A DNA stretch of 64,000 bases from an uncultured Clostridia bacterium (GTDB lineage Bacteria; Bacillota; Clostridia; Christensenellales; UBA3700). Shown piece after piece: positions 1 to 64,000 of this stretch. The stretch spans positions 62,001-126,000 of the forward strand of contig CANSGN010000003.1 of the NCBI GenBank assembly GCA_947646415.1, in the 5' to 3' direction. The notes beneath the pieces are model-generated. The model was given only the letters and a program-made list of their open reading frames with translations. It ran no database searches and was not told the origin of the DNA. The translations under genes and the position numbers were made by a program. How positions within the stretch are numbered: position 1 is the first letter of the stretch; each line of letters begins with the position of its first letter.

Positions 1-415
1 CAAAAAAGAATTGTGGTAAATAACTTGAATAGTATAAATCTAGCTGTTCTACACCCTCTAAACTTATTTGAGTTAAGCCCGCCATACTCATGCCATCAGT
101 TGAATTTACACCCAATTTCACGATTTTATTATATGTACGCTCACGCAAATCTTTTTTAACTTTCCTACCAATAGTATCCTTAACATCTCCAATTAATTTT
201 GTAGTACAAAAACGTATGATAATTCCAATAACTATAAATGCAAGCGGATACAAAAATAAAAACCATTGTGCTTTTATAGTTACTAAATAAATTGCATAGC
301 AAATGCTTGCAGTTATACCAATATTTGCAACAAGTCCGAGTAATTGAAATGCAACAACACTAAATATATATTTTTTGTTCTTGCCTAAAAGTTGAAATAA
401 ATCTTTATCTATCAT
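1..415 (-). CDS. ABC exporter, membrane domain, N-terminal part (cut by window edge)
   Basis: Only the first ~138 codons are inside the window. The protein starts MIDKDLFQLLGKN and has two hydrophobic spans (about residues 17-40 and 50-66). A cytoplasmic stretch follows (VKKDLRERTYNKIVKLG, then GLTQISLEGVEQLDLYYSSY), typical of the transmembrane domain of fused ABC exporters of the CydC/CydD-like class. The ATPase domain would lie to the left of position 1. AGGAG lies a few bases before the ATG, and the start overlaps the stop of the upstream YgbA-family gene as ATGA, so the two are one operon. The substrate cannot be inferred; class assignment is from family knowledge. Confidence 0.75.
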   Translation of the reverse strand, partial: MIDKDLFQLLGKNKKYIFSVVAFQLLGLVANIGITASICYAIYLVTIKAQWFLFLYPLAFIVIGIIIRFCTTKLIGDVKDTIGRKVKKDLRERTYNKIVKLGVNSTDGMSMAGLTQISLEGVEQLDLYYSSYLPQFFF

Positions 416-780
416 TTTATTTTATCTCCTTTTGATTTTTTATGCTTTATCATTTGTATTACATGAGAAAGTGAGAATAACGGATGCGAAAACAACATCC
501 GTATACCGGCGTAATTCATAACTGCTTTAACTTTATTTCTCATTTCGGGTTTATAACAGTGCACATTACAAAATGAACAAATTTTTTTATTTTTTTTAAA
601 AGGACATTTTTCTAGTCGAAATAATGCATATTCAATGAGTTCCTTACATTCTGTACACGTATCATTTCCCTTTACTCCTTGTCGTTTTCTCTCAATCTTA
701 TGATTACCTTTACAATACATTATTATCATTATAGGGATTAATTTTTTTTCTTTTTCCCATGACCTTAATTCATTTTTCAT
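412..780 (-). CDS. YgbA-family cysteine-rich protein (nitrous-oxide-stimulated promoter family)
   Basis: 122 residues with the YgbA_NO signature: an early YCKGNH, then CTECKELIEYALFRLEKCPF, CSFCNVHCYKPEMR and AVMNYAGIRML. The paired cysteines (CxxC, CPF, CxxCxxxC) suggest a metal or Fe-S centre (inference). E. coli ygbA belongs to nitric-oxide-responsive regulons; its biochemical role is unclear. GAAGGA precedes the ATG. It is first in an operon with the ABC exporter and is preceded by three copies of a GTTCGC..GCGAAC palindrome, consistent with tight control by a stress regulator. Confidence 0.8.
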   Translation of the reverse strand: MKNELRSWEKEKKLIPIMIIMYCKGNHKIERKRQGVKGNDTCTECKELIEYALFRLEKCPFKKNKKICSFCNVHCYKPEMRNKVKAVMNYAGIRMLFSHPLFSLSHVIQMIKHKKSKGDKIK

Positions 781-833
781 ATCAATCCTTCATTGCAAAT
801 TTACAATTATTTATAAACTTAAATCTATATTTA

Positions 834-1029
834 GTTCGCTATAGCGAACATAGTTCCAAAAAAATAAGCTTGTTTTTATTAAATACTATATAATTATTGA
901 ATTATATATGTTTATCTTTTGGTTAGCCACGGCGAACTTATGTCGAAAAAAAATGGCAAGATTTCTCCCGTTATTATTATATTATAGTAAATTGTAAATT
1001 TTGTCAACTATTTGTTCGCCATTGCGAAC
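834..1029. promoter_or_regulatory. Three palindromic operator copies upstream of the ygbA-like operon
   Basis: GTTCGCTATAGCGAAC (834-849, perfect), GTTAGCCACGGCGAAC (922-937, imperfect) and GTTCGCCATTGCGAAC (1014-1029, nearly perfect) lie about 90 bp apart in the 470-bp gap between the ygbA-like gene and gdhA. The 6-4-6 dyad is the size bound by Crp/Fnr-type dimers, though other dimeric regulators fit. The third copy lies just upstream of a leftward -35 box. Regulator identity is unknown and no regulator gene is adjacent within the window. Confidence 0.7.
979..1007 (-). promoter_or_regulatory. Leftward sigma-A promoter for the ygbA-like/ABC operon
   Basis: On the minus strand TTGACA (1007-1002) is followed after 17 bp by TAATAT (984-979); a TATAAT overlaps it at 15 bp. 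The operator copy at 1014-1029 ends 7 bp upstream of the -35 box. The other two copies fall in the transcribed leader, which predicts a leader of about 190 nt. Confidence 0.65.
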
Positions 1030-1184
1030 TTATTTTTTTATTATTTAATTTAGTATGTTTTATCGTGTATTTTTACGATTAATTTATTTTTTAGTCACAT
1101 ACAACCCTTTCTTTCCATAACCATATACTATATCAACATTAAGTAATTGTTTTGACAAATTTAAAAAAATTTGTTTTAAAATTA

Positions 1185-1213
1185 TTGATATTCCGTCAGT
1201 TTTGTTATATAAT
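1185..1213 (+). promoter_or_regulatory. gdhA promoter
   Basis: TTGATA (1185-1190), a 17-bp spacer and TATAAT (1208-1213) lie 37 bp upstream of the gdhA ATG, with CGGAGG between as the ribosome site. Confidence 0.8.
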
Positions 1214-1250
1214 TAATTCAATTAGAAAATTACTTCGGAGGTATAGTATA

Positions 1251-2606
1251 ATGCAATTTACTAACAAATATCTACAAGATGTTGTAGCAAAAGTTCGTGA
1301 GAAAAATGCTAACGAGCCAGAGTTCATCCAAACTGTTGAAGAAGTTTTGAAATCTCTTGAGCCGGTTATTGAAAAACACCCTGAGTATGTTAAAGCTAAC
1401 CTTATTGAAAGAATGGTTGAGCCAGAGCGTGCTTTCACTTTTAGAGTGCCATGGGTTGATGACAACGGCAATGTTCAAGTAAACAGAGGTTTCCGTGTTC
1501 AATTTAACGGCGCTATCGGACCTTACAAGGGCGGTCTTCGTTTCCATCCATCTGTTTATATCGGAATTATGAAATTCCTAGGCTTTGAGCAAACTTTCAA
1601 AAACAGCTTGACAGGTCTTCCTATCGGTGGTGGTAAAGGTGGTTCTGACTTTGACCCAAGCGGCAAATCTGATGCTGAGGTTATGAGATTCTGCCAAAGC
1701 TTTATGACTGAGCTTTACAAATATATCGGACCAGACGTAGACGTTCCTGCAGGCGATATCGGTGTAGGTGCAAGAGAAATCGGATATTTATATGGTCAAT
1801 ACAAACGCATTAAAGGCACTTTTGAAAACGGCGTTTTAACAGGTAAAGGCTTGGCTTACGGCGGAAGTTTGATTCGTCCTGAGGCTACAGGTTATGGTGC
1901 TACTTACTTTACTCGCGAAGTACTTGCTCACTTTAACGAGAAAATCGCAGGCAAGACATTTGCTCTTTCCGGTTTTGGTAACGTTTGCTGGGGCGCTGTT
2001 AAAAAGATTACTGAACTTGGCGGTAAAGTTGTTACAATTTCCGGTCCTGATGGTTATATCTATGACAAAGACGGCGTAAATACTGAGGAGAAAATCAATT
2101 ACCTACTTGAAATGCGTGCTTCTGGCAGAAACAAAGCTCAAGACTATGCAGATAAATTCGGCGCTAAATTCTTTGCAGGTAAAAAACCTTGGGGCGAGAA
2201 AGTTGACGTTATTATGCCTTGCGCTACTCAAAACGAAGTTAGAATCGAAGATGCTAAACAAATCGTTGCTAACGGCGTAAAATACTATATTGAAGTTGCT
2301 AATATGCCAACTACTAACGAGGCTCTTGAGTACTTGATGGAAAATGGTGTTGTTTGTGCTCCTGCTAAAGCAGTAAATGCCGGCGGCGTTGCCTGCTCTG
2401 CATTGGAGATGAGCCAAAACAGCATGAGATATTCTTGGACTGCTGAAGAAGTAGATGCTAAACTTGACCAAATTATGAAAAATATTTACAATGCTTCTAA
2501 GGAAGCTGCCGAAGAAGAAGGTTTTGGCTACAATCTAGTTGCAGGCGCAAATATCGCAGGTTTCAAGAAAGTTGCCGAGGCTATGATGGCTCAAGGTATT
2601 ATCTAA
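1251..2606 (+). CDS. gdhA: NADP-type glutamate dehydrogenase
   Basis: Interconverts 2-oxoglutarate plus ammonium and glutamate. The 451-residue protein is the length of hexameric bacterial GDH. It carries GGLRFHPSV, the KNSLTGLPIGGGKGG substrate/lysine region, PAGDIGVGAREIGY and the nucleotide-fold sequence ALSGFGNVCWGA. The start is MQFTNKYLQDVV at 1251: CGGAGG lies 11 bp upstream and the reading frame before it runs back through the promoter. It is monocistronic, with its own promoter and a strong terminator. The usual NLSILKFLGFEQ segment reads YIGIMKFLGFEQ here. NADP preference is inferred from similarity to assimilatory enzymes. Confidence 0.95.
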   Translation: MQFTNKYLQDVVAKVREKNANEPEFIQTVEEVLKSLEPVIEKHPEYVKANLIERMVEPERAFTFRVPWVDDNGNVQVNRGFRVQFNGAIGPYKGGLRFHPSVYIGIMKFLGFEQTFKNSLTGLPIGGGKGGSDFDPSGKSDAEVMRFCQSFMTELYKYIGPDVDVPAGDIGVGAREIGYLYGQYKRIKGTFENGVLTGKGLAYGGSLIRPEATGYGATYFTREVLAHFNEKIAGKTFALSGFGNVCWGAVKKITELGGKVVTISGPDGYIYDKDGVNTEEKINYLLEMRASGRNKAQDYADKFGAKFFAGKKPWGEKVDVIMPCATQNEVRIEDAKQIVANGVKYYIEVANMPTTNEALEYLMENGVVCAPAKAVNAGGVACSALEMSQNSMRYSWTAEEVDAKLDQIMKNIYNASKEAAEEEGFGYNLVAGANIAGFKKVAEAMMAQGII

Positions 2607-2696
2607 TATAATTGCTCTTAGGAAAAATCTTTTTTCTATAATGCTAAAATCATGTTGATAATACGGCATTTAATTATTATGATATAAAACAAAATC

Positions 2697-2726
2697 ACGG
2701 GATTGTTTGATACAGTCCCGTTTTTT
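2697..2726 (+). terminator. gdhA intrinsic terminator
   Basis: A 10-bp stem with one G-U pair (ACGGGATTGT / ACAGTCCCGT), a 5-nt loop and six T residues. Confidence 0.9.
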
Positions 2727-2750
2727 GTTGCGTAATTATATATTTATTTT

Positions 2751-2880
2751 TTAATGAAACCCAAACAATGTTTTTATTAATTCAGTAGTATAAATGTTAT
2801 TATGAGCATATCCTACTGTCTGCATATAATCATACGTTGATATCAAAGCGGCAAATTCGTTTTTATGCGATATATTACGA
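2751..2880 (-). pseudogene. Possible remnant of a coding sequence
   Basis: The minus frame ends at 2751 and reads as plausible protein (FCRNISHKNEFAALIS, then TYDYMQTVGYAHNNIY and a TELIKTLFGFH terminus). There is no ATG with a ribosome site at its head, and the frame runs into the terminator hairpin at 2885. It could be the decayed 3' end of a gene or chance. No family is recognised. Nothing else is visible in the 2727-2959 gap. Confidence 0.2.
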
Positions 2881-2912
2881 CAAAATCGGTTACCGAATTT
2901 AAGGTAACCGAT
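2881..2912 (-). terminator. Terminator of the alpha-CTD/WG gene
   Basis: A perfect 10-bp stem (ATCGGTTACC / GGTAACCGAT, 8-nt loop) followed on the minus strand by a short T run. It lies 48 bp after the stop codon at 2960. Confidence 0.75.
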
Positions 2913-2959
2913 TATTTTTAAATTAAAATATCATTCTTTTAAATGTGACAAATAAAGTT

Positions 2960-4108
2960 TTATCTAAGCCTTATTTCGCCTGTTTTTCTATCCATATAGC
3001 CCCATTTGCCGTCTTTTTTTACTATTGCAATGTCATTTTCAAAGGAAGTTGCTGCCTCATAAATAAAGTCAAACACCACATTACCTTCCTTATCAATATA
3101 ACCGCACTTATCGTCTTTTGTAACCGATGCCAATCCCTCACTAAAACTGCAAGCTGTATCATATTGAATAGGTATTACAACTTCTCCTTGTTTGTTGATA
3201 TATCCGCATCTTTCATTTAATTCCACACAAGCCAATCCCTCTCTGAAATTAAATGCCTCTGTATAAGTAGGCTCAATAACAACCTTGCCGCTTTCCGTCT
3301 TATATCCCCACTTGCCGTGTCTGTAAAATTTATAAAGACCATCGGGATTTTTAATAGGAGGCAAATCTTTTATTGCTTTTGCTATTTTCTCCTCTCTTTC
3401 TTGCTTTAAAGTTTTTTTAGCTGGTACACTATCATTAATAAAACTGTCAATGTCATAGCTGTTAACTTTCATTCGCTTTGGCTCAGGTTGAGATTTTTTC
3501 ACCTCTTGAGCTTGTTTTACAGGCTCGGGTTTTGCAGCCTTTTGCGGTTGATTCTGTTTTTTATTATCAAAATTTTGCTTATTATTGTTGTTTTTATTGT
3601 CTAAATTATGTTTGTTATTAGCTGTGGCTTTATTTTCGAAATTAGGCTTTTTATCTTCTTTTTTCCCTTTTTCAAACTTAGGATTGTTGTTCGTGTTTTT
3701 ATTATTGTCTTGCGCTTTATTTACCGCACCTTTATTATTTTTATTTTGTTTATCCTTAAAATTATTCTTCTCTTTTTTTTCTGCCTGTACATTGCCGTCA
3801 TTTTTAGCGGCCTCTTGTTTCCCGTCTTCCGCAGTAGTAGCAGCAATCGGAGAACGCTTGAAATCAAGCCCTACATTTTGCAATTTTTTTAACACTTCAA
3901 ATACATTTTTTTTGTTTATTCCTGGGATTTTGTATAAATGCTTCATCTGACATCTGCATAAATCGATAATTTTATCAATTTCAACCCCTTTTAATTTTGT
4001 CAAAGTATATTCACTTAAACCCAATTCTTCAATATTTTTTTGCAATAAAGAAGCATCCCCTTCGGGCATATAATCTTGATTGGGTTTAACAAAATTTGTT
4101 TTAGCCAT
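2960..4108 (-). CDS. Alpha-CTD-like domain fused through an Asn/Lys linker to WG repeats
   Basis: 382 residues in three parts. Residues ~20-85 (IEELGLSEYTLTKLKGVEID, later LYKIPGINKKNVFEVLKKL) match the helix-hairpin-helix pattern of the RNA polymerase alpha-subunit C-terminal domain. Residues ~95-245 are low complexity, rich in N, K and Q. Residues ~262-382 hold four WG-type beta repeats (GKWGYKTESG, RCGYINKQGE, KCGYIDKEGN, GKWGYMDRKTG). The start has GGAGG 5 bp upstream. It is monocistronic. Function is unknown; a DNA- or polymerase-binding head with a protein-binding tail is inference. Confidence 0.8.
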   Translation of the reverse strand: MAKTNFVKPNQDYMPEGDASLLQKNIEELGLSEYTLTKLKGVEIDKIIDLCRCQMKHLYKIPGINKKNVFEVLKKLQNVGLDFKRSPIAATTAEDGKQEAAKNDGNVQAEKKEKNNFKDKQNKNNKGAVNKAQDNNKNTNNNPKFEKGKKEDKKPNFENKATANNKHNLDNKNNNNKQNFDNKKQNQPQKAAKPEPVKQAQEVKKSQPEPKRMKVNSYDIDSFINDSVPAKKTLKQEREEKIAKAIKDLPPIKNPDGLYKFYRHGKWGYKTESGKVVIEPTYTEAFNFREGLACVELNERCGYINKQGEVVIPIQYDTACSFSEGLASVTKDDKCGYIDKEGNVVFDFIYEAATSFENDIAIVKKDGKWGYMDRKTGEIRLR

Positions 4109-4186
4109 ACCGCCTCCGCTGCCTATTATATTTTAAGGCAATTACATTCACTTTTATAATAATATAAATATTATAATATCTTATTT

Positions 4187-4215
4187 ATTGTAGCATAATT
4201 TCCATAAACTTGCAA
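4187..4215 (-). promoter_or_regulatory. Promoter of the alpha-CTD/WG gene
   Basis: On the minus strand TTGCAA, 17-bp spacer, TACAAT. It is divergent from, and 27 bp away from, the promoter of the surface-protein gene. Confidence 0.6.
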
Positions 4216-4242
4216 GACAAATTTAAAATTAAAAGAAAAATG

Positions 4243-4271
4243 TTTACTTTTTTTAACTAATGGTGTATAAT
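4243..4271 (+). promoter_or_regulatory. Promoter of the propeller/SH3 surface-protein gene
   Basis: TTTACT, 17-bp spacer, TATAAT; the ATG is 34 bp downstream, preceded by AAAGAGGG. Confidence 0.75.
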
Positions 4272-4305
4272 CAAAATGTAGTTTTGTACACATAAAGAGG
4301 GTTAT

Positions 4306-6795
4306 ATGAAAAAATCGCTTGTATTTATTATATTTATTCTGCTTATTGCGGTACTTGCCTTTCCGGTTGCTTTTGCGGAAAGTTCGTCTGCACGCGAAAA
4401 TTCCGAAATATTAGAAAGTACTGTTTTATCTAATATGGATAACTATATGAAACTAAGCAACCCTGTCGCAATAGACAAAACGGATAAATACCTTGCAGTT
4501 GCAAACGATAAAACACTTTTCGTACAACCTCAAGCGGACAAACAAAACAGCTACTATCTTAACCTTATAAAAAACGATACTCCAAATGATTTTATCACTA
4601 AAGTTATAGTGATTGACAACAGGATAGTCGTTTTGGTTAAAAATAATCTTACTCAATCTAGATTGATTATTGTAAATGCGGAAAATAAAAATATTACTTC
4701 CCTAAATAATTATACAAACACTTTCAATATTACAAAACAAGGCGATAGACTTGCCATAATAGACAGCAACAAACTATATATCTGCTCGGTTGATTTAAAT
4801 AATGTAACACAAATCAAATATTACGATATGTATGTCGGTACGGCAAAGCAAGAGACCTTTAAATTTATTGACAATATCGGCTATATTCAAAACTCCGATA
4901 CATACGATTTTCATAAATGCGAGCTTAATGATAGTGAAAATAAATGCAATATTACAACAGAAAAAATAACATTGGGTAAAAATATTAACGACTATTATGT
5001 AGACGGGAATAAAATACATTATGTTGACTCAAACAATAATTTGTTTATTGACGGAAAGCAAATTGAAATGAGCGGCACGAACTTTAAACAACTTTTGATT
5101 TTCGGCGACAGTATTTTGACAACTGCAACCACCGATGATACGGATACAACCGATAACGGCAAAGTATATCAGTTCGACAAAAATGGAGCATTGACAAACT
5201 TAATTACTAGCAAAGGCGACGATTTGTACAGGTTCGACACCCCTCAAAGTGTTTTTAGTGATGGCACTTTCCTTTATATTGCGGACACAAACAACAAACG
5301 AATAATCAAAAGGAGTGTGGATAACGATAGCAGAACACCTTTCGAGTTGGGGAAAACGCCTGTAAAAGTTGTAGCAGTTCAAGGTAAAATTTATTATATT
5401 GACAACAACAATAACCTTTACAACACGGATAATTTGCTTATACGCGAAAATGTACTTTCCATTGCCGTATACAATACCAAACTTTTGATATTAAGCGACA
5501 ACAAAGTACTTTCCTATGACGGAAACACTACTTCCGATTTAATTGTAAATGTAGGACAAGTTAACGAAATTACAACAGCTGTCAGCACCAATTATGCGTA
5601 TTTGATAGATAAAAATACAGGCACTGTAAAAAAATATAATTTGGAAAAACCGACTGACCCTATATTTACCGATAGTCAAAATGTTATCAGCGGTCGCAAT
5701 TACAACATTGATTTTAGAGGCAATTTGTATGTCGAAAACAACGGAATAATCACAAAATACTCTCAAAACGGCAAATTTATAAAAGAAAAGGAATTTCAAA
5801 TAAAAAATTTGGATGCGACCTCAAAAATCGCAACCGCAGTTGACAGCATAAATGCTCACTATTATTTTACTAGCGAAAACGACCATTTGCTTTTTGAGAT
5901 AGACGGCGAAAAAATGGGACTTGTGGGAACAAAAAATATTACTTTTGATAACCCTACCCAATTTGATATAATAAAAGCGGGCAAAATCAAAGCAACAACC
6001 ATTGCATACATTACCCCAAACAATCCGGAGTCTGCAAGGTTTGTCGGCGAAAACGAAATCTTTTTGCTTCTTGCCGAAAAGGAATATAACGGCAAATTAT
6101 ACTATTATGTAACAGCGGAACACCTTGCACAAAAAGAGTACATTTTATCGGACGATATTATACCTATCGACAATGTCGATATGAACAGTCTTAAAATGAA
6201 AGCTTTAGTTAAAAATGTTATAGTATATCAATACCCGTTTAAGTATGCCGATAAATTGCAAATTAACGGCAAAGACTATTTACTTAGCCCTGAGACAGAA
6301 GTTTCGTGTATCACATTGATTGCGGCAGAAGATATTTGGAATTGGTATAAAATTTCCATAAACATTTCAGGCAGTACACAAATTGGATATGTATATGCAG
6401 ACTATTTATCAAAAGTCATACCTACTTCGCCCGAGCAAAATATCATATTTATGAAAACAAAAGCTCCGAAAATCGGTACTAATATACTTATTTATGAAAA
6501 AGCAGACATCAATTCCGCAGTATTGTTCGACGATTTGAAAGATGGTATGGATATTCAAATAATTGGTAAATATGACCCTAATACGACCTTTACAAAAGTG
6601 TATTATAAGGATAAAGTGGGATATATTTTAAATGAAAATTTGCAACCAAACGGTCTTACACCAAATCAAATAATCGCTATTACCGTTACTTCAGTTGCAA
6701 TAGTTGCATTTATAATAATTGCGATACTATTTACTCATAAAAACAAAAATGCCAAAAAGAAAATCGAAAATATTGAGCCGGATATTTTGGCATAA
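4306..6795 (+). CDS. Secreted, membrane-anchored propeller protein with SH3-like C-terminal region
   Basis: 829 residues. An N-terminal signal peptide (MKKSLVFIIFILLIAVLAF) is followed by ~550 residues of short beta-rich repeats of NHL/propeller type (for example GTFLYIADTNNKRI, GKIYYIDNNNNLYN). Two SH3b-like stretches follow (around ATEHL/YVYADYLSKVIP and KVYYKDKVGYILNENL). One membrane helix (~794-815) and a lysine-rich tail end the protein, so the bulk should sit outside the cell. It is monocistronic. The small protein at 23646 has the same signal, SH3-like, helix and basic-tail plan. The specific function is not recognisable; a role at the cell wall is inference. Confidence 0.75.
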   Translation: MKKSLVFIIFILLIAVLAFPVAFAESSSARENSEILESTVLSNMDNYMKLSNPVAIDKTDKYLAVANDKTLFVQPQADKQNSYYLNLIKNDTPNDFITKVIVIDNRIVVLVKNNLTQSRLIIVNAENKNITSLNNYTNTFNITKQGDRLAIIDSNKLYICSVDLNNVTQIKYYDMYVGTAKQETFKFIDNIGYIQNSDTYDFHKCELNDSENKCNITTEKITLGKNINDYYVDGNKIHYVDSNNNLFIDGKQIEMSGTNFKQLLIFGDSILTTATTDDTDTTDNGKVYQFDKNGALTNLITSKGDDLYRFDTPQSVFSDGTFLYIADTNNKRIIKRSVDNDSRTPFELGKTPVKVVAVQGKIYYIDNNNNLYNTDNLLIRENVLSIAVYNTKLLILSDNKVLSYDGNTTSDLIVNVGQVNEITTAVSTNYAYLIDKNTGTVKKYNLEKPTDPIFTDSQNVISGRNYNIDFRGNLYVENNGIITKYSQNGKFIKEKEFQIKNLDATSKIATAVDSINAHYYFTSENDHLLFEIDGEKMGLVGTKNITFDNPTQFDIIKAGKIKATTIAYITPNNPESARFVGENEIFLLLAEKEYNGKLYYYVTAEHLAQKEYILSDDIIPIDNVDMNSLKMKALVKNVIVYQYPFKYADKLQINGKDYLLSPETEVSCITLIAAEDIWNWYKISINISGSTQIGYVYADYLSKVIPTSPEQNIIFMKTKAPKIGTNILIYEKADINSAVLFDDLKDGMDIQIIGKYDPNTTFTKVYYKDKVGYILNENLQPNGLTPNQIIAITVTSVAIVAFIIIAILFTHKNKNAKKKIENIEPDILA

Positions 6796-6821
6796 AACTC
6801 ACAATTAAATTTATGTTAAAT

Positions 6822-6855
6822 AAAAAATATGCACTTTAACAGTGCATATTTTTAT
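6822..6855. terminator. Bidirectional terminator between the surface-protein gene and parC
   Basis: A 9-bp perfect stem ATATGCACT / AGTGCATAT with loop TTAAC, flanked by an A run on the left and a T run on the right, so it serves both convergent genes. Confidence 0.85.
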
Positions 6856-6872
6856 ATTTTATAACCATTTAA

Positions 6873-9299
6873 TCAAATTACTTTTAGCGGCAAAATTTTT
6901 GCGATATTACCAGCAATGTTAGGAATCATTGTACCTCTGGAATTCATATTTTCAATGCGAATCTCCTCGCTGTTGATTGGCACTATGTCTCCATTCTCCC
7001 CGACCAATATCAAATCGTAAGGCTCTTTTACATATCCCGCGAACAAAATCGAATAACCTGTTTTATCGGTAAAGCTTTGAATTTTGTTACCTTTTCTATT
7101 ACGTCCTGATACCTTTATCAAGCCTGCAATAACCTTTTTAGCGCAGCCTTTGTCTGTTACGATAATTATCTCGCCCTCGTCATCAATCTGCTCGGCAAAT
7201 TCCACATAATCGCCGTCTGACAATGACATTCCGATAACGCCTTGCGACTTTCTTCCTGTTGGGGTTATGTCGCTTTCCATATTAAGTGCAACGCCATCGT
7301 GACTGATTGTGATTATTGTTTTACTGTCGTCCTTAGTATCCACATAAACTACTCTATCGTCTTCCTTAATGCTGGTTGCTTGATAGAATTTTTTGTTTAT
7401 CAAATACTCTTCGCCTCTACCAACCTTAACCATACCGCTACGCATAACAAACAGCAAGTTTTTGTTTTCAATTTGCTCCTTCGTCATAAGCTTTATAACA
7501 ATTTCGCCCTTTGACAAATCGCCAATAACTTTAGCTGCAGGAGTCCCTTTGCTTCGCCATTTTTCTTCTTTCAAATCGTCGATATTAATTTGTGCGACAT
7601 TTCCCAAATTAGTAAATGCGTAAACAGGCGACAAATTGCTACAAGCAACAATGCTTGACGGAATATCCTCGCTAGAGCAATTTTGAGAAGTTTTGTTTGC
7701 ACCCTTATAAGTTTTGCTTGTCAAAAATTTAATGCAATTTTGGTTTGTCAAAATGCAGTAGCCTTTCTTTTCCTCAATTTCGTTCACATCGTAAACTTGT
7801 ATTTTTTGCTCTATTCCGTCCACAAAAATATGTGAGCGACGGTCTAACTTATATCGTTTGCGAATATCCAAAAGCTCCGCTTTGACAATGGAAAGTTGCT
7901 TGCGTTTGCTGCCTACAACGCCTGTCAAATAGTCAATGGTTTTTAAAAGTTCGGCTATCTCTTCCCTTAAATTGTTAACTTCCAATTTAGTCAATCTTGC
8001 AAGTTTTATCTCTAGTATAGCCTGTGCTTGTTTTTCGCTTATTAAAAATCTTTCCTTAAGTTTTGCTTTGCACTCGGCAGGAGATGCGGACGATTTGATA
8101 ATTTTTATAACTTCGTCAATATTTTCGATAGCAATTATAATGCCTTGCAAAATATGCTCTCTTGCTTTTGCATTTGCTAATTGATATTGCGAACGTCTTA
8201 AAATCAAATTTTGTTGATAATTTACATAGTATCTTACCAAATCTAACAATCCAAGTTGTTGAGGTTTGCCGTCCGCTATTGCAACCATATTTATGTTAAA
8301 ATTTTGTTGCAAATCGGTGTGTTGGAACAGATTATGCAATAATTTTTTGTGATTACAATCACGCTTAAATTTGATTATTGCACGCATACCTGTTCTGTCA
8401 GATGCATCTATTATATCGGTAATGTCCCCGAATATTTCCTTTTTTGTTTCCCTATACTCATCAATTTTTGCAAGCAATGCAGCTTTATTGACTTGATAAG
8501 GTAACTCGGTTATTACAAAGCTTAGTTTATCGCCATCCTTTTCTATCATAACTTTTGCACGGATAGCTATTTTCCCCCTACCTGTTTCGTACGCCCTTTT
8601 TAAATCTTCATTGACCAAAAGTTCTCCGCCTGACGGAAAATCGGGAGCTTTTATATACTCCATTAGGTTATCCAAACTAATTTTAGGATTTTCAATATAT
8701 GCACACACACCGTCGATAACTTCGGTAATATTATGCGGAGGTATATTGGTTGCAAGTCCTACGGCAATACCCGATGCACCGTTTACCAATAAATTAGGGA
8801 ATCTGCCCGGCAACGTTCTAGGCTCTTTTAAAGTATCGTCAAAGTTAAGCATCCAATCCACAGTGTCTTGCTCGATATCCCTAAGCATTTCCAATGCAAG
8901 CGGTTGCAATCGCACCTCCGTATACCTCATGGCAGCTGCAGAGTCGCCGTCAATGCTACCAAAGTTACCATGACCGTCCACAAGCATACTGCTCATGTTG
9001 AACGACTGTGCCATTCTTACCATTGCACCATAAACGGATGTATCTCCGTGAGGATGATATTTACCCAAGCAATCGCCGACAATACGTGCTGATTTTCTGT
9101 AAGGTTTGTCCGGTGTTGTGCCAAGTTCGTACATTGTGTACAATATACGCCTTTGCACAGGTTTAAGTCCGTCCTCAACCCTTGGCAATGCCCTATCCAA
9201 AATAACATATTCGGAGTATGGCATCATAGAATTGTGCAGCACATCGGATATTTCACAATCAAGTACGGTGTCCTGAAAAACAGCTTTATCTTTTGCCAT
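6873..9299 (-). CDS. parC: DNA topoisomerase IV subunit A
   Basis: 808 residues. Cuts and rejoins DNA in the A2B2 type II topoisomerase that unlinks daughter chromosomes. The active tyrosine is Tyr126 in [27 protein letters not shown] and [18 protein letters not shown] form the breakage/quinolone-pocket region. The C-terminal domain lacks a GyrA box and carries the ParC-style [13 protein letters not shown] and [11 protein letters not shown] segments, which is why ParC is preferred over GyrA. The ATG has AGGAGG 6 bp upstream and begins 1 bp after the parE stop, so the two are co-transcribed. Its terminator is at 6822. Confidence 0.88.
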
Positions 9300-9300
9300 A

Positions 9301-11259
9301 CTAACCTCCTATTTTTTCAAAAGTATCTTGTTTATTAAAGTTTGCATTTGTGTTGATATATTCCTTACGAGCGGTTGCATTGTCCCCCATAAGGGTTGTA
9401 ATCATTCTCTCGGCTTCCGTTACATCGTCGACAGTAACTTTCATCAATGAGCGATTTTCGGGATTCATAGTCGTTTCCCACAGCTGTTCGGGATTCATTT
9501 CGCCAAGACCTTTGTAACGCTGAATAGTCTTTTTACCGCTGATGTTCTCAAGCAATTCTTTAAGTTTTATATCGTCGTAGACGTAAGTTACTTCCCCTTT
9601 ATTTTCCACTTTGTAAAGCGGTGGCATACCAATATAAACATGCCCCTCTAAAATAAGCGGTCGCATATATCTGTAAAAAAAAGTAAGCAATATCGCCCTT
9701 ATATGTGCACCGTCTTGGTCGGCATCCGCAAGTATGATAACTTTGTCATATTTTAAATTGTCAATGTTAAAGTCATGATAAAAACCTGCTCCGAGTGCAC
9801 TTATTATGGTGCAAATTTCTTCATTTGCAAGCGTCTTATCAATCTTGGATTTTTCCACATTAAGAGGCTTACCTCTAAGCGGCAAAATCGCTTGGAAATT
9901 TCTATCTCTGCCGTTCTTTGCAGAGCCGCCCGCAGAGTCTCCCTCAACTATAAACAGCTCGTTCCTTTTTGCATTTTTGCCTATGCAAGGTGCCAATTTA
10001 CCGATCAACTTGTTACCCGCGATATCACGCATTTTTTTGGATACTTCCTTGCTGTTTTGCAACCTTTCCCTTTCTTTTTTAGACTGTATTGCAAGCGCGA
10101 AAATATCCGCAATCATAGTTTTTGGCAATTTTTTATAAACTTCCTGCAAGCTTGAAAAAACCATATCCTCAAGCGGTTTTTTAATCCAAGCATTTGAAAG
10201 TTTAGACTTGGTTTGTCCCTCAAACTCAGGGTCACGCATTTGAATAAGCATTACTACAGTAAGCCCATCCCTAAAGTCATCGCCTACAAACGGAGTGTCC
10301 TTTTCCTTAATAAATCCGTTGTTTTTGGCATAGTCATTCATAAACCTTGTCAAACCTTGTTTAAAGCCCGTCTCGTGAGTACCGCCCTCATGAGTAGGTA
10401 TATTGTTTACAAAGCTCGTTATACTCTCCACACCGTCGGTATGTTGCATTGCGGCTTTAATACGAATATTATCCCCAACACTTTCAAAATAAATAGGCGT
10501 ATCGTAAAGTGCTTTTTTATTTTCATTTTGATACTTTACAAAATCCACAAGCCCGCCGTTGTAGTGGTAGCTTGCACGCCGAGGCAAACCGTTTTCGTCT
10601 CTTTCACGCTCGTCACGCAAAGTGATTGTTAGATTGTTATTTAAAAAAGCAAGTTCTTTTATCCTTTTATTAACCACATCAAAGGATATCCTGTTATGAC
10701 CGAAAACCCTGTCATCCGGCATAAAAACAACTTTAGTTCCATGCAATTTTTTATCGCATTTTTTGCTTGTCATTTCTGTTTTTCTTATACCGCTTTTGAT
10801 TTTTCCGTTTATTTCGGGAGAGTGAAACTCTATATAATTTTCAGAGCCGTTACGCCAAACAGTTGCATTAAGCCATCTTGATACGGCGTTTGTAACTGCA
10901 GAGCCTACGCCATGCAACCCCCCTGAAAATTTATAATCGTCACTGCCGAATTTTGCACCCGAGTGAAGCTTTGTAAATACAATTTCCAACGCAGGTATTT
11001 TAAGTTCCTTATGAATATCCACGGGGATACCTCTGCCGTTATCCGTAACACTCACGCTCCCGTCGGACAGCAATTCAATATCCACCCTATCGCCGTAGCC
11101 ATTGGCAATTTCGTCAATACTGTTATCAACAATTTCCCACAAAATATGGTGCAATCCTTTTGAAGACGAATCCCCGATATACATACCGGGTCTTAAACGT
11201 ACTGCATCAAGCCCCTCCAAGACTTCTATGCTATCGGATGAATATTCATTGTTTTTCAT
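9301..11259 (-). CDS. parE: DNA topoisomerase IV subunit B (ATPase)
   Basis: 652 residues. The GHKL ATPase contains [22 protein letters not shown] and [15 protein letters not shown]. The TOPRIM domain has EGDSAGGSA and DADQDGAHI, and the C-terminal [15 protein letters not shown] is typical. It supplies ATP-driven gate closure for the parC product. AAGGAG lies upstream of the ATG. First gene of the parE-parC operon. A second GyrB/GyrA pair is expected elsewhere in the genome (established pattern), which supports the Topo IV reading; gyrB remains the alternative. Confidence 0.87.
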
Positions 11260-11381
11260 AACATGCTCCTTATCCTAAATATTTCCGTTATTTTAATATC
11301 TAAAATTTCCAATTTTTTTGCAATAAAGATAATAATAAAAGTAACATTATTTTATATTAAATATATTGTAACACATTATTA

Positions 11382-11434
11382 AAAAAAAATAAAGAGTGAT
11401 TTGCAAATTTTTTATAAAAAAATTCAATCACTCT
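11382..11434 (-). terminator. Terminator after the S33-type hydrolase
   Basis: A 9-bp stem AGAGTGATT / AATCACTCT with a long AT-rich interior that can pair further. On the minus strand it runs into a T-rich tract (complement of 11382-11393). Confidence 0.6.
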
Positions 11435-11494
11435 TAAATTATAGCCACATAAATTCTAAAATTTGTATTTTACTTTGCTAGCTTACTTTTAATC

Positions 11495-12427
11495 TTAATT
11501 ATTTTCCTCTTTTGCAAGACAGTTTTTAAAAAACTCCAACGCATCAAACATTACTTGGTCACGTATATCTTCGTTTAATAGCTCATGCCTTTTTTCCGGA
11601 TAAAGCTTGATTGTAACATCTTTAATACCGCTGTCAACATAAGTATCGTACAACTTTTGTACTTTTACACCATATCCGCCCACAGGGTCTTTATCTCCGC
11701 TGATAATAAATATTTTAAGCTCTTTTCTTATGCAATCAAGGTTACATTCTTCATACAAATCTTTAACTCCGTTAAATAACGAACGGAAAAAACCGATAGA
11801 TGCAGTCGCTCCGCTCCATTCGTCTTCGTTATATTTTTTAACCGAATCCAAATTGCTGCAAACCCACGCATTTTGCATTTTATCGTAAGCAAACTTTTTA
11901 TCAAAGCCGCCAAACGCTACTTTTGTTATAAATTTAGCAGGTTTATCTTTTCCTAAAATTGCACATTGAAGTTTGGATACTATTCTGCCAACGGATATAT
12001 CAAGACCTTTTTGTTTTGCCGACCCGCATAAAATAACGCCCTCAAGCAAATCACTTGCCCTTTGTATAAAAGATTGACTTAAAAACGAGCCAAAACTATG
12101 GCCGAATAAGCACAACGGCAAATTATATTTTTCCTTTAAATGTTTTGCCAAATCGATTTGGTCTGCAACAGTATCCGCAAAACTGTCCCCGCGGGTTACA
12201 ACGCCAAGTCCCAAACCTTCTACAGCAGTCCTGCCGTGTCCCCTTGTATCCATACCTACAACTATAAACCCGTTGTAATTTAAAAACTCCGCAAAAAAGT
12301 CATACCTTTGAATATGTTCTGCCATACCGTGTATAATTTGTACAACCCCGATTGGCTCTTTCACATCCTCCCAATAGTAGGCATAACTTTCAAATCCGGA
12401 CTCGCTTTTAAATTTTTCTACAACCAT
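11495..12427 (-). CDS. Alpha/beta hydrolase, monoacylglycerol-lipase / serine aminopeptidase S33 type
   Basis: 310 residues, cytoplasmic (no signal). The fold shows IIHGMAEHIQRYDFFAEFL, GMDTRGHGRT, the nucleophile elbow GHSFGS (Ser111), the acid in SGDKDPVGG and the histidine in PEKRHELLNE. This pattern is that of the lysophospholipase/monoglyceride lipase-like family PF12146. The gene stands alone, with a terminator behind it and murG divergent in front. The true substrate (glycerides, lysophospholipids or peptides) cannot be told. Confidence 0.85.
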   Translation of the reverse strand: MVVEKFKSESGFESYAYYWEDVKEPIGVVQIIHGMAEHIQRYDFFAEFLNYNGFIVVGMDTRGHGRTAVEGLGLGVVTRGDSFADTVADQIDLAKHLKEKYNLPLCLFGHSFGSFLSQSFIQRASDLLEGVILCGSAKQKGLDISVGRIVSKLQCAILGKDKPAKFITKVAFGGFDKKFAYDKMQNAWVCSNLDSVKKYNEDEWSGATASIGFFRSLFNGVKDLYEECNLDCIRKELKIFIISGDKDPVGGYGVKVQKLYDTYVDSGIKDVTIKLYPEKRHELLNEDIRDQVMFDALEFFKNCLAKEENN

Positions 12428-12670
12428 AATAACTCCTAAACAATGCGTTATATTTTTTCTTTATCAATAGCTAGTATATGCAAAATTTGATTCATTTATT
12501 TGCACTATACTTTCACTGATATATTTTACTACAAATAAAATATTTTTTCAACAAAAACAACTGACTTATAAATATTTCTTTCAAAAATCGGCATATTTTA
12601 GCTGTTTTGGGTAATAAAATAAAATGAAATATAAATTTATTTGCATAAATTTTGCATAAGGCAGGATACA

Positions 12671-13690
12671 ATGAAAACTATAGTATTGACAGGTGGAGGA
12701 AGTGGCGGACATATCATCCCAAACATAGCATTGCTCCCTTATCTTAAAAAGCATTTTGACAATATTTACTATGTAGGCGAAAAAGGTGGAATGGAGGAAA
12801 AAATAGCCGCAAAAAACAATATCCCGTTTTATCCTATTAAGGCTATAAAGCTAGATAGGACAAAGTTGCTACGAAATTTAAAAATTCCATTTGTCTTACC
12901 TAAATATATAAAAGAAAGCGTGGAATTGCTTAAAAAACTAAAAGCAGATGTAGTTTTTTCCAAGGGCGGATATGTCTCGCTGCCTATCACTTATGCTTGT
13001 AGCAGACTAAACATTCCGTATGTTGTTCATGAGTCGGATAAAAGCTTAGGGGTTGCAAATAGGCTTGCAGCAAAAAACGCAAGCAAAGTAATAACCTCGG
13101 ATATTTCCTGCAACAAATCAAGCAAATATATCACTTTAGGAACACCTATTCGTGACGAAATATTACAAGGAAACCCGTCGAAAATCGTTACTAACTTAAA
13201 ATTAAACGCAAACAAACCTACATTATTGGTCGTTGGCGGAAGTTTGGGTGCAAAGGCAATAAACGATTGCATAATAAGCTGCATAGGCGATTTAACCAAA
13301 AAATACAATGTAATACATTTGACAGGAAAAGGCAAACTATCAAATGTAAAAACAGACGGATACTATCCATTGGAATATGTAGATAATATCGGCGATTATT
13401 ACGCTGTTGCAAATTTGGTAATAGCACGTAGCGGTGCGGGAGTTATAACCGAACTGCAAGCATTGGGTATGAAAAGCATACTTATTCCACTACCCGAATC
13501 TGCCTCTCGCGGTGACCAATTAGAAAACGCCGCAAAAAGCAACTTTACCGTAATTAGGCAAGAAGATTTGACTGCAGAATTGCTAAAAGATAAAATTTCC
13601 TGCACTCTTGCCGCTCCTAAACCAATAAGCAATTACGACAAAGAGACTTCACAAAAAATAACCGACCAAATAATTATGAGTTTACAATAA
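12671..13690 (+). CDS. murG: MurG-type N-acetylglucosaminyltransferase (lipid II synthesis)
   Basis: 339 residues. Transfers GlcNAc from UDP-GlcNAc to lipid I at the inner membrane face. The N-terminal loop TGGGSGGHIIPN, VVFSKGGYVSLP, PYVVHESDKSLGVANR and the donor-site segment SGAGVITELQALG with SASRGDQLENA are present. The usual TGGGTGGHxxPA reads TGGGSGGHIIPN, seen in a MurG-like branch of Firmicutes. The ATG at 12671 is chosen because MKTIVLTGGGSGG is the family start and AAGGCAGG lies upstream; an in-frame ATG at 12641 lacks a site. The gene lies outside the murF-ddl cluster and is monocistronic. Confidence 0.87.
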   Translation: MKTIVLTGGGSGGHIIPNIALLPYLKKHFDNIYYVGEKGGMEEKIAAKNNIPFYPIKAIKLDRTKLLRNLKIPFVLPKYIKESVELLKKLKADVVFSKGGYVSLPITYACSRLNIPYVVHESDKSLGVANRLAAKNASKVITSDISCNKSSKYITLGTPIRDEILQGNPSKIVTNLKLNANKPTLLVVGGSLGAKAINDCIISCIGDLTKKYNVIHLTGKGKLSNVKTDGYYPLEYVDNIGDYYAVANLVIARSGAGVITELQALGMKSILIPLPESASRGDQLENAAKSNFTVIRQEDLTAELLKDKISCTLAAPKPISNYDKETSQKITDQIIMSLQ

Positions 13691-13701
13691 TTATAGTATA
13701 A

Positions 13702-13734
13702 AAAACAGTCCCTTATATTAAGAGACTGTTTTTT
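13702..13734 (+). terminator. murG terminator
   Basis: Stem AACAGTC / GACTGTT with an inner CTTA / TAAG stem, followed by T residues. Confidence 0.85.
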
Positions 13735-13822
13735 GCTGTTGATTTTATTATGTATTGATTACATTGCAACCTGTTTGCAATTTGTATTTAAAATACAGCT
13801 AATATTAAATTGTTTGTTAGAC

Positions 13823-14053
13823 TTATTTATTGTCCTCATCTTCCACTTTTTCTATCAAACTACTTTTGTCGGTATAACCGTTTCCGTCCGACGGATTACT
13901 GATTATGCCAAGTGTAACAAGCACACCTAAAATAGAAGTTATAATTTCGTTCACATACGGCAAATCGAATTTTAATCCCATTGCTTGCAGTAACATAAGT
14001 ACTGCACTGATAATGCTTATCCACAAACCGTAATTTCTAAATTTACCCTTCAT
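13823..14053 (-). CDS. Phage holin (phi-LC3/Dp-1-like)
   Basis: 76 residues. There are two hydrophobic segments (WISIISAVLMLLQAM and ITSILGVLVTLGII), then ISNPSDGNGYTDKSS, the family's typical polar tail after the second helix. Such proteins form pores in the membrane for endolysin release. It is the last gene of the virion cassette and overlaps the BhlA-like gene by 11 bp. No endolysin is adjacent, so its role here is unclear. Confidence 0.75.
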   Translation of the reverse strand: MKGKFRNYGLWISIISAVLMLLQAMGLKFDLPYVNEIITSILGVLVTLGIISNPSDGNGYTDKSSLIEKVEDEDNK

Positions 14054-14282
14054 ACATTTCCTCTGCGTTTAAAAACGATTTGATTGTTACTTGAGTTTTA
14101 ATTTCTTTCACGTCTTGCTCAATATCCATAACCGCGCCTAATTCCTTGGTTAAGGTATTAACCACTTTTTGATAATTTTGCTCACGATATCTGGAATCTT
14201 TTAAAACATAAAATAACAATAAAACAAAAAGTACAGCAAACACACCGCTTTTCGCTATCATCAATAAAATTTCGTTATCCAT
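14043..14282 (-). CDS. BhlA/UviB-type holin-like small membrane protein
   Basis: 79 residues: one N-terminal helix (SGVFAVLFVLLLFYVLKDSR) then a charged helical tail with YREQNYQKVVNTLTKEL. This matches the BhlA/UviB layout of Gram-positive phages and bacteriocin loci. The start overlaps the end of the coiled-coil gene by 8 bp and its 3' end overlaps the holin gene. Assignment is by layout and motif, not by search. Confidence 0.7.
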   Translation of the reverse strand: MDNEILLMIAKSGVFAVLFVLLLFYVLKDSRYREQNYQKVVNTLTKELGAVMDIEQDVKEIKTQVTIKSFLNAEEMYEG

Positions 14283-15243
14283 TTTGAATTTCCCTAATCA
14301 ACCTGTAATATCTAGGTCCTAAAAATGCTTTTAAAGGAGCGTTTTTGTCAATCGATTCAAGGGCTGACTGTCTGGAAAAACCGCTGTAAAATTCTTTTGC
14401 TATTCTTAGCCTTTCGTCATACTCGCGCTCACGCTCGGGACTATTAAATGTGCCGTTTAGTTCTGCCTCTTTCATTTCGGCTTGCATGTCTTGCATTTCT
14501 TTAGCTTTTTCTTTTACAACTCTATCCTGATACTCTTTATAATTCTTCTCTTCTTGTGCCGTTTTTTTATTTGTATTTACAACTTCTTCCGCCTTTTTGT
14601 TTTCCTCGTCTAAAAGTTTGTTAAACATATTTTCCACATTTTTAGTAAAAGCGGCATCAAGAGAAGCAATTTTATTTTCCTGCTCGGTTTTTAAGTTATC
14701 CTTTTTTGTCTTTGTTGTATTAAGTTTGTTTTGCAAGGCTTGCATAACTTCGCCAATGTACCTGTCTCGCTCGCTCTCCAAATCACTCTTTTTCGCCCCG
14801 ATTATCGAAGAATCGGCAATACCGTTTTTGCTTGCGGTCGACTTAAAAGATTCCGTTTTGTCATTATATTTTTCATTATAACTATCGTTTTTCTTTTCCG
14901 CATCTTCGATATAACCTTTTTCGGTTTGCTCCACATTTTCCAACTGCTCTTTATATTTGTTATTTGTTTTGTCTTTTTCACTGTTATAACTATCTTGGTA
15001 ATAGTCCTTGCTACTCTCGCGCAAAGTCTGCTCGTCGATAGGCTCATACTCCTCCAAATATTCAAAAGTTTTATCTTCTGGTCTATGTGACTCGCTATAA
15101 TTTTTGACTATCTGTTCAAGCCTCTGCCTTTCTTTTACTTCCATTCCCGCTAAAGTATTTAACAATTCTTGCTCTTTTTCAGTAGAGACATCTTCCTTAA
15201 ACAAATCTTTAAAAAAATGACCTATTTCATTAAATATTCCCAT
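14275..15243 (-). CDS. Coiled-coil virion-associated protein, unknown function
   Basis: 322 residues from the ATG at 15243 (AGGAG 5 bp upstream). An in-frame GTG at 15249 sits inside that ribosome site and is less likely. Residues ~20-280 are almost wholly charged helix (many E/K/D/N), predicted to form long coiled coils. The ends are amphipathic (MGIFNEIGHFFKDLFK) and globular (APLKAFLGPRYYRLIREI). Its place after the tail-propeller gene fits an internal ejection protein or a small tail component. No family is recognised. Confidence 0.6.
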   Translation of the reverse strand: MGIFNEIGHFFKDLFKEDVSTEKEQELLNTLAGMEVKERQRLEQIVKNYSESHRPEDKTFEYLEEYEPIDEQTLRESSKDYYQDSYNSEKDKTNNKYKEQLENVEQTEKGYIEDAEKKNDSYNEKYNDKTESFKSTASKNGIADSSIIGAKKSDLESERDRYIGEVMQALQNKLNTTKTKKDNLKTEQENKIASLDAAFTKNVENMFNKLLDEENKKAEEVVNTNKKTAQEEKNYKEYQDRVVKEKAKEMQDMQAEMKEAELNGTFNSPEREREYDERLRIAKEFYSGFSRQSALESIDKNAPLKAFLGPRYYRLIREIQNG

Positions 15244-15251
15244 ACTCACTC

Positions 15252-15620
15252 CTATATTATCCTAAGGTCTGCACTGTCAAGCTTAAGTTTTGCCGCAAGC
15301 ATACCCTCGCCCGTACATTCAACTGCCAAGCTGTAAAGTTTGTTTGATTTTAGCAAAATATCGCCAGCCGCAATTACACCTGTCAGCGAAGTAATAACTA
15401 CATTGTCAAGTTTAACTACTATACTTACAGGCTTGTCCCCCATAACTGTTATGTCATAACTAAGCACCTTATTGGCACCGTAAACATTATGGGCAAACAC
15501 AATTTGCGTATTTCCTTGCGTATTATTTTGACACAAAACTTTACTTTGCTTAACTTTGTGTTTAAGTCTTTCAATCTTGCTTTCCAGCTCATCAATCACT
15601 GCATTAAATTTATTCATCAA
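15252..15620 (-). CDS. Small phage structural protein, unknown
   Basis: 122 residues. An N-terminal coiled coil (NAVIDELESKIERLKHKVKQ) precedes a beta-rich domain (IVFAHNVYGANKVLSYDITV, then GVIAAGDILLKSN). The short trimer-like stalk followed by a beta domain suggests a minor virion decoration or tail piece (inference). Its start overlaps the stop of the propeller gene by 4 bp. Confidence 0.55.
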   Translation of the reverse strand: MMNKFNAVIDELESKIERLKHKVKQSKVLCQNNTQGNTQIVFAHNVYGANKVLSYDITVMGDKPVSIVVKLDNVVITSLTGVIAAGDILLKSNKLYSLAVECTGEGMLAAKLKLDSADLRII

Positions 15621-16954
15621 TTTTCCTCCAACACCGAATATTCAATCACAGGCGACGGTACGTTTATATTTATGCCTTTAGGGACAATTTCAATCTCAAA
15701 CTCTTTGCCTTTAAGGTTAAGAAGGGTTGCCCTTTGTCCCGATATATTATAAAAATAATTTTTACCGTCCGCATTGATTTTCAAATCAATAATGCTATCC
15801 CCGCCAAAAACTATTCTCTTCAAAAGTTTATATTCCGCGGGGCTGCCAAAATCTAATTTTCCCGATGCCCAAATTTTACTTGAGTTATTACTTTCGTCTG
15901 ATAACACCTTTATTTCATTTTCATAGCAAAGCAAAACTTTTTCCGTATTTTCGAACTTGACTTTGCACAAAAAATACGCTTTGTCACAAGTGATAAAATG
16001 ATAGTTTTTAAAAACAAGACTATACGCTATTATAAAATTATCTTTAATACTATCGTTTTGTGCCTTGCACAAAAAATAGCAATAATTACCCGTTGCAACC
16101 GCTGTTACTTCTCTATCCTCTAAAAAGCCTGCAAGCTCCTCGCAAACTGTGACGCAATCATAACCGTCAAAAACACCAAGTCCTTTGTTGGTAGCGTACA
16201 TAATCACATCCCCGCAATTAGCCACACTGCTTTTTTTAATATTATTGGGAGAGGTTATAGTTTTTACCACAAACTCATCTTGCTCGGAATATGCGGTGAT
16301 TTTTGTAAACCCGTCCTCTTGACACACAATCAAATTTTGATTAAAACTAATCAAATCATTAATATTTCCGTTTTCGAAAGACAAATTTATATATCCGCCC
16401 TCGTCAATTCCTTGCGCCCAATTAAACGGAGCAAAGTCGTCACTAAATAGTAATTTTGTCGATTGTTCCTCCGCACCGAATATCCTGTAAAAGTGATTAC
16501 ATATTGTCGCAAAATTTGTAGTTATTTCACAATCTTCAATAACTTCGTTTTGCAATTTTTTTAAGCCGTTACTTGTTGCAAGTATCACAAAATTGTCTTC
16601 CCCATATCTATAAACTGCGGCAGAATGTATATCGCAAGTTTTAGAGATTTGCGATTTTATCACACTGCCGTCTTGCATTTTAAGGATATAGTTTTTACTC
16701 TCTAGTACTACAAGCAGTTTCAAACCATTTTCGTTATAAGGTATGATTTTATTTATCTTTTCGTCAAACACCAAGTCGACGCTTTTAGGGGATAACGAAC
16801 TTACTAAAGCACCATTGAGCACTTTTAAATTTTCTTGCTTTATACTATAATCGATTGGCAAACTTTTTGAATACCCGTCCAAGCTTACCCCTTTAAAACT
16901 TGCAACTTTAACACGTCTTGTCGGCAAAAATTTTTTATAATAAATTTTTTTCAT
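15617..16954 (-). CDS. Phage beta-propeller-like tail/stabilisation protein
   Basis: 445 residues from an ATG that overlaps the adaptor stop as ATGA; a longer frame reaching 17002 lies within the upstream gene and lacks a site. The sequence is repetitive beta strand with GYSKSLPIDYSIKQENLKVL near the start and blocks such as DVIMYATNKGLGVFDGYD. By position after the adaptor it resembles the propeller tail proteins of podoviruses (P22 gp10 or T7 gp12 class). This is a positional and fold-style inference. Confidence 0.6.
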   Translation of the reverse strand: MKKIYYKKFLPTRRVKVASFKGVSLDGYSKSLPIDYSIKQENLKVLNGALVSSLSPKSVDLVFDEKINKIIPYNENGLKLLVVLESKNYILKMQDGSVIKSQISKTCDIHSAAVYRYGEDNFVILATSNGLKKLQNEVIEDCEITTNFATICNHFYRIFGAEEQSTKLLFSDDFAPFNWAQGIDEGGYINLSFENGNINDLISFNQNLIVCQEDGFTKITAYSEQDEFVVKTITSPNNIKKSSVANCGDVIMYATNKGLGVFDGYDCVTVCEELAGFLEDREVTAVATGNYCYFLCKAQNDSIKDNFIIAYSLVFKNYHFITCDKAYFLCKVKFENTEKVLLCYENEIKVLSDESNNSSKIWASGKLDFGSPAEYKLLKRIVFGGDSIIDLKINADGKNYFYNISGQRATLLNLKGKEFEIEIVPKGININVPSPVIEYSVLEEN

Positions 16955-17496
16955 GCGTTCCACCAACCGTGCTTTAATTTTATTTCCTTTGTCACTCTGC
17001 AAGCTACCTTTAACATTTCGCGATATCTTTTATCGTAAAGCGCTGAATCTTCGTATCTGCCTTGAAGCAAACAGTATTCTCCAAGTGCTCCGTATACAAT
17101 AAGCATTGTAGTTATTTTGGGCGAAATGTCTATAGTATCCCCAAGTTTTACCGCATCCGGCATATACATATATTCGACAATAACATTTCCGCTTTTATCG
17201 GCAACAATTTCGTTCGGGTACATTTTAGCACCGATTTTCATATTGTTTTTTGTTATTTTTTTTAAATTAATCAATCTTTTTGACAAACTATCGTAAGGAA
17301 TAATTCCATTTACTGCCTCCACCTCTTCGCTAAACTCCACAGGCAAATAGTCGCTTGCAATTTCAGAAACTATCATATTAATACACTTTACTATAGTATT
17401 GATTTCGCTGTCATCCTGCGGTAAATTGTTAATATCGTATTTGTCCCTGTCGCCAAGTCTTACCAAAACTTCTGTCAAAACATCCTCAACTTTCAT
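16951..17496 (-). CDS. Phage head-tail adaptor-like protein
   Basis: 181 residues from the ATG at 17496 (GAGGGG upstream; a GTG at 17508 is in frame but lies ahead of that site). Mixed alpha/beta: a helical start (VEDVLTEVLVRLGDRDKYD), a central beta part and a helical C-terminus ending YEDSALYDKRYREMLKVACR. The small size, the position between capsid and propeller genes, and the D-x-x-YD-x-RY pattern match podovirus adaptor proteins that sit under the portal. Not verified by search. Confidence 0.6.
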   Translation of the reverse strand: MKVEDVLTEVLVRLGDRDKYDINNLPQDDSEINTIVKCINMIVSEIASDYLPVEFSEEVEAVNGIIPYDSLSKRLINLKKITKNNMKIGAKMYPNEIVADKSGNVIVEYMYMPDAVKLGDTIDISPKITTMLIVYGALGEYCLLQGRYEDSALYDKRYREMLKVACRVTKEIKLKHGWWNA

Positions 17497-17504
17497 ACTA
17501 CCCC

Positions 17505-17873
17505 TCACAATTCAGAATAGGAGGGAATGTAACTTCCGCCCCTATTCATATAGTTTACTATGCTTTCGGTTTTTTTGTGCATTTCATCCAAAGTCCGATT
17601 GATTATTTTGTTCTCTAAATTTCGGTTATACTCATCAATTCCGTCAATTTCGTCAAGCATCTTATCCACTCGCGTACGCCTTACATACTCAACCGTGCGC
17701 GCATCAAGCTGTTTATACGGCAATACTAATTGAAAGGTAGGTTTATGCCTTAAATTATGTAGCTCAATAACATTATTTTTTACATTATAATACAGCCTGT
17801 AATCATCATCCAATTCCCGTACCCTAAAAGGAATATCAAAGCAATTACCGCTAATCAATCTTAACTTATCCAT
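17505..17873 (-). CDS. Small phage protein between capsid and adaptor, unknown
   Basis: 122 residues: a beta-rich first half (LRLISGNCFDIPFRVRELDD) and a helical basic second half (RRTRVDKMLDEIDGIDEYNR). Its position just after the capsid gene suggests a head-completion or decoration role. No family is recognised. It begins 3 bp after the capsid stop and ends 8 bp before the adaptor ATG. Confidence 0.55.
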   Translation of the reverse strand: MDKLRLISGNCFDIPFRVRELDDDYRLYYNVKNNVIELHNLRHKPTFQLVLPYKQLDARTVEYVRRTRVDKMLDEIDGIDEYNRNLENKIINRTLDEMHKKTESIVNYMNRGGSYIPSYSEL

Positions 17874-17876
17874 AAA

Positions 17877-19037
17877 TTAAGCGCAAACAATACCTGTCAA
17901 TTTTGCTTGACCGCAAGGTCTGTCACAAACTATGTCGGCATATTTAACCAATGTGGCAGTATATGTAGGATTGCCAAGCTTTTGTTTGATAACATTGCCG
18001 TTATCTCCCTCAAGCCATCTCCAATCGCATAATTGATGCATTTTGAAATCGTCAGTATTTAACAAATACATTTCGCCATCCTCAATAAACTTATCGCTGA
18101 CTAGTGGAATACCGCTGTAAGATAACGCCTTAAAACCGCCGTCTAAAGTCATATAATCCACATTAAGTCTGTTTGCTGACAAGTTTTTGATATACTCTTT
18201 TTTAACATCGTAAGCACAAGTGATAAAGTTTACTGCAGAGCCTGTCGCCTCGTCAATATAATCGATAGCCTCTTGAATAGTCCCCATATCAAGACTTGCA
18301 CCCACATTTTTTGTATAAGGGTTAAGCCAAGTATTCTCACTTCTCTTTAGTCCGTAAATGTCTTTTGTGCCGAAAATCGCACCTAAACCTGTAAGTTCAT
18401 AACCTTTTGAGTTTTGAATAGTGATATAATCGGTTGTTACAAGATTGGCAACCTCTTTATCAATTTTGATAGTTTTTGTGCTTCTGTCAACATCTATAAT
18501 CCTAGCTTGAGATACTTTTTTGCTACCGTTGCTGTCAAGGATATCGATAACCATACCGATAGCAACCTTTTTAACGCTTGATAGAGTAATTGAAGAAGTA
18601 GAAGTCGCAGCTACTGCAATATCTGCAAGCTTGCCGTCTCCGTCGCCGTAAAGCATTCTGCCCAAATTGTATTTAGATGCTTTTAACAATCCTTCCATTT
18701 CCGCATTCAAAAGGTTGACAAATGCACCTACATTGCTTTGAGATGCTCTTATCGCTTTATCCGAAATTTCAATGCTGCCGTACAAGTTTTTAAGTTCGAC
18801 TTTGTATTGTGCATAGTTGTTGCCCGCAGCCATTGGCAGACTTCCTGTCTCGTCGCCCGCACCTACACCGCCGTTCAATCCGTAAGATACAAGTTTTATA
18901 ATATCCTTACCCCAAACATCGCTGGAAGTTTGCTCGATTTTTGTAAGCAAAGGATTTACTTGTGCGTTTAATTGCTCGGTAACTACACCCAAATATACAC
19001 TTTTTAACGCTTTGTCTGCTGTTTCCAAATTTACCAT
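17877..19037 (-). CDS. Phage major capsid protein
   Basis: 386 residues from MVNLETADKALKSVYLG, with GGAG upstream; the open frame extends further but through the scaffold gene. The protein is HK97-fold-like by pattern: an N-terminal arm, LVSYGLNGGVGAGDETG, YGSIEISDKAIRASQSNVGAF (spine-helix region) and a C-terminal DIVCDRPCGQAKLTGIV. It follows a scaffold gene and precedes adaptor genes, the standard head order. The gene looks intact. Confidence 0.8.
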   Translation of the reverse strand: MVNLETADKALKSVYLGVVTEQLNAQVNPLLTKIEQTSSDVWGKDIIKLVSYGLNGGVGAGDETGSLPMAAGNNYAQYKVELKNLYGSIEISDKAIRASQSNVGAFVNLLNAEMEGLLKASKYNLGRMLYGDGDGKLADIAVAATSTSSITLSSVKKVAIGMVIDILDSNGSKKVSQARIIDVDRSTKTIKIDKEVANLVTTDYITIQNSKGYELTGLGAIFGTKDIYGLKRSENTWLNPYTKNVGASLDMGTIQEAIDYIDEATGSAVNFITCAYDVKKEYIKNLSANRLNVDYMTLDGGFKALSYSGIPLVSDKFIEDGEMYLLNTDDFKMHQLCDWRWLEGDNGNVIKQKLGNPTYTATLVKYADIVCDRPCGQAKLTGIVCA

Positions 19038-19038
19038 T

Positions 19039-19635
19039 TTAAAATCTCCGTGTTTCAATAAATTTTTTCGCCATTTTTCCCGCTTCGTCCAAAGTACGCG
19101 GTCTGTATGTCGGCGACACATACGAATTTCCGCCTTTTGTAATTGTTTGCGGAACTTTAATGCTGACAAGGCTGTCCAAATAATCCGCTACTACTTTGTT
19201 TATGATATCCGCATTAGTGTAAACGTAATTATTCAAAAAGTTTTCGTCATTTATAATTTTGCAAGGCTCGTTTATTTTACCCGCAAGCAGCTGTGCCAAT
19301 TTAAGTCCCAATTCCTCTACGCTGCCCGCACTTTTAAGCTCGTCCGCAAATTGCTCCAACTCAGGGTTAACGTTCAACATTTTTTCAAAAATCTTATGAT
19401 TATCTCCTAACTGATTTTCAAGTTCTTTTAACACTTGACACTTTTTCGTAAATTCTTTTTCTAAATGTTGATACCCCTCATACAAGCTATCTGCCGACTT
19501 AAATTTTCCGTAGGAGACTGCTGTTTCGCCATTGTCGGTTTGTATATCCGATTGCAAAGTTTGCTCTGTAAGAGTCTCCTCAACCGTAACCGGTGTTACT
19601 TCAGCCGTTTGTTCCGTAGTATTAATTTCTTGCAT
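19039..19635 (-). CDS. Capsid scaffolding protein
   Basis: 198 residues. The acidic, Thr/Glu-rich N-terminus is followed by YGKFKSADSLYEGYQHLEKE, a segment common in phage scaffolds, then a coiled-coil middle and a basic C-terminus (RPRTLDEAGKMAKKFIETRR), the usual capsid-binding end. It is located between portal and capsid, overlaps the portal 3' end by 14 bp and has GGAGG before the ATG. It should act only during head assembly. Confidence 0.75.
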   Translation of the reverse strand: MQEINTTEQTAEVTPVTVEETLTEQTLQSDIQTDNGETAVSYGKFKSADSLYEGYQHLEKEFTKKCQVLKELENQLGDNHKIFEKMLNVNPELEQFADELKSAGSVEELGLKLAQLLAGKINEPCKIINDENFLNNYVYTNADIINKVVADYLDSLVSIKVPQTITKGGNSYVSPTYRPRTLDEAGKMAKKFIETRRF

Positions 19636-21499
19636 TATTATCCTCCGTTAATAAATTATTTTGATTTATCATAGCCAAATACATTTGATGAGCTTTTATA
19701 TGGTTGCTTATTCTTGCCACAACCGACTCATTTTCCTCATTTATAACCGACTTAATGTGCTCGTCAATATGTAATTGATGGTTGTCGTATTCCATTGGCG
19801 ATACTTCTTTTTCTTTAAATGTCATATTTTCCTTTTGAGCTTTTACCCTATGGCACTCGTTAATGTCTTGCACTGACTCCCAATTACCAAAACCGAGCAT
19901 TTCCAAAAGTTTAAGCCTGTTTCTCTCGCTCATACCGCCGTTAGAATCCCTAAACATTCCCATTCTTACAAGTTCCAAAACCATATTACGTCTATTTGCA
20001 GGTGTTTCGTTAAGCTCATTGTCGGTGTCAAAAACCAAATCGTCTGATGCCAAGTCCGAGCCTTGGAAATACATAAGCTGTATTTCCCCGTTATCCCCTG
20101 CAATACGTTTTAATCTTCTTGAAAGCGCAAATTGTTTGTACAATCGCAAAATCAACTGCCCTATTTTTTTTACGGCATTTCGGATAGACTCTGCCGAAAC
20201 GGAAATTCTTGTATCATCCTGCTCTTGTAGCAAACTTATTGCTGCGCCCGAAGTTACATTTGACGGCAAACTCGAACTTCTCATAAATTCACTAACGCCT
20301 GTTATATTTACAAAAGTGTCTTCCAACCTCGACTCTTCGCTGTCGAACTCGCTTGGTACACTACCCATATTGAGCATTCTCGGAGGATTGCATCCACCTC
20401 GGTAAATCAAAACTTTACCGGGGGACAATCCCTCTTCCTCCAAATTATCCGTATCCACCGAGCCGTCCTCAACTGCAAGCACACCCATAGCGATTCTGTT
20501 CATAAACTCGTGCTTTTTGTTTTTTATTCCGTTGTACGCTCTTTGAACGGGTATAATTCTTTCCACAATGCTACTGCCGTAAAAATTAGTAACACTCTCA
20601 AGTGAGGTTTTTCTGACAAACGGTAAACCGAATCCTCCGTCTTGCTCCGTTTGGTATGGCAAATCCTCCGCCACAACCAATTTATCCCCCGCAACAATAA
20701 TGTGCCTGCCGTTTGGATATAACTTGGATGGTCTTTCAAATTTTTCGATTACCAAGCAAGAGTTTTCACGCGGAGAAGTGGAATATCTTGCATTGCTTGC
20801 AGTATATCCAAGTCCGCCACCGTTAGGCACATTGTCAAAGCTAAACACCTGTAACGATTGCGGCTCAACTTGCACGTCCCATATTTCCTTTACTTCATCC
20901 ACCGAATATACTTTTGCATGATAAATATATTTGCAATCTTCTATATTGTTGTTTGTAATTTTATCGGGAAAAATTTCATAAGGCGGACATAAAATTATAT
21001 CTATATCCCCTTCCTTGACTATTTTTTTATCTTTCGCCTCGCCGATAGCACGTCCTTTGTCAGCATTCCACACAACCTTAAAAAACACGCTGCCGCAAAT
21101 CTCACTCCAAACATTGCTTTGAGCTAATATTTCGGACAGCTTATTTTCTTCCGAAATAGTTTTTAATACGTTAGTGGATAGTTTTGCCACATTTATATCC
21201 TTTTCGTCTTGGCTAAAAGGTCTTACACTCACATTTGCCTGCACTCTGCCAAGTTTGGCAAGTCTTGTCTCGATAATAGGTGCAATATGGTTAAATACCT
21301 CCCTTTCTTGCCAAAAATACTGTTTACCGTAATCTTCCACATCTCCTATAGGGGAGATTTCGCAATATTGATTGCCTTGAACAAAATTCATGTTCAATCG
21401 CCATTGACTCTCAAGGGCTTTACGTTCATCGCTTATTCGCTCAAAATCATGTAAAACTTCCTTTACAATATCCTCTGCAAAATTTATTTTATTTTTCAT
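19622..21499 (-). CDS. Phage portal protein (P22-like)
   Basis: 625 residues. The N-terminus is helical with the ERKALESQWRLNMNFVQGNQY pattern. Stem and clip features include IIPVQRAYNGIKNKKHEFMN, KVLIYRGG and ITGVSEFMRSSSLPSNVTSG, then the helical crown. It forms the dodecameric ring at one capsid vertex and the channel for DNA packaged by terminase. It overlaps the upstream small gene (ATGA). Length and motifs are complete, with no frameshift. Confidence 0.85.
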   Translation of the reverse strand: MKNKINFAEDIVKEVLHDFERISDERKALESQWRLNMNFVQGNQYCEISPIGDVEDYGKQYFWQEREVFNHIAPIIETRLAKLGRVQANVSVRPFSQDEKDINVAKLSTNVLKTISEENKLSEILAQSNVWSEICGSVFFKVVWNADKGRAIGEAKDKKIVKEGDIDIILCPPYEIFPDKITNNNIEDCKYIYHAKVYSVDEVKEIWDVQVEPQSLQVFSFDNVPNGGGLGYTASNARYSTSPRENSCLVIEKFERPSKLYPNGRHIIVAGDKLVVAEDLPYQTEQDGGFGLPFVRKTSLESVTNFYGSSIVERIIPVQRAYNGIKNKKHEFMNRIAMGVLAVEDGSVDTDNLEEEGLSPGKVLIYRGGCNPPRMLNMGSVPSEFDSEESRLEDTFVNITGVSEFMRSSSLPSNVTSGAAISLLQEQDDTRISVSAESIRNAVKKIGQLILRLYKQFALSRRLKRIAGDNGEIQLMYFQGSDLASDDLVFDTDNELNETPANRRNMVLELVRMGMFRDSNGGMSERNRLKLLEMLGFGNWESVQDINECHRVKAQKENMTFKEKEVSPMEYDNHQLHIDEHIKSVINEENESVVARISNHIKAHQMYLAMINQNNLLTEDNNARN

Positions 21500-21723
21500 T
21501 GCAATTTTTCTCCTTGTCTTTTTACCGAGCGATTAATAACATTCATCGGACTTTTGGGAACAAATTCCTTGGTAAGCAATTCGAACAATTCCTTTGCACA
21601 ATCCTCGCATAAATATATTTTACGACGGGATAGTACACCGTCCTCGAATATTTCGTATTTTGCTTGATTTTTGCAAAGTCCGAAATCACACCTTACTTTT
21701 ACTTTGAGATTTGCTAACTTCAT
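21496..21723 (-). CDS. Small zinc-finger-like phage protein
   Basis: 75 residues. Four cysteines in two pairs (CDFGLCKNQAKYEI and YLCEDCAKELFELL) suggest a treble-clef or ribbon zinc site. It lies between the putative terminase partner and the portal and overlaps both neighbours. A role in packaging or capsid completion is a guess; it could equally be a nucleic-acid-binding regulator. Confidence 0.55.
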   Translation of the reverse strand: MKLANLKVKVRCDFGLCKNQAKYEIFEDGVLSRRKIYLCEDCAKELFELLTKEFVPKSPMNVINRSVKRQGEKLQ

Positions 21724-22009
21724 TTTTATCCTCCAATTTTTTTAATAACTTCAGCAATCTGATTTTTTCGGCATATAATTCGCTGTCACTCAAATTGTTA
21801 AATTCTTCATCTTGCTTTGAAATTTCCAAATACGCTTTCAACGCTGCGACATCGGGAGGAACGCTTTTAACTGTTATTTTTCTTTTTAACAGCTCGCCTC
21901 CCTTATCTTCGCCTGCGTACTCCTCCACTATTTCTTCCGTTTGATACCCCATGCCTTTTTTATACAAAGTTTCCAGCATAGTGTCACGCTTACTTTTTTT
22001 TACTGTCAT
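21686..22009 (-). CDS. Terminase-associated small protein (possible small subunit)
   Basis: 107 residues. Basic N-terminus, central EEYAGEDKGGELLKRKITVK and SVPPDVAALKAYLEI, then a charged helix. The beta-hairpin plus VPPDVAALKAYLEI ending is recurrent in small proteins encoded beside phage terminases. It sits 69 bp after terL and overlaps the zinc-finger gene by 38 bp. No clear N-terminal HTH is visible, so the small-subunit call is tentative. Confidence 0.5.
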   Translation of the reverse strand: MTVKKSKRDTMLETLYKKGMGYQTEEIVEEYAGEDKGGELLKRKITVKSVPPDVAALKAYLEISKQDEEFNNLSDSELYAEKIRLLKLLKKLEDKNEVSKSQSKSKV

Positions 22010-22078
22010 ACATTCCTCTTAATTACCAACGCAATAGCAAGACATAATCTTTTGCGACAATGCACAAAACTATTACTT

Positions 22079-23509
22079 TTACAATCTTCTTAATCTTCGC
22101 ATTAGCTTGCTTTTGTCCTTTTCAATTTCACTCAGCTCTTTAAATTTAGCTTCGTTAAGCGACGGCTTTGTCATAATATAATACCTTAAAGCATCCAATG
22201 TATGGTCATCAACCTTTTTGGGATTGTCACCGTTAGACCACCAATATGACTTTAACTCGCGTATCAAATTTACGCAATTTTTAAAAATAAATAACTTTTG
22301 CGGGCGAGCTTTTAAGTACTCCTTTACTCTTGCAATCCCACTAAACATATCCTTATTTACATTTGGATTTACCACTATCCCCTTTTCATAAAACAATTCG
22401 GCAACGCTTTTACTGTATGCAAGAGTATGCTGCTTGCTTGCACTATCTATCAAAGCGGAAAGCCTACCCTTACTGTCCCTATGCCAATTAAGTTTGTCTG
22501 CCAATGCAAAAATCTTTTCGGTATGATACTCAATATCCCGCCCTGCTTCATAATGCTCGCCTACTACATAAATGTTTCCGTCATAGTCTACTGCAAAAAA
22601 CAGACATGCCAACGGATTGTTAAGCCCAGGGTCGATTGCAATATTGTCCTGCCATTCGCTAGGCACGGAAAAAGGCTCTACAATATGCAAATTGCTGTCA
22701 AATTCGGGATAAACAAGTCCGCTATCTGCCGAAAAATTACCAAACCGTCTGCTGTCTACGGAATCACTGCTCAAAGTTTTTGTAAGCAGTTCCACCTCTT
22801 TTTTATTCAAAAAAGGGTTATCCGCCCATTCTATGTGTATATGCCATACTTCGGGATTATTGGATTTGTTCAAATAAATTTCTTCGTAAACCCAAGTAAG
22901 CCCCTTAAGCGGTGTCATAGTTCCCCATACTTCTCCGCGCCTGTCAAGCACACGCATTATACATTCCTCGTATATGTCGTAAGGGGGTTCTTCGTCAAAC
23001 CAAACATAGTCAAGCGATGTTCCTTGAAATTTTTCTCTGCCTTGGTCGCAACTTTTAAAACCTATTTTGGATAGTCCGCCAAATACATTTTTAATTACTA
23101 TATGGTCAATAATACCGTACTCGGGTGCACCTTTACGCCCGGACATCATTACAATATCTTCAATCCAATCGGGATTGAGATAGTGCAAAATTTTTGCTTG
23201 AGCAACGTCTCGCTGCACCTCATAAGAAAGCGAAACCACCCATCCGATAGTATTTGCCCGATTTTCTCTATACGGATGATTTCCCCTTGCCCACCAAATA
23301 GCTTCTACCGCACCGCATTCTGTCTTCCCACTGCGGTTGCCACCGAATACCCATCTGTTACGCTTTAGGCATTTGTGAAATTCCATTTGTTTTTTATGTA
23401 TTTTTTCGCCTGTATTGTAAAAAAGCAAGCGATTTTTATTTTGTCGTCTAAGTTCTTCTTTCTCAATACTCAGTATTTTTTTTACAATGCTGTTCACATC
23501 TTGCCCCAT
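22079..23509 (-). CDS. Terminase large subunit
   Basis: 476 residues from the ATG at 23509 (GGAGG 6 bp upstream). ATPase: Walker A GGNRSGKT (56-63) and Walker B WFDEE (~170-174). RNase-H-like nuclease: Asp293 (AIDPG), Asp355 (ALIDSAS) and Asp434/435/439 (DDHTLDALRY). All packaging-motor and nuclease residues are therefore present. First gene of the virion cassette. No strong consensus promoter is seen in the 136-bp gap before it, which it shares with the divergent SH3-like gene. Confidence 0.9.
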   Translation of the reverse strand: MGQDVNSIVKKILSIEKEELRRQNKNRLLFYNTGEKIHKKQMEFHKCLKRNRWVFGGNRSGKTECGAVEAIWWARGNHPYRENRANTIGWVVSLSYEVQRDVAQAKILHYLNPDWIEDIVMMSGRKGAPEYGIIDHIVIKNVFGGLSKIGFKSCDQGREKFQGTSLDYVWFDEEPPYDIYEECIMRVLDRRGEVWGTMTPLKGLTWVYEEIYLNKSNNPEVWHIHIEWADNPFLNKKEVELLTKTLSSDSVDSRRFGNFSADSGLVYPEFDSNLHIVEPFSVPSEWQDNIAIDPGLNNPLACLFFAVDYDGNIYVVGEHYEAGRDIEYHTEKIFALADKLNWHRDSKGRLSALIDSASKQHTLAYSKSVAELFYEKGIVVNPNVNKDMFSGIARVKEYLKARPQKLFIFKNCVNLIRELKSYWWSNGDNPKKVDDHTLDALRYYIMTKPSLNEAKFKELSEIEKDKSKLMRRLRRL

Positions 23510-23645
23510 CAAAATCCTCCTATAAACATTTTTAAGCCGTTTTTGTAATAATCAAGCTATTTATGACAATTTTTTTTATAATTGGAAAGTTTTTTTTGAA
23601 TTTTCTTGTTAAAATATCTCTAACTCAACAATAGGAGAGTAATTT

Positions 23646-24431
23646 ATGAAAAAAATATCTGTCAAAAATTTGATATTAAATGCTTTTATCGCTTTTGCCA
23701 TATTATTTGTATGCGCTGCACCATTTATAGCATCGCATGTCGCTTATGCAGAGGGCGAAATAAAAAGTTATTACTATATAAAACAAAACACCATTTTAAT
23801 ACCCGAAGGTCAAAAAATAAATGGTAATATACAATTAAATTCAACTTATTATGTGGAGGCTACGGGCAATCCCGATGTTGTTATAAACGATATTACATAT
23901 AGATATGTTATATATAATGGAATTACAGGTCTTGTACCATCCTCCGCACTGAGCAAAAAATCTATTAATAACGTAACCACACCGTTTTTTATAAGCAACA
24001 GCAAGCTTACTGCTTATTCGGAAAAAGAATATGATTTGTTGATGTTTTTTAATATCAACTCCAATAAAACCGAATGTCAAAAACTTAAAAATAACGATAA
24101 GTTAGATTTTATCGCTTATTCTGAAAACGGAACTTATATACTTGCAAAGCTTGCGGATTCCACTGTCGGCTATGTTCCTAAAAATTTTTGTTCTCCAACG
24201 ATTATTTATACACCCAATCCAAATCCGATAAATCCGGATAACGAAACCTCATTACCGGGACTTACCCCCGATAATCCGACAGCCCCCACAACAAGTATAA
24301 ACAAAGCAACAATAACAAGAGTTGTTTTGATAATAACGCTTTGCGTTGTAGTTGTAGTAGTTATATTTTTATTATTTAAACCCACAAGCAAAAAAAAGAA
24401 AAGCAGCGTAGACGATTTTTATGATTTTTAA
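23646..24431 (+). CDS. Small secreted SH3-like protein with C-terminal membrane anchor
   Basis: 261 residues: a signal peptide (cleavage near VAYAEG), a beta-rich domain with SH3b-like strands (YRYVIYNGITGLVPSSAL and ADSTVGYVPKNFC), a Pro/Asn/Thr-rich linker, one membrane helix (VVLIITLCVVVVVVIFLLF) and a basic tail. The plan is a short version of the 829-residue protein at 4306. GGAGAG lies upstream. It separates the virion cassette from the HTH regulator and is transcribed opposite to both. Function unknown; probably wall-facing. Confidence 0.7.
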   Translation: MKKISVKNLILNAFIAFAILFVCAAPFIASHVAYAEGEIKSYYYIKQNTILIPEGQKINGNIQLNSTYYVEATGNPDVVINDITYRYVIYNGITGLVPSSALSKKSINNVTTPFFISNSKLTAYSEKEYDLLMFFNINSNKTECQKLKNNDKLDFIAYSENGTYILAKLADSTVGYVPKNFCSPTIIYTPNPNPINPDNETSLPGLTPDNPTAPTTSINKATITRVVLIITLCVVVVVVIFLLFKPTSKKKKSSVDDFYDF

Positions 24432-24463
24432 AATGCAAAAAACTGCAAACAAAATTTACAATT

Positions 24464-24496
24464 AAAAAATAACACTCAAACGAGTGTTATTTTTAT
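24464..24496. terminator. Bidirectional terminator
   Basis: An 11-bp stem AAATAACACTC / GAGTGTTATTT with loop AAAC, A run on the left and T run on the right, between two convergent genes. Confidence 0.9.
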
Positions 24497-24512
24497 ACTC
24501 ATTTATTTTATT

Positions 24513-25088
24513 TCAATCACATACGGCTTCAAGGAAAACAAAATCGTCTTTGGCAAATTTAGGCTCTTGGTTATAGTGATTACAATCTTCGTCAACATAA
24601 TTTTCTGCCATTCGAATACTGAATTTGGCTTTATTGTTGACCTTTATTTGCAATCTATTATAATTAGATAAAAACAAGCTATCCATACCGAACTCTTTCA
24701 TAATGGCAGCACTATCGTAACCCTGTTCGGTTAAATAAAATGCAAATTTAGCAAGTTCTTTGTCAAAATTGCGAAATACCTGTCTGATATTTATCTGCTC
24801 TTTTTCCGCAATTTCTTTAAACGAAAGTTTTAACCTGTAATAAAAATCAAGTATATTGTTGTTTGTTTTTCGCAATTTTTCCAAAGCGTTATCTACAATG
24901 CATTTTGCAAGCATACAATTATTTTTCCTTGTCATGGAAGATACCATTTCACTATATAATAAATATATATTATTGTTATACATTGACTTTGCCACCAACC
25001 GATTAAATTTATTGTCCGACATAATCACATTTCTATCAAAACTGTGATACATATCCAATAAAGTTTTTTGCCATAAGAAGTTTTCCAT
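24513..25088 (-). CDS. HTH regulator, sigma-region-4-like (unassigned family)
   Basis: 191 residues from the ATG at 25088 (GGAGG 5 bp upstream; a TTG at 25100 overlaps the site). The middle contains DFYYRLKLSFKEIAEKEQIN and IRQVFRNFDKELAKFAFYL, a helix-turn-helix of the sigma-70 region 4 / phage late-activator type. The rest is helical without known motifs. Its promoter is embedded in a 44-bp palindrome, so autoregulation or tight repression is likely. It could be the regulator of the adjacent virion cassette; that link is positional only. Confidence 0.6.
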   Translation of the reverse strand: MENFLWQKTLLDMYHSFDRNVIMSDNKFNRLVAKSMYNNNIYLLYSEMVSSMTRKNNCMLAKCIVDNALEKLRKTNNNILDFYYRLKLSFKEIAEKEQINIRQVFRNFDKELAKFAFYLTEQGYDSAAIMKEFGMDSLFLSNYNRLQIKVNNKAKFSIRMAENYVDEDCNHYNQEPKFAKDDFVFLEAVCD

Positions 25089-25106
25089 TTTCGCCTCCAA
25101 TTTTCA

Positions 25107-25154
25107 CATTCAATAATATTCAATTATTATATATTGAATATTATTGAATGTCAA
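25107..25154 (-). promoter_or_regulatory. Consensus promoter inside a 44-bp palindrome
   Basis: On the minus strand TTGACA (25154-25149), 17-bp spacer, TATAAT (25131-25126). Arms CATTCAATAATATTCAAT (25107-25124) and its exact complement (25133-25150) have an 8-bp centre, and each arm contains its own smaller dyad. One arm fills the -35/-10 spacer and the other covers the start region, so a bound protein would block polymerase. Confidence 0.8.
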
Positions 25155-25313
25155 GCCAAATGCAAAATTTTTCGAATAATGTCAAAAAATGTCATATTTT
25201 ACTTACATTTTGCCCGTTACTTATATGATAATATGCAAATTTTATTTTACAATATTTTTATGACAAAAATTTTTTCAAAAATATTAAATTATTTCTTTTA
25301 ATAAAATTACAAT

Positions 25314-25348
25314 AAAAAAAGCTTGTTAAATACATATTAACAAGCTTT
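25314..25348 (-). terminator. Terminator of the FGGY/AGPS-like operon
   Basis: A perfect 12-bp stem AAAGCTTGTTAA / TTAACAAGCTTT with a 7-nt loop, followed on the minus strand by a T run. Confidence 0.9.
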
Positions 25349-25365
25349 AAAAATTTTAAATTCTT

Positions 25366-27027
25366 TTACGGGTTTAAAATATTTTTGGAATCCAACTGTT
25401 TTTTAATAGTTTTCATAAGCAAAACATAAATTTCGTCAAGGTTATAAATCGTCCTGTCGTTTGTTCTTCCGATTGAATAAGAATGTGGACATTTTACACC
25501 TGCCATAATAAGCATATCTAATGTATCGTTATGAAATTTTTTATATTCGTTAATATCCGAATATTTCCTTGCATACGAAATTATCATTTGCGCACCGTAA
25601 GTGCTTATATCTTGCAAATAAATCATATTCATAACGCCGTTATCATTAAAATAATCCACTGCTATGGAATATACTTCCTGCAATTCCGACCATTTTACAG
25701 GGCAAACAAACTTATCCACTACAATAGAATAATCTTGCAAAATATCTCGTATATACGCATCGTTAAAACGAGTTTTATCCCACTTCCTGTTTAAGTAAGA
25801 AGTTGCACTTACTCCGCCGAAACGTGTGCATACCCTGCCAATCGCCCTGCGGTTAAATTGAGCAAAAGATTTGTCTCCCTCGGTGTAACCAATCAACAAA
25901 CATTTGTTTTCCTCATTTTCTCCGCGTATACGAAGCCCCAAAATACCTTTTGATACAAGGCGGCTCATTTTTGATATTATCTCCGTACTACCTTTATCGC
26001 AAACTCTTAAAAAACTAGGTGCACAAGTCTCTCTTTGAACAAGTTCTCTCGCACAAGTTACTGCCGACTCCCAATTTTTGAACATATACGAAAAAGCTTT
26101 TTTGGTTTCGTAAGTATACTTTCTTACCTTAAGGGTACAGCTTACCAAAATACCAAACCTACCCTCACTGCCAAGCATAATCTCGTCTATTGCAGGCAAA
26201 CAGCTATCCCTTGTACAAACATCTGTCTCCAAAATACCTTTTGGTGTAATGTATCTTGCGGATAGCAAAATATCGTCTATACCGCCGTATCTCATACTGT
26301 TTTGACCTGTGCTACGGCTTGCAATCCACCCCCCCACAGTTGAAAATTCAAAGGAATCGGGAATATGCCCAATCGTATATCTGCTGTTGACATTTGTAAA
26401 ATATTCGTTTGCATTGTTCAAAATTTCTTCCAACTGCGGGCCTGTGATTCCTGCCATAACGGTAACAGTTTGGTCAATCGCACTAAAGGAAATTACTTTG
26501 TTCAAATTCCTTTTCAAATTTATTTTAATACCGCCACGTATATTTTCACTACTTCTTGTAATATTTGTACCGCCACCCATAACGTAAATAGGAATATTGT
26601 TTTTATAGCAGTATTTTACAATCATAAGCAACTGTTCTTCCGAGCTTGGAGAAATGACAGCATCCGGCAAATTTTCCAAAATCTCATTTCTTAGTCTCAT
26701 ACTATCAAGTACGCCTTTTGCATAACATGCTTTAATCCTTGACAAACTATCGGTAGCAACATTTATTTTACCGACTATATCCTCAAACTCTTTTATATGA
26801 GTTTTGGACATTTTTATAGGTATTTCCACATCTACGACATTTTCCCCTTGACTAGACGGAAGCATAAAGTCTTCGTCCGACAAAGACAACTTTTCTTTAA
26901 CAAAATTATAAAACTCTTCAGTTGGCTCAGAGGCATGCTCAGGGTTACCCCACCTAAACATAGTGCGGTAACTGTCTTCACTATCTGTCCCAACATTCCA
27001 ATTCGGTTTAAACTCTTTATATTTCAT
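25366..27027 (-). CDS. FAD-binding oxidase, alkyl-dihydroxyacetonephosphate-synthase-like
   Basis: 553 residues. The N-terminal block with FRWGNPEHASEPTEEF is AGPS-like. The PCMH-type FAD domain shows PSSEEQLLMIVKYCYKNNIP, VMGGGTNITRSSENIRGGI, STVGGWIASRSTGQNSMRYG and LGSEGRFGILVSCTLKVR. The C-terminal FAD oxidase domain ends HSYSIGRTN. AGPS enzymes swap the acyl group of acyl-DHAP for a fatty alcohol in ether-lipid synthesis; bacterial relatives may differ. It overlaps the kinase gene by 11 bp (operon). Exact substrate unknown. Confidence 0.8.
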   Translation of the reverse strand: MKYKEFKPNWNVGTDSEDSYRTMFRWGNPEHASEPTEEFYNFVKEKLSLSDEDFMLPSSQGENVVDVEIPIKMSKTHIKEFEDIVGKINVATDSLSRIKACYAKGVLDSMRLRNEILENLPDAVISPSSEEQLLMIVKYCYKNNIPIYVMGGGTNITRSSENIRGGIKINLKRNLNKVISFSAIDQTVTVMAGITGPQLEEILNNANEYFTNVNSRYTIGHIPDSFEFSTVGGWIASRSTGQNSMRYGGIDDILLSARYITPKGILETDVCTRDSCLPAIDEIMLGSEGRFGILVSCTLKVRKYTYETKKAFSYMFKNWESAVTCARELVQRETCAPSFLRVCDKGSTEIISKMSRLVSKGILGLRIRGENEENKCLLIGYTEGDKSFAQFNRRAIGRVCTRFGGVSATSYLNRKWDKTRFNDAYIRDILQDYSIVVDKFVCPVKWSELQEVYSIAVDYFNDNGVMNMIYLQDISTYGAQMIISYARKYSDINEYKKFHNDTLDMLIMAGVKCPHSYSIGRTNDRTIYNLDEIYVLLMKTIKKQLDSKNILNP

Positions 27028-28576
27028 TGGTTTCCTCGTTTACAATTTCGTAAAGTTTTAGATATAATGGTTGTAATTGCGGGTAAATATCCTTATACAC
27101 TTTGTTGAACAAATTTTTGTAAATTTTATGGTTTTGCATATTAGGCTTAAATTCATCCTTAAAATGTACCATAGCCTTATTACACTCTTCAAAATTTTCA
27201 AATTCGCCTTTTGCAACAAACGCAATCATTGCAGCCCCCAATCCGCTAGTTTCAAAAGTTTGAACGCGGTAAACAGGTATTCCGAACATATCAGCAGTGA
27301 TTTTGCAAATAGCATCGCTTTGAGAGCCTCCCCCGGATACGGAAATTTTGTTTATTTTTTGACCGCTCTTTTTTTCCAAGTATACCATACCTTCGTACAA
27401 AGCATAGCCTATACCCTCTACAATAGATTTATATACATGTGCTTTTGTATGACAATCGTTAAAACCTATTATAGTGCCTTTTGCCTCAGGAATTTTAAGT
27501 CCCGGTGCCCAATATGGTTGCAACATAAGCCCATTGCTACCAGCAGGAATATCATCCAAGCTTTTATCCAAAATACGCTCGGTTGGCACGCCTATATCTT
27601 CCGCAATTTTTTCCTCTTCGTGACCAAATTGTTTTTTAAACCATGTTACCATCCAAAATCCTCTAAAAATTTGGATTTCGGGATTAAAGTACCCTCTTAC
27701 CACACTGTTGTAAGCAGGCATATACTTTTGCGGCTCTACATATTTTTTTGTAGTTATTTGAAGGGTTGCCGTTGTCCCAAAGCTTATAGATGCAACGTCT
27801 TTTCTGAGTGCACCTGTTCCCAAAGTCTCGCATGCCTTGTCACTACCTGTTGCAATTATCTCAAGCCCCTCGGGAATACCCGTGATTTCACTTACTTCCT
27901 TTGATATTGTGCCTATAACATCTCCCGGTTTTACAAGTTCGCAAAGTTTATCTCTTTCCACATTGTAAACCGTGCAAGTAAGTTCATAGGATTTTTGCCA
28001 TCTTTCTTTTTTGTAATTATATGGCAATCTGCTCGCTTGAGATGCAGTACAATCACAAAGCCTACCGCTAAGTTTATAGTTTAGATATGCAGATACCAAA
28101 GTAAAATATTTAGTCTTTTCCCATATTTCGGGTTGGTTTTCCTTTATCCAAGTTGAAGGAGCCATCCTGCGCTGTTTAAGCGCAGTCCTGTACATACCCG
28201 ATATTTTATATAATGCAAGATATACTATAGGAAATTTTTGTTTAGGTTTTGCAAGACGTTGGTCAAGCCATGTTATCGTTGGTCTTACGGGCTCGCAGTT
28301 TTCGTCCAAAAAAGCATAGGTGCCTCTTATGGAAGTAATGGACATAGCAATAATATCATTCCACAAATCTCCTGCTTTACTTTTTAGACCTTGAGCAGCA
28401 CTTACAACTGCATCCCAATAATCTTTGGTGTTCTTTTCCGCATACCCGACTTTGGTGGAATAAAAAGGTTCAGTTTCTACTTTATGTCCGCAAACAGCTT
28501 CGCCGCTTTTATTAAACAAAAAAGCACGTGTGCTTTGAGTTCCGACATCGAATACCAAAACCAATTTTTCGCCCAT
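27017..28576 (-). CDS. FGGY-family carbohydrate/polyol kinase
   Basis: 519 residues. ATP-dependent sugar or glycerol-like kinase with the FGGY layout: VFDVGTQSTRAFLFN phosphate-1 loop, AMSITSIRGTYAFLDENCEP, TWLDQR, ATGSDKACETLGTGALR, SISFGTTATLQIT and the C-terminal SGGGSQSDAICKITADMFG. GGAGATAAGG precedes the ATG. First gene of a two-gene operon with the AGPS-like flavoenzyme; the pairing suggests phosphorylation of a glycerol or dihydroxyacetone-like compound feeding the oxidase (inference). Specificity cannot be read from sequence. Confidence 0.83.
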   Translation of the reverse strand: MGEKLVLVFDVGTQSTRAFLFNKSGEAVCGHKVETEPFYSTKVGYAEKNTKDYWDAVVSAAQGLKSKAGDLWNDIIAMSITSIRGTYAFLDENCEPVRPTITWLDQRLAKPKQKFPIVYLALYKISGMYRTALKQRRMAPSTWIKENQPEIWEKTKYFTLVSAYLNYKLSGRLCDCTASQASRLPYNYKKERWQKSYELTCTVYNVERDKLCELVKPGDVIGTISKEVSEITGIPEGLEIIATGSDKACETLGTGALRKDVASISFGTTATLQITTKKYVEPQKYMPAYNSVVRGYFNPEIQIFRGFWMVTWFKKQFGHEEEKIAEDIGVPTERILDKSLDDIPAGSNGLMLQPYWAPGLKIPEAKGTIIGFNDCHTKAHVYKSIVEGIGYALYEGMVYLEKKSGQKINKISVSGGGSQSDAICKITADMFGIPVYRVQTFETSGLGAAMIAFVAKGEFENFEECNKAMVHFKDEFKPNMQNHKIYKNLFNKVYKDIYPQLQPLYLKLYEIVNEETNEI

Positions 28577-28609
28577 AACCTTATCTCCCGTAAAAAATTA
28601 ATCGTAATT

Positions 28610-28639
28610 ATTATAACATATTAAAACGGCAAATGTAAA
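28610..28639 (-). promoter_or_regulatory. Promoter of the FGGY kinase operon
   Basis: On the minus strand TTTACA, 18-bp spacer, TATAAT; 33 bp before the ATG. The rest of the gap to 28840 is AT-rich with no gene or clear signal. Confidence 0.65.
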
Positions 28640-28840
28640 CATTTTAATTATAATATTTTAATATATTTAATTTTTTAAACTAAAATGCACTTTTAAAACA
28701 ACAATATTTTTATTAGCATTACTTAAAAATATTAATAAAAAAGCCTCGAAAATCGATATTAATTTATTTAAAGCTAATACATTTACTAAAATAAATTAAA
28801 TATAAAATTTCAAATTTATTAAATTATCTATTAAATGTTT

Positions 28841-28882
28841 CAAACTAAAATAAACAAGCAAACGCTTGTTTATTTTAGTTTG
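28841..28882 (-). terminator. dacF terminator
   Basis: A perfect 19-bp stem (CAAACTAAAATAAACAAGC and complement) with a 4-nt loop. The stem itself contains the T-rich tract after the GC-containing core. Confidence 0.8.
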
Positions 28883-28893
28883 TTTTAATTTAA

Positions 28894-30027
28894 TTACATT
28901 ATTTTTTTGACATAATCCCAAATACTTGCTTTTTTGATTTCTTCTGCAGCCAATACATCGCACACTGCAATCTTATTACCGTTTACAACGGCATAAACTT
29001 CTCCGATTTTATCTCCGCAATTAATAGGAGCTTTTACACTTTCGGGAATGTTATATTCCAATTTAGGTGCACTTTCTCCTTTTGCTTGAAGTACGGAAAG
29101 TTCTGCTTTTGCAACTACGCTCAATTTATCCTTTTTACCACCACTTACTTTAACATCTATACTAAGCGGAGAGCCGGATTTTACAAGCACAACCTTGCTA
29201 TAATTGTTAAAAGAATAATTGAATAGGCTTGACATTGCTCTAAATCTTTCCTTTGAATCGTTTGCACCAAGCACACTGCCTACTACTCTCATACCATTTC
29301 TTGTTGCAGTACCCGCCAAACAGTATTTAGCACTGTCTGTGTAGCCTGTTTTACCGCCGTCACAGCCCTTATAATGTCTAATCAATTTGTTTGTGTTTGC
29401 CATTTGAGTTACTCTTCCCGATGGATGAGTATAATCCTCTAGCCAAATAGTCGAATAATTGTAATATTCTTTGTGTCCTGCAAGCGCTCTCATCATGCAA
29501 GTAACATCTTTTGCAGTGGAATATTGCTCTTCCTTCGTCGGATAACCTGTTGCATTTGCAAACAAAGTGTCATTCATACCCAAGCTTTTTGCTTTGTCGT
29601 TCATAACCTTTGTAAAGGAAATTTCATCTCCGGCTATAAGTTCTGCCACTGCAACCGATGCGTCATTCGCACTCATTGTTACAATACCTTTTATCAAATC
29701 GGACAAACTGTATTCCTGTCCTTCGTCAAGGAACATTTCCGAGCCTACTTGTCTTGCGGCATCATGCGAAATGGTCACTTTTTGGTCAAAAGCCAAATTA
29801 CCGCTATCTACATTTTCAAAAGCCAAAAGCAAAGTCATTATTTTTACCATACTAGCAATAGGCTTTTTTTCATTTTCGCCCTTTGCGTAAAGCACTCTAC
29901 CGCTATTATAGTCTACTATATAGCAGTTATCCGAGCCAATGACCTGTTCTTTGGCAGTCATACCTGTGCAAGTGAAAATCGCACATAATGAAACCAATAA
30001 AATCAAGCTATAAAAAAACTTCTTCAT
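28894..30027 (-). CDS. dacF: D-alanyl-D-alanine carboxypeptidase (DacF-type penicillin-binding protein)
   Basis: 377 residues with a signal peptide (MKKFFYSLILLVSLCAIF). It trims the terminal D-Ala from peptidoglycan stem peptides outside the membrane. The three active-site motifs are present: SMVK (Ser59-Lys62), SAN (119-121) and KTG (226-228). A C-terminal beta domain follows and the end (IWDYVKKIM) may be an amphipathic anchor. The dacF name rests on the Firmicutes order spoIIM-deoB-dacF seen here; dacA or dacB-like function is possible. It lies 68 bp after the DeoB-like gene on the same strand. Confidence 0.88.
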   Translation of the reverse strand: MKKFFYSLILLVSLCAIFTCTGMTAKEQVIGSDNCYIVDYNSGRVLYAKGENEKKPIASMVKIMTLLLAFENVDSGNLAFDQKVTISHDAARQVGSEMFLDEGQEYSLSDLIKGIVTMSANDASVAVAELIAGDEISFTKVMNDKAKSLGMNDTLFANATGYPTKEEQYSTAKDVTCMMRALAGHKEYYNYSTIWLEDYTHPSGRVTQMANTNKLIRHYKGCDGGKTGYTDSAKYCLAGTATRNGMRVVGSVLGANDSKERFRAMSSLFNYSFNNYSKVVLVKSGSPLSIDVKVSGGKKDKLSVVAKAELSVLQAKGESAPKLEYNIPESVKAPINCGDKIGEVYAVVNGNKIAVCDVLAAEEIKKASIWDYVKKIM

Positions 30028-30095
30028 TTTCTCACCTCTACTTATAGGTAGTGTGTGATAAAGTAAAGAAGTTATACATAATTTAAAGCTAAAAA

Positions 30096-31016
30096 CTATT
30101 TTGTTCTATCCTTAACTATTTTGACCTTAATAACTTTTGTTTTATCGGTTGACGGCTTGTTTTTTATTGCCTTTTGAGCAGTAATTTTAGGTTTAAGTTC
30201 TTTTACTTTCCCTTTTGCAATATTCAATCTATCCCCCAAATTACCGTCAGGCTTTTTCCTTAACACGTCATCGGCAAAACTCATACTGTTAGGGTAAATG
30301 TTTAGCAAATCAACAATAGTCATTGCAATGCAATTACCACCTTGAATAGTCCTTAAATTTGCATTTCGTCTTGCCTTTTTCGAATACACGAATATTGGGC
30401 TGTATTCCCTTGTAATACCGATTTTTGTAGGGTTAATGCCAAAATTACCGCTTATAAAAACAATGTCATCGTAACTTACATTATCTATAAAATCACCCAA
30501 TTTATTATCGATATTGCAAATTGCTGATTGCATTTTGCAAGTATCTCCCAATAGTCCTGCTTGAGCAAAATCATTAAGCTCGCAAATAACAACACTGTCG
30601 CCCGAAAAATCAGTCTTTATGCAACTTTCTATAACAGCGTTATCATTATCCAAAATCTCATCCGCAATGCTATTGATTTTGGATGACAAAAATCTTACAT
30701 TAACATTATGCCTTTTTAAATATCCTATTAAATTTTCAGGACAACTGTTACTAAACGATACATCCCCTAGTATTTCGTTTAGTCCGCTTTCGTAAGTTGT
30801 ATCCGTGGTTAGCCATCTTCCCCTAAAGGTATAGCCTAATGTGCTTTTATCCATATCCTTAAGACAGCATTTTAATAGACCAAGTTTGTTAAAAACAGCA
30901 CAATCCTCAATGCCACTCACATTAAGGCTTGTGCAATTATATTCCGTATCGTATTTTGAGTAGTCGGGCAAACTTCCCACACCCAAACCGTTTATCACAA
31001 ATAAAAAAATCCTCAT
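30096..31016 (-). CDS. DeoB (phosphopentomutase)-like protein lacking metal ligands
   Basis: 306 residues from ATG 31016. The start MRIFLFVINGLGVGSLPDYS aligns with the DeoB opening (family VLDSFGIGxMPD), but the first metal-binding Asp is Asn here. The family ADHGNDPTxxGTDHTREYxP block reads SGNFGINPTKIGITREYSP, so the metal-site His/Asp residues are gone. The C-terminal ~60 residues are lysine-rich and unlike DeoB. It is therefore probably a non-catalytic paralogue. There is no ribosome site: a consensus promoter (31023-31051) would start transcription at the ATG. Confidence 0.7.
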   Translation of the reverse strand: MRIFLFVINGLGVGSLPDYSKYDTEYNCTSLNVSGIEDCAVFNKLGLLKCCLKDMDKSTLGYTFRGRWLTTDTTYESGLNEILGDVSFSNSCPENLIGYLKRHNVNVRFLSSKINSIADEILDNDNAVIESCIKTDFSGDSVVICELNDFAQAGLLGDTCKMQSAICNIDNKLGDFIDNVSYDDIVFISGNFGINPTKIGITREYSPIFVYSKKARRNANLRTIQGGNCIAMTIVDLLNIYPNSMSFADDVLRKKPDGNLGDRLNIAKGKVKELKPKITAQKAIKNKPSTDKTKVIKVKIVKDRTK

Positions 31017-31022
31017 ATTGTG

Positions 31023-31051
31023 ATTATACAATATAAGGATATTTTTGTCAA
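31023..31051 (-). promoter_or_regulatory. Consensus promoter giving a leaderless DeoB-like mRNA
   Basis: On the minus strand TTGACA, 17-bp spacer, TATAAT, then 6 nt (CACAAT) and ATG at 31016. A start 7 nt after the -10 box falls on the A of the ATG. No Shine-Dalgarno is present. Confidence 0.75.
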
Positions 31052-31052
31052 T

Positions 31053-31667
31053 CTATACTACAATAATAAATTTTGCAACGGAAGGTATTATAATACAAAC
31101 CAATATTAATACCAATAAATAAACAAGTCCGACACAAATAATATATTTGACTATACGTTTATTTATGTTTTTACAAACAAACCCGCGTCCGCCGCAACTT
31201 GTTTTAAAATAAGCGCAAATGCAACTTACCGTTACAAAGTTTAAAATCACAGCGATATACAAAGGTATTGTAAATGTGATAATGCAAATAAAACCTATAA
31301 ACTTATCAGCCACTATCAAGCCGACCAATCTACCACCAAATCTATACGCCGTATAAAACAAAACTACATAAGGCAGTGCGGAAAAATATTTGTGATAAAT
31401 AGGCAGATAACAAAGCACCATACCCACTGCCGACAGCAAAACCACCTTTATAAAAGTGCCGAACAAATTAAACTCCTCGTTGCTTATCAGCACAATATAA
31501 TTGTATCTACTGTTTATATTTTCCCTTAACGAGCAAATGATAATGCCCAAAACAAAACCGCAAACAATAGCAGCACTTAAACATAATAAATATTTTTTAT
31601 GTTCTTTTATATAGCATTTTAAATTCGCGATTATATAATCTATTTTACAACGAAATCCACCTTGCAT
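31053..31667 (-). CDS. spoIIM: Polytopic membrane protein, probably SpoIIM
   Basis: About 204 residues from MQGGFRCKIDYI (ATG 31667); a TTG at 31748 would add 27 residues overlapping the Spo0A-like gene, and neither start has a good ribosome site. Five hydrophobic spans (YLLCLSAAIVCGFVLGIII, VVLLSAVGMVLCYLPIY, YVVLFYTAYRFGGRLVGLI, ITFTIPLYIAVILNFVTV and the C-terminal one) match SpoIIM size and topology. SpoIIM is part of the engulfment complex with SpoIID and SpoIIP. The call leans on gene order between Spo0A- and DeoB/DacF-like genes. Confidence 0.55.
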   Translation of the reverse strand: MQGGFRCKIDYIIANLKCYIKEHKKYLLCLSAAIVCGFVLGIIICSLRENINSRYNYIVLISNEEFNLFGTFIKVVLLSAVGMVLCYLPIYHKYFSALPYVVLFYTAYRFGGRLVGLIVADKFIGFICIITFTIPLYIAVILNFVTVSCICAYFKTSCGGRGFVCKNINKRIVKYIICVGLVYLLVLILVCIIIPSVAKFIIVV

Positions 31668-31734
31668 ACCAAAATAAAATATGTGTGAAAATTTGCAAAT
31701 ATTCCATTTTTGATATAAAATGTCAAATAAATTG

Positions 31735-32064
31735 TTAAAATAATTCAAATTTAATCTTTTCTATCATTGTATAAATAAAATGTTTATTTGTCGGCTTCCC
31801 CTTACCGTCAGAAATAGTTGCGCCAAAAGTCTTATAAAGCAACTCACTGTTTCCGTAAAGCCACGCATTGTTTATACTGTTTTGTATGTCTTTTTCTACC
31901 GTAGCTATATTTTTACCGTATTTATCCGCAATCAACTTGTACCCGACCTTGGACATTGGCTCTAAATTTTCGCCTTTAACTCCCAACGATATAATATCTA
32001 CCAAATAATTAAAACCAATATTATTAGCTTTAAAACCAAATTTCAACAAATAATCGTAAATCAT
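31735..32064 (-). CDS. Stand-alone Spo0A C-terminal DNA-binding domain (receiver domain absent)
   Basis: 109 residues that match only the Spo0A effector domain: LLKFGFKANNIGFNYLVDII, ADKYGKNIATVEKDIQNSIN, NAWLYGNSELLYKTFG and GKPTNKHFIYTMIEKIK, the last being the highly conserved end. No receiver domain precedes it: AAGGAG lies just before the ATG at 32064 and a terminator separates it from spoIVB. Without a phosphorylatable domain it cannot be switched as in classical sporulation. It may act as a constitutive DNA-binding protein or be a relic. Position after spoIVB is the standard spo0A locus. Confidence 0.85.
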   Translation of the reverse strand: MIYDYLLKFGFKANNIGFNYLVDIISLGVKGENLEPMSKVGYKLIADKYGKNIATVEKDIQNSINNAWLYGNSELLYKTFGATISDGKGKPTNKHFIYTMIEKIKFELF

Positions 32065-32102
32065 CGCAAACTCCTTACTTTATGTTTATTTTAGCACATT
32101 TT

Positions 32103-32143
32103 TTATGTCATAACACTACTAATTTAGACGAATTATGTCATAA
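32103..32143. repeat. Two copies of TTATGTCATAA upstream of the Spo0A-like gene
   Basis: Identical 11-mers at 32103-32113 and 32133-32143, 30 bp apart (about three helical turns), each nearly palindromic. They lie 40-80 bp before the ATG, where an operator would be. They share TGTC with the 0A box (TTTGTCGAA) but differ elsewhere. Confidence 0.55.
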
Positions 32144-32200
32144 AATTGTAAATTCTTTATTTAAAAAAGTTAAAAAACGAAATAACAACTATAAAAAAAT

Positions 32201-32230
32201 AAATCTCTAAAGTGAGGCCTTTAGAGATTT
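32201..32230 (-). terminator. spoIVB terminator
   Basis: A perfect 12-bp stem AAATCTCTAAAG / CTTTAGAGATTT with a 6-nt loop and T-rich flanks. It separates spoIVB from the Spo0A-like gene. Confidence 0.9.
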
Positions 32231-32235
32231 TTTTC

Positions 32236-33303
32236 TTATTTATCTATCATCCAATCAATATAAGTTCCATATCCTTTTGTGCTGTCGGATAAAAATACAT
32301 GGGTTACCGCACCTACCAATTTACCTTTTTGTATAATCGGACTACCACTCATACCCTGTACAATACCTCCGCACAATTTGATAAGTCTTTCATCGGTCAC
32401 TCTATACAAAATTCCTTTTGGCTTATCTTTTTCCTGTTTACACGCCTTTATTATTTCTATATCGTAATAAGTCGGTTTACCTGTAAACGCCGAAGAAACT
32501 ATTTGAGCTTTGCCTGGTTTTACGTTTTTGTGAGGCGCTACGCTAATCTTTTTAAGACAAGATGTATCGCCTGTATATTCTCCAAAAATACCTTGTGTTT
32601 CGTTAGTATCAATACTTCCAAGTTTAACTTCCTTTACCAAATTGCCAACAAGCTCGCCTGCGCGATTTTTCTCGCCCTTATAAACGCTAAAAACATTTGC
32701 ACCGCAAATAAATCCGCTTACCGAATTATTGCCGTCTTTACCGTAAAGTTCACTTATAGGATGTCCCAAAGCCCCGTATCTTCCATCTTTTGTATCCACA
32801 AAAGTCAATGTACCTATACCATCCGTTGCATCCGAGACACTAAGCCCAAGTTTATATTCTCCCGATATACTATCCATAGCGGCTTTTGCTGTAACAATAA
32901 AATCATGTCCGTTTCTTGTAAGCGAAAGTTGTATATTTTCCTTATCCGCATTGCTTATAACAGAACTAATATCCTCGGATGACATTACCTTTTGACCATT
33001 AATTTGTTTAAGCAAATCGCCTTTTTTAATATCGCAGTCTCCAAGCGGAGTTACTACGCCATCCTTTGTCACTACAGGCAAAATACTTTCTATCATCAAT
33101 CCATTAGGTCTAATCTCTACGCCAATCGGCTGTCCACCCAAATAAACTTGCCTATTCGAAATCGCATCCACCTTACCTGTACCGGTAAAGCTTAACAAAA
33201 ATACTTCATTGGTTTCGCCTACAACACCTAGTGCTATAACAATTACAACCGCAAGCAAACATAAAGTAATAAGATAAACAATTTTCTTTTTCGTTAAATT
33301 CAC
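32236..33303 (-). CDS. spoIVB: SpoIVB serine peptidase (PDZ, family S55)
   Basis: 356 residues from GTG 33303 (AAGGAGGG 5 bp upstream). An N-terminal membrane helix (IVYLITLCLLAVVIVIALGV) precedes a PDZ domain (~65-140) and the S55 peptidase with His181 (GALGHP), Asp304 (RVTDERL) and Ser319 (GMSGSP). The ending AVTHVFLSDSTKGYGTYIDW is typical. In sporulating species it is secreted from the forespore and triggers sigma-K processing by cleaving SpoIVFA. All catalytic residues are kept, in contrast to the decayed neighbours, so it may retain a function. Monocistronic. Confidence 0.92.
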   Translation of the reverse strand: MNLTKKKIVYLITLCLLAVVIVIALGVVGETNEVFLLSFTGTGKVDAISNRQVYLGGQPIGVEIRPNGLMIESILPVVTKDGVVTPLGDCDIKKGDLLKQINGQKVMSSEDISSVISNADKENIQLSLTRNGHDFIVTAKAAMDSISGEYKLGLSVSDATDGIGTLTFVDTKDGRYGALGHPISELYGKDGNNSVSGFICGANVFSVYKGEKNRAGELVGNLVKEVKLGSIDTNETQGIFGEYTGDTSCLKKISVAPHKNVKPGKAQIVSSAFTGKPTYYDIEIIKACKQEKDKPKGILYRVTDERLIKLCGGIVQGMSGSPIIQKGKLVGAVTHVFLSDSTKGYGTYIDWMIDK

Positions 33304-33444
33304 AATTTCCCTCCTTATACATTTAGTCTTTAGACAAATTGTCAACTATATTACTTAAATGACTTTTTTTAATTTGCAATTTTTACCAAACTTCCCTTAC
33401 CTCTCAAAAATAAAGCAATACTAACGCACATTGATAGAAACAAA

Positions 33445-33473
33445 AATAAAAAAACCTACCTCAAGGGTAGGTT
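33445..33473 (-). terminator. Antiporter terminator
   Basis: Stem AACCTACC / GGTAGGTT, loop TCAAG, T run on the minus strand. Confidence 0.85.
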
Positions 33474-33489
33474 AAATATTTTTTTATTT

Positions 33490-34794
33490 TTAAGCTTCTT
33501 CCTCTTCGTAAGGTGGTGGCTCGATACCATCCAATTCAAGTGGTGTAGCATCGTCTTTTCTGTAAAGCAATTTCAAGCAAATAGGAGTCAAGAAACTTGA
33601 AATAATTATAAGCATTACAACCGCAAACATGTATTTTGCATCTATAATGCCTGCCTCGATACCTTTTTTTGCTACGATAAGCACAACTTCGCCCCTCGCC
33701 ATCATACCAAAGCCTACTCTTACGGAATCTTTTAGTGAATATTTGCACATCAAAGCACCCGCACCGCAACCCAAAATCTTTGCAAGCAATCCGAATACCA
33801 CAAACGCAAAACCAAAGCCCAAAAGTTCTAAGTTGAAAGAGGAAAAATCCATTCCTATACCTATATTTGCAAAGAAAATAGGTCCGAAAAACATATACGA
33901 ATTTGTATCGATTTTCTTTTCGATATATTGTGTGGAATTCATATTACTCATTACCACACCTGCAACAAACGCACCTGTAATCGCAGCTACTCCGAACAAT
34001 GCCTCCGATGCCCAAGCAAATACAAAGCAAATAACCAATCCGAAAATAGGTATTCTTCTTGTAACAGGGAATTTTTTAGAAAGCCATTTAATGATATAAT
34101 GACATAGCACACCTGCACCGACTGCAAATACAAAGAATAACAATACTCTGACTACTGTTTCGGTAACACTTACGCTGTTTTCGCCACCGCTGCCGTTCAT
34201 ACTTATTGCAATAGATAAAATCAAAATTCCGATAATATCATCCAAAATAGCGGCACTTAAAATACTACTGCCGACTTTACCTTTAAGTTTTCCAAGTTCT
34301 TTAAGTACTTCAACAGTAATACCTACGGAAGTCGCGGTAAGCATAATACCAAAGAATAAACAGTGCATTACTTCCGATTGTGTACTAAGTGGAGCAAACT
34401 TTTTATCAACACCCCATCCTACTAAAAATCCAAATACCAATGGTACAACTACGCCCAAAATAGTAATTACGATTGATGGCAAACCGTTCTTTTTGATTTC
34501 CTTAATATTAGTGTCAAGACCTGAGGAAAACATTATCATCAAAACGCCGATTTGCGATAATGCTTTAAATACTGTGTCTATTTCCGCATTTGCACCGACT
34601 TTGATAAAACCTGAGATAGGTCCCAAAAGCATACCTGCAAGCAAAGCGCCTACAACTTGTGGCAGTCCGAGTTTACGACAAATAATGCCTAAAATTTTTG
34701 TAGTAAGTAAAATAACACCTAAATACAAAAACAAAGTTATGACAAATTCAGTATTCAATATCACACTAAAAGCAGAAATCAAATTTTTGGACAT
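33490..34794 (-). CDS. Cation/proton antiporter, CPA2 (KefB/NapA-like) family
   Basis: 434 residues, about 12 membrane helices. Motifs include LGIICRKLGLPQVVGALLAG (helix 2 region), MFSSGLDTN, AAILDDIIGILILS (the paired DD of the ion-binding helix) and GMMARGEVVLIVAKKG. It exchanges Na+ or K+ for protons across the cytoplasmic membrane. No TrkA-N/RCK domain is attached; the C-terminus is a short acidic tail (EPPPYEEEEA). Monocistronic with its own terminator. Ion preference cannot be told. Confidence 0.87.
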   Translation of the reverse strand: MSKNLISAFSVILNTEFVITLFLYLGVILLTTKILGIICRKLGLPQVVGALLAGMLLGPISGFIKVGANAEIDTVFKALSQIGVLMIMFSSGLDTNIKEIKKNGLPSIVITILGVVVPLVFGFLVGWGVDKKFAPLSTQSEVMHCLFFGIMLTATSVGITVEVLKELGKLKGKVGSSILSAAILDDIIGILILSIAISMNGSGGENSVSVTETVVRVLLFFVFAVGAGVLCHYIIKWLSKKFPVTRRIPIFGLVICFVFAWASEALFGVAAITGAFVAGVVMSNMNSTQYIEKKIDTNSYMFFGPIFFANIGIGMDFSSFNLELLGFGFAFVVFGLLAKILGCGAGALMCKYSLKDSVRVGFGMMARGEVVLIVAKKGIEAGIIDAKYMFAVVMLIIISSFLTPICLKLLYRKDDATPLELDGIEPPPYEEEEA

Positions 34795-34947
34795 AGCAAC
34801 CTCACTTTTGTAAATTTATCTAAAACACTTTAAGACACAACTTGCATAAATTTTATACATAAAATCAATGTATTATCTCAAACCTATGACATTATACTCT
34901 TATTAATCGGTATTGTCAAACCAAATAATAGGCATTTTAAAAAATAA

Positions 34948-35042
34948 ATAAAAATTATCGCCACACAAATTAGTGACGATAATTATTTTTAAATCATTAT
35001 ATTACAAGAAAAACTATACGCAAATATTAGTACCTGCGTATA
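34948..35042 (-). terminator. Two tandem hairpins downstream of the YdbC-like gene
   Basis: TATACGCA / TGCGTATA (35015-35042), nearest the gene, and AATTATCG / CGATAATT (34953-34984), each followed by T-rich minus-strand sequence. Confidence 0.65.
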
Positions 35043-35062
35043 ATATAAAATTGTCCGCTAGA

Positions 35063-35287
35063 TTACTCGATATCGAAGTTTTTCAACAATTCTTTTAAAG
35101 CAATCATTTCCTCTTTAGACAAAGTAACACCCTTACCCATTTTACTGCCGTCTGGGGACCACTCTCTAATGTCGTATTTTGCCTCCTTGTCATTCCAGCT
35201 GATAAGATTTAGTTCCTTCTTCCAACCTTTTTGAGACTCGGAAAGAGAACCGATATTAGAAATGATTTGATAATTAAATTCAGGCAT
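35063..35287 (-). CDS. YdbC/PC4-like single-stranded DNA-binding protein
   Basis: 74 residues. The start is MPEFNYQIISNIG (ATG 35287, GGAGG 5 bp upstream). The sequence KGWKKELNLISWNDKEAKYD, IREWSPDGSKMGKGVTLSKEE is the bacterial PC4/YdbC signature. The Lactococcus homologue forms a dimer that binds single-stranded nucleic acid without sequence preference. Monocistronic. Confidence 0.88.
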   Translation of the reverse strand: MPEFNYQIISNIGSLSESQKGWKKELNLISWNDKEAKYDIREWSPDGSKMGKGVTLSKEEMIALKELLKNFDIE

Positions 35288-35431
35288 AATAACCTCCAAT
35301 CGTACAACTTTAATTTATTTTAACATAAAATTTTAAAATTTTCAATAATTTTCTTCAAAATATTATAATTTTTTTATAATATATATAATATCATATAAAA
35401 ATATATAAAAACTTAAATTTTTACACAAATT

Positions 35432-35459
35432 TTTCTAAAACTTACAAAACTTTTAGAAA
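35432..35459. repeat. Inverted repeat upstream of the rubrerythrin gene
   Basis: TTTCTAAAA, 10-bp spacer, TTTTAGAAA; 74 bp before the ATG. It could be an operator; no known box is matched. The rest of 35288-35532 is AT-rich with no confident promoter. Confidence 0.35.
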
Positions 35460-35532
35460 TAAACAGTCTTAAATTCTTTTTAAAGTATAAATTTTTTGCA
35501 AATGGCAATAAATTTGGTATCCGGAGGTAAAT

Positions 35533-36123
35533 ATGAACAAGAAAAACACAAAGACATTTAACAATTTGGCAAAAGCTTACGTTGGCGAATCATGTGCACG
35601 CGGCAGATATAATATGCTAGCAGAGTTCGCTAAAAAAAGCGGTTATGTAGCAATGAGCGATATGATTAAACTTATCGAAGAAAACGAATTTCAACATTCA
35701 AGAATGATGTATAGCTTTTTATGCGCAATGGATAAAAACGTTATTGACAATATAGAGATGAACATCGGTATACCATTTAAGGAAAAACCAAATACTCTTT
35801 TGGACAACTTAAAATTTTCTGCCGAAGACGAGGAAATCGAGGCAACAAGAATTTATCCTCAATTTGAAAAGGATGCTCGTGAAGAAGGATTTGAAGATAT
35901 TGCAAACTTCTTTAAAAACCTTATTCAAGTGGAAACTTGCCACAAAAGCACTTTTGAACAATTTTACGACCAACTTAAAAACGGTACAATGTACAAAAAG
36001 CCTAAGGCTGTTAAATGGAAATGTGCATCATGCGGATACGAACACACAGCAAAAGAGGCTTGGACAAACTGCCCTCTATGCGGTGCTCCGCAAGGCACAG
36101 TAATGTTGCAAATCGAAGATTGA
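35533..36123 (+). CDS. Rubrerythrin
   Basis: 196 residues: a ferritin-like four-helix di-iron domain (AYVGESCARGRYNMLAEFAK and EENEFQHSRMM, then EEIEATRIYPQFEKDAREEG, QVETCHKSTFEQFYD) and a C-terminal rubredoxin-like iron site (CASCGY and CPLCGAPQG). It reduces hydrogen peroxide in the cytoplasm of anaerobes. CCGGAGG precedes the ATG. Monocistronic with terminator. It supports an anaerobic lifestyle. Confidence 0.93.
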   Translation: MNKKNTKTFNNLAKAYVGESCARGRYNMLAEFAKKSGYVAMSDMIKLIEENEFQHSRMMYSFLCAMDKNVIDNIEMNIGIPFKEKPNTLLDNLKFSAEDEEIEATRIYPQFEKDAREEGFEDIANFFKNLIQVETCHKSTFEQFYDQLKNGTMYKKPKAVKWKCASCGYEHTAKEAWTNCPLCGAPQGTVMLQIED

Positions 36124-36132
36124 TAAAAAGTA

Positions 36133-36164
36133 ATAAGCCACCTATAAAGTGGCTTATTTTTTAT
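36133..36164 (+). terminator. Rubrerythrin terminator
   Basis: TAAGCCAC / GTGGCTTA stem, 7-nt loop, T run. Confidence 0.9.
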
Positions 36165-36329
36165 TTTACTTTTATCATATTTTCGTGTCACAAAAACCGC
36201 AAATTTAACCACAAAATTTAACAATTAATTGTTAAAAATTGATTTTAATGCCGATTTTTGATAGGTTATTTACAAAAATAAATGTTTTTTTGCAAATTAG
36301 ATTTTATCAAATTAAACAATAATTTAAAA

Positions 36330-37571
36330 TTATTTTCTAACAGTTCCGTTGCCTACTGCAATATATTTTTCCGAGGTTAATTGCTTTAATCCCAATGGAC
36401 CTCTTGCATGCAATTTTTGTGTACTTATACCAATTTCCGCCCCAAAGCCGAACTCAAATCCGTCCGTAAATCTTGTAGAGGCATTTACATACAAACAACC
36501 GGAATCAACCCTTGTAGTAAATTTTTTGATATTATCAGCATTGTTTGAGATAATCGCTTCGCTGTGATTAGTGCTGTGCTTATTGATATGAGCTATTGCA
36601 TCGTCTATATTAGCAATGCTTTTTACCGAAATCAACAAACATTGATGTTCTTCAAAATAATCTTCTTCGCTTGCAATTTGAACGTTTTTATAGTATTTAG
36701 CACATTCCTCGTCACACTTAATAACAACACCCTCTTTTTCCAATGCAGCAAATATCTTAGGCACGGCAACAGACAAAATATCGCTGTTTATTAAAAGCTG
36801 TTCCAAAGCATTGCAAACGGTAGGACGCTGAACTTTTGCATTGACAATAACTTTACATGCCATATCTAAATCGCAGTCGCTGTCCACATAAATATGGCAG
36901 TTACCGCCTGCACTTGCAATAACAGGCATAGTTGCATTTTCCAAAACAAGTTTTTTAAGCTTATCGCCGCCACGTGGTATAATAACATCTATATACTCAC
37001 CTTGCTTTAGCATTTCATTTGTAAGGCTTCTATCCGTATCATTTACAAATTGAATAAAGCTATCGTCAACGCCAAGTTTTTGGATAGCTGCTTTCATAAC
37101 ATTGTACAAAGCCCTGTTACTGTTAATAGCATCGCTACCACCACGCAAAATCACACTGTTACCCGTTTTAATGCAAAGTCCTGCAACGTCAATGGTAACA
37201 TTTGGTCTTGCCTCGTAAATAACGCCGATTACGCCAAGCGGAGCACGTACTTTGCTTATTTGCAATCCGCTATCGGTAGTCCATGTTTCCACAACTTCGC
37301 CTACAGGGTCAGGCAATTTAACAATTTCAAGTAGTCCGTCACTCATAGCTTTAATACGGGCGTCATTGAGTGTCAATCTATCCAAAAAAGCTCCGTCCCT
37401 ACCCTTTAGCGAGTCGGTATCCACTTTGTTTTCTGCCAATATATAATCTTTATTATCAAGTATGCTTTGAGCAATAGCCGTCAAAGTTTCGTTTTTCTTA
37501 TTCTCAGGCATACCGCTTAATTCATAACTCGCTTGCTTTGCATTTATACAAAGCTGTTTGATATCAACCAT
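36330..37571 (-). CDS. proA: Glutamate-5-semialdehyde dehydrogenase
   Basis: 413 residues. NADPH-dependent reduction of gamma-glutamyl phosphate, second step of proline synthesis. Family segments RAPLGVIGVIYEARPNVTID, LCIKTGNSVILRGGSDA, PRGGDKLKKLV, NAKVQRPTVCNALEQLL (catalytic Cys) and the C-terminal ASTRFTDGFEFGFGAEIGIS with STQKLHARGPLGL are present. Its ATG overlaps the yebC stop (TAATG), giving translational coupling. No proB is adjacent, which is unusual. No terminator hairpin is obvious in 36165-36329. Confidence 0.95.
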   Translation of the reverse strand: MVDIKQLCINAKQASYELSGMPENKKNETLTAIAQSILDNKDYILAENKVDTDSLKGRDGAFLDRLTLNDARIKAMSDGLLEIVKLPDPVGEVVETWTTDSGLQISKVRAPLGVIGVIYEARPNVTIDVAGLCIKTGNSVILRGGSDAINSNRALYNVMKAAIQKLGVDDSFIQFVNDTDRSLTNEMLKQGEYIDVIIPRGGDKLKKLVLENATMPVIASAGGNCHIYVDSDCDLDMACKVIVNAKVQRPTVCNALEQLLINSDILSVAVPKIFAALEKEGVVIKCDEECAKYYKNVQIASEEDYFEEHQCLLISVKSIANIDDAIAHINKHSTNHSEAIISNNADNIKKFTTRVDSGCLYVNASTRFTDGFEFGFGAEIGISTQKLHARGPLGLKQLTSEKYIAVGNGTVRK

Positions 37572-38311
37572 TACTCTTCATCCTCATCATCAAGTTCTGC
37601 ATTGTGATATACGTTTTGTACATCGTCGTTATCCTCAAGCATATCAATCAATTTCCTTACCTTAGCGGCAGTAGCTGCATCAGGCGCAACAGTATTTTGA
37701 GGAATCATACTTACCGAAGCTTCCAAAATTACTAAAGCGGAATTATCCTCCAATGCTTGATTAACCTCGCTGAATGATGCAGGGTCAGTATAAATTTCAC
37801 AAACGCCGTCGCTAATTTGTACATCGTCTGCGCCTGCCTCCAAGGCGATTTCCATTATTTCGTCCTCGTCATGATTTTCCATATCCACAACGATAAGTCC
37901 TTTTTTATCAAACATATAAGATACACAACCGCTTGTACCCATTTGTCCGCCGCATTTGTCAAAGTGGTGTCTTATATCTCCCGCAGTACGATTTTTGTTA
38001 TCTGTCAAAGTTTCAACGATAACCGCAACACCGCCTGCAGCATAACCTTCGTAAACATTTTCCTCATAGTTAATGCTACCAAGCTCGCCGCTTGCCTTTT
38101 TGATACTTCTTGTAATGTTATCGTTAGGCATATTGTTAGCTTTTGCTTTTGCTATAACATCACGCAATCTGCTGTTACTATCAGGGTCAGGTCCGCCGTT
38201 TTTTACAGCTACCGCAATTTCCCTACCTATTTTAGTAAAAACATTTGCTCTTTTAGCATCATTAGCACCTTTTTTCCTTTTGATATTAGCCCATTTACTA
38301 TGTCCTGACAT
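37571..38311 (-). CDS. yebC: YebC/PmpR/TACO1-family protein
   Basis: 246 residues. SGHSKWANIKRKKGANDAKR, KIGREIAVAVKNGGPDPDSN, NMPNDNITRSIKKASGE and GYAAGGVAVIVETLTDN are the family signature. Members are ribosome- or DNA-associated; recent work points to help in translating difficult peptide stretches. CGGAGG precedes the ATG. First gene of a two-gene operon with proA. Confidence 0.93.
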   Translation of the reverse strand: MSGHSKWANIKRKKGANDAKRANVFTKIGREIAVAVKNGGPDPDSNSRLRDVIAKAKANNMPNDNITRSIKKASGELGSINYEENVYEGYAAGGVAVIVETLTDNKNRTAGDIRHHFDKCGGQMGTSGCVSYMFDKKGLIVVDMENHDEDEIMEIALEAGADDVQISDGVCEIYTDPASFSEVNQALEDNSALVILEASVSMIPQNTVAPDAATAAKVRKLIDMLEDNDDVQNVYHNAELDDEDEE

Positions 38312-38360
38312 ATTTTTGTCCTCCGATTATTCCTGTTTAAATTAAATATTCTATTTTTTA

Positions 38361-38389
38361 ATTATACCACAAATTATTTATTTAATCAA
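38361..38389 (-). promoter_or_regulatory. yebC-proA promoter
   Basis: On the minus strand TTGATT, 17-bp spacer, TATAAT. Confidence 0.7.
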
Positions 38390-38485
38390 TACTCTTCTTA
38401 CCATTTAATGTGATTTGTCAAACGATTTTTGATATTCTTTAACTTACACCTTTATTTGAAAAAAGATTTTATAAATTTATATTAC

Positions 38486-39220
38486 TTATCCGTTGATTAG
38501 TTGATATAAAGCAATACTTAACGAAACGCCTGCGTTTAACGATTCCATATTTCCGTTCATAGGCAAAGAAATCAAATTATCCGCCTGCTCCTTCATTTCT
38601 TTTGATACTCCGCGCGACTCGTTGCCTACAAGCAATGCAAATTTACTAGGCTTATCTGCAAGTTCAAACAAATTCTCTCCCGCCATATCAAGCACAAACA
38701 GCGGCACGCTCAAATCGTTTTTTGACTGCAATTTTCTGATATTTACAAAAAATATACCGCCCATAGAACTTCTTACAACTTTTGGGGAATACAAATCCAC
38801 ACAATCCCCATAACAATAAATCAAATTTACTCCGCAAGCAACAGCTGTCCTTATAATTGTACCTGCATTGCCGGGGTCTTGTAAATTGTCCAGCACAATA
38901 CATTTATCACACTTAATATCATTCTCTTGAGGCATACAGCAAACTGCAACCACTCCGCTTGGGCTTTTGGTATCGCTTATTGCCCCCATCACTTTATCGC
39001 TTACCAAATAAACATTATTACTCTTTTGTGCGATATTTTGATATCTTTCAAAAGTATTTTCCGTCATAAACAATGCCAAAATAAAGCCGTCAGGTATATC
39101 TTTTACGATATTTACACCTTCGGCAACAAACTTACTGCTTTGATACCTGTCCGCTTTTGAACTTAATAACTTTTTAATTTCCTGTATTTTCGCATTGCTT
39201 ATGCTTGTTATTTTTTCCAT
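38486..39220 (-). CDS. TrmH/SpoU-family RNA 2'-O-methyltransferase (YsgA-like)
   Basis: 244 residues. An N-terminal substrate domain (MEKITSISNAKIQEIKKLLS, FVAEGVNIVKD) precedes the SPOUT knot with NLQDPGNAGTIIRTA, LLVGNESRGVS and LPMNGNMESLNAGVSLSIAL. It uses S-adenosylmethionine; the rRNA or tRNA target is not evident. It lies downstream of rplT as ysgA does in Bacillus, but a terminator separates them. The start ATG has CTTGAAAGATGG upstream, a weak site. Confidence 0.88.
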   Translation of the reverse strand: MEKITSISNAKIQEIKKLLSSKADRYQSSKFVAEGVNIVKDIPDGFILALFMTENTFERYQNIAQKSNNVYLVSDKVMGAISDTKSPSGVVAVCCMPQENDIKCDKCIVLDNLQDPGNAGTIIRTAVACGVNLIYCYGDCVDLYSPKVVRSSMGGIFFVNIRKLQSKNDLSVPLFVLDMAGENLFELADKPSKFALLVGNESRGVSKEMKEQADNLISLPMNGNMESLNAGVSLSIALYQLING

Positions 39221-39325
39221 CTTTCAAGTTGTATTCCGATAATTTGTTATTTTTATTTTATGGCATTTTTTTAATCTTTAAAATACCAAAAAGTCATTGC
39301 AATAAAAATTTGTGGATAAAATCAA

Positions 39326-39356
39326 TTAAAACCTTCAATAAACTTGAAGGTTTTAA
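39326..39356 (-). terminator. infC-rpmI-rplT operon terminator
   Basis: A perfect 11-bp stem AAAACCTTCAA / TTGAAGGTTTT with loop TAAAC and an AT-rich flank. Confidence 0.85.
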
Positions 39357-39362
39357 TAAAAA

Positions 39363-39719
39363 TTACTTAGCTAATTTAGCTTTAGCTTTTTCACAAAGTG
39401 CAGTAAAACCTGCAGCGTCATTTACAGCCATATCAGCCAAAACCTTACGGTTAAGATTGATTTCATTAAGCTTTAGACCGTGCATTAATGTGCTGTAAGT
39501 TAGTCCGTTCATACGAGCAGCAGCATTAATACGAGCAATCCAAAGTTGTCTGAATTCTCTTTTCTTAAGCTTTCTGCCAACGTAAGCATAGTTACCGGAT
39601 TTCATAACAGCTTGACGTGCTACTCTGTAAAGTTTGCTCTTAGCACCAAAGTAACCTTTGGCTTGTCTCATTATTTTTCTACGCTTTTTAATAGCGTTAA
39701 CACCTCTTTTAATTCTCAT
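39363..39719 (-). CDS. rplT: 50S ribosomal protein L20
   Basis: 118 residues: [60 protein letters not shown] and the conserved C-terminal globular part. It is an early 23S rRNA binder in 50S assembly. In Firmicutes it also represses this operon through the leader RNA. Last gene of infC-rpmI-rplT, 20 bp after rpmI. GGAGG upstream. Confidence 0.98.
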
Positions 39720-39739
39720 TATCCATTACCTCCGTCCTA

Positions 39740-39937
39740 TTAGCTATAAGGAAGAATCTTCTTAACTGTCTTAGCTTGAGTCTCAGACACGTAAGTAGCT
39801 TTCTTTAAATTACGTTTTCTCTTAGTTTCTTTCTTTGTTAAAATATGGCTCGCACCGTTTTTAGCTCTTTTGATTTTACCGTTTTTAGTAAATCTGAAAC
39901 GCTTGCCGGCACCGCTGTGTGATTTTACCTTTGGCAT
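39740..39937 (-). CDS. rpmI: 50S ribosomal protein L35
   Basis: 65 residues from [15 protein letters not shown] (ATG 39937, GGAGGAAGG upstream; the in-frame start at 39952 lies on that site). The basic body [20 protein letters not shown] and the end [11 protein letters not shown] are typical. Middle gene of the operon. Confidence 0.97.
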
Positions 39938-39962
39938 AATACCTTCCTCCAATATATATAAA

Positions 39963-40487
39963 TTATTTTTTTACGTTTGATGCGATAATCATAGAAATAC
40001 TTCTACCTTCAAGATTAGGTTGTTTTTCCATAACACCGTTTTCTTTTACAAGTTCAAAAAACTCTTCCATAACTTTTACGGCAATTTCGGGACGTGCCAT
40101 TTGTCTACCTTTAAGTTTAATGGACGCACGCACTTTATCCCCTGCTTTCAAAAACTTGTTTGCATTGTTGGCTTTTGTTTTCATATCGTTTGTATCGATA
40201 GTTGCAGAAAGCCAAATTTCTTTTAATTCCACAATTTTTTCTTTTTGTGCTTTCTTTTGTTCTTTTACTTTTTTGATTTGCTCGTATTTAAACCTGCCAT
40301 AATCCATGATTTTAGCAACCGGCGGATTACCTCCCGCAGCAATTAAAACCAAGTCTAAACCTGCACCGTATGCCATTTCTTTAGCGGAATTAGTTGGTAC
40401 AACGCCAAGTTGGTCGCCGTTTTCGCCGATTAATCTAACTTCCTTAACCCTTATTTGGTCATTAATGATATGTTCTTTATTAATAAT
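39963..40487 (-). CDS. infC: Translation initiation factor IF-3, probable AUU start
   Basis: About 174 residues. [20 protein letters not shown] begins the N domain; the C domain carries [38 protein letters not shown] and the end [18 protein letters not shown]. No ATG, GTG or TTG sits near the conserved start. Instead GGGAGG is followed by GC-ATA-ATT-ATT-AAT, so the start is most likely one of the ATT codons (40487, 5 bp after the site, or 40484). infC is known to use AUU/AUA-class starts for self-control. The upstream TTG at 40526 lies in the attenuator loop. Confidence 0.9.
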
Positions 40488-40655
40488 TATGCCCTCCCGC
40501 AAACAAAAAAATAAAGTGGATAACAAACAAAGTTATCCACTAAAATACAACATTGATAATTTAAAAAATCAAAATATTGATTACCGCGCTCGCTCTTTTG
40601 CAATCAAAAAATCCCTTTTGCACGCTGCCGGTGAGAAATAACTTTCTGCTTGTTA
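40488..40655 (-). promoter_or_regulatory. infC operon leader RNA with attenuator
   Basis: A leader of ~165 nt runs from the promoter to infC. It ends with a perfect 10-bp stem AGTGGATAAC / GTTATCCACT (40515-40541) followed on the minus strand by TTTATTTTTTT, just before the infC ribosome site. The 5' part has GC-rich pairing segments around CACCGGCAGCGTGCAAAAGG. This matches the attenuated IF3/L20 leaders of Bacillota; whether L20 is the ligand is inference. Confidence 0.75.
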
Positions 40656-40660
40656 TCAAT

Positions 40661-40689
40661 ATATTATCATACGCCTTGTACATTGTCAA
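40661..40689 (-). promoter_or_regulatory. infC operon promoter
   Basis: On the minus strand TTGACA, 17-bp spacer, TAATAT. Confidence 0.75.
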
Positions 40690-40740
40690 GCGTTTTTATC
40701 GTATATCAAATAAATTTTTTACAAAAACAAATTAACCATA

Positions 40741-43323
40741 TTAAACGTATGTTTCCAAAACATTTCCTTCCTTATCCAACTTTCCGTCAGTACATACAAT
40801 CACAAAATCGGGTGAATACAACAAATAATTTTCGGACTTTTCAATATTTGGCCATTGTTGCATACTGCCTGTAAAGTTGATTGTTTTAAGATTGGTACAA
40901 CTTACAAAAGCATCGTCGTAAATATTTTTCAAACTTGCAGGCAAAGTTAAACTTTCAAGCTTTTTGCATCCCGAAAATACATTAGGACCTAATATCTCCA
41001 AATTTGCAGACATTGTTACACTTTGCAAATTTTCACATCTTTCAAAAGCACCTTGCCAAATCATTCCAACGCTATCTGGTATAACTATACTTGTAAGCTC
41101 TTTAAAGTAATAAAAAGCATAAGCCTCTATCACTGTTACACTATCAGGTATTACACAATTTTTACTTGCAACCAACAATTTTGTTCCGCTTTTATTTAAC
41201 AAACAATTATTTTCGCTTTTATAATATTCGTTATTTTCGTCTACTGTTATACTTTCGATATTCACACAGCACAAAAATGCTCTATTTACAATCGAATTAA
41301 CTGTATGCGGTATAGAAATACCTGTAATACCGCTACGATACGCAAAAGCCAATACGCCTATTTGGGTAACATCGTAGTTTTGTCCCTTATAATTTATACT
41401 TGCAGGTATTGTAATATTTCCGCTCAAGTTGCTGCTTTGCTTAACTACAGTGGCTTGATTATCTTTTATACCGTATCTAAGCCCGTCTACTATCGTGTAA
41501 ATATATCCGTCATTGGCAATATCGTTTTGCTTATAAGACCAAACAACAGCACCCCCTCCTCCACAGTTCACGTTAGACCAATTATCCGCCCAACCGTCAA
41601 GTTTACTATCCGCTTCGCAGTATATTACAGTTTTTTCATTTCCGAAAACTATCATTGAGCCAATATTTTTAACACCTAAAGGTATGGTAATTTCAAATAA
41701 ATTTTCGCATACGGAAAAAACTTCATCCCCTATACTTGTTACACTATTCGGGATAACTACGCTTGTCAAATCCATACAAGCAGTAAAAGCGTTATTCTTG
41801 ATTTCTTTTAAACTATTAGGCAATGTAATATTTTTTAAACCACTGTTTCTAAACGCATCAACCCCTATTGAGGTAACACTATCAGGCAAATTCAATTCAC
41901 TTAATTGAGCACATCGTCTAAATACTTCATCGTCTATTATATCAAGTTTTTCGGACAAAACTATATTTTTAATTAATGCACAGTTTTTAAATGCTGCTCT
42001 CTCGATTACCGTTACTTTATCCAAAACCAAAGTTTGCTCCAAACTTGTGCAATTTTCAAAAGCATTTCTTCCTATCTTTAAAAGATTTTCGGGCAATGTT
42101 ATGTTTTTTAAATTAGTGCAATCTTTAAACATATATTCGTCAATTACAGTAATATTTCTCGGCAAAATTACACTTTCCAATTCCGTACAACCACTAAAAC
42201 ATCCGCCAAGATTAACTACGGTATTAGGGATTTCAATGCTATTTAAACCGCTGTCAGCAAAAGCCAATTTTTCTATTTCCGTTATTTTGTCGGATATTTC
42301 AAATTCCGTCAAACTTTTGCAGCCATTAAACATTCCGTATTTTATTACAGTCAAATTATCCGGCAATACTATATTGCTAAGTTTACTGCAATTTCTAAAA
42401 ATATTTTTTCCTATTTCGGTAACGCTGTTAGGCAAAACAATTTCGGATAAATTGCTACAGCCGTCAAAAGCTCCGTCCGCGATGCTTGTAATGCTATTTG
42501 GAATACTTACTTTGCTAAGGCTACTACATCCCATAAAAGCATCCTTACCAATAGTTGTTACAGTACTTGGTATTGTAATGCTAACAATATTATTGCAAGC
42601 TTTAAAAGCACCTTCTCTAATACCGATAACCACTCTGTTATCAACCATATTAGGTATAACTATGTTTGTATCCTCACAAGTGCCTATGCTGTAAACAGAA
42701 CAACTTTTCTCTCCGTGATAAACATAATGCAAACCTTGTGTACCATATACAAATCCACATTCACATTTTCCGTCAATTATATTATGTGTTTGAGTATTTT
42801 GCTTTTCGCCGCAAATCGAACAAATTTGCCAATGGTTAATACTGTCATAATATATTTTGCTTTCAACAGTATGCCTGCTTATATCTTTTTTTAATTTACA
42901 ACTATCACATTCCTGCCAATGGTTGTTACTATCTTTGTTTAAAACGAAATTATGTGCAGTACTACTTTTTGTATGTCCGCATTTTTCACATTCTCCCCAA
43001 TGATTGACACTGTCATTTTCATAAACCCAATTATGATTTTCCAAATCTATTTGACCGTCGCAAACAGTACATTCTTTCCAATGTTTGTCGTCATCTTTTT
43101 TTTCTATCGTGGTATGCTCTTCCACTTTAACAATGTAACAGTTATTACATTTATACAAATGGCTGTCATAACTTATATAACCCTTAAGCACCCAATCATG
43201 CTCATCGCAAACGTAAGACTTGTTGTCCTCCGTTTCGTCATCCCCATCACAGGCAACAAAAAATACTGCTACAAAACACATTAATGCAACAAGTAACAAT
43301 ATAATAAATTTGCTTTTTTTCAT
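40741..43323 (-). CDS. BspA-like leucine-rich-repeat surface lipoprotein with N-terminal zinc-ribbon-like repeats
   Basis: 860 residues from MKKSKFIILLLVALMCF (ATG 43323, GGGGGG upstream). The lipobox ends at FFVAC (Cys25). Residues ~35-195 contain repeated units with HW-x(2)-C-x(2)-C and a following H (for example NHWGECEKCGHTKSSTAHNF), possibly metal-binding. From ~205 on there are many ~23-residue LRR_5 repeats of the type SITIPSTVTTIGKDAFMGCS. A second block follows after a non-repeat insert (GGGGAVVWSYKQNDIAN). Such proteins are surface adhesins in gut and oral bacteria. Monocistronic. Confidence 0.88.
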   Translation of the reverse strand: MKKSKFIILLLVALMCFVAVFFVACDGDDETEDNKSYVCDEHDWVLKGYISYDSHLYKCNNCYIVKVEEHTTIEKKDDDKHWKECTVCDGQIDLENHNWVYENDSVNHWGECEKCGHTKSSTAHNFVLNKDSNNHWQECDSCKLKKDISRHTVESKIYYDSINHWQICSICGEKQNTQTHNIIDGKCECGFVYGTQGLHYVYHGEKSCSVYSIGTCEDTNIVIPNMVDNRVVIGIREGAFKACNNIVSITIPSTVTTIGKDAFMGCSSLSKVSIPNSITSIADGAFDGCSNLSEIVLPNSVTEIGKNIFRNCSKLSNIVLPDNLTVIKYGMFNGCKSLTEFEISDKITEIEKLAFADSGLNSIEIPNTVVNLGGCFSGCTELESVILPRNITVIDEYMFKDCTNLKNITLPENLLKIGRNAFENCTSLEQTLVLDKVTVIERAAFKNCALIKNIVLSEKLDIIDDEVFRRCAQLSELNLPDSVTSIGVDAFRNSGLKNITLPNSLKEIKNNAFTACMDLTSVVIPNSVTSIGDEVFSVCENLFEITIPLGVKNIGSMIVFGNEKTVIYCEADSKLDGWADNWSNVNCGGGGAVVWSYKQNDIANDGYIYTIVDGLRYGIKDNQATVVKQSSNLSGNITIPASINYKGQNYDVTQIGVLAFAYRSGITGISIPHTVNSIVNRAFLCCVNIESITVDENNEYYKSENNCLLNKSGTKLLVASKNCVIPDSVTVIEAYAFYYFKELTSIVIPDSVGMIWQGAFERCENLQSVTMSANLEILGPNVFSGCKKLESLTLPASLKNIYDDAFVSCTNLKTINFTGSMQQWPNIEKSENYLLYSPDFVIVCTDGKLDKEGNVLETYV

Positions 43324-43452
43324 ATTACCCCCCACTGAGACAATTTAAGCGCGATTTTCGATTGGTTTTTGCACTATTCTTTACTACTTAATTATATCAT
43401 AAAATATATAATAAGTCAATATTAAAACACAAAATGTTACTTTTATAAAAAT

Positions 43453-43490
43453 AAATGCCTCGACTATACAAATTATAATCGAGACATTTT
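43453..43490 (-). terminator. icd terminator
   Basis: Stem AAATG-CTCGA / TCGAG-CATTT with one mismatch; A-rich flank on the left gives a T run on the minus strand. Confidence 0.65.
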
Positions 43491-43513
43491 CATTTTATTT
43501 TAAATATTAAATA

Positions 43514-44722
43514 TCAAAGCTCTATATTTTCAGCAATTTTCGTTAAAAATTCCTTAGTTTCGCACTTTACTACTTTTACTGCATCGTTTTTAAAGATTAG
43601 TGCCAAGTCGCCTGTCATATAGCCGGATTCGATAGTTTTGATACTTGCTTTTTCAACTGCATCCGCATATTTTACAAGTTCCGCATTGTTGTCCAACTGA
43701 CCGCGTTTACGGAAAGCACCTGTCCATGCAAAAATAGTTGCGATTGGGTTTGTGGAAGTACTTTCGCCCTTTTGATATTTGTAGTAATGTCTTGTTACAG
43801 TACCATGAGCAGCCTCAAACTCCATAACTCCGTCAGGCGCAACCAATACACTTGTCATCATTGCAAGACTTCCAAAAGCAGTTGCAACCATATCCGACAT
43901 AACATCGCCGTCATAGTTTTTGCAAGCCCAAATAAATCCTCCGTTACTACGCACTACTCTTGCAACCGCATCGTCAATCAAAGTGTAAAAATACTCAATA
44001 CCGGCCTTTTCGAATTTTTCCTTATATTCGTTTTCAAATACTTCGTTAAAAATATCTTTAAATCTGTGGTCGTAAATTTTGCTTATAGTATCTTTGGAAG
44101 AAAACCAAACATCTTGATTTGTCTCCAAAGCGTAGTTAAAGCAGGATTTTGCAAAACTGATAATTGAGCTATCGGTATTGTGCATACCCATACAAACGCC
44201 CGCTGTCTTGGAGTAATCGAAAATCTCTATCTCTCTTGTGCCGTTCTCATCCTCTACAACAAGCTTTGCTTTTCCGCCTTTAGCAACCTTTGCCTCCACA
44301 TTTTTATAAATATCGCCGTAAGCGTGACGGGCAATAGTTATAGGTTTTTCCCAAGTAGGGATATATGGAGTAATGCCGTTAACCAAAATCGGCGAACGAA
44401 ATACCGTACCATCCAATATGGCTCTTATTGTACCATTAGGCGACTTCCACATTTGTTTTAAATTATACTCACTCATTCTTTGAGTGTTAGGGGTAATAGT
44501 CGCACACTTTACACCCACGCCGTATTTTTTAATAGCTAACGATGCATCTATTGTTACTTGGTCGTTTGTATTGTCCCTTTCCACCAAGCCCAAATCGTAA
44601 AACTCTGTTTTCAAATCAACATAAGGCTCAATCAAAATTTCCTTTATCCAATCCCAAATAAGTCTAGTCATTTCATCCCCTTGCATTTCTACAATAGGTG
44701 TTGTCATCTTAATTTTATTCAT
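43514..44722 (-). CDS. icd: NADP-dependent isocitrate dehydrogenase (type II, eukaryotic-like)
   Basis: 402 residues, the length of the homodimeric subfamily II. It oxidatively decarboxylates isocitrate to 2-oxoglutarate. Family blocks: VEMQGDEMTRLIWDWIKE, CATITPNTQRMSEYNLKQMW, SPNGTIRAILDGTVFRSPI, GDIYKNVE, IDDAVARVVRSNGGFIWACK, NYDGDVMSDMVATAFGSL and EAAHGTVTRHY. It is monocistronic; no citrate synthase or aconitase is in view. It can feed gdhA for glutamate synthesis. Confidence 0.96.
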   Translation of the reverse strand: MNKIKMTTPIVEMQGDEMTRLIWDWIKEILIEPYVDLKTEFYDLGLVERDNTNDQVTIDASLAIKKYGVGVKCATITPNTQRMSEYNLKQMWKSPNGTIRAILDGTVFRSPILVNGITPYIPTWEKPITIARHAYGDIYKNVEAKVAKGGKAKLVVEDENGTREIEIFDYSKTAGVCMGMHNTDSSIISFAKSCFNYALETNQDVWFSSKDTISKIYDHRFKDIFNEVFENEYKEKFEKAGIEYFYTLIDDAVARVVRSNGGFIWACKNYDGDVMSDMVATAFGSLAMMTSVLVAPDGVMEFEAAHGTVTRHYYKYQKGESTSTNPIATIFAWTGAFRKRGQLDNNAELVKYADAVEKASIKTIESGYMTGDLALIFKNDAVKVVKCETKEFLTKIAENIEL

Positions 44723-44762
44723 AAGTCATTCCATCCTCACTAAAGTATAAAACCATTATAAC

Positions 44763-45893
44763 TTATTTGTGAAATTTTTGCAATAGTTTAGGCGAAGTAT
44801 TTTCACTTAATGTCAACAAACTACTGTCAAACCTTTTTATCAAAGCTTTATTTTCCTTATATCTTGCAAAAGCACTTTCAATCAAAATGTCTGTCAAGTC
44901 CATCATATCGATTCCGACACCCGCAAACAGATAATAAGCCATTGACCCAGGCACTGTGTTTATCTCGTTCAAATACAACTCTTCGAAAACACTGTCATAC
45001 AAATAGTCAATCCTAACCACACCAAAAAGTCCAAGCTCTTTATATACCTTTTTGGTAGTGTCCATTATTTCCTTTTTCAATGCGGATGTTAAATCGAATT
45101 TTTCCTGTTTTGCCTTGCCGTCAAACATAAGGTACTTATCGCCGAAGTCTAAAATATCCTTACTGCGAACAGGTATATCCACATCGCTCAAAATAATCTC
45201 GTTACCGCTTAGCACCGCAGCACAGTTAAACTCCACAAGATTATCGACTTTTTGTTCTATCAAAGCCAATTTGTCATACCTTAAAGCATTTTGTATAGCT
45301 TTGTAAATTTGTTTGCTGTCAGTAACCGCTTGCACGCCTACAGATGAGCCTAGACTATTAGGTTTGACAACCACATTATTATTGAACTGTTTAAATATTT
45401 CCTGCACTCCGTCCTCTGTAATTTTATCGTCAACCAAAAGGTAATTTACATTTTTAACCCCGATTTTCGTAAGATAAATATGCGTTAATGCCTTATCCAT
45501 ACAAATTGCCGAGCGTGCTATATCCGTGCTTGTGTAAGGTATATCATTTGCCTCAAGCAAACCTTGAAGTCCTCCGTTTTCGCCTATCCCGCCGTGAGTA
45601 CAAAGCAATGCAACATCTATACTTACACTTTTTTCCCTAAACTTTGTTCCCGCATAAACAAGCCTTTTATCCGTTACGTAAACTTCCTTAAAATACGCCT
45701 TATTAAATTTTGTGTATATACCGACACTCAATGATTTGGAGCTATCTACAAGCCAAAATTTATTATCGCGAATATACACTGCAATTACTTGATACTTACT
45801 TGAATCCAATGAGGACATAGCCCCTATACCTGTTATTACGCTTATGTCTGACTCTACACTATCCCCACCGAAAAATACTGCAACTTTAACCAT
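44763..45893 (-). CDS. ddl: D-alanine--D-alanine ligase
   Basis: 376 residues. ATP-grasp enzyme making D-Ala-D-Ala for MurF. Segments: VFFGGDSVESDISVITG, LLCTHGGIGENGGLQGLLEA, CMDKALTHIYL, VVKPNSLGSSVGV, VEFNCAAVLSG and YLNEINTVPGSMAYYLF. The usual E-H-(E/D)-S-x-S opening reads ESDIS. A ~20-residue tail extends past the family end. AGGAGGGGG precedes the ATG, 9 bp after murF: co-transcribed with its partner enzyme. Confidence 0.95.
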   Translation of the reverse strand: MVKVAVFFGGDSVESDISVITGIGAMSSLDSSKYQVIAVYIRDNKFWLVDSSKSLSVGIYTKFNKAYFKEVYVTDKRLVYAGTKFREKSVSIDVALLCTHGGIGENGGLQGLLEANDIPYTSTDIARSAICMDKALTHIYLTKIGVKNVNYLLVDDKITEDGVQEIFKQFNNNVVVKPNSLGSSVGVQAVTDSKQIYKAIQNALRYDKLALIEQKVDNLVEFNCAAVLSGNEIILSDVDIPVRSKDILDFGDKYLMFDGKAKQEKFDLTSALKKEIMDTTKKVYKELGLFGVVRIDYLYDSVFEELYLNEINTVPGSMAYYLFAGVGIDMMDLTDILIESAFARYKENKALIKRFDSSLLTLSENTSPKLLQKFHK

Positions 45894-45902
45894 ATCCCCC
45901 TC

Positions 45903-47450
45903 CTAATAATTATCCGGCAAATCATTTAGCAATAAAAGAACATCGCCCGCACGCAAATTGTCTTTAAAAGCCGATTGAGCTTCCCTTAAATTTTTATACT
46001 TAATAATACGTGTAGGATTATATCCGCTGTCCACAAGCCCTTTTTGCAATTTATCGGCAAGTTTACCAACCAAAATTGCAATATCGCAAGAACTTGACAT
46101 TTTAACTCCCAAATTATAATTTATTTCGTCTTCCTTTTCTCCGCCCTCGACTATGCCTTGACAGACCACTACTTTACGGCTGTCAAACATTGACAAAGTA
46201 TCCAAAGCCACCTGCACACCTATCTCGTTAGCGTTATAACTGTCATCGATTATTGTAATTCCGTTTGCTTTTATAACTTCCAACCTATGAGGGGTAAATT
46301 CTAATTTTTCAATGCCGTAAGATATGCTGTCTATATCCATACCAAGGCCTACAGCCACAGTTACGGCAAGCAAAATATTTTCAATATTATGTCTACCAAT
46401 CAATTTTGTCCTGCAACTTCTTACACTATCGCCTATTTTCAAGTCGAATACTGTACCCTCAGTTGTCGTAAGTAAATTTTCCACACAAATATTTCCGCTG
46501 TCAATACTTGTCAACATTTTGTTTGGCAAAATACACCTGTCATACATATTTTTGACTCTTGCATTTTCTCCGTTAAACACAGCCAATCCGTTATTGTCAA
46601 GTGCCTCTATCAACTCGTATTTACCGCGCATTACATCTTCTACACTGCCAAAGGTTTTCAAATGTTGCCCTGCTACACCTGTAATTACGCCTACTTGCGG
46701 TTTTAATGCCTTTGCAATTTTGGCAACATCCCCGATATGTCTTGCACCTATTTCCATAATAAATACCTGAGTGCTGTCCGTAATTTCGTTTACGCTTTTT
46801 GCAAGCCCCATAGGTGTGTTATAACTGAAAGGAGATGCTACTACTTCAAACGATTCGCTTAAGATAGTCGCCATTATATTTTTAACCGAAGTTTTACCGT
46901 ACGAGCCGGTAATACCGATTTTCATAAGGTTTTGCATGCTGTCCAACTTTTCTACTGCTTTGTTAAAGTACTTGTTTTGAATATGTTTTTCAAGCGGAGC
47001 GATAAGCAAAAACGCTAGTCTAACAGTTAAAGGAGTAAGCAAAAAATTTATCCAAACATAATAAAATATACTTAAATTTGTAACAATGGATAGGTAATAA
47101 ATACCCCCGAAAAATGCAAGCGTCAAAATTGTAAACAACACAAAATAACGCATTACACGTGTAGTAACCACAAGCGGCGTTTTAGATTTTTTAATCAATC
47201 CAAACGCTACATAAGCAAGCAACGGCACACAAAAAGCAATTAGCAACCAATACCAAGCCGCTACCTTTAAAAGGGATAAAACCAAGCATATAACTTCCCC
47301 TATTAATAAGGATATGTAAAGCCCTATTTGATAGCTCATTTCCGCCCCGTAAAAGCCTAGACCATAGCTTTGCAGTTGGATTATATTTATATTTCTGATT
47401 GCAACAAGCACCAATAAAATTGCAAGTACAATACATACGATAATTTGCAT
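45903..47450 (-). CDS. murF: Membrane-anchored MurF-type ligase
   Basis: 515 residues. The first ~150 form about five membrane helices (for example IIVCIVLAILLVLVAI and LLIAFCVPLLAYVAFGLI) in place of the normal MurF N-terminal UDP-binding domain. Then come the Mur ligase centre (GITGSYGKTSVKNIM, IMEIGARHIGDV, NGENARVKNMYD) and C-terminal domain (HRLEVIKANGITIIDDSYNA). MurF adds D-Ala-D-Ala to UDP-MurNAc-tripeptide; ddl directly downstream supports this. Loss of the N-domain could mean a lipid-linked substrate (inference). AAGGAGG before the ATG. Confidence 0.87.
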   Translation of the reverse strand: MQIIVCIVLAILLVLVAIRNINIIQLQSYGLGFYGAEMSYQIGLYISLLIGEVICLVLSLLKVAAWYWLLIAFCVPLLAYVAFGLIKKSKTPLVVTTRVMRYFVLFTILTLAFFGGIYYLSIVTNLSIFYYVWINFLLTPLTVRLAFLLIAPLEKHIQNKYFNKAVEKLDSMQNLMKIGITGSYGKTSVKNIMATILSESFEVVASPFSYNTPMGLAKSVNEITDSTQVFIMEIGARHIGDVAKIAKALKPQVGVITGVAGQHLKTFGSVEDVMRGKYELIEALDNNGLAVFNGENARVKNMYDRCILPNKMLTSIDSGNICVENLLTTTEGTVFDLKIGDSVRSCRTKLIGRHNIENILLAVTVAVGLGMDIDSISYGIEKLEFTPHRLEVIKANGITIIDDSYNANEIGVQVALDTLSMFDSRKVVVCQGIVEGGEKEDEINYNLGVKMSSSCDIAILVGKLADKLQKGLVDSGYNPTRIIKYKNLREAQSAFKDNLRAGDVLLLLNDLPDNY

Positions 47451-47462
47451 AAAAAACCTCCT

Positions 47463-48161
47463 TTATTTTCCACAAAAACTTCTCAAACAATTATAAAAAG
47501 TACTTTTAGATTGCAAATAGCTAAAATGACCGCATTTTTCTATCACAACCAATCGTGAGTTTTTTATTTTCTTGTTAAATGTTTTTGCAAACTCTAAAGG
47601 AGTTTCCTTGTCCTCGCTTCCCCAATAAATAAGTGTGGGGATTGTAATATTTTCTATCTCTTTATCTTGATAATAATTGACAATATTTATAAAAGTTTTT
47701 TTCATTACGGGCGACAGCGTTTTGTAGTCGCTTGACCCGTAGTTATCCGTGTTAAGTCCAAGCTTACGCCTTATTTTATATTTGTATACTTGTATGTAAT
47801 ACTTAGCACCTCTTTTGGGTTTAAGCCCTGCACTATCTACCAAAACCAACTTATGGCAAACATTATTTGCCGCAAGCTTAATCCCAACCCTACCGCCAAA
47901 GGAATGTCCTACCACTATTATTTCCTTAGCATTTTGTTCTTCAATAACTTTCCTTACATAACGGTAATAATCAAAAATATTAATCGGCTCTTGAGGTTCG
48001 ACTTCAAAAAAAGATATAAGCATACACTTATATCTATCACTTAACATTTGTGCGATTTCTGCAAAGCTTTCAAACCCTCCGCCGAAACCATGCAAAAAAA
48101 CTATTAATTTGTCTCCGTTTCCAATAACTTTATAGTCGATACTACACACCCCCAAAAGCAT
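47463..48161 (-). CDS. Alpha/beta hydrolase in the tsa-murF operon
   Basis: 232 residues: oxyanion region VFLHGFGGGFES, nucleophile elbow GHSFGGR (Ser87), acid in YWGSEDKETP and base in EKCGHFSYL. Cytoplasmic. It lies between rimI (20-bp overlap) and murF (13-bp gap). ATG 48161 has no clear ribosome site and may rely on coupling to rimI. Substrate unknown; neighbouring murF suggests a cell-wall link, but this is only context. Confidence 0.82.
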   Translation of the reverse strand: MLLGVCSIDYKVIGNGDKLIVFLHGFGGGFESFAEIAQMLSDRYKCMLISFFEVEPQEPINIFDYYRYVRKVIEEQNAKEIIVVGHSFGGRVGIKLAANNVCHKLVLVDSAGLKPKRGAKYYIQVYKYKIRRKLGLNTDNYGSSDYKTLSPVMKKTFINIVNYYQDKEIENITIPTLIYWGSEDKETPLEFAKTFNKKIKNSRLVVIEKCGHFSYLQSKSTFYNCLRSFCGK

Positions 48162-48561
48162 AAATCAATGCATCTTCGCCATCTTTATAGTATCTTTTTC
48201 TACAGCTTATCAATTTAAAGCCGCATTTCTCATATAGTTTAATTGCAATATTATTACTACTTCTAACTTCCAAAAATATGCTTTCTATATTTTTGAATTG
48301 TGCCTGTTTTATAATTTCGGTTACCAACATTTTACCATATCCCAAGCCTCGGTATTCAGGCAAAACAGCAATGTTGGTAATATCTCCCGACGGGTAAAGC
48401 CCCGCATATCCTACTATATTTTCGCCCAAATCGATAACCACCATTATGCAATCGTTATCTAACGATTCAAGCAACATTTGTTCCGTCCAAAAATCGGAAA
48501 AGCACCGATTTTCGATGGCTTTTATGCCTTTTATATCCTCTTTTGTGGCAAGTCTTATCAT
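48142..48561 (-). CDS. rimI: RimI-like ribosomal-protein alanine N-acetyltransferase
   Basis: 139 residues from MIRLATKEDIKGIKAIENRC; the ATG overlaps the tsaB stop (ATGA). GNAT fold with ITNIAVLPEYRGLGYGKMLV (acetyl-CoA loop), FLEVRSSNNIAIKLYEKCGF and RKRYYKDGEDALIYAF, all RimI features. RimI acetylates the N-terminal alanine of S18. Position beside tsaB is the common arrangement. Confidence 0.9.
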   Translation of the reverse strand: MIRLATKEDIKGIKAIENRCFSDFWTEQMLLESLDNDCIMVVIDLGENIVGYAGLYPSGDITNIAVLPEYRGLGYGKMLVTEIIKQAQFKNIESIFLEVRSSNNIAIKLYEKCGFKLISCRKRYYKDGEDALIYAFGGV

Positions 48562-49127
48562 TCCGCTTCCCTCTCTGCCTGAGACTTTTTCAAGTACAAA
48601 GGAGTCAGCATTTGACAAAATTCCTTATTGTTGATTTTATCCAAAACGCAAGCTACAATCTTGTCAACCTCACGCTCGCCATTCCACTTGATTACCTCAT
48701 AGCCACACTCAAGCATTTCTTGCTCGGTAGTGTTAAAAAGGGCAACTTCCTTGCCGCACTTATACTGCCCTGCATAGTAGTTACCATGCCTGCAATCCAA
48801 TGCAATCAAAATATCATTAGTATTATTATATGCAACAGTTTCAAAAGTGTTAATGGCAATTCTATTGCAACCTGTCGCAAAAGCAAGTCCGTTGCAAGTA
48901 GTCACTCCAAGCCTTATGCCTGTAAAAGACCCGGGGCCAATCACACAAACTATATTTTGAACTTCACTTATTTTTATTCCGCTTTCATTAAGCAATTCGT
49001 CTATAGCAGGCAATAACACGCTATTGTGTTTTTTATTACCGTTACTTGTTCTGTAACTAACTTTGCCATTATTATAAAGCAAAACAAAAAGCTCGTTTTG
49101 ACAGCTATCCACAAACAAAAAATTCAT
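48558..49127 (-). CDS. tsaB: TsaB, tRNA threonylcarbamoyladenosine synthesis partner
   Basis: 189 residues. ASKHA fold with FLFVDSCQNELFVLLYNNG, SVLLPAIDELL and VIGPGSFTGIRLGVTTCNGL, the TsaB signature. It partners TsaD and TsaE to make t6A37 on ANN-decoding tRNAs. The start MNFLFVDS at 49127 has GAGGGG upstream; an ATG at 49139 overlaps the tsaE stop but has no site. tsaD is not in the window. Confidence 0.92.
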   Translation of the reverse strand: MNFLFVDSCQNELFVLLYNNGKVSYRTSNGNKKHNSVLLPAIDELLNESGIKISEVQNIVCVIGPGSFTGIRLGVTTCNGLAFATGCNRIAINTFETVAYNNTNDILIALDCRHGNYYAGQYKCGKEVALFNTTEQEMLECGYEVIKWNGEREVDKIVACVLDKINNKEFCQMLTPLYLKKSQAEREAE

Positions 49128-49135
49128 CATTCCCC

Positions 49136-49543
49136 TCATTTTATTTCAAATTTACGCGAGTTTTCGCCGATTTTTTCAATATCTATTGTTATAATTTTTT
49201 TATCCTGCGGAAAGTCGGTAAACTTATTCCATTCTATAACCGCAACTCCACTCTCAAACAAATTGTCGGATATTCCAAGCTCAAACAATTCATCCTCACT
49301 CTCTGCCCTGTACATATCGTAATGGGACAGTTTATATTTTGCATTATATTCTTTCATAAATGCAAAAGTCGGACTTGTTACAATATCTTTTACTCCAAGC
49401 GCGGCAAAAAGTGCTTTGGTAAAAGTGGTTTTACCCGCTCCCAAATCTCCGTTCAACAAAATTATTTCATTGCCGCAAAGCTTACTTGCAATTTCTTCCG
49501 CAAGCTCTCTCGTACTCTCTAAACTATTTGATATGTATTCCAT
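49136..49543 (-). CDS. tsaE: TsaE ATPase, t6A synthesis
   Basis: 135 residues. P-loop NGDLGAGKTTFTKALFAALG, then VTSPTFAFMKEY, LSHYDMYR and VIEWNKF: standard TsaE. It binds ATP and resets the TsaBDE complex. First gene of tsaE-tsaB-rimI-hydrolase-murF-ddl. It has no Shine-Dalgarno; the -10 box ends 6 nt before the ATG, so the operon mRNA probably starts at the AUG (leaderless). Confidence 0.93.
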   Translation of the reverse strand: MEYISNSLESTRELAEEIASKLCGNEIILLNGDLGAGKTTFTKALFAALGVKDIVTSPTFAFMKEYNAKYKLSHYDMYRAESEDELFELGISDNLFESGVAVIEWNKFTDFPQDKKIITIDIEKIGENSRKFEIK

Positions 49544-49549
49544 ATCGCT

Positions 49550-49578
49550 ATTATATAACTTTTTTAAATTAATTGCAA
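49550..49578 (-). promoter_or_regulatory. tsaE operon promoter, leaderless arrangement
   Basis: On the minus strand TTGCAA (49578-49573), 17-bp spacer, TATAAT (49555-49550), then AGCGAT and ATG at 49543. The same 6-nt gap is seen at the DeoB-like gene. Confidence 0.75.
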
Positions 49579-49713
49579 TTAAATAGTTGCAATTTTTATT
49601 TTGCGGTTGTATACTAATATTGTCAAAGGGATTTGAAATACTTGTTCAAGCATAAGCAAGCAAAATTATGTTTGTAACTTTTAAATCAAAAACTTTTGCA
49701 AAACTAAATATTT

Positions 49714-49826
49714 AACTTTGGGGCGAGGTGCAAATCCTCACCGACGGTAACAGCCCGTGAACATTGCTTGCAATGCCGAATAGGTGCAACTCCTATGCCG
49801 ACAGTATAGTCTGGATGAGAAAAGTT
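49714..49826 (+). ncRNA. FMN riboswitch (RFN element)
   Basis: Conserved RFN segments appear in order: GGGGCGAGGTGCAAATCCTC, ACCGACGGTAACAGCCCGTG, AATAGGTGCAACTCCTATGC and CCGACAGTATAGTCTGGATG, then AGAAAAG. P1 pairs AACTTT (49714-49719) with AAAGTT (49821-49826). It lies 147 bp before ribU and is expected to shut off expression when FMN is high. Confidence 0.96.
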
Positions 49827-49922
49827 ATTTTATATGAGCTAAATAAAATAATTTAATTGTAATAAATTTATTTTTAAACCTATTTTCAATTAAAAATTTA
49901 TTTACCTCTAAAAAGTTTTCCA

Positions 49923-49954
49923 ATCATTACCCAAAGTGCGGTATGATTTTTTTT
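49923..49954 (+). terminator. Riboswitch-controlled terminator
   Basis: ATCAT-(T)-ACC / GGTATGAT stem with one bulge, followed by eight T residues, directly before the ribU ribosome site. Control is therefore most likely by transcription termination. Confidence 0.75.
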
Positions 49955-49972
49955 ATTTGGAGGACTTTTTTT

Positions 49973-50710
49973 ATGAAAACAAAAATTTTCAACACAAGAA
50001 AAATCGCCGGTATGGCATTACTTTCCGCACTTGCAATAGTATTATTGTTCATACCCGGTTTACGATTTCCTATTATTCCGTTAACACCGTTTTTGGAATA
50101 TGATGCTTGCGATATTCCTATCATGTTTGCAACATTTGCCTATGGCCCCGTTTCAGGATTGATAGTTACATTTATAGTAAGCGTTATTCAAGGTGTCACG
50201 GTTTCTTCCACAAGCGGAATTTACGGAATTTTAATGCACATTTTTGCAACAGGTTCTTTTACGCTAAGCGCAGGATTTTTATTTGCATTTTTAAAAAAGA
50301 AAAAACTAAACCAAATCGCATCTCTAGCAATATCCACATTAGTAGGGTCTTTGTGTTGGGTGGTTATTATGATATTTGCAAATATGGCAATCACTCCGCT
50401 ATTTATGAAAGTGCCTTTTAATGAACTTATGAAATTAATGCTACCTGCAATCATTCCGTTCAACTTGATTAAAGCAAGTGCAAACGGCGTAATCGGTGCT
50501 ATTTTATATATTCCTCTTCACAAAAGCGTATCAAAATATCTTGATAAGCCCGTTGTCACAGAGGAAGACTTGGCTAACGAGCCAACTTTGCTAAACGATA
50601 ATATTTTGCCCGAGACGGATAAAATAGCACAGCCTGAAAACACAGAAACTGTTATAAACGAAACAGCTGAAAGCGATTGCAAAAGCGAAAATATAACTTC
50701 CGAAAACTAA
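49973..50710 (+). CDS. ribU: Riboflavin ECF transporter S component
   Basis: 245 residues from MKTKIFNTRKIAGMALLSAL (ATG 49973, GGAGGA upstream). About six membrane helices: LLSALAIVLLFIPGL, DIPIMFATFAYGPVSGLIV (family substrate region), then GTF/LSAGFLFAFL and others. RibU binds riboflavin and works with the shared EcfT/EcfA module, which is not in the window. The C-terminal ~60 residues are an acidic, Asn/Thr-rich tail not needed for the family fold. Regulated by the RFN element upstream. Confidence 0.93.
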   Translation: MKTKIFNTRKIAGMALLSALAIVLLFIPGLRFPIIPLTPFLEYDACDIPIMFATFAYGPVSGLIVTFIVSVIQGVTVSSTSGIYGILMHIFATGSFTLSAGFLFAFLKKKKLNQIASLAISTLVGSLCWVVIMIFANMAITPLFMKVPFNELMKLMLPAIIPFNLIKASANGVIGAILYIPLHKSVSKYLDKPVVTEEDLANEPTLLNDNILPETDKIAQPENTETVINETAESDCKSENITSEN

Positions 50711-50737
50711 TCAAATTTTAATATTAAAAAAGCTTAC

Positions 50738-50769
50738 AAAAAGGTGCCCAATACACGGACACCTTTTTT
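50738..50769 (+). terminator. ribU terminator
   Basis: AAGGTG-CC / GG-CACCTT stem with flanking A and T runs (bidirectional). Confidence 0.88.
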
Positions 50770-50900
50770 TTATTATTGTTTTTATCAAATAATATCAATT
50801 AAAATAAACGAAAACTGTATTACAAATTGTCATAAAACATTTATTTAATTCAAACGTTTTTTGTTTTTATATTGCAATTTTGCTTAAATTTATTGATTGT

Positions 50901-51275
50901 TTAAAACTTTTTCCAAACGGGTAAAATCATTATGCGAACAAGGCTTTCAACATTATTTATTTTATACAATTCAACGCCAAACTTGTACATTTCCATAACA
51001 CACTTGCACAAGTTATTGCCAAGGTTTGTCAAAGAATATTCCGTTTTAGGCGGCACAACGGGATAGAGTACGCGGTTTATTATGCCGTCCCTCTCCAATT
51101 CTTTAAGCTGCTCGGCAAGCATTTTAGGCGTTGCTTTTACAAGTTTTGCAAGCTCGCTGTATCTTAACGTCCTGTCAAATAAATAATATATTATCTCCAA
51201 TTTATATTTACCACCTATAACAGCAATCGTCGCATCCAAAGGACAGCCGCAACCTTTTAAAACATTTATATCCAT
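50901..51275 (-). CDS. HxlR-family transcriptional regulator
   Basis: 124 residues. Winged helix with CGCPLDATIAVIGGKYKLEI, LRYSELAKLVKATPKMLAEQ, LKELERDGIINRVLYPVVPP and TEYSLTNLG. The N-terminal cysteines (GCGC) may sense oxidants, as in YodB-type members (inference). Divergent from the nitroreductase gene with two palindromes between, so it likely controls that gene and itself. Confidence 0.88.
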   Translation of the reverse strand: MDINVLKGCGCPLDATIAVIGGKYKLEIIYYLFDRTLRYSELAKLVKATPKMLAEQLKELERDGIINRVLYPVVPPKTEYSLTNLGNNLCKCVMEMYKFGVELYKINNVESLVRIMILPVWKKF

Positions 51276-51285
51276 ACTCTACCCT

Positions 51286-51324
51286 CTTACTTTCCAAAAA
51301 GTAAGTATCGCACTTTAAAGTGCG
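51286..51324. promoter_or_regulatory. Operator pair between HxlR and nitroreductase genes
   Basis: CTTACTTTCCAAAAAGTAAG (51286-51305) and CGCACTTTAAAGTGCG (51309-51324), both perfect inverted repeats. The second extends to AAGTA..TACTT. They sit between the HxlR ATG and the rightward -35 box. Confidence 0.7.
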
Positions 51325-51327
51325 TAC

Positions 51328-51356
51328 TTGACAAATTTATAGTATGGGTTTATTAT
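51328..51356 (+). promoter_or_regulatory. Nitroreductase promoter
   Basis: TTGACA, 17-bp spacer, TATTAT; the -35 starts 4 bp after the second palindrome. Confidence 0.75.
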
Positions 51357-51400
51357 AAAATCAGATAAAGGCTTTGTCAATAATTTTTACGGAGGTTTCT

Positions 51401-51916
51401 ATGGAATTCTTACAATTAGCAAAATCACGCTACTCTGTCCGTTCATTTTTGAACAAACAAATAGAAAGCGAAACACTTAACAAAATCTTACAGGCAGCAA
51501 ACATTGCTCCTACTGCGGCAAACAAACAACCGCAAAAACTTTATGTGTTGCAAAGTGAACAGGCACTTAAAAAAATAAACTCTGTATGCAAATGTATTTT
51601 CGGTGCACCAACCGTCATTTTAATTACTGCAAACAAAAACGAAATGTGGAAAAATCCTTTTTCTCAAGATTATAACACGGGCGACATTGATTGCAGTATA
51701 GTATGTACTCATTTAATGTTGCAAGCGTGGGAACTTGGCGTAGGCTCATGCTGGGTCGGATATTTTGACTTGACCGAAGTTGCAAAAGCAATGAATATCC
51801 CCGACAACGAAAAACTTGTCGCAATTTTACCAATGGGCTATCCGTCGGAAAAATCTGCACCCGCTCCAATGCACTTTACCAAAAAAGACTTAAGTCAAAC
51901 GGTAACTTATTTATAA
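51401..51916 (+). CDS. Nitroreductase-family flavoprotein
   Basis: 171 residues from MEFLQLAKSRYSVRSF (CGGAGG upstream). FMN-binding RYSVRSF, NIAPTAANKQPQKLYVL and the GVGSCWVGYF segment mark a short nitroreductase. It reduces quinones, nitro compounds or flavins with NAD(P)H. Its partner HxlR and the palindromes suggest induction by electrophile or redox stress (inference). Confidence 0.9.
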   Translation: MEFLQLAKSRYSVRSFLNKQIESETLNKILQAANIAPTAANKQPQKLYVLQSEQALKKINSVCKCIFGAPTVILITANKNEMWKNPFSQDYNTGDIDCSIVCTHLMLQAWELGVGSCWVGYFDLTEVAKAMNIPDNEKLVAILPMGYPSEKSAPAPMHFTKKDLSQTVTYL

Positions 51917-51934
51917 AATAAAAATATCTTAACA

Positions 51935-51971
51935 AAATAACTAAGCAATAAAATAATTTGCTTAGTTATTT
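51935..51971 (+). terminator. Nitroreductase terminator
   Basis: A long stem AAATAACTAAGCAA / TTGCTTAGTTATTT with T-rich end. Confidence 0.88.
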
Positions 51972-52016
51972 TTATTTCATTATTTAGTTTTCAAAAATTT
52001 AGCACTTAAATTGACG

Positions 52017-53186
52017 TTATTGATTATTTTCCGACTCAAAAACAAATTTTAGGTCATTTTTGACATTTTCTACACCTGAAATTTGTTTCATTACATAAGC
52101 TGCAACACTAGACATAATCTTGTCCTTTGTTTTAAAACCTATATACCTATAAGCCTCATTCATTAAAAGATTATTTATGTAAATTGTGTCCCACTCATCT
52201 AGCTCATGTATTTTGTAAGTATATTTATCATATTTCGACTTGTATTTTTGCACATCATCCATATTTTTTATTATATGCTTATTTACAAAATCATTTTTCG
52301 GAAGCGAAAAATGTTTTGATAACAACAAAGACGGAGATATGCCCCACTTATCCAAAAATTCCTGACCTAAAGCATTTAAATATACTTTTATCCAAAATTC
52401 ATCTACTACCAAAATCGCCAAGTCGCTTGATACGGGAAATAAAAAAAAGTTATCCATAAATTCCGAGTTTTCTTCCGCTCTTTTTTTAGCTACATGACCA
52501 AACCCGTCAACACCAAACAATTTTTTACCAACCTCTTCTGCCATTTTGCAATATTCTTCAGGTGAAAATTTCATTTTAATAGGAAGCCTTTCGGTAACGC
52601 AGCCTAAATCATTTAGCACAAACTCTTCAGTTGTATGCACAAACATAAGAAACCCTGTATAAATACTTCGTGTGTTAAATTTCACACCTACTAAATCATT
52701 TTTCAAAACTAAATCTTCCAAAGAGTTATCCAATATTGCTTGAATTTCCCTTTTCCAAAAATCCAACAGTGATTCATCATCTTTTATATTGTATCTGGAT
52801 AGCACACCATCTTTATTAAAATTTTCGCAGTAACCAAAGCTATTTTTTAAATTACGGTACTGTTGTATTAAAAGAAATTTTTTTATTATCTCAAGTTCTT
52901 CTCTTGTAATAATAAATGTATCGTATTCTTCATTTACCAATCTATAGAGTATTTTATAAAACGGCTCTTCTATTTTTGTTTTCAAATCTTTTTCTAATTT
53001 TTTTACATCTTCATTTTTTACATCATATAAGTTTTTTTCATAAAAAGCACTTTCGCTATTACGTTTAATTATAGCTTGTTTCTGCAAATCAATAATATTT
53101 ATTTTATATTTGCCGTTTTCCTCTCTTGTTGCAAAATTTTTCACAACCTTATTAGGTATGTAATGATTTCTCTCGTACTCTGCCAT
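52017..53186 (-). CDS. DUF4238 protein, chromosomal copy
   Basis: 389 residues starting MAEYERNHYIPNKVVKNF, the HYIPxxxLxxF opening of DUF4238. It is helical with conserved FLLIQQYRNLKNSFGY, TGFLMFVHTTEEFVLNDLGC and FPVSSDLAILVVDEF. Function unknown; members are often near defence or mobile genes. It is co-linear (same length, about two-thirds identical by eye) with the copy inside the integrative element at 58350. AAGGGG before the ATG. Flanked by nitroreductase and HxlR/cupin genes; no partner gene. Confidence 0.75.
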   Translation of the reverse strand: MAEYERNHYIPNKVVKNFATREENGKYKINIIDLQKQAIIKRNSESAFYEKNLYDVKNEDVKKLEKDLKTKIEEPFYKILYRLVNEEYDTFIITREELEIIKKFLLIQQYRNLKNSFGYCENFNKDGVLSRYNIKDDESLLDFWKREIQAILDNSLEDLVLKNDLVGVKFNTRSIYTGFLMFVHTTEEFVLNDLGCVTERLPIKMKFSPEEYCKMAEEVGKKLFGVDGFGHVAKKRAEENSEFMDNFFLFPVSSDLAILVVDEFWIKVYLNALGQEFLDKWGISPSLLLSKHFSLPKNDFVNKHIIKNMDDVQKYKSKYDKYTYKIHELDEWDTIYINNLLMNEAYRYIGFKTKDKIMSSVAAYVMKQISGVENVKNDLKFVFESENNQ

Positions 53187-53331
53187 TTTATTTCCCCTTA
53201 TTGTTTTGTAATAATTTTATTTTTTATACGTTAAGTTGATTATTATAGGTTAGTATATAATTTTCCTATCAGCTTTCTAAATGTTTAAATTTTATGCAGT
53301 TTTATAAAAATCCTGCAATTATACGTTAGCT

Positions 53332-53658
53332 CTATAGGTTATTTTTATAATCTGTCCCCCAATCATACATTGCATCAAGGATAGGCTTTAAAGATTTTCC
53401 GATTGGCGATAATGTATATTCCACACGCGGTGGCACTTCTGCAAATATTTCTCTTTCAATTAGTCCGTCATATTCCAAAGCACGTAAATTGTCAGTCAGC
53501 ACTTTTTTGCTTATTGCAGGTATTGTTTTTATAAAATCGCCAAACCTCTGCGTTCCGTTATATATCAAATTGCGAATGATAAGCAGCTTCCACTTATTCC
53601 CTACAAGCTGTACAGTGGTTGCAACAGGACAAGCAGGCAATTCTTCTTTTGTCAACAT
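53332..53658 (-). CDS. HxlR-family transcriptional regulator (second)
   Basis: 108 residues: ACPVATTVQLVGNKWKLLII, RFGDFIKTIPAISKKVLTDN, LRALEYDGLIEREIFAEVPP and VEYTLSPIGKSL. The single early Cys sits in LPACPVATT. Divergent from the cupin gene, which it probably controls. AAAGGA precedes the ATG by about 10 bp. Confidence 0.9.
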   Translation of the reverse strand: MLTKEELPACPVATTVQLVGNKWKLLIIRNLIYNGTQRFGDFIKTIPAISKKVLTDNLRALEYDGLIEREIFAEVPPRVEYTLSPIGKSLKPILDAMYDWGTDYKNNL

Positions 53659-53659
53659 A

Positions 53660-53802
53660 GCATTAATTTCCTTTTATTTTTTTTCATTATAACACAAATC
53701 AAAAATAAAATCAATAGTTCAAAAAAGTAACTAAGTAACAAATCTATTATCAAATAATAAAAAAGTAACGTTCTTGCATAGCTTTTTTGCCTTTGATATA
53801 CT
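53660..53802. promoter_or_regulatory. Divergent promoters and AGTAAC repeats, HxlR/cupin
   Basis: Rightward TTGCAT (53774-53779), 17 bp, TATACT (53797-53802). Leftward TTGATT, 17 bp, TATAAT near 53690. Between them AGTAAC occurs at 53726-53731, 53734-53739 and 53764-53769, candidate HxlR half-sites. Confidence 0.6.
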
Positions 53803-53858
53803 ATAGTTGTAATTTAAAAGATTACAAAAATAAATAAAATTATTTTGGAGGTACAACA

Positions 53859-54209
53859 ATGAAAAATTTTAACAAAATCAGTATTACGGAAGAGGCTCGC
53901 ATTGAGCTTCACGACATCCTAAATCTTACAGGTGCAGAAATAAGCGTAAATACTCTGCCAGCCGGAACAAATGTTCCATTTATCCATTCACATAAGCAAA
54001 ATGAAGAAATATATGCAGTTTTGGACGGTGCTGGAATGGTAAAAATCGATGGCGATAACATTGAGATAAAAAAAGGAGATTGGTTGCGCATTTCGCCTAA
54101 CGCAAAAAGACAGTTTTTCGCATCACCTGACAAAGCATTAAAATATATATGTATTCAAGTAAAAGCCAACTCATTGGAAGGCTACACAATGTCCGATGCA
54201 ATAGTTTAA
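53859..54209 (+). CDS. Small cupin-domain protein
   Basis: 116 residues. Cupin motif 1 is TNVPFIHSHKQNEEIYAVLDG (two His and a Glu as metal ligands) and motif 2 is IKKGDWLRISPNAKRQFFA. Single-domain cupins bind a metal and small molecules; the role is unknown. GGAGG before the ATG. Divergent from an HxlR regulator. Confidence 0.87.
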   Translation: MKNFNKISITEEARIELHDILNLTGAEISVNTLPAGTNVPFIHSHKQNEEIYAVLDGAGMVKIDGDNIEIKKGDWLRISPNAKRQFFASPDKALKYICIQVKANSLEGYTMSDAIV

Positions 54210-54266
54210 TTACAAACTAATGTTATAAATTCTTTTAAACTCACATAATAAGAAAATTTCATTACA

Positions 54267-54297
54267 AAACGCTCTCAATTTTAACGAGAGCGTTTTT
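54267..54297 (+). terminator. Cupin gene terminator
   Basis: AAACGCTCTC / GAGAGCGTTT stem, 9-nt loop, T run. Confidence 0.9.
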
Positions 54298-54298
54298 G

Positions 54299-54319
54299 TG
54301 GAGCTACTAACCGGATTTG
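54299..54319. repeat. Short copy of the tRNA-Thr 3' end
   Basis: The plus-strand sequence GGAGCTACTAACCGGATTTG (with a T before it) recurs exactly at 54438-54458. It is a second fragment of the same tRNA 3' end, probably left by an earlier insertion. Confidence 0.6.
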
Positions 54320-54408
54320 CAAGGAGCATCGCGACGGAAAAGTGATCAAAGCGTAGCGTCCCTGCGAACGTCACTATTTCGGTCTGTCCGTGTTAGTACG
54401 ACTAAAAC

Positions 54409-54432
54409 GGCACTCTTTATTCAAAGAGTGCC
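54409..54432. terminator. Hairpin between the two tRNA fragments
   Basis: A perfect 10-bp stem GGCACTCTTT / AAAGAGTGCC with a 4-nt loop. It looks like the former terminator of the tRNA-Thr transcript. Confidence 0.6.
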
Positions 54433-54437
54433 TTATA

Positions 54438-54492
54438 TGGAGCTACTAACCGGATTTGAACCGGTGACCTCTTCCTTACCAAGGAAGTGCTC
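54438..54492 (-). other. Attachment site: 3' half of tRNA-Thr(GGT)
   Basis: Read on the minus strand, GAGCAC is followed by an anticodon arm CTTCC-TTGGTAA-GGAAG (anticodon GGT), variable loop, T arm ACCGG-TTCAAAT-CCGGT, the acceptor 3' strand TAGTAGC, T and CCA. The 5' half (GCTACTA and D arm) is missing; the sequence before it does not pair. This is the usual left scar of an element that integrates in a tRNA 3' end. The complete gene should lie right of the window. Confidence 0.75.
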
Positions 54493-54523
54493 TCTAGCCA
54501 AGAGGATGTGCTCTCATCTCGCA

Positions 54524-54640
54524 ACCACAAGATATTGTGTCCATTTTCCACTTTCAATCACAATATATTGTGGTTTCCACTCTTTGTAGATATATTGGTA
54601 GTCAAACAATTTTCAAATTGACTACCAATGACTACCAATA
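54524..54640. repeat. Repeats next to the attachment site
   Basis: CCACAAGATATTGTG (54525-54539) and CACAATATATTGTGG (54559-54573). ATTGGTAGTCAA (54594-54605) is inverted against TTGACTACCAAT (54618-54629). TGACTACCAA is directly repeated at 54619-54628 and 54629-54638. Closeness to the core suggests integrase or excisionase arm sites. The rest of the gap to 54942 is AT-rich and featureless. Confidence 0.5.
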
Positions 54641-54942
54641 TTGCAATTTAGATAGATTACAATCGTTTTAGACCGATTTAATTGACAATCAATTAGCAAA
54701 ATTTTCTTTGTTTTTTTCTTTTGTTTACAATTAATTTCATAAAAATTCTGTGCAACATTAAATACAAAGAGTTTAATTTGTTATAATATTTTTGTGTTTG
54801 AACTACTATGCCTGTTGCTATTTTAATTCGCAAGATTTTTCTGCTAGTTATATTTACTACTTTATATTTTACTATATATATGTTACAAGACTAAACCTAA
54901 TTTCCATAGCATCAACTACAACTATATCTCTTTAATTTAAAT

Positions 54943-56499
54943 TTAAATTATAATCGTTTCAAAAAAATACATAAAATCTTCTGCTTGCAATTTAGAGCTA
55001 CTAATTTTGTCTCGTATTATCTTTATAAAATCCGAATTATTGTCTAACAATACAATCAAATGTTGCTTTGCCCTAGTTATTGCAACATACCATTTATTTA
55101 AAAAATCAGCATATTTTTGGGGATTTTGTCTATCATTGTTTGACAAAAAAATTCCATTTTCCAAAATTATGACTAAATCAAACTCTTTTCCTTTAGATTT
55201 ATGTATTGTCATACACTGATTTTCTTTATCATTATTTAAAAATGCAAGTCTATTATCATTATCATTAATAGTTTTAATCAATTTCTCAATATCGTCATTT
55301 TCTAATTCACAAGAAAATATCGTTGCCAATTCAACAATATAACTATTACAATTATTTGTATTTTTATATTTATTAATTTTAGATAACAAACCACCAATTT
55401 TTTCAAATAATTCATCATCTTTATCAAAAATTTCATTTGGAATATATTCTATAAAGTCATAAATATTTTGATTAACTAAACAAAAATGTGCTATTCCATA
55501 ATAAAACCATGCATATGATGACACAATTGAATCCAGCTCGATTTGAGGAACATATACAAATTTTGCTCCTTGTTCATTTAATTCTTTACATATACTTTTA
55601 GCAGTTTCGTTTTTACCACAAAGAATGGCAGTTTTCTCGTTGTAATATTTTATTATTTTTAGCAAATTTTCTATTTTTTTAGAAAATTCTTCATAATCAT
55701 TAGTTAGAATGACTCTGTCATTATTGCTCTCTAATGGTTTAATTAATGGCATCGTTTCTTCATTTAACAAATTGCTTAAATTTTGAATTTGCTGCTCTGA
55801 TCTAAAATTAGCAGTTAATTTCTTAAATATAAATTTACTATTGTCAAATAATTCTTTGAAATTATTTGAATTTGCTCCTCTCCAACTATAAATGTTTTGT
55901 TTGTCATCTCCGACAATAAACATTTTAATTCCTAATGTATTATTAGCATACATAAAAAATGAATGCATATCATTATCTGAGTCTTGATATTCATCTATAT
56001 ACCATTTATAATATTTAGACACAAGATATTCCTTTGCTATTTTAGACTTTTTTAAAATTTTCAAAGCTAGTTGAAACACAAAGTTTTCTTTACTATCCGT
56101 TAACGAGCAAATTTTACCTGTTACTTTCATTTCTTCTAAACATTCTTGAAAACTATTCTTTTTCAAATTATAGGATGTATTAAATTCCTTAGCAAATTCT
56201 TTGCCATAACAATCTTTACAAAATGGTCTTATTATTTCATTAATAACAAATTGATTATTAGTTGTCACATAAATATCATCTTTATTTACACTTGCCAATC
56301 TATTAATAATCTCATTTGTAGCTTTAATTGTAAATGTAAATGCAGCAAGAATCTTGTGAGTTTTAATACTATTATTTTTAATATCATATTTTATCTTTTC
56401 TACTAATGTTTTTGTTTTACCAGCACCAGCGCCCGCACTAACAACAATGTTCCCCTCTGTCTTTATAATATCTAGCTGCTCCTCAGATAACATCACCAC
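54943..56499 (-). CDS. gajB: Gabija helicase GajB (UvrD-like)
   Basis: 518 residues. Superfamily 1 helicase: Walker A AGAGAGKTKTL (~22-32), motif II WYIDEYQDSD, motif III GDDKQNIYSWRGAN, motif V CMTIHKSKGKEFDLVIILE and motif VI YVAITRAKQHL. In Gabija, GajB senses DNA ends and partners the GajA nuclease. GTG 56499 has GAGGAG 5-6 bp upstream; ATG 56493 is an alternative. It overlaps gajA by 17 bp, so it is translationally linked. Length is close to known GajB (about 500). Confidence 0.85.
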   Translation of the reverse strand: MVMLSEEQLDIIKTEGNIVVSAGAGAGKTKTLVEKIKYDIKNNSIKTHKILAAFTFTIKATNEIINRLASVNKDDIYVTTNNQFVINEIIRPFCKDCYGKEFAKEFNTSYNLKKNSFQECLEEMKVTGKICSLTDSKENFVFQLALKILKKSKIAKEYLVSKYYKWYIDEYQDSDNDMHSFFMYANNTLGIKMFIVGDDKQNIYSWRGANSNNFKELFDNSKFIFKKLTANFRSEQQIQNLSNLLNEETMPLIKPLESNNDRVILTNDYEEFSKKIENLLKIIKYYNEKTAILCGKNETAKSICKELNEQGAKFVYVPQIELDSIVSSYAWFYYGIAHFCLVNQNIYDFIEYIPNEIFDKDDELFEKIGGLLSKINKYKNTNNCNSYIVELATIFSCELENDDIEKLIKTINDNDNRLAFLNNDKENQCMTIHKSKGKEFDLVIILENGIFLSNNDRQNPQKYADFLNKWYVAITRAKQHLIVLLDNNSDFIKIIRDKISSSKLQAEDFMYFFETIII

Positions 56500-58177
56500 A
56501 AAAACTCCTCAACACTTTAAAATTATTATGTTCATAAATTTTTTTCAAATCATGATCTTCTAATTTTTCAACTAAATCTACCATATTGTATAATTTCTTT
56601 TTTTGCAAAAAATCAACTGCTTTTTCGATTGTGTCTTGATTTAATAGTTCGCCAAGTCTTTCCCCTAATGCTTCGGCCAAATCATTTTCTAAATCTTTTT
56701 TGGACAAAAACACACCTATGCTATTGCATAAATTAACTAAATGCTCATTATTACTATACAATTGTGTACTATTGACTCTTATATCACTCTTTGAGTCTTG
56801 TATGATTTCAATTTGTGAAATTTCATTATACTTGTTATCATCTTTTTTTAATTTGCACATCAATTTACTAAGATTTTTTACACGATTCAAACCTAATTTT
56901 CTGTTATTTTTATCAATATCATTGTCTGTCTTTATAAACACTTGAATATTTAATGAGACTAATACAGAAAGATATTTCTCAAAAGCAATGCCATTAACAG
57001 GTAAAATCACCATATCTTTCTCCTTGTATTGACACTTATATGTCAAGAGTGAATCAAATAATGCAACTTCAGATGGACCTTCAACAAGTAATACCTTATT
57101 ATAGAATAATGCTTCAGACAAACTTGCATTCAAAATTCTTTTCAATTTTTCATATTCTTCAGGCACATTGTATAAACAACTATACACATCTTTATCAGAC
57201 ACAATTCTTATCAAATTAACATCGTGCATTTCGGTCAGTAAATTAGAAGAATGAGTAGTTAAAAATAAATACGGCATTTCTTTTTGGTCAAACAGAATCC
57301 TAGAAAATTTTAATAACATTGATTTATGCAAATGATTTTCTGGTTCTTCCACTAAAAAAAGTGATATTTTTGTTGTACTTGTTTGTTGTGCCAATAATTT
57401 GTTAAGTGTATAACTCATAACTTTTCGCATACCATCTCCAGACACATAATACGAATTATTGTCTTTCTCTATATACGGATATAGTGTTTTATATGGATCA
57501 ATTGTTATGTCATTTGAAGTTATTTTTATTTTTATATTCTTATCGAATTTTTCTATTTCAGATAATATTGTCTCTTGAAATGAATTAACACTACTTAATT
57601 TTTCGATTTCAGTATTGACCTCTGCGACTTTATCTAGCAATTGTGTTTTATCGTCTTCTCCTCTTTTTAGCAATTTTTTTGATGAAATTGCTAATTTAAA
57701 TAATTTATCTAAATCAGTATTGGAATCAAAATATGTAATCTCAAACAATTTATCTAAATCACTTCTATTGCTATTTTGTGGAATGATATCTGCAGTTTCA
57801 CATGAATCTCCCCAAGATAGTATAATGTCATAATTGCCTTCATTTTTTTCGGATTTTGCAATAATAAATACAGATTTGTAATTCGATGACAAACTTTTCC
57901 CTGCCTTTGCAATTACCTTTTGACTATCTTGATCATCCAAATCTGAAATATCAATTTCTACAGTAATTTTTATCTCATTACTGTCATCAGAGTTGTAAAA
58001 ATCGCTTAATTTAAAGCCATTTTTTCTAATAGAATAATCAAACACAAACCTTAACGCATATAAAAAATTTGTTTTGCCTACATCATTTAATCCAAAAAAA
58101 ACATTTCTATTAGAAAGGTTTACATTTATACTGCTAAAATTTCTAAAATTTTTAATTGCAATCGACTTAAATTTCAA
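56483..58177 (-). CDS. gajA: Gabija nuclease GajA (OLD family, ATPase-TOPRIM)
   Basis: 564 residues. The ABC-type ATPase has Walker A GLNDVGKT (29-36), a split insert, signature YVSGDGMRKVMSY, Walker B FLVEEPENH (~274-282) and THSS. The TOPRIM nuclease has VEGPSE (~365-370) and KTDND (~416-420). GajA nicks phage DNA when nucleotide pools fall, alongside GajB. Start TTG 58177 has AGGAG upstream and gives MKFKSIAIKNFRNF, the expected opening. All motifs are intact. Confidence 0.87.
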   Translation of the reverse strand: MKFKSIAIKNFRNFSSINVNLSNRNVFFGLNDVGKTNFLYALRFVFDYSIRKNGFKLSDFYNSDDSNEIKITVEIDISDLDDQDSQKVIAKAGKSLSSNYKSVFIIAKSEKNEGNYDIILSWGDSCETADIIPQNSNRSDLDKLFEITYFDSNTDLDKLFKLAISSKKLLKRGEDDKTQLLDKVAEVNTEIEKLSSVNSFQETILSEIEKFDKNIKIKITSNDITIDPYKTLYPYIEKDNNSYYVSGDGMRKVMSYTLNKLLAQQTSTTKISLFLVEEPENHLHKSMLLKFSRILFDQKEMPYLFLTTHSSNLLTEMHDVNLIRIVSDKDVYSCLYNVPEEYEKLKRILNASLSEALFYNKVLLVEGPSEVALFDSLLTYKCQYKEKDMVILPVNGIAFEKYLSVLVSLNIQVFIKTDNDIDKNNRKLGLNRVKNLSKLMCKLKKDDNKYNEISQIEIIQDSKSDIRVNSTQLYSNNEHLVNLCNSIGVFLSKKDLENDLAEALGERLGELLNQDTIEKAVDFLQKKKLYNMVDLVEKLEDHDLKKIYEHNNFKVLRSFCGDVI

Positions 58178-58349
58178 AGTATTCTCCTTTGGTATTTCTT
58201 TTACCTACAATTATATTTAGATTTAAAAAATAAAATTTATATTTTGAATTTCATCACCCTAATTTTTATTATAACAAAATTATTTCAAAAAATCTGAAGA
58301 TATGTTTGTTATAATCTATAATTATCTCTCAATTTAAATAATTTTGATT

Positions 58350-59519
58350 TTATTCAAAATTCTTTTCACAAACTACAAAGTCAAAATTGTTTTTTACATT
58401 TTCCATACCACATTTTGCTTTCATTGTATATGCCGCAATACTAGGCATAATTGCTTCTTTTGTTCTAAAACCTAAATACCTATGTGTTTCATTCATTAAA
58501 AGATTATTAATATATATTGTATCCAATATATCTAACTCATGAATTTGATATGTATATTTGTCTTGTGAAGATTTATATTTTACTAAATCTTTTGGTTTTT
58601 TAATCAATTTTTTATTAACAAAATCATTCTTAGGTAGAGAGAAATATTTTGACAAAAATGGTGAAGGAAGAATACCACATTTCTCAAGTTCTTCTCCACT
58701 TATTGAGTTTATATATGCTACTTTCCAAAATTCGTCAACTACTAATATTGCCAAATCACTTGAAACTGGAAAAACAAAATAATTATCCATATATTCACTA
58801 TTGGTTTCTGCTCGCATTTTAGCAGTCTGGCCGAATCCTTCTGCACCATACAACTCTTTACCTAGTTTTTCATTTATTTCAGCATATTCTTCTGGTGAAA
58901 ATTTTACTTTTACTGGCGTTCTTTCAGTTACACATCCCAAATCATTTATAACAAACTCATCACAGGTATGAACAAACATAAGAAAACCAGTATAAATATT
59001 CATTGTCTTTTGCTTTACACCTACTAAATTCATTTTCCTAATTAAATCATCTAATGAATTGTCTAAAATGGTTTGCATTTCTCTTTTCCAAAAATCAAGT
59101 GGACTTTCATCATCTTTGATATTGTATCTAGATAATACAATGCTACTATCCCAATTTTCACTATATCCAAAACTATTTTTTAGATTTCGATATTGTTGAA
59201 TTAGAATATATTTTTTTATTATTTCCAACTCTGCTCTCGTAATTGTAAAAGTATCTTTTATTTCATTAACTAATCTATCTAATATTTTATAAAATGGTTG
59301 TTCAATTTTTTCATTCAAATCTTTTTCAAGTTTTTTAACATCATCATTTTTCACATCATATAAATTGTTTTCATAAAAACATCTAGATGTTTCTAATCCT
59401 CTTAATGTTTCTTCATGTAAATCAATGACATTTATTATATATTTTCCATTATTATCTATATTAGCAAAGTTCTTAAGTACTTTGTTTGGAATATAATGAT
59501 TGCGTGTATATTCTGCCAT
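58350..59519 (-). CDS. DUF4238 protein, element-borne copy
   Basis: 389 residues, MAEYTRNHYIPNKVLKNF. It aligns end to end, with hardly any gaps by eye, with the chromosomal copy at 52017 (shared NLYDVKN-DVKKLEKDL, ILIQQYRNLKNSFGY, TGFLMFVHT, FPVSSDLAILVVDEFW). AAAGGA precedes the ATG, 14 bp after abiEii, so it is probably co-transcribed with the AbiE pair. Function unknown; its place between two defence modules suggests a defence-related job (inference). Confidence 0.75.
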   Translation of the reverse strand: MAEYTRNHYIPNKVLKNFANIDNNGKYIINVIDLHEETLRGLETSRCFYENNLYDVKNDDVKKLEKDLNEKIEQPFYKILDRLVNEIKDTFTITRAELEIIKKYILIQQYRNLKNSFGYSENWDSSIVLSRYNIKDDESPLDFWKREMQTILDNSLDDLIRKMNLVGVKQKTMNIYTGFLMFVHTCDEFVINDLGCVTERTPVKVKFSPEEYAEINEKLGKELYGAEGFGQTAKMRAETNSEYMDNYFVFPVSSDLAILVVDEFWKVAYINSISGEELEKCGILPSPFLSKYFSLPKNDFVNKKLIKKPKDLVKYKSSQDKYTYQIHELDILDTIYINNLLMNETHRYLGFRTKEAIMPSIAAYTMKAKCGMENVKNNFDFVVCEKNFE

Positions 59520-59533
59520 AATCCATATTTCCT

Positions 59534-60433
59534 TTAAAATATATTTTTCTTTTTCAACTCTTTTACAACACTAATTGCAGTATCATAATCGACATTTTCA
59601 TATAGCAATTTCTGGGTTATATCCGTATAATCTTTTTTATAAATATCTTTATCTATTATTTCATTTAACAATTTATTAATATTTTGTCCATCTTGAGCTG
59701 AATAACATTGCTTATTTATTTTTCTAACTTCTCTTACATCTTGAACCAATGATTGAAAATTATCATCAAAAGTTATTTTAGACATTATTTTGTACAAATC
59801 ATAAATATGCCTAGAATGTTCCTTAATATTGTTTGAAATATAATAATCACAAATAGCAAAAACTTTATCTACAAAAGTTCGCTCAATTGATTGAGTTGTT
59901 ATTACAAATGGTTGTAATTCATACATTTCTATCAAATCTTCACGATTTACCAACTTTAAAAATCTGTACAACAAGTTATCAACATTTGCTTTAATAGTTG
60001 GAAAAGTTTTTACTATAAACACTGTCTCGATATATAAATTATTTTTTAGTCCTGACAAATCAAAACTTGCCTTATAATCTATTTCGTATTTATTAAAACA
60101 CCTCTTGCTTTTAGTATCATTTAAATTCACTATTTCAAACTCAAATTCTCCGCATACCGATTCTATTGCTCTTTTAACTTTTTGTCTGTTTGATTGTGTA
60201 AACTCATCGATAATTGTCAAATCTATATCTTCAGAAAAGCGTTTTATAATATCATAACACTTTGATAAAGAAGTTCCGCCTTTAAATAACAAATTTGGCA
60301 ATTTTTCTGACAATTTTTTCAATACTATAGTAACAAAATAATCTTTTTCGATAATTTGAGCAGGAATTTTAAGTTCATTTGCTGCCACACTAACCAACTC
60401 ATCAAATCTTTCTTTATCTTTATATAGTTGCAT
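59534..60433 (-). CDS. AbiEii-type nucleotidyltransferase toxin
   Basis: 299 residues from MQLYKDKERFDELVSVAA. The DNA polymerase beta-like nucleotidyltransferase motif GGTSLSKCYDIIKRFSEDID (GG-T-S...D-x-D) and the conserved IEKDYFVTIVLKKL opening define AbiEii/AbiGii. Homologues pause growth during phage infection by modifying tRNA 3' ends. The ATG overlaps the antitoxin 3' end by 14 bp. An in-frame ATG 12 bp earlier is possible. Confidence 0.87.
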   Translation of the reverse strand: MQLYKDKERFDELVSVAANELKIPAQIIEKDYFVTIVLKKLSEKLPNLLFKGGTSLSKCYDIIKRFSEDIDLTIIDEFTQSNRQKVKRAIESVCGEFEFEIVNLNDTKSKRCFNKYEIDYKASFDLSGLKNNLYIETVFIVKTFPTIKANVDNLLYRFLKLVNREDLIEMYELQPFVITTQSIERTFVDKVFAICDYYISNNIKEHSRHIYDLYKIMSKITFDDNFQSLVQDVREVRKINKQCYSAQDGQNINKLLNEIIDKDIYKKDYTDITQKLLYENVDYDTAISVVKELKKKNIF

Positions 60434-61028
60434 AATACACCCCACTTCTAGTAAAGTTTTTGCCTGCTTTTGCTGGAAAATAATTGATATACTTCATTAT
60501 TTGTGCATACGAAATGTCGTTTTCTTTGATAAAAGCTACTATTTTCCTAGTGTCAAACTCTTCATTTAATCCAATTTGATTAAATAATTCCAACAACATA
60601 TATATTTTATAATTTGATTTTGTAATTTCAAATCTAGATTTTCTCAAAATTACCTTTTGTCCATTTAAATCAATTTCTCTAACCCTAGTAGTTTCTTTAT
60701 TTGTTACAATTTCACATACATTTGGCACTTGCATTGTTATACCAAACATATTAAAAAGTGTTATTCCAGTATAAATGCCAAATATTTTATTGTTATCTTT
60801 GATATATTTTTTATCAATTACTTTTCTCACATCAAGAATTGAATCGCCAAAAAAAGTTTTTGTAGGAACATAAAAAATACCTTCACTGAATCTAACAAGT
60901 TGCCCTGCATCAATACTTTCTTTAACTAACTGATTAACCCTTGAACGAGATAACTTAGTTTTATCCATTATTTCATTGAAAAATATAGGTTGATTTTTTC
61001 CGTATTCCATAACAATTTCTCCAAACAT
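60420..61028 (-). CDS. AbiEi-type antitoxin
   Basis: 202 residues. A winged-helix N-terminus (IFFNEIMDKTKLSRSRVNQL, EGIFYVPTKTFFG) and a C-terminal antitoxin domain (GITLFNMFGITMQVPNVCEI, VTNKETTRVREID). AbiEi represses its own promoter and neutralises AbiEii. AGGAGG lies 5 bp before the ATG. First gene after a perfect consensus promoter. Confidence 0.83.
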   Translation of the reverse strand: MFGEIVMEYGKNQPIFFNEIMDKTKLSRSRVNQLVKESIDAGQLVRFSEGIFYVPTKTFFGDSILDVRKVIDKKYIKDNNKIFGIYTGITLFNMFGITMQVPNVCEIVTNKETTRVREIDLNGQKVILRKSRFEITKSNYKIYMLLELFNQIGLNEEFDTRKIVAFIKENDISYAQIMKYINYFPAKAGKNFTRSGVYYATI

Positions 61029-61067
61029 AAAACACCTCCTAAATTATTATATTCTTTTTACAAACTC

Positions 61068-61096
61068 ATTATACACTATTCTACAATTTTTGTCAA
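61068..61096 (-). promoter_or_regulatory. abiE promoter
   Basis: On the minus strand TTGACA, 17-bp spacer, TATAAT: full consensus. It lies between the integrase stop and abiEi; a weak hairpin at 61130-61159 precedes it. Confidence 0.85.
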
Positions 61097-61168
61097 TAAG
61101 TATATAGTTATTTTTGTTACAGATAAATTACTCCTGCAAGTACTTTGACCTACAGGGGTGAAAAATGT

Positions 61169-62389
61169 TTATTTTTTAAATTTACAATCAAGTTTGTCTG
61201 TCGCTTGTTTAAAATATGAGCGGTCAACACTATTATAAGTTTTAATGGTTGTTGTCACATCTTTATGCCCTAACAATTGCTGTATTACTTTTGGATTTTC
61301 TTGTGATTCAAACAACATGCTTGAATATGTATGCCTCAATGAATGAAAATGAATGTTGTATTTATCAAGACCATGCTTTTTTATAATCCTATCGAACATT
61401 GTCTTTGTTCCCCAATATGTTCGCAATTTACCATCATCCGTTGCAAACACCAAATCATTTGGAGCAATAAATGACATACCTGTTTTAACTTGATGTTTTT
61501 CTCTGTTTTCTCTCCACTTGAGCAAAGATTTTTTAAGAGTTTCCGGCATAGGAATTTCACGCACACTTGCACAAGTTTTAGTATCTGAAATAACTGTTTT
61601 GCGGCTTATAACATTAAAATTCTCATCAAATTCCGGGATTTGAGTGATAGCATTATTAATAGCGATGATATTGTTATCAAAATCGATGTCTTTCCATTTA
61701 ATTGCAAGCACCTCTCCTATACGCATACCACCAAAAAGTTGCATCAAACATAATGTTTCATAGAATGGATATTGGCAAATTACATCAAAGAATTCTTGCC
61801 TATCTTCTATAGGAATTGCCTTATAATCATCAGCCTTCTTTTCCTTATGTTCTTTTGTGGACTTAACTTTACATTCAGTCACAGGATTGCCATCTATGAA
61901 TTTACATTTATGTGCATAAGTAAAAAATTGATTAAGCAAAAATTTGACTTTTCTAACTGTAGCAAGTGCATATCCAGCAAATATCATTTTATTCAAAAGT
62001 GCTTGAATGGTATACTCCGTTATTTCTTCCAGTTTCAATTTACCAATTTCAGGATAAATGTAAAGTCTTGCGTTGGCAAGCACTCTATCAAAAGTTCTAG
62101 GACTGACCTCAGCTCTTTTAAAAGTAATTATCCATTGATGCATTAAAATTTCAAGTGGATCATTTACAATAGAAGCTCTACCACCTTTCAGTTTTGTACC
62201 AAGCAAAGATGTCATTTTAATTGCTACTTCTGAACGAGTTTTTCCATAAATAACTTTTCTTTTTCGTTTCCCGTTCTCATCGTATCCTAAAGTCACAGAT
62301 GCCATCCAACGATTTTCTTTTTCTCTATAGGTAATGCTTCCTTCGTTATTCCCTCTACGAACAACATTTTTCTTTTTAGAATTTGCCAT
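61169..62389 (-). CDS. Tyrosine-recombinase integrase
   Basis: 406 residues from MANSKKKNVVRRGNNEGSIT (GGAG 9 bp upstream). The N-terminal AP2-like arm-binding domain reads SITYREKENRWMASVTLGYD. A SAM-like core-binding domain (~80-170) follows. The catalytic domain has Arg in GGMRIGEVLAIKW, His-Arg in HFHSLRHTYSSM, His in GHKDVTTT and Tyr in TIKTYNSV: the active site is complete. It should insert the element at the tRNA-Thr 3' end. The 5' end overlaps the excisionase-like gene by 14 bp. Confidence 0.92.
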   Translation of the reverse strand: MANSKKKNVVRRGNNEGSITYREKENRWMASVTLGYDENGKRKRKVIYGKTRSEVAIKMTSLLGTKLKGGRASIVNDPLEILMHQWIITFKRAEVSPRTFDRVLANARLYIYPEIGKLKLEEITEYTIQALLNKMIFAGYALATVRKVKFLLNQFFTYAHKCKFIDGNPVTECKVKSTKEHKEKKADDYKAIPIEDRQEFFDVICQYPFYETLCLMQLFGGMRIGEVLAIKWKDIDFDNNIIAINNAITQIPEFDENFNVISRKTVISDTKTCASVREIPMPETLKKSLLKWRENREKHQVKTGMSFIAPNDLVFATDDGKLRTYWGTKTMFDRIIKKHGLDKYNIHFHSLRHTYSSMLFESQENPKVIQQLLGHKDVTTTIKTYNSVDRSYFKQATDKLDCKFKK

Positions 62390-62630
62390 AACTATTATCT
62401 CCATTACAATACACATTCATTTGCCAAGTCACAAATGCAACGATACTTACAACTTGACGTTTTCCTACTTGAATCAGTGGGAAAGACTTACTTTTCATTA
62501 ATGTACGGACATTGTCTCTGCCTAAACCTGTTAATACAACAATATCATCACAATCTAAAAAAGATTTGCCATATTCGGTGCTAATGCGCTTTGTTTCAGC
62601 TGCTATTATACTTTCCATATTCACATTCAT
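62376..62630 (-). CDS. Small DNA-binding protein, excisionase-like
   Basis: 84 residues from ATG 62630, which overlaps the previous stop (ATGA). GKSFLDCDDIVVLTGLGRDN, VRTLMKSKSFPLIQVGKRQV is a winged HTH of the AlpA/Xis class (HTH_17 style). It overlaps the integrase start. The longer frame reaching 63092 runs through intergenic and excisionase sequence and is not a gene. Confidence 0.7.
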   Translation of the reverse strand: MNVNMESIIAAETKRISTEYGKSFLDCDDIVVLTGLGRDNVRTLMKSKSFPLIQVGKRQVVSIVAFVTWQMNVYCNGDNSYGKF

Positions 62631-62827
62631 TCGTTTTCTTCGCTTATATGCAAATATACAAGTAATTCGTCGTAATTGAGTAGCACCTTTTTCCCAACTG
62701 TGAAAGAATGAATAATTCCTTTGCGACATAATTGCCTTATAAAATTGCAAGTAATCGCAGTTTTGCTGTCCTTCTGCTTTATAAGTTCCAAAGTTTCTTT
62801 CACTGTTCTTAATCTCGCTTTTTTCAT
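62627..62827 (-). CDS. Excisionase-family protein
   Basis: 66 residues. RTVKETLELIKQKDSKTAIT, CNFIRQLCRKGIIHSFTVGK and VLLNYDELLVYL follow the MerR-like winged-helix excisionase pattern. AAAAGGAGG lies 8 bp before the ATG. First gene of an xis-xis-int operon that directs excision and integration. Confidence 0.78.
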   Translation of the reverse strand: MKKARLRTVKETLELIKQKDSKTAITCNFIRQLCRKGIIHSFTVGKKVLLNYDELLVYLHISEENE

Positions 62828-63069
62828 ACAGTTTACCTCCTTTTAACATATTTGAACTTAAATTTGAAATTTTGCACAACACATTGCAATCTATCTCATT
62901 TCTGTTCAAATGCAATATAACAGACGATCTATTCAAATTGCGAGTAGATAATAAGTTATATATAGATAAGTTTCCCATATTACTTGCGTTACAAATTGTG
63001 AGTTTATGGGGTAATTTTGGGGACAAACCAGTTAGTAAATAAAACATAAATTTTTCTCCTTCTCTTTTA

Positions 63070-63269
63070 TTTGTCTTTCGACAAAAAAACAAAATCGAAA
63101 AAGGTATATGCTGTCAAGGTTGCGGCATCGCCGTGAAAAAAATATTGCATAATTCATAAAAGAAATTCTAGTTTTAAGCAATAATTTTTTCCCTTGAATT
63201 AATTATCTTTTATCATTTAATTGTCAACAGCATAGACTTTTTTCGATACTACAACAAGTCGAAAGACAA
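63070..63269. repeat. Nested ~200-bp inverted-repeat region upstream of the excisionase genes
   Basis: Outer arms TTGTCTTTCGAC (about 63071-63082) and its complement GTCGAAAGACAA (63258-63269). Inside each are ATCGAAAAA and TATGCTGT in matching order and spacing. The centre contains a weaker AT-rich dyad with TATTGCATAATTC. The gap 62828-63521 otherwise holds no gene. Confidence 0.6.
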
Positions 63270-63521
63270 AAAAAACAACTTCTTCACAAGATTAACAAAT
63301 AATAATTCGACAATTTAAACATTTGTTTTTCAAGAAAACTTGATTTAATCGACATAAATAAAATTGAAAATCGTATATAAATTTACAAAATTTATATATG
63401 AAATTTATATCGCTCAACTAAATCTCTCTAAATAACATAAAAATATAAATTTTATAGTTTATAAAACTTATCTTTTTTAATTTATTCTATGTCTCTATGC
63501 TAATTACTGCATAAGAATAAG

Positions 63522-63920
63522 ATGAAAAAAATTAACTATAAATTTTTAGATTGATATTACGAAGAAATTGAAGTTACAGAAGAATTTTATGAACTATATT
63601 CAGAAATTTGTCACCGAGAAAAATTAGATAACCGCAGAGAAACAAGAAGACATCAGTCCTTAAACAAATTAAACGAACAAGGAATAGATTTTGTTGACAA
63701 TACAAGTAATACTATTGAAATTGTTGAACATTTAGAATTGTCTGAAAATATACATAACGCATTGAGTACACTAACAACAAAACAATATCAAGTGGTTGTA
63801 ATGCATGTTTTTGAGGAATTTTCTTTTCGCAAAATTGGTGAATTATTAAGTCTAAGCAGATACACTGTAAGAGACTACTATAATAATGCCATAAAAAAAT
63901 TAAAAAAATTTTTCTCTTGA
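63522..63920 (+). pseudogene. Sigma-70-like regulator of integrative elements, interrupted by in-frame TGA
   Basis: The frame from ATG 63522 reads MKKINYKFLD, then TGA (63552-63554), then YYEEIEVTEEFYELYSEICH, REKLDNRRETRRHQSLNKL and a C-terminal region-4-like HTH (LTTKQYQVVVMHVFEEFSFR, KIGELLSLSRYTVRDYYNN) to the stop at 63920. Related ICE regulators have Gly after FLD, so GGA to TGA is the simplest change. The 132-codon frame is otherwise open. Translation could restart only at non-ATG codons or at ATG 63738, which would leave just the HTH. Confidence 0.65.
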
Positions 63921-63997
63921 TATACCCCCAAAACACATATTTCGTGGCTATTAAGTGAAGGGCTATTGCTCTATCACATTTTAAAGGAGTAGCAAAT

Positions 63998-64000
63998 ATG
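63998..64000 (+). CDS. Start codon of the next element gene (cut by window edge)
   Basis: ATG as the last three bases, with AAAGGAG about 8 bp upstream. The product cannot be read. Confidence 0.45.

Follow-up and report, generated by a model that had tools for sequence, protein, structure and literature searches.

A stretch of 64,000 nucleotides from an uncultured Clostridia bacterium of the order Christensenellales, to which we refer as the window, carries a compact block of phage-type genes. Its presence raises the question of whether the block is a prophage in decay, the equipment of a mobile satellite or a particle that has been taken over by its host. Our analysis indicates that it likely encodes a podovirus-type gene transfer agent (GTA), which was gained by or before the ancestor of many Christensenellales families and was then inherited vertically, with some losses. 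The best reading is thus a GTA-like lineage new to this order, whose particle most likely serves the bacteria, and not a virus, in swapping pieces of their own DNA.

Gene content of the cassette and its neighbours

The minus strand of the window contains, at positions 13823-23512, 13 ORFs without internal stops that overlap for the most part. This span of ~9.7 kb holds an intact podovirus-type set of packaging, head and tail genes. Together with the profile matches of TerL, portal and capsid, this bears out the compact virion cassette that an earlier note on this DNA had described, and confirms an intact 13-gene head, packaging and tail cassette instead of a decaying prophage. The genes of the cassette, two linked neighbours and the flanks are listed below.

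22079..23512, minus strand: terL, large terminase, 477 aa (Terminase_6N 4.6e-16, 6C 7e-7, PHROG TerL 1e-33)
21686..22009, minus strand: terS-like small terminase, 107 aa (weak phrog_309 match that leaves out the N-terminal ~195 profile positions)
21496..21723, minus strand: Cys-rich conserved protein, 75 aa (Cys pairs in the translation)
19622..21499, minus strand: portal, 625 aa (P22_portal 1.8e-22, SU10_portal 1.3e-9)
19039..19635, minus strand: scaffold candidate, 198 aa (position between portal and capsid, order conserved)
17877..19034, minus strand: major capsid protein, 385 aa (NCBIfam capsid_maj_Podo 7.2e-75, phrog_14242 4.7e-50)
17505..17873, minus strand: conserved head protein, 122 aa (kept, directly after the capsid gene)
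16951..17508, minus strand: adaptor candidate, 185 aa (conserved between capsid and nozzle, named by position)
15617..17002, minus strand: predicted tail nozzle, beta-propeller, 461 aa (AlphaFold pLDDT 91, PDB structure matches)
15252..15620, minus strand: probable short tail fibre or receptor-binding slot, 122 aa (on inspection, the sequence begins coiled and ends beta-like)
14275..15249, minus strand: DUF7934, all-helical virion protein, 324 aa (Pfam 8.4e-18)
14043..14282, minus strand: BhlA-type holin, 79 aa (Holin_BhlA 4.2e-18)
13823..14053, minus strand: second holin, 76 aa (Phage_holin_1 1.3e-3, phiLC3 3.1e-4)
24513..25100, minus strand: p195, sigma-70 region-4-like regulator (Sigma70_r4_2 matches in 16/23 homologs)
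23646..24431, plus strand: p261 (signal peptide, SH3-like region and C-terminal membrane anchor, by inspection)
Flank on one side: gyrA, gyrB, alpha/beta hydrolase, murG-like gene
Flank on the other side: FAD oxidase, FGGY kinase

Homologs of TerL were found in 46/59 relatives, with identities of 63-80% inside the window's family. The small terminase was assigned from modest matches, the best of which reached 6.6e-8. For the protein of the window, the match to phrog_309 is confined to positions 201-248 of 319, and in six other members it begins at profile positions 195-202 while starting at the protein's own residue 2-19. TerS is full-length in L130, a prophage-like relative from another family. 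Phage TerS proteins usually carry a DNA-binding helix-turn-helix at their start, and the absence of this N-terminal DNA-binding domain was proposed as the mark of GTA-type TerS (PMC6854486). Judging from the extent of the profile matches, the likely small terminase of the cassette is without the N-terminal region by which phages recognise a specific packaging site.

The gene of the 75-aa Cys-rich protein is conserved and separates terS from portal in most loci. We corrected the start of the capsid ORF, previously placed at 19169, to near 19034. A profile search of the capsid alignment against the PDB gave no relevant match, and profile searches with the adaptor candidate returned no family match.

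Tail genes and a receptor-binding protein had been described as absent. The former statement did not hold, since a nozzle, an adaptor and a probable small fibre were found, and the latter is probably wrong in view of the 122-aa protein at 15252-15620. When the model of the propeller protein was compared with the PDB, the tail of podophage Pa223 was the best match (E 4.7e-21), followed by the VP1, P22 gp10, Sf6 and T7 tail complexes; the propeller is accordingly a podovirus tail nozzle by structure prediction. Depending on the family, the slot between nozzle and DUF7934 is empty or encodes at least one protein, the longest having 784 aa. Because the 122-aa protein of the window occupies this variable slot, for which tail-protein matches were obtained in the relative G066, we consider it probably a receptor-binding fibre. 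DUF7934 was modelled with a pLDDT of 93 and contains a helix of ~117 residues. Its fold search yielded coiled-coil matches only, all of them weak (best 7.8e-3), and inspection of the G066 version revealed a LysM-like repeat; the protein is probably ejected or located in the inner tail. The holins are missing from the cassettes of many families.

We saw no integrase, replication gene, recognisable phage repressor or endolysin in 13823-23512, and the integration, replication and immunity genes that characterize an active temperate prophage were recognised neither in the cassette nor in the flanking ORFs. The flanking ORFs of 20 loci, read by inspection, likewise held ordinary host genes only and no endolysin. 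The earlier note was therefore correct about the missing mobility, replication and endolysin genes as well as about the normal host genes on both sides. It was also right about the host-like composition: RSCU values of the cassette correlate with those of the host at r 0.942, compared with 0.954 among host subsets, and GC content is 37.4% for the cassette vs 34.5% for the host.

The right edge of the locus had been drawn too tightly, as almost all relatives have p195 and p261 conserved beside terL. A search of p195 against the PDB retrieved sigma factors at 1.5e-6, and the gene travels with terL across loci. Because it is sigma-region-4-like and stays with terL, p195 is a candidate activator of the cassette. 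p261 adjoins terL in nearly all loci and is also retained in cassette-free genomes; we therefore rejected it as an essential part and regard it as a linked neighbour only. A large SH3/propeller surface protein (4306-6795) was rejected on the same grounds.

Distribution, descent and linkage

With the exception of one genus, almost all genomes of the window's family carry one copy of a close relative of the cassette: TerL was found in every genome of g1-g5, against 0/5 in g6. Across a sample of the Christensenellales, the capsid profile matched 173/297 genomes from 63/125 genera, and the carriers nearly always have one copy of the gene, which is free of stops. The cassette is missing from one genus of the family and from much of the order. 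A class-wide sample gave 26 capsid-positive genomes among 391, of which 14 belong to the same order; carriers are thus rare beyond it, being all five sampled g179 genomes and scattered singles. At least 570 matching loci are contained in the named collection. Among the family's named records is Candidatus Ornithoclostridium, assigned by NCBI to Christensenellales, Christensenellaceae. In family f48, a distant capsid relative was found in 3/38 genomes from three genera, a sporadic pattern as expected of prophages. Sporadic presence at varying sites, which the earlier note had named as the sign of simple decay, was looked for and not found within the order; f48 provided the contrasting case.

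The suggested search for the gene order in relatives showed that it is the same as in the window in 74 of the 76 named loci with at least five interior core genes each, and 652 of the 658 genes in these loci (99%) are unbroken. To follow the descent of the cassette, TerL, portal and capsid were compared with RpoB in 35 genomes. The trees have 19/32 splits in common (at most 2 in 500 shuffles), and the Mantel correlation between cassette and RpoB is r 0.886 (0/999 shuffles as high). Conflicts are few; because the deep nodes hold up to three that are strongly supported, the cassette may on rare occasions have been transferred between lineages. Calculated according to Nei-Gojobori after removal of saturated pairs, most dN/dS values fall at 0.03-0.05 (terL), 0.02-0.07 (portal) and 0.03-0.14 (capsid); for comparison, gyrB gave 0.01-0.03 and the murG-like gene 0.12-0.19. 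The values of all three cassette genes, including terL and capsid, for which this check had been proposed, are far below 1 and indicate purifying selection.

A common chromosomal site beside murG was borne out in part. The cassette adjoins a murG-like gene in g1, g2 and several of g4, but not in g5, where it lies near gyrA-gyrB on the other side, nor in other families, which have different neighbours such as RNase J or ispG-polC according to a reading of the ORFs. The flanks are chromosomal in all loci read. In g33, with genomes of 0.8-1.2 Mb, terL is located 39-104 kb from the capsid gene in 5/5 genomes tested, as calculated from coordinates. p195 and p261 relocated with terL (4/4 genomes fetched at terL), the block from terS to the holin is intact (4/4 genomes fetched at capsid), and head block and terL are both still intact despite their separation. 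Capsid and terL are likewise at separate loci in g179, which belongs to another order. A mobile element needs linked parts while a host system does not, so parts that are unlinked yet kept favour a domesticated system. In the g6 genome G007, 4.6 kb with unrelated genes separate the murG-like gene from p261, an arrangement that gives a picture of cassette loss.

Function of the particle and competing explanations

By definition, the particle proteins of a GTA derive from tailed phages, its genome is fully endogenised, often at several loci, and it is inherited vertically and co-diversifies with the host; furthermore, the encapsidated DNA is mostly random host DNA and is delivered into other cells, and the GTA packages its own genome incompletely or not at all (PMC9662315). 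The matches of TerL, portal, capsid and nozzle reveal a tailed-phage origin, the chromosomal flanks and the two unlinked parts in five genomes an endogenised state, and tree congruence and conserved order vertical inheritance. On these three features, which are accessible from sequence, a GTA-like lineage is well supported, from which we infer its function. The domesticated, GTA-like particle that the earlier note had put forward also gains strong support from the near-universal single copy across genera, the order-wide spread, the purifying selection and the retention of unlinked parts.

In our working model, p195 would help to switch on the operon in a small fraction of the population, and portal, scaffold and capsid would assemble into a small head. 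TerL and a TerS lacking the specific DNA-binding part would load these heads with any chromosomal DNA they meet, while adaptor, nozzle and a family-specific fibre would build a short tail. Indirect pointers to such random packaging are the truncated TerS and the virome packaging reported for two Christensenellaceae genera, for which no operon was named. Particles would be released by the holins and a wall hydrolase encoded elsewhere, and may carry host DNA into related cells.

Intactness and vertical descent would suit any particle that benefits the host, including one with another job such as PBSX-like killing, immunity or lysis that packages DNA without delivering it. The authors of the work on FpGTA, the GTA of Faecalibacterium, left the same possibility open (PMC12946183), and the high variability of the fibre slot among families is compatible with it. 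We nevertheless consider this explanation unlikely, as the cassette has no long tail and no killing module, and as TerL, portal and capsid are its best conserved genes, pointing to DNA packaging as a selected function.

A still mobile element, either a PICI-like satellite or a minimal temperate phage, with replication and tail parts provided by a helper, would account for the compact size, for the R-M genes inserted in some copies and for the 51 related loci listed in IMG/VR. However, most of the latter are short contigs bearing the same cassette, no integrase was found in or beside the cassette to make up a linked mobile unit, and primase and capsid-remodelling genes were not seen either. The cassette encodes tail parts of its own, occurs in near-universal single copy with a host-like tree, and has its terL 39-104 kb away in five genomes. 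We thus rejected this explanation, and with it the satellite-helper reading of the earlier note, as very improbable. An ordinary prophage in decay that kept its head genes by chance is scarcely credible and was rejected, as already argued in the earlier note: loss from one genus and the sporadic distant relative in another family (3/38) would fit, but not the 99% of unbroken genes, a dN/dS far below 1 and the same gene set across many families of the order.

Returning to the GTA, we think it probable that the cassette represents an ancient, order-wide lineage of gut Clostridia whose architecture is independent of that of the described GTAs, which is kept in genomes of 0.8-1.2 Mb and has a swappable fibre slot for tuning to recipients. 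In such reduced genomes, a retained particle must pay its way. If this is true, few GTA families would reach as many host species as this lineage, particle-borne DNA exchange under host control would be routine and widespread in animal guts, and the cassette would be a candidate source of Christensenellaceae host-DNA particles in human gut viromes. The order comprises common gut bacteria, mostly uncultured, and a definite gene set is now available for matching existing virome reads. The results are also a warning, as virus catalogues enter these chromosomal cassettes as viruses.

Comparison with known systems

Most of the well-documented GTAs come from Alphaproteobacteria and Brachyspira; Faecalibacterium is one recent example from the gut. 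GTA-like packaging of host DNA was also reported for the Christensenellaceae genera HGM11616 and QANA01, with no operon named (PMC12946183), and the cassette is a natural candidate for the source of packaging of this type. Within the literature that we searched, no other paper treats GTAs together with Christensenellales or Christensenellaceae.

FpGTA is the nearest described analogue, compared here by description (PMC12946183). FpGTA I/II particles measure ~40 nm and contain 8.4-8.9 kb of host DNA (PMC12946183); the cassette is 9.7 kb long. Both systems belong to gut Clostridia and consist of a ~10 kb operon with podovirus-type parts and no replication genes, and both possess TerL, portal, scaffold, capsid and a TerS without DNA-binding domain. 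TerS lies upstream of TerL in FpGTA but downstream of it in the cassette, and fibre, RBP, holin and endolysin are encoded in a second operon in FpGTA, whereas holins and the probable fibre are inside the cassette. A 16S probe for Faecalibacterium picked out none of the 391 genomes in the class-wide sample. FpGTA is near-ubiquitous in the one genus from which it is known, where particles were seen; the cassette is known from an order, and from its genes alone.

RcGTA (Rhodogtaviriformidae, Alphaproteobacteria) resembles the cassette, by description, in its order-scale vertical descent, GTA-type TerS, lack of replication genes and partly dispersed loci, but has a long siphovirus-like tail in place of podovirus-type parts. 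Podoviruses of the P22/SU10/VP1/Pa223 type share the portal family, nozzle fold and podovirus capsid family with the cassette; unlike it, they are full phages with replication and lysis genes and a full-length TerS. PBSX of Bacillus subtilis, to which TerL has a weak family match, is likewise a defective particle of a Gram-positive host and packages host DNA, but it is a long-tailed, bactericidal particle.

Genes beside and within the cassette

Two surface proteins encoded in the window are membrane-anchored and contain SH3-like regions:

4306-6795, large SH3/propeller surface protein
23646-24431 (+), p261, neighbour of terL

Both frequently adjoin the cassette across the order and also occur without it. 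Within the cassette itself, complete or partial restriction-modification systems were located immediately 3' of the capsid gene in three IMG/VR contigs.

Restriction-modification insertions within related cassettes
L158:8658-14182, type I
L186:13200-18088, type II
L197:7211-12191, type II plus type IV-like enzyme

In another related locus (L142:8035-10370, genome G122), an otherwise complete cassette carries a tandem pair of differing capsid genes, each of which matches the search profile for the cassette's major capsid gene at ~1e-148.

Taxonomic names and virus catalogues

Two loci bear Myxococcota names, namely L265 (Corallococcus sp.) and L230 (Candidatus Fimimonas, which belongs to Myxococcota by NCBI placement). 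Despite these names, which are probably wrong, both cassettes closely match the Christensenellales type. Chromosomal cassettes have also been entered in IMG/VR as viral contigs (L149-L199, most of them shorter than 20 kb), and virus catalogues may be inflated by such listings. One GC-rich contig, L193 (IMGVR_UViG_2887785357), encodes the gene set together with two large tail-like proteins, 807 and 704 aa long; it may represent a genuine phage related to the cassette.

Relatives outside the order

Related capsid and terL genes are retained at separate host loci in genus g179 (family f76) of another order (L133, L138-L141 and L336-L338), where a small regulator-like ORF adjoins terL; one g179 genome, G464, additionally has a complete phage-like relative. 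The separate capsid and terL loci of this genus perhaps represent a second, dispersed GTA.
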